A stretch of DNA of 48,970 bases from NCBI GenBank assembly GCA_027575805.1, contig JANBPU010000119.1, forward strand, positions 1-48,970, given 5' to 3'. A program made the position numbers and the translations under genes. Source of the stretch: Mycoemilia scoparia. Taxonomy: Eukaryota > Kickxellomycota > Kickxellomycetes > Kickxellales > Kickxellaceae. The notes under the pieces were generated by a model. It made no database searches. It was given only the letters and a program-made list of their open reading frames with translations, and was not told the DNA's origin. Positions 1 through 48,970 of this stretch are shown here, piece after piece (the first letter of the stretch is position 1; the number at the start of each line of letters is the position of its first letter).

Positions 1-80
1 GATTAAAGGGGCAATCCCAGCCAAATGAGCGATCTCAATCTATTAGCAAGTGGACACCCTTCAAAAATAGTCACCCATAT
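1..80. repeat. Family A MITE-like repeat, truncated by window edge
   Basis: The right part of a family A element. It shows the shared internal segment (a 'GGGGCAATC.CAGCCAAATG'-like stretch) and ends in a diverged terminal repeat, 'CCCTTCAAAAATAGTCACCCATAT'-like at about 57-80. The left end lies outside the window. Compare the well-preserved copies at 32868-32994 and 34521-34640. Confidence 0.7.
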
Positions 81-755
81 ATCTACCATCATTTAAAAGC
101 TTAATGACTTTATGATTTTTAAAAAAAATAATGACAAGTTTTAAGCAATTTGTAATATAACAATGCAATGGTAATCCAAATATAAAAATATGTGAAAAAG
201 ATCATTGGATGATATGACAATAGTGAATAACTGTTTGAAATATTAATATAAGTCTCTTGAATGTTTACTTTTGTACTTGGAGTACCATTGCAAATTATAC
301 AGACAGCATGTCGGCACAAACATGAGATAATCACTTCAGCGAAAAAATCTAAACAAATCAATTAATAAACAGAAAAATCCTAAAATAGGCTATTTATTGA
401 TAAACCCAGACTTTTTTCGCTGTGGTAGTATTCAGAGAGAATCTAGCCGTTTTGATGAAATAAAGCCATATTACTATATCCTAATGCCTGTTACTTTAAG
501 CTTAAAGTTTCCCACAGGATGTTGAGTTTTATTATGAACTGCACAAAGCATATTATTATAGTGCATTTGATATTGTCATTAACCATCGTACCAAAACCCT
601 CTTTGTTTAGCTGTTATTATAAATATGGACACAAAGACTTGATATTTGGTGGCTATATTCTTTATTTCGGTTTGATAGCAATATTCAGCAACACATTAAT
701 TAATTTCAGACAACAATAGTGATATAATGTGTTTAAATGTTTTTATTTGTTTTTG
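81..755. other. AT-rich spacer, no gene seen
   Basis: Short open frames here on both strands are AT-driven and show no motif, splice signal or codon pattern I would trust. The last part probably holds the 3' UTR of the minus-strand CCCH/Smr gene that ends at 756. Confidence 0.5.
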
Positions 756-2477
756 TCATTTGATTAAAACGCAAATAATTCCTTCTCTGCCTTTAGATTT
801 GTAATGTCTATACCGAAGACCACTTTTGTGGCAGTATTCTATGACAGCAGGAAATAGTTTGGACTTTTCTTTCTTTGAATGGTTTCCAGCACCAGTTACA
901 ACCCATGAATGCGTTTTGATCCCGGAAAATGACCCGAATATTATGTTAAGATAGTGGCGCGCTTCATCGCGATGCAAGCCATGGAGATCAATATATAGCT
1001 CTTCATCTTTACACATTGTTTCAGGATCAATATTCTTGTTGCGTTCATAGAACATCGTTTGGGCTGCTTGTCTGTGTAGTTTAGTGGCTTTGTTGTGAGC
1101 TTCGTTTTTCTGGTCGATGTAGTATTTCTGTGCTGCTCTGTCTCCTTTATTGATGGCTTCTCGGAATTTGGATTCAGCTCTATCACGTACCTTTTCTTGA
1201 TCCCAAGCAGGCTTTCGCAGCTCCCGGTACCTCTTTGTCAGTATCGCTCCACTGGGAAAAATGGGTGGAGATTGTGGAAATGGAGGGAACGTGCGTTGTT
1301 CATAGGAGCTGGTCTTGTAGATTCTTGAGCCTTTGATCTTGATACTGGCCCTGGGACCTCCGCTACTGAAACCTTTCCTAAAGTCTAGTGATTTGGCAGC
1401 ATCATTGTACTTTGGTCCTTGGAAGTTGCTAATTGTGTCAATATTGGTTATTGTGGTAGGTGATAGGAGTGGAAACTCATTTTCGATGCTTTGAACAGAT
1501 AAAGGATCAAGGCTTGGACCCCTACTACCACTGCCATAAGCAGGTGGAACTTTTAGGGAGCTGGGAATAGTGATAACACCATTTTCTGGATCATAGTTTT
1601 TGTGGTTGCGGATTTCACGGATGACTTGGCTTGGCCACTGGTGTGCAAATTTACAGGAATCTCCTATACTACAATGTCCCTTGAACCAGTGTCGGCAGAT
1701 TATCGTGTCTAGATCGTGGCTGTACCAGCAATCCTTTCTGGTGCATTGGCCCTTGAAATGGGAATAGCACCATCCTGCTTTCTTTGCCCCAGACTCTTCA
1801 ATTTCTTTGACTAGTGAAAGGGTTGGGTTAGGGTCGAATGAAAGGAGTCGTCTGACCGTTTCGATGGCGTTATAATTCATCTTCTCCAGTAATGCATAAA
1901 CAACACAAAGATCAATCGATGCGAAGGTTCTTTCCAAGAATGATGGGTAGATGGCAGCACCATTGAGGTCAAACATATTGGAATTGGCGATGGCAGCAAT
2001 ATCAACCTTTAAACTAAGCTTTCTTTTGCGACGATGTTCCTTTTTCTGTGGACTATTGGAGTGGTCTGAATAATATCTCTCATCCCTCTTCTTTAGGTCA
2101 CTTTGATAAGATACCTGAGTAATAGGGGAAGCTCTATCAGAAGTTTCGCTGGGCAAAGACGAAATTCTGATTTCTGGTAAAATAGGGAGGGGACTAGTGG
2201 GGGTTGGACATTGGTCTTCATCAGCGCCACAAATGGTTGAATCTGGTGCACATTGTGTGTAATCGTCAATTCTAAGTAGCCTGTCGATGGCTCTGGAGAG
2301 TCCGGCTTCGGGGATGGAAGAATCGGTACCTAATCTCTTCATGAGCCTATATTTCTTTTCGTCGATGTTGAAAAACCAATTATTGAGTGTTTTTTGGACA
2401 TAGAGGGTGGCTTCATGGCTTGAATCCAATGAGAGGTCATTTAAATGCTGGGCAAGTGTTGATAGTGAGTCGGACAT
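756..2477 (-). CDS. CCCH zinc-finger protein with DUF1771 and Smr domain
   Basis: A single-exon protein of 573 residues. Two tandem CCCH zinc fingers are visible: C237-x7-C245-x4-C250-x3-H254 and C261-x7-C269-x5-C275-x3-H279. These normally bind RNA. A helical, charged DUF1771 segment lies at about 423-480. It is followed by a C-terminal Smr domain (about 494-573) with the DLHGLH motif at 497-502 and the VTGAGNHS motif at about 527-534. Smr domains of this type are associated with nuclease activity on RNA or DNA, and DUF1771 usually sits directly before Smr, as here. The region around 171-215 is helical and resembles a short helical-bundle (CUE-like) segment, which is uncertain. The start is the first ATG after a TATAAATA box at 2589-2596. 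A role in RNA turnover or surveillance is inferred from domain content only; I do not recognise a specific named orthologue. Confidence 0.9.
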   Translation of the reverse strand: MSDSLSTLAQHLNDLSLDSSHEATLYVQKTLNNWFFNIDEKKYRLMKRLGTDSSIPEAGLSRAIDRLLRIDDYTQCAPDSTICGADEDQCPTPTSPLPILPEIRISSLPSETSDRASPITQVSYQSDLKKRDERYYSDHSNSPQKKEHRRKRKLSLKVDIAAIANSNMFDLNGAAIYPSFLERTFASIDLCVVYALLEKMNYNAIETVRRLLSFDPNPTLSLVKEIEESGAKKAGWCYSHFKGQCTRKDCWYSHDLDTIICRHWFKGHCSIGDSCKFAHQWPSQVIREIRNHKNYDPENGVITIPSSLKVPPAYGSGSRGPSLDPLSVQSIENEFPLLSPTTITNIDTISNFQGPKYNDAAKSLDFRKGFSSGGPRASIKIKGSRIYKTSSYEQRTFPPFPQSPPIFPSGAILTKRYRELRKPAWDQEKVRDRAESKFREAINKGDRAAQKYYIDQKNEAHNKATKLHRQAAQTMFYERNKNIDPETMCKDEELYIDLHGLHRDEARHYLNIIFGSFSGIKTHSWVVTGAGNHSKKEKSKLFPAVIEYCHKSGLRYRHYKSKGREGIICVLIK

Positions 2478-2588
2478 GTTTGCGTGTTTTCGAAAATTGT
2501 TTGAAGTCTTGAACTGATAACGTGCTTGATGTCATTATAAAGTGTTGTAAAAACGAATGTGTTGACAATGTCAGGGGGCAGACAGAGG

Positions 2589-2596
2589 TATTTATA
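2589..2596 (-). promoter_or_regulatory. TATA box of the CCCH/Smr gene
   Basis: The minus strand reads TATAAATA about 112-119 bp upstream of the ATG at 2477. The same octamer lies at a similar distance from the minus-strand genes at 4381 and 22766, so it looks like a recurrent core promoter element here. Confidence 0.5.
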
Positions 2597-4231
2597 GGGG
2601 AGAAGGGAATACCTGCCAAGCCTGAATTTAGACTGGAATAAGTGCAATACACTTTCAAATATCTCCAAGATCAAAGATGCATTTGGTAGAACTTGTGTGG
2701 GGCCCTATCTGTTAAGGAAGGTTACATAAGAGCTTCAATAGACCATTCCTGCTATCCACAAAAACAATGCTACACGTAATTAGCCAAAGATGCAGGCTAC
2801 AATGTCACATGCTGGTTATTTATAGACTTGTTGAGGTTCTAGAAAAGAGATACATGCATCTAAAAACAGGTCTATCCAGCCTTTGTCACACTGGCTTGCA
2901 TAATCAACCATGGGAAATGAATGTGGTTTTGTAAGAACAGGCGTGATGGTTTAATTTTAGCAGATAGAAACACCCAATGGAATACCAATCCGCCAAGATA
3001 TTTGTTCTGGGGCTAATGCTGTTGCAACAGTATTTTTGGGTAGTAATGGTGGAGTTGTGGCTGTATTGGGATGGTGTACTTTATATACAAAACAATTTAA
3101 CCCCAAACTTAGATGTAGGTGCATAAACCGGCCTTTTTCATATTGCTTTGAGTTTATTTCTAGTCTTTCTTTTCTTCTGATTTTCACACGCACATTTGTG
3201 ATTATATTTATAGGCATACTAATAACAATATTTAATCTCATCTTGGCATACTCATGTTACCGGTTTATAGTCTCAAATATCTGGGGTTATTATATACAAT
3301 GATTATCAAATCTCAACATATTTTAGATGGAATTCTATGATCAACATCTTGGCAAGTGGCTCATTTTACTAGTCACAGATGCTATTAAATGAAAAAATAG
3401 GTCTTTTGATAGCATTTCGAAGATACCTGTTGCCTTTTATGGCAATTGTGTCTGTGCTTTTTTATGTCCTAGCACGTCATATCAGAACATATTATCTGAT
3501 GAATGATCTTGTTTGTATATTTCGCTTATTAACAGAAAGGGCTTTAATTAAATCCGCGATAAATCAAAATTCCATAAGAAATTTATTATGCAAGGATGAG
3601 ACTTATGAGATGTCTTATTTATAATAGAACCCAAAAAAATATACTAAAAGGGTTCATTGAAAATAAATACTTTTTTAGGTTGATATCTATAGTAAAAACT
3701 ATAATCAAAAAAGGGAATAAGTACAAGAATTGGGGTGTAAGTTTAGTGGATATGGAATAGCATCAGTAGCTCTTACAATACTATCCCTCCCCCACTCTAT
3801 TGGTTGTAAGAGAGAAAATTAGGAATGTTTTTATGTTACCTTTAACTTTCTTTCTTTACACCTAATAAACCAATTCTAAAGAAAAAATGCATATATTAAG
3901 AAATTATAATAGTTATTAAAAGTGTAGCAGATAAAATTAATTCTTTAGATTTTGGCTCAATCACAGACTATTTTATATTTAGCTAACTCCTGGAAAATTC
4001 ACTAGTATTGTTTTAGGCCCTTTTGGCCTTGACCTTTTTATATTCACACAAAAGTCTTTATTATATTCAATAAAAAGCCAAACATAAATACAAAGGAAGT
4101 AGAGGCCGCTGTTTTTCGGAGGATGACCACATTTGGCTGTGTTCATGCCAACAGTCATTTACCGCTAAATGGGATATTGTATTGTTGCATCAAGCAATCC
4201 TCCATCATTTCTTCAGTACAACAGCGAGCAT
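2597..4231. other. Spacer with one doubtful open frame
   Basis: No gene I can defend. On the plus strand an open frame runs from 2961 (just after a TTTTAG acceptor-like site) to 3302. Its first half reads plausibly protein-like (GSNGGVVAVLGW) and its second half is a hydrophobic AT-rich stretch. Another open frame at 3379-3624 encodes 81 residues with one possible membrane segment. No start exon joins them with a credible intron: an ATG in good context at 2910 would need an intron of only about 30 bp. They could be decayed gene remnants or chance. Confidence 0.3.
3950..4015 (+). repeat. Family B dispersed repeat, weak diverged copy
   Basis: Shares 'AGATTTTGG.TCAATCA.A..CTATTTTATAT' and 'AACTCCTGG' in the same order as the better copies at 44138-44233 and 46040-46166. 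Homology was judged by eye and is weakest in this copy. Confidence 0.4.
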
Positions 4232-4381
4232 TCATTCTAAACAGTTTTTTGTATGGTTGCAATAATCATACTGGTCGACCAAAACCATTTTACATCTGGG
4301 ACACTGGTATTCCCCAGGTCGATAATTGGAACAAGTTTCTATTTTTGTTCGGCTTGCAGTGTTGGTGTTGTTGATGGTCAT
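4232..4381 (-). CDS. 49-residue single C2HC zinc-finger protein
   Basis: A very short open frame that encodes one zinc finger. The spacing is C27-x2-C30-x12-H43-x3-C47. An aromatic residue lies two before the first Cys (Y25), and hydrophobics sit at the classical C2H2 core positions (L34, Y40), so it is a classical finger with Cys as last ligand. The N-terminal 20 residues are polar (Asn/Thr-rich). The ATG at 4381 has a CCACC context, and a TATAAATA box lies about 140 bp upstream at 4518-4525. The finger fills the C-terminal half and the stop follows two residues after the last ligand. It could be a complete micro-protein, or the first exon of a longer gene. The match to the zinc-finger core makes chance unlikely, but function is unknown. 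Confidence 0.55.
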   Translation of the reverse strand: MTINNTNTASRTKIETCSNYRPGEYQCPRCKMVLVDQYDYCNHTKNCLE

Positions 4382-4517
4382 GGTGGTTATCTTGGTTAGC
4401 GCAAAAAAATGAGTTGAGACGTCGCTGATAGATGAGATTCAAGAAGAAAGATTTCTAAAATAGAGTAGTATAGATTGTTGTAGTTAAACTTTTGAATTTT
4501 GTAGAACAGCCCTGGCC

Positions 4518-4525
4518 TATTTATA
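4518..4525 (-). promoter_or_regulatory. TATA box upstream of the C2HC mini-protein
   Basis: The minus strand reads TATAAATAGG about 137-144 bp before the ATG at 4381. It is the same octamer as at 2589-2596. Confidence 0.45.
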
Positions 4526-5423
4526 TTTGTTTCTTAAGAGCTGTAGTTGATGTTTATTAAGCATATTGAAAAGAGTTTTCTGGTATTGTTGAGTAAAAAC
4601 TACTGAGCTCAAGACATCAACAACAAATGATGTTGGCGGATAAATTTATCAAATATTGAGTCCTTTAGAATCAATTGCTACTCTCTAAAGGTTTGACCTT
4701 TTACTTATACATAGCGAAGAAATTTGGTAGAATAAATGATGCCCATGGTGGAGTGGTGGCGACTATGAGTGGGACTGTGTTTTCCAACAGACTCAAGGCA
4801 TAAAAATAAAGGAAATATTATAGTAATAAAACATGGGTCAAAAGGCTTTTTGCATTGCCTTTTTTGACAAGCAGAAAAAAGGTCAACAACCAAGTGCGAT
4901 GCACCACTGCTTTCTCTGTGTGTTACACTCATCAATATTAATTTGGCATTGGATGACTATGTTGGTGGTATTTGAAGCCGTCATACCACACTCAAAATAT
5001 TTATATTTCAACTTGATTAGTTTTCTATTTGAATCACAAGCCATGTCACCAAAGCAATGTAGTAAAGAACAATACCAAGTGGTATCCTGGGTCTCTTGCT
5101 CTTACACGTAGAATGCTACACAAGTGGCAGTTTGGTGACTCCTGGTATATATATTTTTGCATAGCAAGTCAACCAAAAAGAACTGTTTGATTTCAGCTTT
5201 CTTTATCACAGTCACAGCAATCCACTAAATTGGCTGTCAAGAGTATGAACTCACAAATACCAACCCAAATTCAGTAAATTATTAGATTTAAATATAAACA
5301 TATAATAACTGGCCACTATGAATAGCAATGATTATCGAACTATTATGGGGTTCGTTCCAATCTTCAATATCAATTTTATGAGCCTGCGCCGCACTGCACA
5401 GGCAGAAATGTGAATTTCTAAAT
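4526..5423. other. Spacer, nothing recognised
   Basis: AT-rich sequence with only short open frames on both strands. No splice signals, tRNA-like structure or repeats stood out. Confidence 0.4.
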
Positions 5424-5543
5424 ACATGAGTGATGATTTTTGAAGGGTGTCCTTTGGTGACCAGTGATTATAGGCGCAATCATAGCCAAATGGATGTCCA
5501 GTTTTACTAGTAAACTTCACCATTCAAAAATTATTGCCCGTAT
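5424..5543. repeat. Family A MITE-like repeat
   Basis: The left end carries 'GATTTTTGAAGGGTG' and the right end the inverted 'TTCAAAAATTATTGCCCGTAT'. Between them lies the shared core ending 'GGATGTCCAGTTTTACTAG'. The left terminal repeat is diverged at its outer end. Confidence 0.75.
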
Positions 5544-5579
5544 GGTAAAATTTCATTAGTGATAAAATATATAGTAGGC

Positions 5580-5665
5580 AGGAATGAGTCTTTAGGAATT
5601 GGTCCAGTAATAGGCCATTAATGTGTAATTCCTAGGGAACAGTTTTTATAGAAGACCTTGTGAAA
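5580..5665 (+). repeat. Family B dispersed repeat
   Basis: A diverged copy with 'GGAATGAGTC..TTAGGAATTGGTCCAGTAATAGGCCATTA', then 'AATTCCTAGGGAAC' and 'ACCTTGTGAAAT'. The element order matches the copies at 44138-44233 and 46040-46166. It lies just right of a family A copy. Confidence 0.5.
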
Positions 5666-6143
5666 TCTCACCAAGTATTCATACACTGAACCTAATAGTT
5701 TTACAACAATATATCATGAGATTTGTATGATTTTGGGTTAACCAAAAGTGGCTGGAATTTATTTAGGAGCTGGTTTTGACCCACTGCTTTCCTTCTTTCT
5801 CAATTACCAAACAATAAATGTAACATTGGAGAAAAAAAGCTGTACTATACAAACAATTCTTTAAAAATGGCAATCCATAATTTGTGGTTAGGTGAATTAT
5901 CCGTATATTATACATACGCTATTACAATTTCACTAATACTAAAAACCTCATACCGTAAACATAGCGAGGAAATTTCGCAACAATAGAAACGAAATGTTTA
6001 ATAAAGTATCTAAATTGGTTTTTGATAGATATGCTTTTATTACTTGATGAAAGGGATAGAAATAGAAATTCAAAAAAGATTTTTTACTAACATTTAAATA
6101 GGTGACTAGCTTATCACATACGTCCATATATTCAAACATACAT

Positions 6144-9100
6144 TTACGTATCATAAGCTAGGTTCATACGTAGCCATTGCTCTGCTTCTTCAACACTGAA
6201 TCCCTTTCGGGTGGCATAGTCCTCTATCTGGTCCTTCTGTATCTTGCCAACAGCAAAGTACTCACTCTTGGGATGAGCAAACACGAGAGCACTGACTGAA
6301 GCGCCAGGATGCATCATAAGACTTTCAGTAAGATCGATTCCACTTAGTTCAGTAATCTTGGCAATATCCCACATAGTCTTCTTTTCAGTGTGATCTGGCT
6401 GGCTGGGATAACCTGGTGCAGGTCTGATACCAGTATATTTGATGCTAAGCAATGACGATGTGTCAAGAGCCTCATTTGCCGTATAGCCCCAGATCTCACG
6501 ACGAATGTCTTGATGAAGTTTCTCGGCAAAGGCTTCAGCAAGTCGATCAGCCAATGCTTTGACCATAATGGATGAGTAGTCGTCCTGATCCTTTTCGTAC
6601 TTAGAAGCAAGTTCGTCAGCGCCAAATCCGGCAGTGACGGCCATAAGGCCAATGTAGTCAGGGATTCCAGTATCCATTGGTGCAATAAAATCGGATAGAC
6701 AGAGGTATGGGTCTGTGGCATCACTGTCCTTTTCTGCCTGTTGACGCAACCCATAGAATGTGCCTGCAACTTCGGTTCTGCTTTCATCATGATAAACCGC
6801 AATGTCATCGCCAACAGCGTTGGCAGGATAGATGCCGACAACACCAGATCCGCGAACCAGCTTCTTGTCCAAAAGCTCACGAAGCATGACTTGGGCCTCA
6901 TCGAACAACTTGCGTGCTTCAGCACCAACGGTCTCGTCATTGAACAGCTTGGGGTAACCACGGTTGGGGTATTTGCCTCTGAGCTGCCAGACCTGGAAGA
7001 ATGGGTTCCAGTCAATGAATGGGATAACTTCATTCAAGTCGTAGTCTTCAAGGAGCTTTGTGCCAACAAAGTTGGGTTTGGATGGGATGTTTTCAGTCAA
7101 TGACCAGTCAATCTTGAGCCCAAGCTCGCGTGCTTGTTCAAGAGATAAATACTTGCGATCCTTGAGTGAGTCGTAGTGATCCTCACGAACTTCTTCGTAT
7201 TCTTCATTGATTTCTTCAACAAAGTCCTCCTTGGACTCTTTATCAAGAAGGCTAGATACGACAACAACCGAGCGGGAAGCATCTAGAACATGGATAACAG
7301 GCTCAGTGTAGCGAGGAGAAATCTTTACAGCGGTATGAGTCTTTGAGGTAGTTGCGCCACCGATCAGCAGAGGGATCTTGAGTCCAGCACGCTCCATCTC
7401 CTTGGCAACGTGAATCATTTCATCAAGAGAGGGAGTAATAAGTCCTGAGAGACCAATAACATCAGCCTTCTCTTTAATTGCTGCCTCGATGATCTTTTCA
7501 CATGGTGTCATGACTCCAAGGTCGATTACCTTGTAGTTGTTACAGCCCAACACGACGCCAACGATATTCTTTCCAATGTCGTGCACATCACCCTTGACTG
7601 TAGCCAAGACGACAGTACCATTGTAAATGTCATCATCTTCCTCTAGTCCTTGAGCCTTGAGGTTGGCCAGGCGCTCTTCTTCCATGAATGGAATAAGATG
7701 TGCTACAGCCTTCTTCATGACACGCGCAGACTTAATGACCTGGGGCAAGAACATTTTTCCTGAACCGAATAGATCGCCGACAATCTTCATGCCGTCCATA
7801 AGAGGTCCCTCAATGACATTGAGAGGGCGAGGGAAGCGTTGTTTATCAACACGGGCCTCTTCAGTATCCTCAATAACATACTTGGTAATGCCCTTGATCA
7901 AGGCATATGACAAACGCTTGGCAACACTTTCTGAGCGCCACTCTTCTTCAGCACCCTTGGCACTGACGTCCTTTCCATAACTCTGGGCAATCTCAAGAAG
8001 CTTTTCGGTGGATTGAGGGTCCCGATTCCATACGGCATTTTCACAGACTTCAAGCATGTCCTTAGGGATATCGTCATAAATGGTAAGGAAGCCAGCATTT
8101 ACGATACCCATATCCATACCAGCCTTGATAGCATGATAAAGGAACACAGAGTTCATGGCTTGACGAACACCCTCTTTACCACGGAAAGAGAATGACAAGT
8201 TAGAAACACCTCCACTAACCTTGGCACCAAAAAGTTTCTCCTTAATATCCCTGGTACCATTGATGAACTCTACGGCATAATTGTCGTGCTCTTCCATACC
8301 AGTACAGATGGTCAAAATGTTGGGATCGAAAATGATGTCCTGGGGATTGAAGTTGAGCTTGTCAACAAGAATGCGATAAGATCTTTCACAGATACGGAAC
8401 TTATACTCACGAGTGACAGCCTGGCCAACTTCATCGAAGGCCATAACAACCACAGCAGCACCGTGCCTCTTGATAATCTTTGCCTTCTTTATAAAATCTT
8501 CTTCGCCTTCCTTTAGACTGATACTGTTTACAATACATTTGCCTTGGGCACATTTCAGGCCAGCCTCAACAACAGCAAAGTTTGACGAGTCAACCATAAG
8601 TGGTACACGGGCGACATCTGGTTCAGTAGAAATGAGATTAAGGAACTTGGTCATTGCAGCGATACCATCCAACATACCTTCGTCCATACTAACATCGATG
8701 ACCTGGGCACCATTCTCGACTTGAGCACGGGCAATAGCAAGGGCCTCTTCGTATTCGCCATTGAGTACGTGTCTTGCAAATTTGCGAGAACCAGCAACAT
8801 TACAGCGCTCACCAATGTTCAAGAAATTGGTAGTTTCGTCATAAATAAGGGGCTCCAAACCACTAAGAAGCATACGATTGCGATTCTTTTCATGCAGGTC
8901 TGCAGGAGGAGAACGGGGCTTAAAGTCCTTGCAAGCTTCGTAGATAGCATTAATATGCTCGGGAGTAGTACCACAGCAACCACCAATAATATTGACCAAA
9001 CCTTCCTGAGCAAAGATCTTGACATTCTCTGCCATAGTTTCTGGCGACTCATCGTATTCACCAAAAGTATTTGGAAGACCAGCATTGGGATAGCAAATTA

Positions 9101-10169
9101 CATTCGATGTAGTAAAGTTGGAGATGTTTTGAATGAATGGGCGCATCTGATTAGCACCAAGGGCACAGTTAAGCCCAATGGCCATGGGGTCACTGTGGGC
9201 AACTGACACAACAAATGCCTCGCCAGTCTGACCAGAAAGTGTGCGACCGCTCTGATCTACGATTGTTCCCGAAACGAATACTGGTACCTTCTCGTACCCT
9301 TCTTCATCAAAGATCTCATCGATAGCATAGAGAGCAGCCTTGGCATTAAGGGTATCGAAAATAGTTTCGATCAAAAGAACATCGGCCCCGCCATCCAAAA
9401 GACCACGAATCTGTTCGGCATAAGCATTACTCAGCTCATCAAATGTAACGTTACGATAACTGGGATTTTCGACGCTGGGAGAAATTGAGGCGGTTCTGTT
9501 TGTGGGACCAATGGCACCACAGACAAAGCGAGGACGGTCGGGAGTAAGCGCAGTGACATCTTCGCATGCCTTGCGGGCGATTCTGGCCGCCTCTTTGTTT
9601 AGTTCGTATGCCAAATCTTCCATGGCATAATCGGCTTGAGCAATGCTGGTTGAAGAGAATGTGTTTGTTTCGACAAAATCGGCACCAGCTATCAAGTAGT
9701 TGTAATGGATCTTGTAGACAGAATCTGGGACGGTCAAGACTAGAAGGTCATTGTTTCCCTTGAGATCTTTAGGATGATCCTTAAACCTTTCGCCTATTGA
9801 TAAAAATTGCGATGTTTATACTACGCATTAGAAAAGGACATGATAACAATGCTGTTTCATAGGCATGCGGCTAGTTGGGAATAACAACGTACCTCTAAAG
9901 TCCTCTTCTTTTAGTTTTAGTGCTTGTATCTGGGTGCCCATAGCACCTAAATAGGGTATGAGAAAAATAGCGCGGTTATAGATACAGAGAGCTCTTGAAA
10001 AAAGCCACCAGAACAATTTTCAATCAAGATAATGGTACTAGTAAAAGATCAATACAAAGCACTTACCATCAAGGAACATTATCCTTTCCTTGAGAGCATT
10101 TTCGATATACTTGTTGGCACTGGCACGGTCAGCAAAAGGTGATGGGGTTTTTGCTGCAACTGGAGACAT
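6144..10169 (-). CDS. metH: Cobalamin-dependent methionine synthase (5-methyltetrahydrofolate-homocysteine methyltransferase)
   Basis: Transfers a methyl group from 5-methyl-THF through cobalamin to homocysteine, in the cytosol. There are three exons: 10067-10169, 9893-9946 and 6144-9793. Introns of 120 and 99 bp have GT-AG ends and consistent phase 1, giving 1268 residues (E. coli MetH 1227, human MTR about 1265). The N-terminus begins MSPVAAKT and reaches the [14 protein letters not shown] homocysteine-domain motif only after splicing. Zinc ligands are C262 (GLNCALG) and C325/C326 ([10 protein letters not shown]). The folate domain begins near [16 protein letters not shown]. The B12 domain carries DVHDIG with the axial His at 790. 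The reactivation domain carries RPAPGYP at 1176-1182 and runs to the end. All modules are intact, so the fungus should be able to use cobalamin if it can acquire it. The gene is divergent from IleRS. Confidence 0.96.
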
Positions 10170-11776
10170 GATATGACAACAATATAAAATAGGAACCAAT
10201 GAAAAGGAAAAAGTGTTTTGAGGAAAAAAGAGCAAAACTAGACCCAAGTGCTTAATATACTCACTTTCGCTGTTGTGGCTGGACAAAGGAATAAAGGAAT
10301 AAGTGCTTGTTATAATCACAAAGCAGAAATGATCAAAATTGATAATTGGTCACTACTGACTGATAACATGCATGTGGGTGGGTACTAATGCTAGTCGATT
10401 ATTGGCTGAGTGTTATCACAACGTGTTAGACAATGTGAATTCAAAAAGGCTTAGGCGAAAACCTTTGGGGTTTAGTAAAAATATTAATGTGAATAATGAT
10501 GTGATGTGACCCAGTGTTGAATGATTGTAGACATCAAATTTGTTAAAAAGTCTTTATGCTGTAAAGTTGTATATAACATGAAATTTATTATTTGAACCAT
10601 GAATTATAAAGAGGATGCAAAAATTATTATACAATGAAATCGACGCTTATTACCAAATCGCAGTCATCTATAAACGTTAACGCAATAGAAAGTATATTGT
10701 AAATTAGTGCTCAGGTCTTGTATAGAGTACATAATGCAAGATCCAGGATATGACTAGATGCATCTACAAGTTGAGGAGGAGGTTTATGTCTCAGCCAATT
10801 AAGTATAAGGTAGCTAGGTATTTTCGTCAGTATGAACGCTAAAAAGCGAACATTACAGCCAAATGCCTAAATCATCATAGTAAACTTGATCCTCATTGAG
10901 ATTGCACCTGAGATAATATCGAAGAAGGAAGAAATCGGTCGAGGGCCATCGTTTATACATACCTGTATCATAATTGCCATGTATAGGTGAGCAACCCAGA
11001 AACAAGGCCAACGAGATGATAAGCGAAGATGTATAATAAAACGAAGAGAACAAAGTATAAATGGATAGGATAGAGAGGGAAATGAGAGATAGTTTGTACT
11101 AGCAAATAGACAAACAGATCCGACTATTTATACCCAACAGCGTTGCCACTTTTTTGCTCAAGTGAAAATTTTTTGATAGTAGGGTAAGAGGCTGTTGATT
11201 AATTCTTTGATCACCTAGTTAACTCAACTTTATAGGCATAGCCCAACACATGTAAACATGGTCTAAACAGTTTTTGGTTTGTAATCTGGTACAGAACACG
11301 AGGCAGGGATTATTGAGCAAAATCAATACACAGAAAAGCTCTTTAAGCTTCTCTGGTTCTCTACTGACATTGCCTGGTTATTGCTACGGCTTCACAGATG
11401 CTGGCATATTGCGGCTCCAATATAATAAAGACAACATCTAAAGATGGCAAGCCATGTGAGCCGGCTGATGAATCACTGCCTCTCAAATATGAGTCAAGAA
11501 AGCTACAACCGTAGTAGATATCAAAACAAATGACAAGGCTTTCTCAGAGCAAGCAAATAACAGGACTGGGCAAAGGGAGCTTAGGTTTCAATATGCATCT
11601 AGCTAAAGGAAAATCAATTTGGTGTCTATGCTGATAAACAGATAATTATCTTCATCTCATTTTTAGTTTGAACTTTACCCTTGACTTTGTTTTGCTGGTA
11701 TTTTTAAAACACTTTTGTTCTTTAAAAATATATATTAAACCCCGCATAGACACACAAATTCGACATCACAGTCAAA
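10170..11776. other. Divergent intergenic region between metH and IleRS
   Basis: Holds the promoters and leaders of both genes. On the minus strand a TATAAATA at 11125-11132 is followed by a possible short transcript. It has a GTATGT...CTCAG intron-like segment (about 10928-10963) but only tiny reading frames, the longest without an ATG start. A short non-coding RNA or unused signals are both possible. No recognised gene. Confidence 0.4.
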
Positions 11777-14700
11777 ATGAGCGGTACACCTGAAGGTACT
11801 TATCTAAATTTTTGCTAAGATAAAAGTATTGCAACAGAAAAGGATAGAAATAGATAACCTCCTTCCATGAACAAATATATATGAATATATGCTTAACAAA
11901 TCGTTGAATTCATATTCAAATACAGGACAATTCTCTTTCCCAAAAGAAGAGGAAAAGGTTCTCGAGTTCTGGCGCGATATTGATGCTTTTAGAACATCAA
12001 TCGAGCTTTCAAAAGGCAGAAAGCCCTTTTCGTTCTATGATGGCCCACCTTTTGCCACTGGTCTTCCTCACTATGGGCATTTGCTAGCCGGTACTATCAA
12101 GGACATTATAACAAGATTTGCACACAACACTGGCCATTATGTTGAGCGTCGGTTCGGTTGGGATTGTGTAGCTGAGGGTACCCCAGTCGGTACTTCCAGA
12201 GGTTATGCTTTGCCTATTGAATATGCTGGTATTACCAATACCCAGATCCTTTCATACAACAGCCAAATGAAAGGATCAGTCTTTGCATCATCAGATATGT
12301 GGTTTGATCAAAAGGTTCGTGAGTGTGTTGAGCTTACCTTGGAAGATGGTCGCAAGATCGTATGTACCCCAGATCACAAGATCCGTACCAATGTCGGTTG
12401 GATGACTGCTGGTGAAATCCCCCTTCTTGACAAATCAGTTCGTATTGTTACTGGCATTGACCTTCCAGCTCACGGTACCGAATTTATCACAGATGATTCT
12501 GAATGCGAATGGAGCTTGTCTGCCGGTGATGTTACGACATTCTGCTGGAATAATGTTGAGGAGCGTGTTAAAACTTCGGCCTTCGCCAGTCTTGTTGGTT
12601 TAATGCATACTGACAAAACATCCATTGTTTATAATGATCAAGAGGCTGCTAGCTCGGCACAGTTGTTCTTTGATCACCAATTCGATGTAATGCAGGCCAC
12701 AGAGGCTTTCTATGAAGTAACTGGTACTATGGCAGAATGCAGCTTCTCAGAAAAGACCGGTCAATATGTGGTTGAAGTTCCTGAATCCTTCATTGCTATT
12801 TACAACTCTGTAATGCTCATGTCTAAGAACGATGCCTCTGGCTTCCCAGAATTCGTTCTTTCCAAGGATTGCCCAGTTGGTGTTGTGCGTGAATTCCTTG
12901 GTGGTCTCTTTGGTGGCAACGGTCTTGCCCCTGCTCTTGTTGAGACCAACAAGCTCAATGGTCCACAATTCCAAAGATCAGCTGCTGATTCCACTGAGCC
13001 ACTGTTTGCTCAGGTTACAGCTCTACTTGAGCGCACTGGAGTTACTGGCTCAACTACTAGCCAAGATGCTGTTACCATTAATGCTAGCTCTGTTACCGAG
13101 TTTGCTTCAAAGATCGGTTACCGCTACTCCGTTACCAAGCAGGCTATCCTTTCTGCTGCCACAGCATACTTCCGCATGAACGACAGCAGTGTCAATGCCT
13201 TAGAATGGCTCAAGTCTGTTGGTGCTGACAAGCTCTTCTCTGAAAAGTCGCTTCCAAAATCTCATGTTCCCACTTTCAGCCTAATGGTCTCGAATCGCGC
13301 CCCAGTTGGCCAAAAGCAGGTCTACGACGTCCGTGTTCCCGCCAACAGCTCATTCTTTGCCAATGGTTTGGCCATGCACAACTGCCACGGTCTTCCAGTT
13401 GAATACGAGATTGATAAATCTCTGGGAATCCAGGGCAAGGAAGATGTGTACAAAATGGGTATTGACAAGTATAACGCCGAATGTAGGTCCATTGTTATGC
13501 GCTACGCCACTGAGTGGAGGTCTACTGTCGAGCGTCTTGGACGTTGGATCGACTTCGACAACGACTACAAGACCCTCAACACTCCATTCATGGAGTCCGA
13601 ATGGTGGGCATTCAAGACCCTCTACGAAAAGGGACAAGTATACCGTGGTGTTCGTGTCATGCCTTACTCTACTGGCTGCGCTACTCCCCTCTCCAACTTC
13701 GAGGCTTCCCAGAACTACAAGGATGTCAATGATCCATCTCTCACTGTGATGTTCCCATTGGTCAGTGACCCAGAAGTCAACATTTTGGCCTGGACCACCA
13801 CCCCCTGGACCTTGCCCAGCAACTTGGCACTCTGCGTTCACCCCAATTTCGAATACATCAAGATCAAGGATGAAGAAAGTGGAAAGATCTTCATCTTGCT
13901 TGAGAAGCGCCTTGATTCTTTGTACAAGAACCCCAAGAAGGCCAAGTTCAAGAAGCTTGCAACCATCCCCGCAGCAGACTTGGTTGGCCTCGAGTACGTT
14001 CCAATGTTCGACTACTATGTACCCGAATTCAAGGGCAAGGCCTGGAAGATCGTAAGTGACGAATATGTCTCGGACGAAGATGGTACTGGTATTGTCCAGC
14101 AGGCTCCAGCCTTTGGCGAGGACGATTTCCGCGTTTGTACCAACTTTGGTATCATTGCTGGTGATCAGCCACCACCATGCCCAGTTGATGACAACGGCTG
14201 TCTCCAGGCTCCAGTCTCCGACTTCCTTGGTATGTATGTCAAAGATGCTGACAAGAAGATCATGAAGCACATTCGTGATGCTGGCCGTATGGCTCGTGAG
14301 GGCAACATCATGCATAGTTACCCATTCTGCTGGCGTTCCGACACTCCTCTCCTTTATCGCACTGTTCCTTCATGGTTCATCCGTGTAAAGGAAATCACTG
14401 AGCGCCTGTTGAAGAATAATTCTGAGACCTACTGGGTTCCAGGACACGTCAAGGAAAAGCGTTTCTCAAACTGGCTTGCCAACGCTCGTGATTGGAATGT
14501 TTCTCGCAACCGTTTCTGGGGAACCCCCATTCCACTCTGGGTCAGCGATGACTTTGAAGAAATTGTCTGCGTCGGATCCATCAAGCAGCTTGAGGAGCTC
14601 ACCGGTGAGACTGATATCACTGACATCCATCGTGACAAGATCGACCACCTAACTATCCCATCCAAGACCGGTCGCGGTGTTCTTAGACGTGTTGAAGAAG

Positions 14701-16364
14701 TATTCGACTGCTGGTTCGAATCTGGCTCTATGCCTTATGCTCAGAAGCACTATCCATTTGAGAACAAGGAAGAATTCGAGGCTACCTTCCCTGCCAACTT
14801 TATCTCTGAGGGTATCGATCAGTGCCGTGGCTGGTTCTATACTCTACTTGTTCTCTCCACTCACCTCTTTGACAAGCCAGCATGGAAGAACCTCATTTCA
14901 AGCGGCCTTGTCTTGGCTGCTGATGGCAAGAAGATGAGTAAGCGTCTCAAGAACTACCCTGATCCCAACCTTGTCATCGAGAAGTATGGTGCTGATGCTC
15001 TACGTTTGTACTTGATCAACTCGCCTGTGGTTCGTGCTGAGACCCTCAAGTTCAAGGAAGAGGGCGTCAAAGACATTGTCTCACGTGTCTTCCTGCCCTG
15101 GTACAACTCCTTGCGCTTCTTTACCACTCAGGTTCAGATGTATAAGCTTGAGACCGGAAAGGACTTCATGTATCACCACGATGCGCCAAAGAGTGAGAAC
15201 GTTATGGACCGTTGGATCTTGGCCTCTACCCAAACATTGATTAGATTTGTCCGTGAAGAGATGAACGCTTACCGCCTCTACACTGTTGTACCTCGTCTCA
15301 TTCTCATGATTGATGAGCTCACCAACTGGTACCTTCGTTTCAACCGCAAGAGACTAAAGGGTGAGGATGGCCCAGAGGAGACCGAGAAGGGTCTCAACAC
15401 TCTTTTCGAGGTTCTCTTTACCATGGCACGTATCATGGCTCCATTCACACCATTCTTGACCGAGAACATGTACCAGACTCTCAAGAAGTTCTTGCGCAAA
15501 GATACGTTTGAGGGTGACTCTCGTAGTATCCACTTCATTCCCTACCCCGATGAGCGCGAGGAATACTTTGACGAGGATATTGAGCGTGCTGTTGCTCGTA
15601 TGCAGACCGTAATTAACCTTGGTCGTTATGTACGTGAAAAGAACACTCTTTCACTCAAGATGCCTCTTCGTGAATTGGTCGTCATTCACTCTGATCCTCA
15701 GTACCTCAAGGATGTTGAGAGTCTTAGCGAGCGTATCAAGGATGAGCTTAATATCAGGAAGTTGACCCTTACATCTAACGAGAACTTCTATGGTGTTAAA
15801 TACATTGCTAAGCCAGACTATCGCGTATTGGGACAGAAGCTCCGCAAGGACCTCGCCACCGTTCGTAAAGGTTTGCTCACCATCTCTTCTGATGCTATCA
15901 AGCAGGCCTTTATTGACAAGTCATTGATTGTCAATGGTATCACTGTTGATGCCGCTGACATTAACATTGTCCGTGACTTTGATCCTGAATCCCTTGACAC
16001 ATCCTTGGTAGAGCAGAAGTACGATAGTGGCAATGATGGCGGCGTTCTTGTTCTTCTATCCACTGCTGAGGACCAGGCCCTCATTGAGGAGAAGCTTGCT
16101 CGTGAAGTTATCAACCGTATCCAGAAACTTCGCAAGAAGTTTGGTATGCAGCCCATGGACAGCGTCTTGTACTACTATAAGCTTCTTGAAGACAAGAATG
16201 ATCAACTAGCCAAGATCTTTGAGAGCCAGAGCGAATTCTTGGTCACCATGCTTAAGCAAGAAATTAATGCTGTTACTAGTGATGATCAGATTGCTAAGGC
16301 TAATGGTGAAGAGCAGGAGGTCAATGGATCCAGATTCCACCTATACTTTTCTCCCCCAAATTAG
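11777..16364 (+). CDS. ILS1: Cytosolic isoleucyl-tRNA synthetase precursor interrupted by an intein
   Basis: Charges tRNA-Ile; class Ia synthetase. The coding start is a 19-nt exon (11777-11795, MSGTPE) joined by a 130-bp intron (11796-11925) to a long exon. The join gives GQFSFPKEEEKVLEFW, which fits the start of yeast ILS1. Without splicing the downstream frame opens with a non-homologous leader. The precursor is 1485 residues, and removing the 406-residue intein leaves 1079, close to yeast ILS1 (1072). Precursor landmarks are the HIGH-type HYGH (55-58), the GWD|CHGLPVE motif split by the intein (87-492), the editing-domain motif TTTPWTLPSN, KMSKR (1009-1013) and the C-terminal anticodon-binding region (TNWYLRFNR). 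Only one cytosolic-type copy is visible and it has no obvious mitochondrial presequence, so viability should depend on protein splicing. Confidence 0.97.
12165..13382 (+). mobile_element. Intein with LAGLIDADG-type endonuclease region, inserted in IleRS
   Basis: A 406-residue in-frame insertion between Asp and Cys of the GWDCHGLP motif. Block A starts with Cys1 (CVAEGTPVGTSRGY). Block B is CTPDHKI with T68 and H71 of the intein. Block F/G is KQVYDVRVP followed by SFFANGLAMHN, ending in His-Asn with the extein Cys as +1 nucleophile, the canonical set for class 1 splicing. Between the splicing blocks lie two LAGLIDADG-like motifs about 102 residues apart: LVGLMHTDK (catalytic-position Asp at intein residue 150) and LGGLFGGNG (Asn at 252). 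The frame is uninterrupted over 1218 nt and no spliceosomal intron boundaries match the extein junction. Splicing competence looks intact; homing activity looks doubtful. Confidence 0.95.
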
Positions 16365-16553
16365 TGGATAGTAGTAGCTGATGGTTATTCTTAAGTCTTT
16401 TATTTTCAAAAACAACGATGTTATTTTGTTTAAGTTTTCGTTTATTATTTTAATAGTTACAATATATTTTGACTTGGTCAAACATTATTGTCCTTGTATA
16501 TTAATTATGTGTTACAGATGATATTGATCGATCATTTGACCATATATGATCAA

Positions 16554-16690
16554 AGTTCACAAGGCTTTAGGCAAAATGAGTCCTCAGGAGTTGCATTAAA
16601 ATGGCTGGTGCTTGGGTCAAAATCTGATGAGGACCCATTTCTGTCTACTATAGATTCGATTCCAAGTGAAATCTTGCCATATTTCACCTT
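16554..16690 (-). repeat. Family B dispersed repeat, inverted copy
   Basis: The reverse complement reads GAAATGGGTCCTCATCAGAT, then a TTTTGACCCAA-like stretch, TGCAACTCCTGAGGAC and AAAGCCTTGTGAAC. It matches the plus-strand copies at 44138-44233 and 46040-46166 over the whole core, and extends upstream with a 'GGCAAGATTTCACTTGGAATC'-like stretch as in the 46040 copy. Confidence 0.7.
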
Positions 16691-16875
16691 TAAGCATAAT
16701 ATATCTATATTAACAATACAATATGCCAGGTTGTTTTTTATTCAAAATGATATAGAATTCAACTAGATCCTAAATTTGCCTTTACTAATGGAATTTGATA
16801 GTATTGAATTTCCTGGGTGTATTGGAGGCCTTCTTGGTATTGCACTATCGGACAGTGATACTACTACCCCCATTA

Positions 16876-16903
16876 TCCAAAATGACTTTTAAGTCATTTT
16901 GGA
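16876..16903. repeat. Perfect inverted repeat (13-bp arms, 2-nt centre)
   Basis: TCCAAAATGACTT, then TT, then AAGTCATTTTGGA. It could form a hairpin or be a dyad binding site. It is about 500 bp downstream of the IleRS stop and close to the family B copy. Confidence 0.7.
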
Positions 16904-18059
16904 AATTTTGTCTCTAAAACCCATTCGGTTAGGACTTCAGCCATAATGATGGGCAAATAGGATGTTGATTTAGATATCGTTGACTTGAATAACAATAATT
17001 GAATAAACGCCAAGACCATAGTACAAAATTTATCCATAATAAAAAAGAGTAGTATCTAAAATATATTTAGATTTCAATATGCATGCTAAATAAGAAATGC
17101 CGTGATACTCATAAATCATGCAAAAGTCAATTTGTTGATAATTTCTGTTAGAGAGGTAGAAAGCACAAGTGAAAATCCTTGGAATCAATCTGTAATTAAA
17201 GTGGAAGGGGGGAGGTGAGGTGATGGTAGAATACATTCAATCAGGAAATGACATGTAGAAGTATGAAAATTATAAAACTCTTGGCTCTTTAAGACGTAGC
17301 CAAATGCAAAGCCCGACAAATCAGTTTGTATAGAAATCAAGTCACAAAGAGTAGATGAGTCGTCGTTGATTGATTTTGCTGGCGTTTTTTGCATCAAAGC
17401 GCCATTGAATCAACTCAACGAACTTGGTGTGTGTGCGTGTGCATGTAAGCTATATATTATTTTATAGAAATCTAGTTTTATCAATATCCAAAATACTTTG
17501 CCCTGGCATCATATTCAATAAAACCAAACTATCACATAAGTAAAACAGGCATGCTTATGATTTTCCATCATATATCTGGGTGGCTCTTATTTTGATGTGA
17601 TAGCTCTTACCATCAAAAAATAGAGATATTGTGTTCCCTTTATTTCAAAACCTTGATAGACCAAAGTCATGGCCAACTCAAATCTAATATCAATATTAAA
17701 CATACTTGACGACCTGCAAACTCTTTGCAAAATCATCTGGAATGTACACGCACTGGTTTAACCATATGGTCATATCCAAAGCCTTTATAACCACGCTATA
17801 CTCCTGGTAGTTTCTAAACCAAATATCACCACATCTCTTGTTGATTATTTTTCTTTAATATATTCCCACTACATTTATATTTATATAATTTGTTATTCAC
17901 CACAAGTATACATCCATTCATACTTTGTTAATTTGGCAAGAGTTTGGTGAGCTTTGGTATAGTCAACTACAACACTGCAAGAATATATTGAAATATATAT
18001 ACACACGGACCTACATATACTGATACAACTTTGGCTTGGACAAAGATATTGTGTAAACT

Positions 18060-19832
18060 ATGAAGTACGTCGCATTGCCCTTTCTGGTGGCCCTTGCCTC
18101 ACTTTCAGGACAAGTAGACTCCTATGCTGTCCAGATTCCACAGCCACCCCAAGCACCTGGATATGTGGTTCAGAATCCCCAGCCCCAGGTACCCGGACCT
18201 GTTCTCCAGCCATCCAGCGACCCAGTCCAGAAGCCAGCATATGACACTGCGCCTCAAGTGACTCTACCTACTATTCCACCTGCTCCCCAATACACTGCTC
18301 CTAGCATCACTATTCCTACTGTAGAGATCCCCACTTTGACCTCTAGCGATTGCGAAACATCGACCACCATCCCTACTAGCGAGTGCGAAGCACCAAGCAC
18401 TATCACTAAGATCCAGACAAAGCCCATCTATTCCACTGTCGTTGTTCCTAAAGGCTTTACAAAAACTATTTACAAAACAGCTCTTACTACCGACTATGTT
18501 ACAGTCGAGCCTGATTATGTTCCCACTGCTATCGTTGTCACGGTTACTAAACATAAAACCAAGACCAAGACTGTCACGAAGACAATCAAAGCAAAGCCTA
18601 CCGGGGAACCTAAGAATGAAAGCACTGGTAGGAAACCCAAGGACCCAAAGGACCCTGAAGATGGTGATGCTGGCAAGAAGCCTGGCGATCCAAAGAAACC
18701 TACAGAAAGCAGCTCCAGTAGCTCCAGTAGCTCCAGTAGCAATAGTAATAGCAGAAGTGGCTCATCAGGAGATCCCTATGAAGATGACCCTGGTGATCCT
18801 GAAAACACAAATCTTGGCAGGGATCCCAAGTCAAACAGCGGTGACCCTAAAAAGGACCCGAAAGATCCCAAGGATAAGGATCCTGAATACAGTGACCCTG
18901 AAGATACCAACCTTGGTAGAGACCCTGAATACAGTGACCCTGAAGATACCAACCTTGGTAGAGACCCTGGATACGAGGACCCTGGATCTCTATTCACCGA
19001 TTGCAATCCTGATGACTATGATGATGACGGTGATGATGACAATCCAGACAACTTCGAGGTCGAGTACTATTATGAAGAGTGTGATGGTGATATGGACCCA
19101 GAAGATGCTACCACAGGAGGTCCTGGCGGCTGTAATCCAAATAGCCCTAACTACCCCAACTGTTTGAACAATAACAACAACGGTGGCTGTGCTCCTGACA
19201 GCCCCAACTACCCTGACTGCTTGAATGGTAGGAATAATGGTGGCAGATGCAGTCCAGGCAGTCCCAACTATCCCGATTGTCTAAATGGCGGTAATAGCAA
19301 TGGCAGATGCAACCCAGGCAGTCCCAACTATCCCGATTGTCTAAATGACGGTAATAGCAATGGCAGATGCAATCCAGGCAGTCCCAACTATCCTGACTGC
19401 TTGGATAGCTATAACAACGGTGGGTGCGATCCAAATGACCCTTACTGTAACGATGCACATGCCAATGGAATGCATGGTGGTATTGGCGATGAAGACTGTG
19501 AGACTCCTATTTCTGTACCGCCTACATACAAGACTACTCCTGCACCTTATCAAACCAAAAAGCCAGGCTACCAGGTCAAGAAACCATCCTACCAGATCAA
19601 CAAACCAGGTTACCAGGTTAAGAAGCCATCTTATCAGGTCAAGAAGCCTGTTAGCAAGCCCAAATTATGCCTCAAGCGCAGATACCGTCGTGTCAAGAAG
19701 CCATCTAAGTCCAAGAAGGGTTGCCCAACTCCCTCAAAGACCAATAAGCCAACTCCTAAGCCTACCGGTGGCAATAAGGACCCCAAGCCTACTAAAGTCA
19801 ATACTGCTGCTTACCTGACCATGAATTTCTGA
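18060..19832 (+). CDS. Secreted low-complexity protein with Cys-repeat array and Tyr/Lys-rich tail
   Basis: A single-exon protein of 590 residues. It starts with a signal peptide (MKYVALPFLVALASLSGQVDS). Segments in order are: a Pro/Gln-rich region (about 25-90); a Thr/Lys-rich part (about 95-190); a Ser run (216-227); DP/PED repeats with an exact 42-nt tandem duplication (NLGRDPEYSDPEDT); an acidic Asp/Glu stretch (315-350); five copies of a Cys module C-x2-[NG]SPNY-P-x-CL with a period of 19-20 residues (358-447); and a tail of KPGYQVKKPSYQ repeats (about 490-530) ending basic. There is no membrane anchor or clear GPI signal at the C-terminus. The composition suggests a cell-wall or extracellular matrix protein that could be cross-linked through Tyr, Lys and Cys. 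I do not recognise a family. Confidence 0.85.
   Translation: MKYVALPFLVALASLSGQVDSYAVQIPQPPQAPGYVVQNPQPQVPGPVLQPSSDPVQKPAYDTAPQVTLPTIPPAPQYTAPSITIPTVEIPTLTSSDCETSTTIPTSECEAPSTITKIQTKPIYSTVVVPKGFTKTIYKTALTTDYVTVEPDYVPTAIVVTVTKHKTKTKTVTKTIKAKPTGEPKNESTGRKPKDPKDPEDGDAGKKPGDPKKPTESSSSSSSSSSSNSNSRSGSSGDPYEDDPGDPENTNLGRDPKSNSGDPKKDPKDPKDKDPEYSDPEDTNLGRDPEYSDPEDTNLGRDPGYEDPGSLFTDCNPDDYDDDGDDDNPDNFEVEYYYEECDGDMDPEDATTGGPGGCNPNSPNYPNCLNNNNNGGCAPDSPNYPDCLNGRNNGGRCSPGSPNYPDCLNGGNSNGRCNPGSPNYPDCLNDGNSNGRCNPGSPNYPDCLDSYNNGGCDPNDPYCNDAHANGMHGGIGDEDCETPISVPPTYKTTPAPYQTKKPGYQVKKPSYQINKPGYQVKKPSYQVKKPVSKPKLCLKRRYRRVKKPSKSKKGCPTPSKTNKPTPKPTGGNKDPKPTKVNTAAYLTMNF
18882..18965 (+). repeat. Exact 42-nt tandem duplication inside the secreted-protein gene
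   Basis: Two back-to-back copies of a 42-nt unit (first at about 18882-18923) encode the 14-residue acidic unit PEYSDPEDTNLGRD. The last bases of the second copy diverge from the expected continuation. Confidence 0.8.
19134..19420 (+). repeat. Cys-module array with 60-nt period
   Basis: Five tandem units encode the C..GSPNYPDCLN module. Two neighbouring units (about 19257-19316 and 19317-19376) are nearly identical at DNA level, differing at two positions I can see. This indicates recent unequal expansion. Confidence 0.8.
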
Positions 19833-20704
19833 ACCAATTAATAATATTTTTGGATTATTATCCTCCATGTTCTTTATACTATCTACTACGTATAACTATG
19901 ATGATGCATCATCAATAATTTATACACATACACTCATTTACAATCTATTAACTGGATTAATAATTCGAGCCATATACATATACCTTATTTTTAGTTTTAT
20001 TATTACTACTACTACTACTATTATTATTATTATTATTATTTTCTTGGCATCGTGATTGATAGATTTTTAAATAGATCTTTATATATAGCTATATGTTTAT
20101 GTTTTATTTGCTTCACATTTCTAATACATTTCATTTTTATTTAGTATATATGCTATATTATAATGATATAGGAATGTTGCTGATAGCTGTTGGTTTGGAC
20201 TTTTTGATTTATGTACTTGTGAGTTGATTCATTCATGTCTTTGTGGGTTTTGGTTCATCTATTTCAATAAATCAAATGCTGGTGCACTCCAGCACTCACT
20301 CCCATTACAAAGAACAAAGCTATGCAGTTTAACGATCTGATTCACAGGAACGCCATTTTCCAAAACAAAATTCAATCTTCATAAACAGCCGGTAGAATTC
20401 GATTTCAAGATCTGCATAGTTTGATTTCAAAAACAATTTCAGGGTTGGCAATAAATTACTAATTAATCAAAAGAAAGATAAAGGAGAGAAAGGCTCAAGT
20501 GCTTAAGAATGAATGATAATTCATGACGATAATAATTTGAAATATGGCTTGGATCCCCTTATCCTCTATCAAATATCTTGTTGGCGAGTATCAAATCCAT
20601 TATAGCCTTGAGAAAATACAGTTCGAATCTACATAATTTTTGACGCACATAATGATATCAGAACATATGTTTTACCAATTTATTACTCGACAGCCGTTGC
20701 TTTG
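19833..20704. other. 3' region and spacer with ATT/ACT microsatellite
   Basis: Contains a trinucleotide run (ACT then ATT, about 19999-20041) and AT-rich sequence. No gene seen. The convergent 3' ends of the secreted-protein gene and DHH1 fall in this area. Confidence 0.45.
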
Positions 20705-21007
20705 CTATTTCCATCCATAGCATCTAAAAACAACATTGCCAATGCTACTACACACTATACACAAAAATATAAAACAGACAGATGATAGATATACACAACG
20801 CAAGACTCGTCTCTTGCTTTTCCAAGAATCTGTCTTATTATCTGAAGAGGTAAGACGAAGAAAAGGAGGAAGGTCAAGTGCGCATATCGGATTCAGGGCG
20901 AAAGTGATAGATTTTTCATGCAAGGCGTAAGAGATTGTATAATGCAAGTTTAATTTGTAAGTTGTGCTATATGCTAAAGCCTCAAGCAATTGAGTTTGTC
21001 GGATCAT
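20705..21007 (-). other. Doubtful 100-codon open frame downstream of DHH1
   Basis: An ATG frame in good context (ACCACCATG) encodes 100 residues with one hydrophobic segment (about 72-92). It has no motif and lies about 200 bp past the DHH1 stop on the same strand, so it may simply be DHH1 3' UTR. Confidence 0.2.
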
Positions 21008-21210
21008 GGTGGTATAATTGGTAAAAGGAGGTTGCTAATATCAGGGTACACACAAGGCAATACAGCACTAGATATACATGACAGTTTAATGTTTCTAATA
21101 GGCAGTGGTCTTTATGTCGCTATTGCAAGTCGAGTACACAGCTTGCATTATAGACAGACCTATCGTGCGTGGTCATGAAAGCATTACTGCCAGATATACC
21201 CATGGTGGTA

Positions 21211-22766
21211 CTATTGTTGCATCTGCACTTGCTGTGGCTTATGTAGACCCCGTTGGTTATAGTGGCTGTTGTTATTGCGCTGCTGTTCGCCACCATCATG
21301 GCGCCTGTTGTTGAATTGTCTCTGAGCAACGGGTCTCTGGGGAACCTGAGGAGAGTCATTCATTGAGTCGTGAGATACATACAAGCGTTTGTCAATAACA
21401 GGAGGAATTGGCTGAATCTCAGTTCCAAGCTGCTGCTCAATTTGATAAAGGTTGAAGCGATCTTCGTAGGTGATAAGGTTGATGGCCAAACCAAGCTGGC
21501 CATAACGGCCAGAACGACCAATACGATGAAGATAGGTTTCGGCATTCTTGGGGAAATCAAAGTTGATAACGACATTGACGGCTTGTATATCAATACCACG
21601 GGTCAAGAGATCGGAACACACAAGGTTACGGCAAGCACCGTTACGGAAGTCGTGGAATACACGGTTACGCTGGTTTTGGGGCATACGGGCATGGCTGTAG
21701 AAGCAAGAGTATCCTAGATCGGTAATCTTCTTGGCCAAAAGCTCGACACGGTTGGTGGAATTGCAGAAAATAATGGACTGGTTGATTTGGAGTTTGGAAA
21801 ACAGCGTATTAAGACAGTGCACCTTCTGACGTTCTTCAACAAAGGCATAATACTGGGTGACGCCACGAAGAGTAAGTTCCTCCATGAGGTTGATTTCGTA
21901 GGCCTTGACCATGTGTTTGTCCTTGAAGTTCTTTACAATCATGGGGAAGGTAGCGGAATAAAGCATGACTTGTCTGTTTACAGGGAACAACGATAATAGT
22001 TCTTCAATGACGGGGGTGAACTCGGGGCTGAGAAGTTTGTCGGCCTCATCCATAATAAATGTCTCTGCCTGGCTAAGATCGGCTACGCCCTTACCAGCAA
22101 GATCAAGAACACGGCCAGGAGTACCAACCAAAATGTGAACGGTATCGGAAAGTCTGATAATGTCGTCTTTAAGAGTAGTGCCACCAGTTGTGACCATGAC
22201 TTGGATGCCCATGTGTTTGCCAAGGTTCTTGCAGACCTGGGATGTCTGGAGAGCAAGCTCACGGGTAGGAACGAGTATTAGGGCTTGGATGTTTTGCTTA
22301 TTGGTATTAATCTTTTCGAGGGTAGGAATGACAAAGGCAGCGGTTTTACCAGTACCATTTTTAGCACGCGCAAGAATATCACGACCAGCTAGCGCGATAG
22401 GGATAGATTCTTCTTGGATAGGAGTGGGTCTTTCAAAGCCCATCTCAAAGATGCCCATTAAAAGGGAACGTTTAAGGTAATAGTCTTCGAAATCATTGCC
22501 TTTGGTGGCGGTAACGTCTTCAGTCTGGGGTCTAAGATTCTTGTTTGGAACATTAAGAGACTTCTTCCAATCATCTATAGAAGGAATGCTATTAATAGAA
22601 TGACATTGTGGAAACATTAATAATTGGAGATATATGTAACTGTCGATTGTATATCATATTCATAAAATGCGTGTTTTAAATTTCAAATGTATATATGGGT
22701 ATAATTGTCTTACCTGGCGTTGTTGTTGGTGGTGGTGGTGGTGGTGTTGTTGTTTGCGCTGGCCAT
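21211..22766 (-). CDS. DHH1: DEAD-box RNA helicase of the DHH1/DDX6 family
   Basis: An ATP-dependent RNA helicase of cytoplasmic mRNA decay and translational repression. It acts with decapping factors and the CCR4-NOT complex in P-bodies. Two exons (22714-22766 and 21211-22588) are separated by a 125-bp GT-AG intron with matching phase, giving 476 residues that begin [16 protein letters not shown]. Motifs in spliced numbering are: Q motif [11 protein letters not shown] (about 68-78), motif I NGTGKT (95-100), [16 protein letters not shown], motif II DEAD (198-201), SAT (229-231), [15 protein letters not shown], and motif [10 protein letters not shown] (372-379). The core is close to yeast Dhh1 throughout ([40 protein letters not shown]). 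The C-terminal tail from about 425 is a short Gln/Asn/Arg-rich segment, shorter than in yeast. Confidence 0.97.
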
Positions 22767-24305
22767 TTTAGTAAACTATCAAAACAAAATAAACTATAGT
22801 ACAAAATGGAGCGGGGGAGCGGATAGCAATAAAGAGAAGTAATAAAAAGTTATTTAAAAGAAAGTGGGAAAGAAAGGGTTGTAGAGATAAGCTAAATAAA
22901 TATTTATAAAAACTTGAGATAAATCACAAATGCCAAGATTTCAAATCGACAATTGACAATGTTTTGGAAAAGGCCCACAAAATATTAACAAATAATTAGT
23001 GGGGAGGAAGGAGGATGATGACAAGGAAATTTAGATAGTCACAAATAAAGGGAGCGTTGAATAGGATATTTGCACTTTCAAGCCTTGAAATATTATATAA
23101 CAAGAAGCAGGGAGAATGAGTTAGTAGGTGAAACAAACTAAATATTTGGGAAATTGGTATAGGAGGATTATTTGTTGGGTTAAAATCCTTGAGATGAGAA
23201 CTTAATATGGTTATAATAGTCCCAACGTTTATTGTGCTTGTATGGACTTTAAGCGTAAATAGAGATTGTGGAAAGTGAAAAATTGGGAGAAATGCAACAG
23301 TGCCACAAAATGCTCTATTGGAAATTGGGGAGGACTTTAAATTTAGAGAATAGATGGGAATGAGACCACACGCTCAGAGTAGTATGTGTATAAAGATAGG
23401 TTAGATACGTGCGTGATGGATAAGGCGGATGAATTTAAGGTTTAACAAAGATGAAAGACAACTTGTAATAGAAACATAGGAGGAGAAGAATTAGGTATTT
23501 GATGGATGCGACCCAAAGTTGTATCCATCACTCACACATGCTCATGTACACACATATGCACACACATATACACGCATACGTCTGACCAGAGACGGAGGAG
23601 CTGACGTAGCTCGCAGCACTACTACTGTCATTGCCAAATGATGGTGACAATGCGTGGCTGCAACCACAGCAGTTTCCTCTAAAACTTCCCAGCACACCAA
23701 CTCTATTATGCTTGTTCGCAAAAGGATTAGGCGAGACTTGATCATTAATGACAAGACAAATTTAATCAATGATTAACCACGCACGTATTAAAACCAGCAG
23801 CCTTAAAACTCCCTAACCTTGTGCCAATGTGATCTACAAAGTCTCCAACCGGAATCTCCACCAAAGAAAATACTTTGGCGAATGCAGTAGTCGGAGTTTC
23901 AGAATTCTGTATTTTTAAGATCCCCACGCCTGAGAAAAAAGGGCATTTGCCTGCCAAGCATTGGGCGTCTGAATCATAGGAAAAACAATTCACAAAGAGC
24001 GCACTGGGCATTGGGTCTCCATTACCTTTTCCCTGGTCATCCTCATCATTTGCACACATGTGTAAGTCAATATAAGTAGCGCGTTGTATAGTCGATTCCT
24101 TCCCAAGGCTTTAGACCATATCCAAACACGTTGAGGGACACACACAGCCCCAAGAAACACGGAGCTTACCATCACCACACAACTGCCGATTATTATAGGC
24201 TCCACCCGCCCTAAATACACAGCTTCAATCACACTGTTGTACAACGCTGGCCTTTCCTTTTTCACTCCCTTTACATTCTAATATACTAATGTACTACTTA
24301 TTATA
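22767..24305. other. Spacer between DHH1 and the gp78-like gene
   Basis: Holds the DHH1 promoter (a TATAAATA on the minus strand at 22901-22908, about 135 bp before the ATG). Minus-strand frames around 23766-24265 read partly protein-like and have donor-like sites (GTAAGC near 24163, GTAATG near 24030). I could not find an ATG start or a phase-consistent exon chain, so no gene is called. Confidence 0.4.
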
Positions 24306-27153
24306 ATGTTAATGTATTCATCAAAGACTCTATGCTGCGCTACAGCCGTTGTTGTTGCCTGTATAGTAATAAACCACCTGCTTCAGCACCAGCTCAAGCC
24401 CGATATATATCACCAATGTAAGCATATCCTCGTGGGGCTTTATATCCGTTTACTTTCTATGCCGGAAGGTATGTATATTAACTGTATGATTCTAATAAAT
24501 AAACACCTGTAGGCCTGCAGTCCAGAAAGAAAGCAATACAAAGTACAACAACACAGACAAGCGCGTCTGGTAAAGGCGAAGAGATTTATACAATGACCTA
24601 TCTAGAGACATTTACAGTTCGCAATTACAATCCTGAACTGTGGTGCCAGGTTGGCGCATTATTTGAATATTCTACACAGCACTATTCTAGCATTTTGGTA
24701 AGACTCTCCTTGGTTTACAGACAGAGCATACGTTCGATTGTCGTATAAACATAAGGACAAAGCTTATCGTAATATATATATATATATATATATAATCTAA
24801 CCAACAATTATGCGTGTGTATATTTTTATAGGCACTAGTGGCATCCAATATTGTCTTGCTCCTAATAACCTCCGTATCGTCTGTCAGTTGGGTTTTCGAT
24901 TCCGTGCCAATATCTGCCGGCCAGGTAAGAAAGCAATTGCCACCTAGCAATGATTACGATCTGTGCCAATGATATTCTAATAGATGCGAATTCGATGGTT
25001 TTTTGTAATCCCTGTGCATTTAGAATACATACGACCGGTTGCTAAACTTTATTCTTTTCAAGCTATTTTCTGTTCGTGCGGTATTGGATACAGAATGGGA
25101 AGATCTCATAATCTGGGCCTGCTGTTATTCAACATTTGGCTATTTATATCTTATAAGTGGATTGTGCAGAGACTATCTGGACTATGTAAGTATTGTTATC
25201 GTGATTTCTACCATTAGCACAACGATAATTTATATTGTTTAAAGAGCACATATATGGGCGATTATTTTGGAGGGCTAAGAGCAGATTATAGATGCCAATG
25301 CATTGGTCAGCGATAATGTAGGCTGGCAAATATGCATGATGAAACCGGCCTACTAGTAAAAATTAGCAACCCTTCAAAAATAACGATCCATATGTGTGTA
25401 TTATGCGCATATACAAGCCAATGACTTAAATATTAATCACTTATGCTGTAACCGCTATTTAAGAACAATCGTTATCAAGTTCGAGCACGGGTTCAATGGC
25501 GGGTCGTTGGAACCTTGATTGGATTGTTTTCATCGACATCGGTTATTGGCATTGGGTGCTATTACTACCTAAAACCACTGTTCAGTCTTTTGGTTATCGA
25601 GGTAAAAATAAATATCTTTACACACCCACCTATCTATCTGATGATAGTCAAACTAGAATTCAAGAATTCTCACAATATAAATTCCCACTATATATATGAC
25701 ACTGAAGGCATTGACTATCTTGCTCGATACGGCTCAAACATTTGTCAAATACGTGTCATTCGCATCGGAATTTTTCGTCCAAACGAGAGGCGAAACATGT
25801 GATGATGCAGTATGTCTTTTGGAATATCTGACAGACATTGGCATTATACTTTTGTCTATCGCACATTATCTCCACATATTTGTAAGTGCAAAAACCCCAT
25901 GCATCGGCCTGATATTTTATTCATATAACACTATTAACCAATCGCCCTCAAAAACCTTACCCTCGGCGTCTACGTACACATGTCTGTAAATTTATGTAAA
26001 TTTAGGTCATAAGCGGATTTTCACTTAACATAATCAATGTCATATTCCTCCTTAACGTTCGAAGTTTGTTTACTAAACTTAACACAAAGGTCTGTGGTCT
26101 ATCTGCATTCAGGCTAGTCACACAGTGCATGGAAACGCAGTAAGTATAAGAGACAGTTGCATCTAATCTAAGTATCTATATTATTGTTTGAATCACAAGA
26201 ACAACAACCCAAAATGTCAGACATCCACCACCACACAGCCTCAGTAGTCATCATTACAACCTTTCTAGCTTCTGGTACACCTGCCCGTCTTTATAGCTTT
26301 TTTATTATATAGTTGTGACAAAAATGCCCGCCTACATATATATACATTTTTAATATCGTGCTAATGCCACACATGTTTTATCATGCTCACCTGTACAACA
26401 GATTTCCAGATGCCACAGATAAAGAAATTGCGGAATTTGACGACACATGTTCGATTTGTTGTGATACCCTTGATAAGGCTAAGAAGCTTCCATGCAGCCA
26501 CTTGTTCCACAGGTAAGTGAAGAGAGTATATATAGCAAAGAATATAGTAAAGCAGAATCCGCTTTTCGATGGGGTTGAGCATACATCGTATTGCTGTAGA
26601 TCAATAGTCATATGGGTAGTAGTTATTTTTGAAGGGCCAGTCACTCATCTGGCTGTGATTTCCCCTATAACCATTCTCACTTCAAAAATTATGATCCATG
26701 TGCTGCAAATATGTTACATGTACAAAGTAAAATGGCCTTGAATAACCCGGCTTTATGTGCTGCATATGAATGGTGGTGGCTCTTGTGTTTCTTACAGGTC
26801 CTGCTTGAGATCGTGGTTAGAACGAGATTCGTCCTGCCCAACATGTAGAAGGAGGATTCCATCTGGAGATGTCAAAGAATGGATCAGCCAACTTAGTGAT
26901 GCTTCAAACGAGCATGGGTCAGATCTTGTAATGGCAACACCAGGAATTAACAGCTCAAATATGGCAACATTTAACTCAGGTAAGCCATCTATTTTTTGAT
27001 AGTTTGTTTCTCATCATCACTGCACACACATACACATACATGCACAGATAAAAAGTTATAAGTAGTTTGAGACTAAGCAAACATCGGCTCTTAACATTGT
27101 GTGTAAATTTAGATCAACACAACAACGCCCCTGGAGTTGGAGGAAGGTTTTAG
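24306..27153 (+). CDS. AMFR: gp78/AMFR-like multi-pass membrane RING-H2 ubiquitin ligase
   Basis: Rebuilt as ten exons: 24306-24417, 24513-24697, 24832-24924, 25024-25185, 25464-25601, 25708-25881, 26006-26139, 26402-26512, 26798-26979 and 27113-27153. All introns are GT-AG and every phase matches, giving 443 residues. Several hydrophobic segments precede a canonical RING-H2: C349, C352, C364, H366, H369, C372, C383, C386. The RING is followed directly by LRSWLERDSSCPTC, very like animal AMFR (SCLRSWLEQDTSCPTC). The upstream exons also follow AMFR order, for example NFILFKLF and LCRDYLDY against human NFIFYKFIF and LCKDRFEYL. AMFR is an ER E3 ligase in ER-associated degradation. Here the protein stops about 57 residues after the RING and lacks the CUE and other C-terminal domains of AMFR. 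Two introns (25186-25463, 26513-26797) are enlarged by family A repeats. Confidence 0.88.
25249..25394. repeat. Family A MITE-like repeat within intron 4 of the gp78-like gene
   Basis: The left end is 'TATATGGGCGATTATTTTGGAGGG'-like and the right end is 'CCCTTCAAAAATAACGATCCATAT'-like, with 'CTACTAGTAAAAATTAGCAA' inside. The intron is 278 bp, against about 95-135 bp for most others in the gene. Confidence 0.7.
26609..26702. repeat. Family A MITE-like repeat within intron 8 of the gp78-like gene
   Basis: The left end is 'CATATGGGTAGTAGTTATTTTTGAAGGG'-like and the right end is 'CTTCAAAAATTATGATCCATG'-like, with the core 'TGGCTGTGATTTCCCCTATA' between them. It lies in a 285-bp intron between the two exons that encode the RING. 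Confidence 0.7.
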
Positions 27154-27987
27154 GAAAAAGGACAGAAACGATGTCTTTGATTGTTATTATGACAAACATT
27201 TACACTAAGCATTATAATCGCAAATGTATCAGTATCAAGACACTCATCACATAATACCACAAATCGCTCACTCACCACCAATGCTCTAAAAGCCACACCC
27301 ATTTTTAAAGTGTTTTTTCACAGAACCCTAAAATAACAAAAAAGGAAATAAATGGTTTATTTGCATTTGACACCAAGATCAATGATCAGCAGATAAGAGT
27401 GTGTATGTATGTATAGAGTATATTTTGAAACAAAAAGGAAATATAAGAAAGGCTATACAGGAATGGCTTGCCAGGTAGTTAGTTACAAAAGAGCAGTAGT
27501 GGTAGTAGTATAAACAAATCACGAGTGTAATAATATAAAGACAACGACGACAATGGCAAAGAAATCGATAGTTTTGGTATTGATGATGAAAATGAGAGCG
27601 GTAACGGGAGGGGGAGAGAGAGAGGGTTGGTTATAACCATGGTGATGGTGGTAACGGTGACGGTAACAATAATGGTGATAGGATGGAGGATATCAACGAT
27701 AGTAGCAGCAGCATAAATGGAGGATATGATAAATAGCAACAAGGTTGGTTTCTACAATGCCCATCTTCTTCACATCTCCCACCATCACCAAGGCTAGAGC
27801 CGTTATTATTACCACGACGGCGATTAATAACCTTTTTACTATTAAAAATAGTTGCGGTTGTAGTAGTTGTCGATGCAATCGGAATTCTCGTATTCAACTT
27901 TGTTAGGAGATTCCGTAGGATATCAATTTTGGGAAAGCAAACTGGTAGCAGTCGGCCTGAAGTATGGTGGCACTTCTCTTGGTTTAG
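27154..27987. other. Convergent 3' spacer
   Basis: Lies between the end of the gp78-like gene (plus) and the end of the 67-residue gene (minus). It is rich in GGT/GAT/GTA triplet runs, and open frames here are simple-sequence artefacts. Confidence 0.45.
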
Positions 27988-28471
27988 TCAAAAGACGCCC
28001 GGTCCAGAGACATTAGAAACTACGCCGTTGAGGAAATGGAAGGTGAATATCTGATTGTCAAAATCAAAGTACGATATGCTGATCTCGTTGTCAATAAACG
28101 GGTCGCCAAATGTATCAAGAATCAGGTCATGTGGGTAGCCGATACATTGACTAGGTGGCTATATTTCACACACACAAATACATAAGAGCGCTGTTAGTAT
28201 ATGGTGGCTACTTATTTGGCCGACGCCGTGTTCGCCGATAGAAAAGAGAGCCAGAAACTTACAATGGAGAGACTTTTGGCAACCTGTAGGAATAGCCAGC
28301 AGCATCATAGGAATGGGAAAAAATAAAATGGTTGGTTAGTATCCCGAGTTGACGCAGAGACACGCAGACCAGTCATGGGCAGGTAGGCAAGACCAATAAT
28401 GCCAAATGGTATGTGTGTATGCCATAGAAAGAAGAGAAAGGAAAGGGATTCAAACTTACACCGGCGGGCAT
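27988..28471 (-). CDS. 67-residue protein encoded by three exons including 12-nt and 21-nt exons
   Basis: Exons 28460-28471 (MPAG), 28263-28283 (VAKSLSI) and 27988-28158 all join in phase 0. Both introns (176 and 104 bp) have a GTAAGT donor and a perfect TACTAAC branch site (minus strand at 28335-28341 and 28193-28199), and their acceptors are CTACAG and ATATAG. This combination is strong evidence for a real gene, although its reading frame is too broken up to show as a long open frame. The third exon encodes a soluble beta-rich segment: CIGYPHDLILDTFGDP, then ISISYFDFDN, then FTFHFLNG. It has a loose resemblance to small beta-hairpin domains of the BamE type, which I would not rely on. The ATG at 28471 has A at -3, and a (TA)n TATA-like element lies about 100-120 bp upstream. 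Function unknown. Confidence 0.7.
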
Positions 28472-31147
28472 CTTTGCAAATGTGTATATGTGGGCTTAGG
28501 CGGACTGTGGGCGTGCTTGTATGTGCAGAATGAAGAGTGGCAAGAAGATATGTGTATATGTGAAGGGCGAGGAAGCGGGCGTATGTATATATATATAGAC
28601 AAGGTTGGTGGTGGCAATAGCTGGTATATATTGTAAACCGAGTTAGACTGTGCGGATGGCTGCTGCTATATGTAGGAGAGAGGCAGAGAGAGGAAATCGA
28701 AATAGCAAAGAGAAACAAAGATGCAGGGGGCTGTATTTGAATTGTAGACAGACCAAGAGATCAGACTAGAAGCTCAAGCTGTGCTTATGTTCGAGAAAGC
28801 CAGGGCCAAGAATAGAAGGTCAAGTTCCAAGAGAAGCACTGGAAGTGGAAAGAGAAGTAGAAGGTTTTGGGATATGAGTGGCAGAGAAATAAGTGTCAGC
28901 AAGTTTGTGGGGAAACAAAATGGGAACCGGAGGAGGAAGCAAGTATTTATACAAGTCAAGAGGGAGGAGAAAGAGGTTGAAGCCCACCGGTGTGGCAGGA
29001 AAGGGGGAGCATGAACGAAAGAGCCAGAGTAGCCAGACACGAGCGTAGCGGGCAAGAAGGGACAGAGAGTGAGGCTCACAAAGCGCAGCGCAGCAACAGA
29101 TCAGCAGCAAAGCACAGAAATGATGGCATGACAGAGCATCCCATACGACAAAGCCATTCATGAATAAAGCAAGCCCAAGCGACAGTGATTGAGCGAAGGC
29201 AAACTTGCACGCACACCCCCCGTTGGCCCGTTGGCCAGAGCTGCCACCCATGCAAGTAAAGGAACATTATTTGCCTCGTTCCCCACAAACATATTCACCG
29301 TCTGCCTCTAAGCTGTGGCCAGACACGCTGGTTGAGATCCATTCTCTCTGTCTTGTCATCGAACGCGGCAGTCCATTCATTCTTCAAATCCCCCTCTGAT
29401 TGCTCGTCTCATCCCATTTGTCTTGACAAAAATGCTCTTGTCCTTCTTCCATCCATCCACCCTTCGCAAAGATGGTTCAAACCGGTTTTCACAAACCAGG
29501 CAAGTCCTGTTGGCATTTCTCTTGGCCCTATCGCCACACTCTCGCATTGCCATAGTGTGTATTCCCCACACCCACACGCCCTCGCCCATTCATTCGCACT
29601 GGCAAACCGCCCTGCTACTGTCTCACTGAGCCTCACCCCTGTAGCAGCACTGTGAATCACACTGTTTCTACTGCCAACGCCAAAAATCCCACCCTGCGTA
29701 ATCTCCCCGCCAACTTGCCTTCTAGTTTGGTGACTCTCAATTTGTTTTTATTGGAACACAAATTGTGGCTGTAACTCTCTCTGAGCCTGTGTTGTGTGTA
29801 CGACGTTTCTTACAACCTTATGCTTGCCAAATTACAAATACACTCTGCATTCTGGCTCTCTCTCGTTGTTGATGTCTCTGTGCTGTTGTCTCGTTATTCG
29901 CTGAGACGAATTTATCAAAAATGTTCTTGACACAAACCTGGTTCCTGGTTTACTCGTTGTTTTTATAATATAGCAAATTTACAGATGCCTTTGCATTGTG
30001 GCACGCTCTTTTCATCTTTGATTCTGTCTCCCAAAATCCCACCACATCGGCATTCCAGCCGTATTTACAGAATAATGATGATAACATCAACAACGTTGAT
30101 AATATTGTTTTAAAGTAGTTTCTTGGCTGGCCATCAGTGGATAGTTTTTGTTATCACAATTTGAACACCACCATGCAAATTAGCTTTCATGTATAGCCAG
30201 CCAGCCAGCAGAAAAAAGGAGTCTCCGTCATCATCATCATTGCTTCACACACACACAACACAACACAGGTACGCACACGCTTTCTTGCCCGATTTTGTCT
30301 TTCTATACCAGCAACAATAACAAGGGTTGCATAAACGGAGATTTTTCCCAAGAAACATACATAATGCATATATCATGGGAGTTTTGACCACATGAATTAC
30401 ATCAACGCAGCCCCTGGTATTATCATAGCGGGTAAAATGTGTAGTTGTCACTTTAGTATATGGTCAAAGTTGGGTATAATAAATCACTCATGATACCTCT
30501 GCCATCTTATGCAATCCAATATCCATCAGCATGTTTGGCTACTACCCCGCCTCTGTCCCCGCGTACCAAAGAAAATTCAAAAAGAATGGTTTGGGGGTGG
30601 TGGAGAGACAGAGCTTTGGGATTGGGATTGTGAATGGGAAGAGATGCTGGTGGAATATCCTTTAACCCAGGCACACAATGACTTCTCCTTCAAACATACT
30701 AACGCACGCACACACACACACTCTCTCTCTCATACAACATGTTTTTTTACAAACACTTCTATGAATACCAATCTCGAAAAATGTGTACGACAAATTATGT
30801 CTCAGAGATACTGTTTGAATTGTGACTGGCTCGATGGCTAACTACTGCTGTTAACATTGCCGTTATTCCTGCTGCTGTTGTCATTAAAAGGGGTAATTGA
30901 ATATTACTTTCCATTGGAACCTACTCATTCAGTCAGCCCATTTCTATGATTGGCAGCCAACCTCTTCTTTTATATATTCACGTATATTTTGGGCCCTCCG
31001 CTCAGGGCATTCTAGAAATATAGACAAAGGAATTCATTTCCATTTCTCTCAGCGTTTCCACAAAGGACATAATGATGCTTACATACAAATATAGATAGCA
31101 ATTATAACTGAAGGATAACTATCATTTGCTAATAAACAGCTGTGGCC
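28472..31147. other. Spacer with a locally GC-richer block, no gene called
   Basis: The leader and promoter of the 67-residue gene lie at the left. From about 28770 to 29720 the sequence is visibly richer in G and C than its surroundings, with overlapping open frames on both strands (for example 28820-29251 minus and 29205-29660 plus). None has a recognisable domain. From about 30690 a CA/CT simple repeat occurs. No exon chain was found. Confidence 0.35.
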
Positions 31148-31236
31148 ACACATTTGGCTATGGGTGGTGCCTCTCTATGATCATTGACCACCAGAAAGAT
31201 GCCCTTCAAACATTATGGTCCATATATTTGTCTGAC
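31148..31236. repeat. Family A MITE-like repeat, partial
   Basis: The right half is recognisable: a segment like 'ATGATCATTGACCACC', then 'ATGCCCTTCAAACATTATGGTC' and 'CATATAT'. The left terminal repeat is not recognisable. Confidence 0.5.
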
Positions 31237-31318
31237 TACGTATAATATCTACACACATTTATCCAACGAATTACATTCCATTACGTTACATTAGATTATT
31301 TCCAGCATGATAGATGCC

Positions 31319-31346
31319 CCCTTCTTCTTCTTCTTCTTCTTCTTCT
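31319..31346. repeat. (TTC)n microsatellite
   Basis: About nine uninterrupted TTC triplets in a non-coding spacer. Confidence 0.9.
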
Positions 31347-32001
31347 AATACTATAGACAGACCGGTTTAACTACCCGATAACTCCTGTTGTATAAGCACG
31401 TCTTCTGGCCCAACATCAGCCCAATCACATCATCATCATCGCTGGCTCCATCTATAACTATTATATTGGCGAGGAGAGAAAAAAGAGATTGTTACAGAGC
31501 CAATTAAAAGTTTTTATAAAAACAGGAAATATCTAAAATACCAGCCATCCATTCCAAATACAGTCAGTTAGTTGGTTAGTTGAGTGTCAAAGTAGTAGTA
31601 ACTCCTGCGTTTAATCACCGTATCCAACACTATTCCCAATATTTTTGGCGTTGTTTGATTCGGTTATGATACAATAATAGGTGCACAGCGGCTACGAGGT
31701 TGTGTCAAATGTGAAGCGTGGATGTAGATAGATGGTAGTTGAGACAAGCAAAGCAAACCAAAGCAAAGGTGAAATGGATAAAAAGATCAACCTCACTATT
31801 CTATTATTTTTGGATACAAATTGATTGCATGCAGCTCTGCCTTCATGCTTTTGGTATGTCTAGTTAGCCAGCAAGCCAGCCAGCCAGCCAACAATGTTTT
31901 GAATTGTCTAATGTTGTGTTTTGTGTACCCTTAGATCCAAGATGCATGTAGTTTACCATTGTTACATCAAAAACACTTGCCATGCTACTATAAAGCCATA
32001 C

Positions 32002-32039
32002 ATACGTACATACATACATACATACATACATACATACAT
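32002..32039. repeat. (ACAT)n microsatellite
   Basis: About nine tetramer units, with one interruption (ACGT) near the left end. Confidence 0.9.
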
Positions 32040-32636
32040 TTAAACATGCTTCTTGTCTCTGGCTGTTGTGTTAGATCAAAACCAACAATTTTTCTGAGAG
32101 ATCAGGTCAAAAATTGATGCAAAAAATGTGTGGAGAAATATTCTTGGAGAAGGAGGTCATTACTACAAGAATCATTGTTGTTGGTGAGTTAAACCCCAAC
32201 TAATGGGTAGAGAAGAAGCCTACTATCCTATGGAAATTTTCGGGATTAACTGCAGTAAAATGACACTCCTTTCCCTCTCTTCACTCGGTCTACGATAACC
32301 TCCACTAGTTGGCTAGTGATTTAACTTCCATATGATCATGATGATGACTTTTCCCAACCAACTCGTGAATGCACGGTGGTTTATTGGCCGAATGAACAAG
32401 GGTATATTTGATTGTTGTTGAAACATACTAAAATCAATTTCCATTTTTCTTCAAGAGAATTGTCCAACAAATAATGGAGGAGGAGGAGGGGGGGGGAGAG
32501 GTGGATAGGTAGATAGATAACCAGAATTGTTGGACGGACCAACGGAAGCAAGAAGAAAGGAAAATCATGGAAGCTGACAGATTAAGAATCCGCTATTTAC
32601 AACAATGTAACCGGAAATCTTGCTTCTCTCTATGGA

Positions 32637-32662
32637 CTGGGCTGGGCTGGGCTGGGCTGGGC
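32637..32662. repeat. (CTGGG)5 pentanucleotide repeat
   Basis: Five tandem CTGGG units in otherwise AT-rich sequence; unusually GC-rich for a microsatellite here. Confidence 0.9.
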
Positions 32663-32867
32663 CGACCTTGGTGGTGGCATCAATAGCTATTACGTGGGCT
32701 TGTTTGAACCACAATATTTATAGCTTTATTATTGTCATCATTAGTTTGTCCTTTATTTGTTTTGATTTGGATAAAATAACAAGTCTGTTCTAGTATGAAA
32801 TGGACAATTAATATTACATACAAGAGATACTATGTCACCCTTGGAGCAATCTTGGAACAAGCACAAA

Positions 32868-32994
32868 TATATGGGCAATAATTTTTGAAGGGTGAATTTT
32901 GGTGACCACTGATTATAGGGGCAATCACAGTCAAGTGGATGTCCAGTTTTACTAGTAAACAAATATTCACCCTTCAAAAATTATTGCCCATATA
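32868..32994. repeat. Family A MITE-like repeat, best-preserved copy
   Basis: Terminal inverted repeats of about 30 bp match perfectly (TATATGGGCAATAATTTT, then TGAAGGGTGAAT, against its inverse at the right end). The total length is about 127 bp, with no coding capacity. The outermost TATA/TATA could include a TA target duplication. Confidence 0.9.
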
Positions 32995-33315
32995 AAGAAG
33001 TTCATTGCTGTTTATGACTATACAGATATCAGAACAAAAGTTTGAAAGTACTTGTATCTTTGAACATTCAGCATTTAATGGATTTACTTGATAAATATAT
33101 TTTTTAGAATAAATAATAACTTTAGAATTCAATTAATAGTAATATAGGTGGGGAAGAAAAAAGGTAGACAGAAGTGATAAATCTTGTCTTCTTTATTCCC
33201 CCCTCACTCCCTCACTCCCTCACTCCCTCCCTCTCACGTAAAAAAATCACCAAACTAGTTGACTAATCCTTTATTCTTTCTACTTTTGGTGGTGATATTG
33301 TTGTTTTAATTCTCG

Positions 33316-34068
33316 TTAAGCTGCAACCCTGATATCAGAGCTACGAACAAATCTACAATAATTTTGAATGATCATCATAATCCTATAAATAATCTCATCA
33401 AAACTCTTAATCAGGGTATCATACAATTCACTAGAAGTTAACATTTCTATTTCGGCAATAATGGTTGCTGTTTCACTACCACTGCCATTATCATCATCAT
33501 CATCATTGCCATTATTGTTGTTATTATCAGTGATAATAACAATATCAACAGCTTTACAATTTTCTTCTAAAGCGTGAGAAAACGCAATGGCCTGAAATTC
33601 AAAGAATTCAAAAGAACTGCGTTTGAGTTTACCCAACTGACTAATTTGTTCACGATGCCAATACCAAGTCTCCACAACATGTGGTAAATCCTGTTTTGCA
33701 CTAACTACCCTGATATTCATTCCTTTGTTGGAAATATCATCTAGTAGTTTAATTATTCGTCTTTCGGTATATCGAAATATGTCTCGACAGCATTGTATGG
33801 TTTTTAACATTAGTGTTTGGTATTCTTCAACACAAGTGTCATTTTCACCATAATTATTATTGTCATCATCATCATCATCATCATCATCGTTATTGTTGTT
33901 GTAGCTAGAGCCCATATTCTTTAACCAGTTCAGTTCATCTTTTATCACGTCATGCATAATACGAGCATCATTGGGATTTATTTGGTTATTCCTGTCGAGT
34001 GAAAAAGAACAAGCTTTATCAACAAGTTTTGTAAATATATCATAAAGGTTCTTAAAGTCACTATCCAT
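33316..34068 (-). CDS. Unrecognised 250-residue Asp/Asn-rich protein
   Basis: A single-exon frame with an ATG in good context (AAATGG). The sequence is predicted mostly helical and soluble, with two simple insertions: Asn-Asp runs at about 57-72 and 182-193. Between them are ordinary mixed-composition helices (for example CVEEYQTLMLKTIQCCRDIF and LPHVVETWYWHREQ), which argue for a real protein rather than simple sequence. No signal peptide, membrane span or known motif is evident. It is very AT-rich and is flanked on both sides by family A repeats (32868-32994 and 34436-34876). It may be a lineage-specific gene; no function can be assigned. Confidence 0.65.
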   Translation of the reverse strand: MDSDFKNLYDIFTKLVDKACSFSLDRNNQINPNDARIMHDVIKDELNWLKNMGSSYNNNNDDDDDDDDDNNNYGENDTCVEEYQTLMLKTIQCCRDIFRYTERRIIKLLDDISNKGMNIRVVSAKQDLPHVVETWYWHREQISQLGKLKRSSFEFFEFQAIAFSHALEENCKAVDIVIITDNNNNNGNDDDDDNGSGSETATIIAEIEMLTSSELYDTLIKSFDEIIYRIMMIIQNYCRFVRSSDIRVAA

Positions 34069-34435
34069 TTATTGTTTTAAAAAAATAAAAAAGTATCAAG
34101 TAACACGTTGGGGAAACCAGGAATATATGTGTGTGTGTGTGCGTGAGTGTAGGTTTATAAAGAAAATATTGCTTTTCTTATTTATATAATTGTGTTTGAG
34201 ACAATTCTTGGAATTTTCGAAATGATTAAAATCTGGAGTAATCTGACCTTGGTGGTTGACTAATAAGGCAAAAAAATGAATATATAATTTGAGTTCAACT
34301 AAATAATGAGTGAGAGAGTAAGTGAGTGAGTGAGGAATGAGTAACATCTATAATCATGGAGAGGGGGTATAAACTCCTTGAGTTAAAATACATATCAACT
34401 TACTCAATATGTGGACAAAATCTAATCCCAAATTT

Positions 34436-34490
34436 GGGTCATAATTTTTGAAGGGTATCTTTTGATGATTGGTTGGTATCCAAGGTAGTA
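34436..34490. repeat. Family A repeat, left-half fragment
   Basis: 'GGGTCATAATTTTTGAAGGGTATCTTTTGATGATTGG'-like sequence matches a left terminal repeat and adjoining core. No right end is seen before the next copy begins at 34521. Confidence 0.5.
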
Positions 34491-34520
34491 TCCTAGTAAC
34501 CTTTTAGAGGAGACTCTACC

Positions 34521-34640
34521 ATATGGGCAATAATTTTTGAAGGGTGAATTTTGGGGACCAGTAATTATAGGGGAATCACAGCCAAATGGATGTCCAGTTT
34601 TACTAGTAAACTTTCACCCTTCAAAAATTATTACCCATAT
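34521..34640. repeat. Family A MITE-like repeat, complete
   Basis: The left end ATATGGGCAATAATTTTTGA and the right end TTCAAAAATTATTACCCATA are near-perfect inverted repeats around a core shared with the 32868 copy (GGATGTCCAGTTTTACTAG). Confidence 0.9.
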
Positions 34641-34750
34641 ATATATGTGTTTGCTATCATAACGCAAAGCCAGAAGTACAAAGTTTTGATTCTATAAATT
34701 ATTTTTATTGATAAAGTCGTCTGCTTTATTGTTTAAAAAGAATGTTTACA

Positions 34751-34876
34751 TTTGGATGGCTATTTTTGAAGTGTGACCATTTGCTGATAGACCTTGATCA
34801 CTCATTTGGCTAAGATTGGCCCTATAATCGTTGGCCACCAAAAGGTTAGTACCCTTCAAAAATAATTGCCCATGTA
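34751..34876. repeat. Family A MITE-like repeat, diverged
   Basis: The left end is 'TTTGGATGGCTATTTTTGAAG' and the right end is 'CCCTTCAAAAATAATTGCCCATG'-like. The core carries 'GGCTAAGATTGGCCCTATAA' and 'CCACCAAAAGG'. It is followed by a (TA)n run. Confidence 0.75.
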
Positions 34877-35371
34877 TATATATATATATATATATTTGAC
34901 CCATTGGTAATAATGTAATTTTACAAAATAAATATAAAATAAAATAAAAAACAAGTAAATAAAATTTATAGACTTGGATGATTGTTTGAGACAATGTTAT
35001 GTTTATATATGTGTGTATGTATGTGTTTGTTTGTTTGTGTATGAGAGACGGAAAGGTTTAGTTAGGGAGAGACTAAAATAACACGAAAAATAAAGAAGCT
35101 GAGAGAAACAAAAAGAAGGAGGCGGTGGTGGAGGTGGAGAAGATAGGGAACGAAGATGTCAGGAAACAAGGGATGGCGCGGTGGTAAACAAAAAAAGGGG
35201 CTTATAAACATGGCCACAACTATTAAAACAAAATTATGCTTGAGAGGTAGGAAGGAGGGTGAGAGAAAGAGGAGGAGGAGGAGAGAAATTAGGCGGAATG
35301 AGAAGAGGAAGAAAAAGAAAAAGCAGCAACAGAGTGCAGTGATATAACCACAGACTGCCTACCAAGCTTTT

Positions 35372-38014
35372 TTATTGAAGTTTGATTGAGTTATTCAATG
35401 CATCAAGTTGTCGCCGATCTTCAGAATATTTAAAGTTGTGATGCCGATGATTATGGTGGTGATGACTAAATGTGGCTGATGTGGCGGATTTGGGTGGTGG
35501 AAGCAGACCAGACGCTGGAACAATAGCAGGTAAAGAACCAGTACCAGTTGAAGTTGAAGGTCTGGGACGAGAGATAGAGGAAGGGTAATAATTGCTAGCA
35601 CCACTAACAATACCAGTGCTAGTACTACTACTTCTGCTATTATCCCCATTCCCACTACTAAATGGGTTATGTTGATTATTCAAATTATGTGTCGAAGAAC
35701 TGGAATAGCAGGGTGCAGTGTTTGGGGTTGTTGGATGACTATCATTTCGGTATTGACTAAATGAATGTTTGTGATGAATATGGTCGCGATGATGGTATGA
35801 TGAGCCAGATGCAGTTCTTTGAACATATTCGACTGAGTCTGTTGGATGTTGAGCTCTAGCCACATATCGATCTTCTTCATCTGCTGTTGCTGCTGCTCCT
35901 CCTCCCGTACCCGATGACAGCAATGGACGGCTTGTTTGGATACTTGGTGGTAAAATAATGGGCCTTCTACTATTACCAGGACCATCATCAGTGTACCTTT
36001 GGAATGTATGGGAGGATGACACTGGAGCTGACGATGATGGTTCTACACCAAAATCTCCATCGCTTACTCTACTAATCCTTTCAATGCCAGAACCAGTCAC
36101 AGCGTCTGCATCATATTCTCCAGCTCTAGTCGTTGCCGTGGTTGCTGTTGTTGTGGCGGTGGTGGTTGTAAGTTGAGTAATCGAAAGGTTAGGATAATGA
36201 CGAGCTGTACCGCTACTATTGGTATTATTTGAGCTACTAGGAGTAGTTGTAGTAGTGTAGTGACTATTTTCATTATCATCATTTCCCATCAAATATGACA
36301 TTGATGTTGGACGATGATGGTGGTCGCTACTGGCTGCACCTCCTAATAGTGAGCTACAACTTGGAAGATTCCTCCCATTATCGCTTCCAGTTTCTGTTGA
36401 ATGGCTTTGTTGTGGCTGTGAGGAAAATGATGTGATGAAAGATGGTGCGGTTTGCGGAGTTGGTGAATGCTGAGAATAATTGCGGCCATGATGTGGCGAG
36501 TTGACAGACAATCGGGGCAAGGACGTTTTTGAGTGATGTGACAGTGGAGGCTGGTGATGGGCCGAAGGTGGTGATATGTATTGAGATGAAGACACTCTAA
36601 TGGATGGCAAACGGGGCGGAGGTTGTTGTTGTTGTTGTTGTGGACCAGTTGGAGAAGTTTTGGCTGGACTATTATAATAAGATGGTGCCCCGTGGCGAGA
36701 ATAGTCTAAATAGCCACTTTTAGTGCTACTACCGCTGCCAGCTACGCCATAATAGACGGATGCCGATGTTGGTGGAGGCGGAGGTCCAGCAACGTCTTTT
36801 GACGGAATATAACTTCCACCTCGATGCTGTTTCTGCCTTCTTAACATACTCGTCTCTTGGGGGGAGGATGGGGATTCTCCCACCCATCCATCTCTGCTTC
36901 TTTTACGTGGTACCATTGGGGAGGGCGATGGTACAGGGGACGGCCCATACTGGTAATGGCATGGCTGTCCAGTATTGGCAGATGCTAATGGATATGGAAT
37001 AGGCGAGTGACGAGCCATAGTTGTTGTGCTTGTTGTTATTATCACATCGCCATTGCCGCTAGTGTGGCTATTGATATGTGGCGTTGCAGCAGACGAAGAG
37101 CCAAAAGCGGACTGATTGTCTTTGGCTGTGGATGGGGAATGGTATGGTCGCTGGTGTGGCTGAGTATGATGAGAGTGATGGTGATGGTATGTCTGTTGTG
37201 CTGGCTGTCTTTGGTGATGGTAGTGAGTTGGAGAAGCAGAATCATTTTTATTAGTAGTAGTAGTAGAGCCAGAATTTAATCCATATGATGCAACGTGACT
37301 AGGCGAGTTAGTACCACTAGCTGATCCATTTTCCTGATTGACCTCGGGGTACATATTTGGTGGAATTGTTATGTGCTTAAGCTCAGGATCTGTCGAAGGA
37401 GTTGGCAGATGAGTCTTGCCAATATCTTCCTTATAGTAATAGGCGATCAAGTGAAGTTTGCGCCCATCAGTAGTGGTAACGGATAGTGCCTTTTTTAGGA
37501 TACCATTATCCTTAGCACAGCCCTGCTGAACTTGATGTGTTGTCGTTGTCGTTGTTGTTGTTGTGGCTGTGCCAGAACCGTGGCGGGATAATGAGGCTTG
37601 GCCATACCGTGGCATGTAGGCCGAGGGCGATGATCCCTGGCCAGAACTCATACCACCAGCACCACCATACATGTGTGGATCGCCACCGTTTGCGGAGTTT
37701 TGGGAATAAGAAATCATGTTGTTGGGGTGGATAGTGGGACGAACCGTGGCACGTCTCCGCCCCTCCCATTCATAGTATGTCAAGAAGCAGCCCTGTACTC
37801 GTGATGGAGACCACGATCTCCCATCTGTCCATCGTTTCATCCCAGATTGCTCTTCATCCCACACAAACACGGAGCCAGAACGAATAGCCATCCTCTCAGT
37901 ATCGCTGAGTCTTCGCTGTACCTGGCGTTTGAGTCCTAGTCGGCATGCTTCGAACAGGATTAAAACGTCGTTGCTGTTCTCTACAAAGCCATAATATGTT
38001 TCCATCGACGACAT
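35372..38014 (-). CDS. Gti1/Pac2 (WOPR) family transcriptional regulator
   Basis: A DNA-binding regulator of the WOR1/RYP1/GTI1/PAC2 family, which controls morphogenesis, dimorphism or nutrient and sexual responses in other fungi. It is single-exon, 880 residues. The first WOPR half spans about 5-86: TYYGFVENSNDVLILFEACR, then RRLSDTERMAIRSGSVFVWD, then MKRWTDGRSWSPSRVQG. The second half spans about 171-201: ILKKALSVTTTDGRKLHLIA, then YYYKED. They are separated by a Ser/Gly/Thr-rich linker of about 85 residues, consistent with the two-lobed WOPR fold. The rest is low-complexity Ser/Thr/His/Gln/Pro sequence with poly-Thr, poly-Gln and poly-His, typical of the disordered tail of these proteins. 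The ATG context includes a second in-frame Met at residue 4. A (TA)n run lies just upstream at 38040-38068. Confidence 0.95.
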   Translation of the reverse strand: MSSMETYYGFVENSNDVLILFEACRLGLKRQVQRRLSDTERMAIRSGSVFVWDEEQSGMKRWTDGRSWSPSRVQGCFLTYYEWEGRRRATVRPTIHPNNMISYSQNSANGGDPHMYGGAGGMSSGQGSSPSAYMPRYGQASLSRHGSGTATTTTTTTTTHQVQQGCAKDNGILKKALSVTTTDGRKLHLIAYYYKEDIGKTHLPTPSTDPELKHITIPPNMYPEVNQENGSASGTNSPSHVASYGLNSGSTTTTNKNDSASPTHYHHQRQPAQQTYHHHHSHHTQPHQRPYHSPSTAKDNQSAFGSSSAATPHINSHTSGNGDVIITTSTTTMARHSPIPYPLASANTGQPCHYQYGPSPVPSPSPMVPRKRSRDGWVGESPSSPQETSMLRRQKQHRGGSYIPSKDVAGPPPPPTSASVYYGVAGSGSSTKSGYLDYSRHGAPSYYNSPAKTSPTGPQQQQQQPPPRLPSIRVSSSQYISPPSAHHQPPLSHHSKTSLPRLSVNSPHHGRNYSQHSPTPQTAPSFITSFSSQPQQSHSTETGSDNGRNLPSCSSLLGGAASSDHHHRPTSMSYLMGNDDNENSHYTTTTTPSSSNNTNSSGTARHYPNLSITQLTTTTATTTATTATTRAGEYDADAVTGSGIERISRVSDGDFGVEPSSSAPVSSSHTFQRYTDDGPGNSRRPIILPPSIQTSRPLLSSGTGGGAAATADEEDRYVARAQHPTDSVEYVQRTASGSSYHHRDHIHHKHSFSQYRNDSHPTTPNTAPCYSSSSTHNLNNQHNPFSSGNGDNSRSSSTSTGIVSGASNYYPSSISRPRPSTSTGTGSLPAIVPASGLLPPPKSATSATFSHHHHNHRHHNFKYSEDRRQLDALNNSIKLQ

Positions 38015-38041
38015 GTTTGCTTAGTACTTGTGGATATGGCG

Positions 38042-38073
<32 letters not shown>

Positions 38074-40981
38074 CGGTGCGCAAGAAACGAAGGGTAGAAA
38101 AAGACAAAGTCTAGAATCTGATGTTTGTTGGGCCGGGCCGAATTGGCGAAAGATAAGGGGGATTGATTAGTAAAAGTTAAAAGGTAGGCGCGCACAAGGA
38201 TTCAAATGAATCAGTATATAAATAAAAAAGAAAAGCGGATAGAGATTTGTGTAGTACTGGTTAGCACGAAGGGACCAGAACGAATATGTGTTGTATATAT
38301 GAGGCCGCAACAACAGCTAGCTACGCTACACAAAATGGGGAAGATGGAGGAGAATAGGCCAAATTTGAAGGGAAATATGATACAAGCCTGGGTCGGCTTT
38401 GTATATATAAAGTCAATAGGTGGGGTGGGTGGTAGTAGGGATGATGTTGAGAAAATAGAGAGAAAGGAGAGGGAGGGGTCGTGGTGGTAGTTAGCTGGAC
38501 GAAACACAATAAGAGTCACAGTCCAAAGTCTAAAGCAACATATATACAATTGTGTACACAGTTGGACAGAACGAAATGGAGTAGCATCGATATGGTAATG
38601 AATGAGATTTGGCCAGAGAGCATAGGGGAGTTGCAAGAATATATGTACAGCAACAATCCAGTTAAAGTTTGTATAGATTAGTCGTCGTTGGTTTGTGTGG
38701 TGGTAACAACCCGTTGGTTGGTTCGTTGGTTTTGCATATGGAAAGCATTGATGTTTCGATAGGCAAGTCAGGACACAATAGACACAAGAAATAGACGAGG
38801 AATAGCACGAGGCCAACGGAGGAATGTAAACATATGAGAATTGTTTATATGGGCAGGTTGGGCGCCCAGATGGGGGTGAAGAAGAAAGGATTTTCAAGGC
38901 AGGGATCGTCATAAACATATTGTCATTGATAACCAAATTTAGAGGTTGAGGTTGTGGTGGCAGAAAAGGACGGACCATAGCCATTGGGTAGCGTGGATGG
39001 GTCAAGGATAGACAATAGCCAATATGGTTCCAGAGATGTGATGAGAAGACGAAGATTATTTGGTATAGCCACATAAACCACACACCATGACCAGAATAGG
39101 ATATGCCAGATTTCCGAGAGTAAGAGAGCGAGCGAGGGAGAGACGGAGGTTTGCAAGCACAGGAACACACATAGTCCCATATGGGGAATAGACAATAGCC
39201 CGGGTCCATTGTTTTGGGTTGATAATATAAAGAGTGTGTATCCAGACGGCACATACAGGGGCAGAGAGACCAAAGCCAAATATACAACATAAACCCGCCG
39301 TAGCCATATCGGAAAAGACATATATTGGTTCGCCAGAGAGAGAGTGAGAGATCCCATGTACAAATATGAGTATGTGTTGGAGATGCAGACGCAGAGTTGA
39401 GGAGAGCAGTCAATTTTTAATGAGCCAAGAGATTTTGCGCCAATAGAATCATCATAGACATAGCCGATGCACACACATTCATATAAAAATAAGGAGAATA
39501 AAGGTTGGTTGAAATTAGTTTATGTTGAACAGGAGTCGCACAGCAATATCCTGGCGGGCACCATGATGGGCTGCAGCTCTATTGCAGAGTATCCAAAATA
39601 CAGGCTTGGTACTCATGAGAATAGTAATAATATTAACTTACCCAGTGATGGTTCACACACGCGTGCGTAACGATGACAAGATTCTGGCAAGAGGAGTACA
39701 CGACGATTGAACAGAAAGAAAACAGGAGGTCAAGAGCAAACAAGCCACTTTATAAACACTAGTCGAGGTTGTAGGAGTGGCACAGTGTCAGCCTAATGGT
39801 AATAGTAATGCTCTTAGAGGATTTGTATGTGCGCGTATGGTGGCAGTCTCAACAAAGTCTAAAAATGTAGAAACAAATATGCAGTTAATAAATAATAATG
39901 TATTAATATACATTGGAAATTTCCAAATATTTTTATTTTTGTTATTGTGCCGTGCTGTGTTGTGCTGTGTGTTGCATAGTGTTGCTTTTCGCTTTGTAGT
40001 TGTGTCTTTACGAACCACAAAACTTTGAATTATTTAGAGCCAAGAATATTCATAAATGCACATAATAAATGGGCAAAGTCATGATGAAGAGGGTTCAAAG
40101 AGCATTCCATGATTTAGTTGAGTATAATCAGAATACATGGCTGGCTTTAATTCCGACATAACAACAATAATAATATTGGCACAGCGGCAAAAAAAACAGC
40201 AGCGCGACACACCACACAAACAATAATATTGTTTGAGACCGCGGCAAATATGGTAAGATAAAAACTTACCTTTTGGGTATATTGTTGTGGTAGTAGCTTT
40301 ATACAATCAAGCACACAAGCAGAAACAGTACGTGGGTGCCAAGAAAAAATATGTCGAGTTGTAGCGAGATTATTTGAAATGTGGCTTAGATCACTTTGTA
40401 GTAATAAACCCGAGTGGTTGTTAATCCGTTGTATATATATATATATATATGTGTGTGTGTTTGTGTACGTGTGTGGCTAAAGTAAGTTGTTGGATCTCAC
40501 GCAAGAATCTGTATATGTGATAGCAAAACTATGACAGCGAGTGACGAAGAGAGAGAGAGAGAGAGAGACGCGACAACCAGAACAACAGAGGCAACGGTAA
40601 CAGAGTTGGCGGTCTGAATAATTTTGGATAGAAATAAAAAATTACGGAAATAAAATCAAAATCCCAAAGATCGAATATATATATATATATATATATGTAT
40701 GCGGATGTTTGTGTGAGTGGGATTGAAATAACAAATGCGTTTTTTTGAGAGTCTGAAATTTAAAACTAGCTATTAGTAATAAACAATTCAGTTACAATAA
40801 GATGTCAGTGGTGGATATTAATTGAGTGAGAGAGAATCAGGGAATAATATTAGTGATTTAGAAAAAGAAAAAGTGGCCAACATGCATAAGTATATATATA
40901 CATATACGCATGGTAGAGAGGAATTCTCACATCCCGAATAAATCCACAATTAATGGCAGCAACAGCGGCAGGGACTGCAGC

Positions 40982-41016
<35 letters not shown>

Positions 41017-42200
41017 CAATAATAATGGATAAATCGCCAAAATGGCAGAGATACAGAGATACAGAGATAAAGAAATAAAGAAAGAAAATAAGGCAAGATG
41101 TGTATGTAGTAGTGGTAGTAGCAACGTGATCTTGGAATAAAGAATTACCTGCAGAAAAAGGGATCTAATAAGCCGCACGAGAAAGGGTCGATGCAATTAC
41201 AGCGACAGCAACGGCAGCAGCAGTAGTAAAACACACGCACAGACGAAAAAGAAGCTGAATAATAGCGATAATAGCACAACACAGCAAGGAGAACGACAAT
41301 GAGGAATAAAGAAAGATTGTTAGATGTGCGTATGTTGCTGTAGAGTGTTTGGCAAATGGATGGATGGATGGATGTATGGTTCTATTGGTGGTATGTATCG
41401 ATATTATTGCAATGACAAAAGTCCAATGGCAAATGTGATTTGGTATAGGGAGTGATTCAGGAAAGGTAAAGTGGTTAGCTGGATGGATATGTTTCTCAAT
41501 AGTCAGATGATAATAGTAATGGCGATAATGATTGCAATGTTATAAAGACGAGATGAATATGAATAAAATGGCAATCTAAATGAGGCGCTGGGTATTATTT
41601 GTTGGGCAGTAGTGGAAATAAATAATTGAAATAAGAAAGGAAGGGTATATAGAATAGCAAGTAGGATAAGGAGGATCTTGTCAACAATAACAACAACAGC
41701 GGCAATGGTTTAAGGCAGTTAAGAACAAGAATGTAATAAACAAAAGTCTCGACGATATACGTACCTTTCCAAGTCTGTGAATCAGTGAGAGCACAAGCAA
41801 AGGTTTAAATAGCAAAGTTTGGAAAGTAAAGACCTAGAATCAAGTAGTGGCTAGTAATCAAATAAGAACAAGATGTAGAAGATGAAAAAGCCAGCAGCAT
41901 GGGAATTTGTTAAAAAGGAAATGAGAAGGGCAGTTTTTAAGGTCTAGAATAAGACAACAATAACACCAGCAGAAGAAATAAAATTATGACAAGAGTTAAA
42001 AATAAAGACAGGGAGCAACAGCCACGGGTGGTGGTTTGAAACGCGCAGGCTCCTTTAAATGGCAAACAGCTATAAATCAGCTATCAAACTAAACAGAGTG
42101 AGGGGAGAGAGAGAGAGAGAGAAGGGTTGTTATTAGTATTGCTACTACTGCTTGGCTGTTTGTCTCTCAACCAAAGTCCTTCTCAACACTGAGTATGAGG
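38015..42200 (-). promoter_or_regulatory. Long upstream region of the WOPR gene, probable spliced leader
   Basis: The plus strand is persistently purine-rich here, so the minus strand (sense for WOPR) is pyrimidine-rich and poor in stop codons. This explains the 400-codon frame at 38211-39413, which has biased composition and no domain. Several good 5' splice sites occur on the minus strand: GTAAGT at 39636-39641 and 40264-40269, GTAATT near 41143-41148, and GTACGT near 41758-41763. I read this as a long, possibly intron-containing 5' leader or promoter, not as protein-coding. Microsatellites include (TA)n at 38040-38068, 40432-40450 and 40675-40696, and (CAT)n at 40982-41016. This is an inference. 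Confidence 0.45.
40982..41016. repeat. (CAT)n microsatellite
   Basis: About eleven uninterrupted CAT triplets. Confidence 0.9.
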
Positions 42201-44137
42201 CGGGCTAAATGAGAAAAACTGGGGTCGAGGCACCACTGCTACAGGCCGTACAGGTATAGAGAAAAGGTCAGTCAATGTGACACATATGCCCACAGCCGCT
42301 GCTGCTCCCAAAAGAACAAGAGATAACCAGCCAAGACGTGTATCCCCAGAGGGTGCACGTTTAAAGCTTTAGCGCACAGAGAATGCAAGACAGGGAACCC
42401 AGGCATGATTGATTCAATAAGATATGGCCTTGATGCATTGTTACAAGTAAGCAACAGCTCTTGCAGCTGCTGCATCAGTACCAACAATAACAGCACTGTG
42501 GAGAATATTAACAACAACGGCGACAGGGCATGGGATGTGTGGCGGGTGATGGAGATAGTGGTTTGAACCCTGTCCTTCTCGGGAGGGGGAAGGAGATCAA
42601 AACAGGTTATTCGCCAAGGGGTGGTGATTGTGACCACTCTAACCCGCATCCCTCATGCATCTGCAGCAAAACAAACCATAGCACATACAAATGATGGATC
42701 TCTCAACCTCCTCTCTCCCGCCCCTTATGATGCAGAAATGTGAGATAGCGCGCGCTGCATAAACAACGAGCCCACCTGCCACTGCTACCACCACTAATCT
42801 TTGTCAAACAGAGAAAACTCGGCCACAAAGCTTGCATCTCTCCGGCCTGTGAGTGACATTTGCTGTCAGAATTTGCATAATAATGTGACAGAATTGTGCT
42901 GTTTTCCTCTGTCTCTCTCTGTTTGAAACGATAACATGATGGCCTGCCTGCTCAGGGCGAATGAGAGCAAGATACGTTACATTGCAAAAAAGCAAGACGA
43001 TCTGGGAACACTTGACTTGGTGCTATATTTTAACAAGACACTCTTTTGCTCTCTCTCTCTCTCTCAGTCCAACCCTCTATCCAGCTTATAGCTCCTAATA
43101 ATTGTGGCGCTGATGCATTTTGTTCCTTTTTATGTAACACCGTCTCATTCCCTCTCTGTCTGGTCCACATACTTCTAAACCAACTAAACTCAAGATCCTA
43201 CTATCGTTTGCCTGAACATATGAGTGTGTATCTTTGTATATTATTGTTCCAGTCACTATGTGAATTATCAGGAACCTTTTATTATTATTATAATTATTGT
43301 TATTATTATTATTATCACTAGTACTACTACCAAAATTATGATGATTACTTCTTTTCATATCCACGACAACAATATCCATATTATATCCAGCTGCCGTTTA
43401 ACTACTGCTTTTCCCTTCATGTTGACCCTTAACCATTACTTTCTTCTTTGTGTACACATTCATTGATTCATGCAGCCATGTATTTGCATACCATATAGAT
43501 TCTAATGAAAACAACACTGCAGCGACAAATGGGCGGTGATACACCAATGCTTAGGATGTCTGAGCGTCATAATGCCGCGCCACCTCATCCTCATCTCCAT
43601 CTTCCTTCTCCTGTATCCCAAAATAAACAAAAGAGATGCTCTTGCCATGATTGCTGTATCCCATTCAGTACGGTCTGTACAAACATATCTACACATATTT
43701 GCATATGGCCCATAAAAGCTGTTTCTTTAATAAAGTGTTTATATATTTTTATTTAAAAACAAGCTTATTGTATACACATTTATATTGAATTGAGGTAAAA
43801 CAAATATACAAAACATACTCTACTTGCAGCCACCACTTTTTATTTTATTCTTAATTATTATTTTCTGAGTTTTATTTTTCAAATTACAGTTATAGTGTTT
43901 ATGCATAAACATACTCGGTTCAATTATAATTCCAAATCCAAAATACTTTCTCTCTCTCTCTCTCTCTCTCTTTCTTATATTTCTTTATTTCAATCTTGGC
44001 TTTACTAGAATTTAAGAACCAACAGTATATATTTCAAGTCCTAACATTTACCTACATACATATATATTTAGTATTACTAGTTATCAAAGTTTGCCAAATA
44101 GTTTAATCACGCTTGAGTTTGAATGTTGTATGGTCGA
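42201..44137. other. Spacer; no confident gene
   Basis: A minus-strand ATG frame at 42272-42649 (125 codons, one hydrophobic segment) lies in a somewhat GC-richer patch but has no motif. A minus frame ending near 42804 includes a half zinc finger (CKLCGRVFS) directly before a stop. Right of about 43040 the plus strand becomes pyrimidine-rich, with (CT)n and (ATT)n runs, including (TC)n at about 43950-43972. I see no consistent exon chain. Confidence 0.35.
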
Positions 44138-44233
44138 TAGAAATGGATCCCCATTAGATTTTGGACCAAACATAGGCCACTTCATATGCAACTCCTGGGG
44201 ACCCACCATTTTTGTCTAAGGTCTTGTGAACTT
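44138..44233 (+). repeat. Family B dispersed repeat
   Basis: 'GAAATGGATCCCCATTAGAT', then TTTTGGACCAAACATAGGCC, ATATGCAACTCCTGGGGACC, CACCATTTTTGTCTAAGG and TCTTGTGAA. It matches the 46040 copy closely. Confidence 0.8.
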
Positions 44234-46039
44234 TAGCCATACGACTATTATTGTTATTGTTGTTGTTATTCAATATTGATAACAAAAAAAATAAATTACC
44301 AGTAGCCAACAAGGAACTCTGTCACCGAATAATTGTTGAATAAGAACAGGACTAGCATCAGTCACTCTCATATATATATATATATACACGTACACAAAAA
44401 CAAAAACAGTCTAAATATGGTCAAGAAGCACTGTGATTTGACCATATTATTCCGGTTCAAATACTGACAAAAATATTGAGAGAAAGTCGATTTAAATTTT
44501 CCCGCTGTTTACTCACTTTAATTCCCAATCATAAACCTGTCTCTTCAACAATTTACATGTCCACTTCTCTATATACCTCACTCCTTAATAATTGTAGTAA
44601 TAGTAGTAGTGTGAAAACTGTAATACTTTTGATATCAACTTCATGCATGTGCTTTTAACAGAGGTTTCTCTGGAACTCTAGCTTACACCTAGATGCTTCT
44701 ATTGTCCAGGTATGCAAATACCTTATCATTACGCGGGTTTACGTATACAAGCAAAAAAGTCTATACATTTGCATGCACATCTCTATAGATTTCCAGGAGT
44801 ACTTTGTTGAAGTGATAGCAATGTGTATCAGATTAATCTTTAATCGATCACTCTACATTCGGCAAGGTCCTCTCTTCTTCTCTCTTAGGCCAAACATATA
44901 TTTTCTTGATAAATAAAAAGCAACTACTTGCTCGTGACTTGTTTTTTACATTTAGAGTGTATTCTAGAGAAGAGGCATATGTATGTGTATGGCGTAATAC
45001 ATGGTGATATTGTTAAGAGATGCCGGCCAGATGTATGACTATCACCAGAACTACATATAAATATACACCATATTTATAGTGTTGTATATAGGCGTTTGTG
45101 GGAAAGCAAGCAATATGTGTGTAAAAATTGAATAAAATGGTTGCTATTTGAATGCATGGCCTGCTGTTCCCACTATTGTTACTATTCTATGATAGAAATT
45201 CTACCTCTGAATGAACGGGCCTAACAATGCCAATATCAATGGCTATAGTGATACACAGCATCAATCGCTTATCATTATCTTCATCTGCGTACTTATAATG
45301 TCATTATACATGCATACAGCTGCCCGTTCATTTGTTTGATAAGCCAATTCTGATCCGAAAAGAAAAGGGGGTTTGATTTGAATAAGTGGATTGGTTGGAT
45401 ATTGTTGCTGCTGTTGTAGAAAGTACTGGGTCATACTTTGGAGTCACGATGAACAACACCAGGCTTGAAATTTTTTAACCATTATTGCATATATATATAT
45501 ATATATATGAATGTATGAATGGAACGGAAGTACAAGCAAATATTAATAAATAATCTAAAAGCTTCTACTATTATATACTTGAAGTAATCATTTACTATAT
45601 CAAATATTATTCCATTGATGTGTATGTATATCACTTTATTACACTGAACTGGCATTCAGCAACATCCGATACAGAGATTTACTTTCTTTCTCTGGCTCTC
45701 ACGATTATTGGGGGGAATTGGTTGAGTATGCAAAAGACTAAATAAGTAAAATGTTTATTGTTCTATCATCAGCATCCCTTGATATGTGTATACGCGAATA
45801 TGTAGTTTAAAGCGCCTTATCTTTTTTGTTGTTTAATACCGACAAGTTTGAGGCCTTTAACCGGCACCCGCAGCACCATTAATATGGCATTGTTATGGCT
45901 CTGAGAGCGAGAATAACAATACTAGTTACATATGAATATGGATATAGAATTGCCGATTTGTTCCGTTGCTTTTGTTGCAAGAGAGAGAGAGAGAAAGAGC
46001 AGATATATGTTTTGTTATGTGTGAGTAGTAGTTAGGTGG
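44234..46039. other. Spacer, no gene seen
   Basis: AT-rich sequence with (TA)n and (GA)n runs and short open frames only. Confidence 0.45.
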
Positions 46040-46166
46040 CAATATTCCACTTGGGATCAAGCATATTGTAGGTAGAAATGGGCCCTTATCGGATTTTGGT
46101 CCAATCATCAGCTATTTTATATGCAACTCCTGGGAACCCGCCATTTTTGTCCAAGGCATTGTGAAA
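46040..46166 (+). repeat. Family B dispersed repeat, longest copy
   Basis: Starts with 'GGCAATATTCCACTTGGGATC', then GAAATGGGCCCTTATCGGAT, TTTGGTCCAATCATCAGC, ATATGCAACTCCTGGGAACC, CGCCATTTTTGTCCAAGG and CATTGTGAA. The upstream extension is shared with the inverted copy at 16554-16690. Confidence 0.8.
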
Positions 46167-48970
46167 TACGACTAGATGCTTAGTTATCTTTTTGGCGTAG
46201 AACATTCCATGCTTTCATTTACCGTGATTTTTACGCTAATATTTATTAATGTGTGAATTCTATTTTCTTTTTTGATGCTGTATTGAAAAGTGGGGCATTA
46301 TTTCAATTAATAAACAATTAGTTGGCTTGAGTTGCCATTCCTTTAGGCTATTTAGTCACCCCAAGCCTAGGGCTACTGAGGTGCCCAGTAGTATCAGTCA
46401 AAGCACCAAAACACATTATTCTATTTTCAGTTTACACTTGAAAGGGTGTGAATATAAATAGTATTAAGTGGGTCCATAAATACGCTTTCACACATGTATA
46501 AATACCTATCTGTATGTATCTTGTGCTTGGTGGCATTTGTTCTAACGAAAATCAATTGCCTTTTATAACCTAATAAATAAATCAACTATACACAAGAACA
46601 ATAAGATCGTTGGACTGTATGGATATATAGAGTTTTTTGGGCTTGTGTCTGTGTGTCACAAAGTCCAACTCAACCAACCTCTGGCTACTTAATATCCTCT
46701 TGACACCGGCATTGGCGTTATCGCCATTGGTGGCTGTACATTAGTTCCTTTTTTGCTTTTGTTATTTCTAATCCCTGTGAAATGTTTTCCCTCCCATGAG
46801 TTGCTGAGTGTATATGAGTATATGTGTCACAGATGTGAAAATCAATAGTAGATTTCCCCCAGTGCCTGATATTGGTTCTAGAAGGCTATAAATGAAGATT
46901 GAGGCCATGGCATTATTATTTCTACCGAACCGACCTTGGACTACTTAGCCTACTACTTCTGTCGCTCCTGGCTAATGCCATACATACATACATACATACA
47001 TACATACATACATACATACATACACCTAATATAAAATATACATTTATCAACCTCACTTTGTATCTAAACCACAGCACTATTGAAGACTGAAATGTGTACC
47101 CAATTCATTCATGAAAAGGTGCCAGCCAAAACCAAGCTACAATACACAACAGCAGAAAATAAATTGGCTCTTTCGACATAGACTATTACTGCCGAGAATC
47201 AGATACAAGGATGCTTTGTTGTGATTCCACATATTTTTTCAATCCTTTCTGCTGATTTTTAGACCAATTATAGGTTGAGTCATAAATAGTTGTTGCCAAA
47301 TGCACTCGCAACACCGAACCACGTCAAGCTATACACATATTTCTGTCTAGCCACAACAATAACAAAGATAACAATTATGATTGTCGTCGTTGCTGTTGTG
47401 GCTATGGCTGGTAAAGGAAAGGTTGACACGGACATTTTATAATATCCGTGAATGTGTGTGTACTTACCAGTGGAATGTGAAAGTCCAAACCAGCCTTCTA
47501 TTTGTTATAGGGCGTTTTTGAGATGATGGTGGTGGTGGTGTGACTGATGTATTGTGCCGATTCCAACCAACCACAAGCAAAATCCACATGTGTTTTATAA
47601 TTATGTTGGATTGTTTTCGGCAGTCTGGATATATAATGTATAAATAGGATGCACATCATGACTCTCCTTCATTTCCTTCTAATTTAGACAGTTGTTTTGT
47701 TGTACAGTACTTTGCAGTGCCAATATCAGGTGTTTCAAGACAGAGTTGCATAAGGATAGAAATGATTGGATTGTTTAGAAAAGTCGGGGTAAAGAAGGTG
47801 TGTGATGACCAGCTTGCATGTATATATCCCCTTCTCTCGCACTCTCTTTTTTTACGATAATTTAAGGGTTTGGATGTTCTTTATGGAATTGAATCATATC
47901 GAAAAAGTCATATGAACACTGCCAAAGATTTTTTCACTCTCTGTCTCTTTATTACCGAGCTACTACCCACCTCTTTCTCTCTCTCTCTGTGTGTGGGTGT
48001 GTGTATATATGTATGTATGTAGACGGGTAGGTACATAAATAAAAATGGTACTGAAGGGTGTTTATGATTCACTTTTAAACAATCCAAAGATCATCCCCGT
48101 CAGTCATCAACTAACTAACACATCAAAGATAATACGCTCTCTTATTACCAAGTGCAGGCACTGCTTCCATTATTACCGTCAATGATTCCATATACTAGTA
48201 GCATTGTTAACAAACACAAGACAGGTTGTTTGTATAGTATATTTTCGGGCCCAATATTCTTGATTGATTCCAGTAATAACATTATTTTTGCCAAACCGCC
48301 TTCATCGTCATCACACCAATTGTTGCCGTTAATATTGTTCAAAGATATACATGGTGGTGACATATTATTTATTTTAAATATAAATTTTCATTGGCCAATC
48401 ATTTACTTTGATCCGTATAACCTAAATCCAATATCGCATTCAAACAAATAAATAAAAAATCTAAATTCCAATACAGTAATACACTCAAACACCGATACAT
48501 AGCATGTGTGCGTATAACATACATTTATACCAATAAATTTATCAGGCCATGAAAAGGATAATAGATATTTTATTGGCAATAGAAGCTAATAATGCCAGCA
48601 TCGGAAGCAGTAGATGTAATCTAATACCCAAGATCCATATAATGTGACCGTTAATGAAGATTTTGAGGGTCCACACACACATATATATATATATATTTAC
48701 ACAGTCACCAACTATAAATCTCGGCATGTATTCATGTTAATGCAAAGGCCAAATAAGAATCTCTCTCTTTCTGTCTCTCTGCCCCTTTACAAATGTCCCT
48801 ATTTTATCCATAAAAGTCTATATGGTGCTCTGCCTGCATATGGGCCCGTTGTGCCGTTTTACATACTCACGTACATGCATGCATGCATGCATCTACAATC
48901 ACCTCCCATAAGTTTTGAGAATTTTTTTTTGAATTTCTAAATTTTTTAAAAATCTTCATTTTACATTTTT
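46167..48970. other. Spacer to window end, no confident gene
   Basis: Contains (ACAT)n at 46979-47023 (about eleven units) and several (TA)n and (GCAT)n runs. A minus-strand ATG frame at 47587 reads open for about 41 codons up to a good GTAAGT donor (47462-47467), and another minus frame lies at 48145-48363 (72 codons). Neither has a motif or a phase-consistent partner exon, so no gene is called. Confidence 0.35.
46979..47023. repeat. (ACAT)n microsatellite
   Basis: About eleven uninterrupted ACAT/CATA units. Confidence 0.9.

Follow-up and report, generated by a model that had tools for sequence, protein, structure and literature searches.

The gene for cytosolic isoleucyl-tRNA synthetase (IleRS) in the fungus Mycoemilia scoparia (Kickxellales, Kickxellomycota) poses a simple question: what are the 406 codons that lie, in frame, between the two halves of a conserved catalytic-domain motif? 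The gene is located on the window that we analyzed, a 48,970-nucleotide stretch corresponding to contig C23 of the M. scoparia assembly (21.16 Mb in 466 contigs). Sequence comparisons lead us to conclude that the insert, at 12165..13382, is very probably a class 1 cis-splicing intein, residing in the sole gene for a cytosolic IleRS that the assembly yielded.

The insert and its host gene

All features of the gene lie on the plus strand. A short first exon (11777..11795; MSGTPEG...), whose sequence matches the deposited protein P0028, is followed near the start of the gene by a small GT-AG spliceosomal intron (∼11796..11925; gt...ag), and joining the exons across this intron yields the N-terminus of P0028. 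The N-extein (11926..12164) contains the sequence PHYGH, which we take to be a HIGH-type motif, and ends in ...RRFGWD, the 40 residues before the junction being identical to those in the IleRS of Spiromyces aspiralis. The insert begins after IleRS residue 86 and comprises 1218 bases, or 406 stop-free codons; the C-extein (13383..16364), which starts with the Cys+1 of CHGLPVEYE, then supplies the remainder of the enzyme and the stop codon. The open frame itself extends from an ATG at 11889, within the small intron, to 16364. The product of 11777-16364 is publicly deposited as an isoleucine--tRNA ligase of 1485 residues (P0028), with precomputed domains that include PF14890, and this precursor scores 927.5 bits against the ileS profile TIGR00392.

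An earlier note on this DNA had placed a 406-residue in-frame insert between GWD and CHGLPVEYE at 12165-13382, and its coordinates, length, and junctions proved exact. Its expectation that removal of the insert would leave 1079 residues was also borne out: the joined exteins have this length and are 79% identical to the S. aspiralis IleRS, with an alignment that is gap-free at the junction as displayed. Among the best 120 of 8000 matches, the insertion site is empty in 116 of the 119 other IleRS sequences, which read GWD or GFD, then C, T, or V, and then HGLP or HGVP. The remaining three received no read-through call, two of them starting downstream of the motif and one (P0152) being a fused model. 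Contamination was rejected as a source of the insert, which sits in a fungal IleRS whose closest relative among the matches listed is that of the fungus Spiromyces.

A chance open frame was ruled out by shuffling and by codon usage. When the insert was shuffled by mononucleotides, an open frame survived in 0 of 20,000 trials, and its codon usage agrees with that of the C-extein in one frame alone (log-likelihood ratio of +90, against ratios below zero in the five others). The third-position GC content of the insert is lower than that of the C-extein (0.43 versus 0.57), which counts against the intein reading.

A further candidate was an RNA intron, spliceosomal or of another kind, that is open by chance and removed from the mRNA. 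The IleRS gene does contain a short GT-AG intron elsewhere, and 1218 bases is a possible intron length. However, no GT-AG, GC-AG, or AT-AC excision restores GWD-CHGLP, which excludes an ordinary intron; the motif is restored only by excisions bordered by TG..AC, GT..CT, or TG..TG. The insert is, moreover, coding-like in one frame only, matches intein profiles and solved inteins, and has full-length intein relatives on bacterial and archaeal contigs, whereas spliceosomal introns are absent from bacteria and archaea. Given these borders, the codon usage, and the matches to profiles, we rule out an RNA intron, to which we give next to no chance. Scans of the window for tRNAs and Rfam families found nothing.

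Splicing residues and the predicted reaction

For the intein that we propose instead, the curated profiles of both termini were passed, namely intein_Nterm (NCBIfam TIGR01445; 27.8 bits, cut-off 24.5) and intein_Cterm (NCBIfam TIGR01443; 19.1 bits, cut-off 15.6). Pfam PF14890 (Intein_splicing), in contrast, fell narrowly below its cut-off (34.5 versus 35.8 bits, E = 2.3e-8), which counts against the assignment, and its match at the IleRS locus in the six-frame genome search was weak (15.2 bits, at the C-terminal end). Of the Hint and LAGLIDADG profile searches that the earlier note had suggested as a check, the one with PF14528 (LAGLIDADG_3) had no match at the IleRS locus, its three matches in the assembly all lying elsewhere, and this too counts against the assignment.

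Among solved structures, the best match of a single-sequence search is the Spl DnaX mini-intein (4.1e-8). A profile built from four same-site IleRS inteins, that of Mycoemilia and the environmental ones described below, matched 37 PDB chains at E <= 0.01, 17 of which are named as inteins or as the intein endonuclease PI-MtuI; the remaining 20 carry host names, DnaE and DnaB among them, and we presume that they are intein structures as well.

The full set of splicing residues is present in the insert: Cys1, Thr68, His71, Asp388, the terminal His405-Asn406 pair, and, directly following it, Cys+1. Thr68 and His71 belong to block B (TPDH; 12366..12377) in the N-terminal splicing half, while Asp388, His405, and Asn406 belong to the C-terminal splicing half with blocks F and G (QVYDVRVP...FFANGLAMHN; 13311..13382), the part recognized by the intein_Cterm profile. 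Conservation was counted over a set of 136 related inteins, each 300-800 residues long and three of them encoded in the Mycoemilia genome. Thr68, His71, and Asp388 are each present in 136 of 136, His405 in 131, and Asn406 in 135; Cys1 also reaches 136 of 136, a count that is partly a matter of construction, because the extraction script favored Cys starts, moving each intein start to a nearby Cys or else to Ser or Ala.

The Cys start, the TPDH block B, and the ANGLAMHN end followed by Cys, all reported earlier, are thus present. The in-frame position with a restorable host, the terminal and block B residues, and the curated profiles (PF14890 excepted) argue for membership in class 1, and a Hint fold is predicted for the insert from profiles and motifs. 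The central proposal of the earlier note, an intein that splits GWD/CHGLP in a nuclear fungal IleRS, gains support from these profiles and motifs and from the site that is empty in nearly all of the IleRS sequences compared.

The reaction that we envisage is the one established for class 1 inteins in general. The 1485-residue precursor would be translated whole, intein included, after which (i) Cys1 would undergo an N-S acyl shift, aided by Thr68 and His71 of block B; (ii) the N-extein would pass to Cys+1; (iii) Asn406 would cyclize with the help of His405; and (iv) an S-N shift would leave the exteins joined as ...FGWD-CHGLPVEYE... in the 1079-residue IleRS, with the intein released. The ligated tryptic peptide across the joined junction would be FGWDCHGLPVEYEIDK, and the predicted sizes are estimated at ∼165 kDa for the precursor, ∼120 kDa for the spliced IleRS, and ∼44 kDa for the free intein.

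The aspartate at the junction corresponds to residue 88 of the Spiromyces enzyme and approximately to Asp85 of 1ile, if the two numberings are aligned where the match starts (query 12, chain 9) and gaps are ignored. We take 1ile to be the Thermus IleRS, whose Asp85 presumably binds the amino group of isoleucine. An insert at this position interrupts a conserved catalytic-domain motif; the precursor is therefore expected to lack activity until it is spliced, and growth is expected to depend on splicing. Furthermore, a search of the assembly for another complete cytosolic IleRS gave only seven matches outside this gene, all partial and 24-47% identical, so splicing should be required for life.

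The endonuclease region and the origin of the intein

The middle of the insert is a LAGLIDADG domain in a seemingly decayed state, having lost conserved residues of its catalytic motifs; this adds to the earlier note, which left decay unmentioned. In block C (LVGLMHTDKTS; 12591..12623), the first catalytic aspartate, Asp150, is retained (Asp in 129 of 136 relatives), and the adjoining glycine, present in 128 of the 136, is replaced by lysine (G151K). In block E (EFLGGLFGGNG; 12891..12923), asparagine takes the place of an aspartate that 129 of the 136 relatives possess (D252N). The acidic residues in both blocks C and E that mark an active LAGLIDADG homing endonuclease are hence not both present. 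The end branch of the IleRS intein measures 2.25 in the endonuclease tree (median 0.64) and 0.78 in the splicing-domain tree (median 0.40), and these single-branch figures, which involve no selection test, are in line with a stronger constraint on splicing than on cutting. Given the loss of catalytic-motif residues, the intein has very likely ceased to be mobile; it may persist because precise loss is rare.

The decay of the endonuclease half, which seems to place the element beyond its mobile phase, could also be taken to mean that splicing has been lost, or has been reduced to cleavage, with the fungus depending on a different IleRS or on the two halves as separate proteins. The splicing residues, however, are retained while the endonuclease diverges, and the assembly yielded no other complete cytosolic enzyme on which the fungus could rely, so that we consider a loss of splicing highly improbable. 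Another reading of the retention is conditional splicing, in which the Cys1/Cys+1 chemistry would gate IleRS by redox, metal, or temperature, and the intein would be kept as a switch of translation. The insert does lie inside a conserved catalytic-domain motif and is seemingly immobile yet retained, and the intein in a PKC-like kinase of the same genome is also retained, inside TF-CGTPEF; but the rarity of exact deletion also explains retention, and we hold such a switch to be very unlikely.

The intein that we favor, one that splices and very likely no longer moves, has relatives in other IleRS genes. Among the best 120 of 231 matches, at least five environmental IleRS sequences carry related inteins. 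In three of them (P0038, P0055, and P0120), the intein occupies the same site before CHGLP (site-a), and these three share with the Mycoemilia intein the insertion point, Cys1, and the C-terminal His-Asn followed by Cys, with a length of 432-436 residues versus 406. They differ from it in possessing both endonuclease aspartates, and their host exteins are 38-42% identical to those of Mycoemilia; moreover, they form a clade apart from the Mycoemilia intein in free trees, although a union with it is not rejected. The other two (P0048 and P0078) carry related but longer inteins (557 and 546 residues) at a different site, between FD and CWFESG, and have exteins that are 50-52% identical to those of Mycoemilia.

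Also among these best 120 of 231 matches are P0032, P0034, P0052, and P0066, environmental proteins, several of eukaryotic type, with inteins of the same family. Going by their Pfam accessions, we assume this set to comprise an XRN1-type protein, a protein kinase with two inteins, a protein of the carbamoyl-phosphate-synthase type, and a myosin.

For the trees, 138 inteins (seven from Mycoemilia) were reduced to 80 at 70% identity, the RPB2_2, AFG3, and YME1 inteins being omitted as too distant, and AU tests were run on a 32-row subset. One origin that these trees bear on is an allelic site-a lineage, shared with P0038, P0055, and P0120, that reached the Mycoemilia IleRS by transfer rather than by the ectopic jump of another intein. 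The identical insertion point and the similar length speak for it, and forcing the four site-a inteins together was rejected neither for the whole length (AU p of 0.22) nor for the Hint (0.194) or endonuclease (0.363) parts. Against it, the free trees (77-row, 32-row, and Hint) place the Mycoemilia intein outside the well-supported environmental trio, and it pairs instead with the myosin-like intein of P0066, at 95/81 in the 77-row tree, in which the bootstrap is unsettled, and at 88/88 in the Hint tree. With the same unsettled bootstrap, the 77-row tree has this pair adjoining the aconitase inteins (98/93). In the 32-row whole-length tree, the placement of the Mycoemilia intein is unsettled. 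The endonuclease tree gives it a branch flagged for its length, and the rows closest to it by path are there aconitase inteins. We therefore advance allelic transfer tentatively, as a possible but somewhat doubtful origin. A jump of the PKC-like intein of the same genome into IleRS is not favored; kinship of the two inteins was not rejected (AU p of 0.359). The trees are compatible with allelic transfer and also with a separate jump of another intein into this site, and each is possible.

The aconitase inteins of bacteria and archaea, located between GYGCTT and CIGNSGPL (L045-L053, P0054, P0059, and others), are whole-length relatives with 27-33% identity in the best segments. They differ from the IleRS intein in being prokaryotic and in residing in another host gene, and both endonuclease aspartates are present in the two that were compared. 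A search of bacterial and archaeal contigs returned 12 loci, of which nine are aconitase by motif (from Ktedonobacteria, Pyrinomonadaceae, Omnitrophota, Nitrososphaerales, and others) and three are without motif assignment; the IleRS motif is found in none of these 12. A viral scan with three environmental IleRS sequences returned four loci. Among these, L037 matches across IleRS, with no HGLP seen by regular expression and with a lone intein-end match on the opposite strand that we took as chance, while intein ends flanked by RPB2-type sequence were seen in L039 and L040. In the 57 viral loci of a scan with four inteins and the 12 prokaryotic loci, 69 in total, neither an IleRS junction nor a GWD-HGLP motif came to light.

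Further inteins in the genome and known nuclear hosts

Profile and protein searches identified at least seven inteins in the Mycoemilia assembly, namely those in IleRS, in a PKC-like kinase, in an AFG3-like and a YME1-like protease, and three in RPB2. This number is a lower bound, coming from six-frame searches only, and the names of the six further hosts were read from the sequences rather than from annotation. The PKC-like intein (524 residues; C212:88674-90245, equivalent to L032:2675-4246) lies between TF and CGTPEF of the sequence CGTPEFMAPE, with C1-type zinc fingers upstream, and has Ser and Asn at the two endonuclease catalytic columns. The AFG3-like intein (354 residues; C90:134108-135169, L033) lies between GVGA and SRVRDLF, and the YME1-like intein (366 residues; C378:9936-11033, L034) between GVGA and SRIRQLF. 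Both have Ser1 and Ser+1, are 45-48% identical, and occupy the same site of related AAA proteases; this likeness and the shared site point to spread between paralogues or to an old shared insertion.

The three RPB2 inteins lie within one frame on contig C1 (572794-578247; L031) and have 446 residues (C1:576910-578247), 325 residues (the middle one; C1:574210-575184), and 440 residues (C1:572794-574113). PF14890 is above its cut-off in five of the six further inteins. The 325-residue RPB2 insert falls below all curated cut-offs (intein_Nterm scores of 19.3 and 22.2 versus 24.5), and we call it a putative intein from its termini (Cys1, Asn, and Ser+1) and its in-frame place. Both catalytic aspartates are kept in none of the seven inteins, the alignment being loose at these positions for the AFG3-like, YME1-like, and 325-residue RPB2 inteins.

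Green et al. 2018 (PMC5784728) describe nuclear inteins as "scarce" and give, as the most common hosts, Prp8, VMA1, RNA polymerase subunits, ThrRS, GLT, CHS, and eIF5B. Neither IleRS nor the PKC-like kinase figures in Table 1 ("most common inteins") of that paper, which gives its full host list in supplements. In the accessible text of other sources, "isoleuc" has no match in the review PMC7765530, a Candida review (PMC5056185) has IleRS as a drug target only, and PMC8778642 treats inteins in general terms only. We found no report of an IleRS intein in the open-access literature that we searched, and Mycoemilia is unnamed in the accessible portions of the listed intein literature from 2024. 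The suggestion of a new or little-described site, made in the earlier note, consequently holds in part: it agrees with Table 1 of PMC5784728, but same-site inteins are present in three deposited environmental IleRS sequences, which makes IleRS as an intein host apparently new for a named fungus and not for sequence space.

Among the described nuclear inteins, that of ThrRS in Saccharomycotina also resides in the catalytic core domain of an aminoacyl-tRNA synthetase, but in a class II enzyme, in another gene and site, and in another fungal group (PMC5784728, PMC5056185). The RPB2 inteins of Salmacisia resemble the IleRS intein in being nuclear and fungal, with a Cys start and an Asn end, and differ from it in their host gene, of which the Mycoemilia copy carries three inteins (PMC10849329). 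Published examples of several inteins per genome are two in Rhizophagus and three in Fusarium fujikuroi (PMC5784728) and three in Salmacisia, where more than one is called rare (PMC10849329).

The IleRS gene thus adds an intein host in which splicing presumably takes place inside the catalytic domain of an enzyme that all protein synthesis needs. The genome-wide set matters more, with at least seven inteins, none possessing both endonuclease aspartates, against the two and three of these published examples (PMC5784728, PMC10849329), and Mycoemilia offers a natural case for how inteins persist once mobility is lost. The environmental relatives, in turn, suggest a wider variety of intein hosts among uncultured microbes, some of them apparently eukaryotes, than the table of PMC5784728 contains. 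A broader proposition would be that the intein load of Mycoemilia (at least seven, with endonucleases not intact, in conserved stretches of essential or signaling proteins) exceeds that of any nuclear genome in the literature compared and that some of these inteins, including that of IleRS, are kept because conditional splicing gates enzyme activity post-translationally. Taken as a whole, we regard this proposition as very unlikely.

Three further observations concern the window and the genome. On another contig, an LAGLIDADG_3 match above the cut-off (26.5 bits) lies on the minus strand at C22:12042-12239, within a 5187-residue open frame. In the window, the plus strand at 18060-19832 holds a 590-residue frame that is rich in Pro, Lys, Asp, and repeats and has no Pfam match, and the minus strand at 6144-9623 encodes a cobalamin-dependent methionine synthase (Met_synt_B12 and B12-binding domains), an enzyme that appears to be unusual among fungi.
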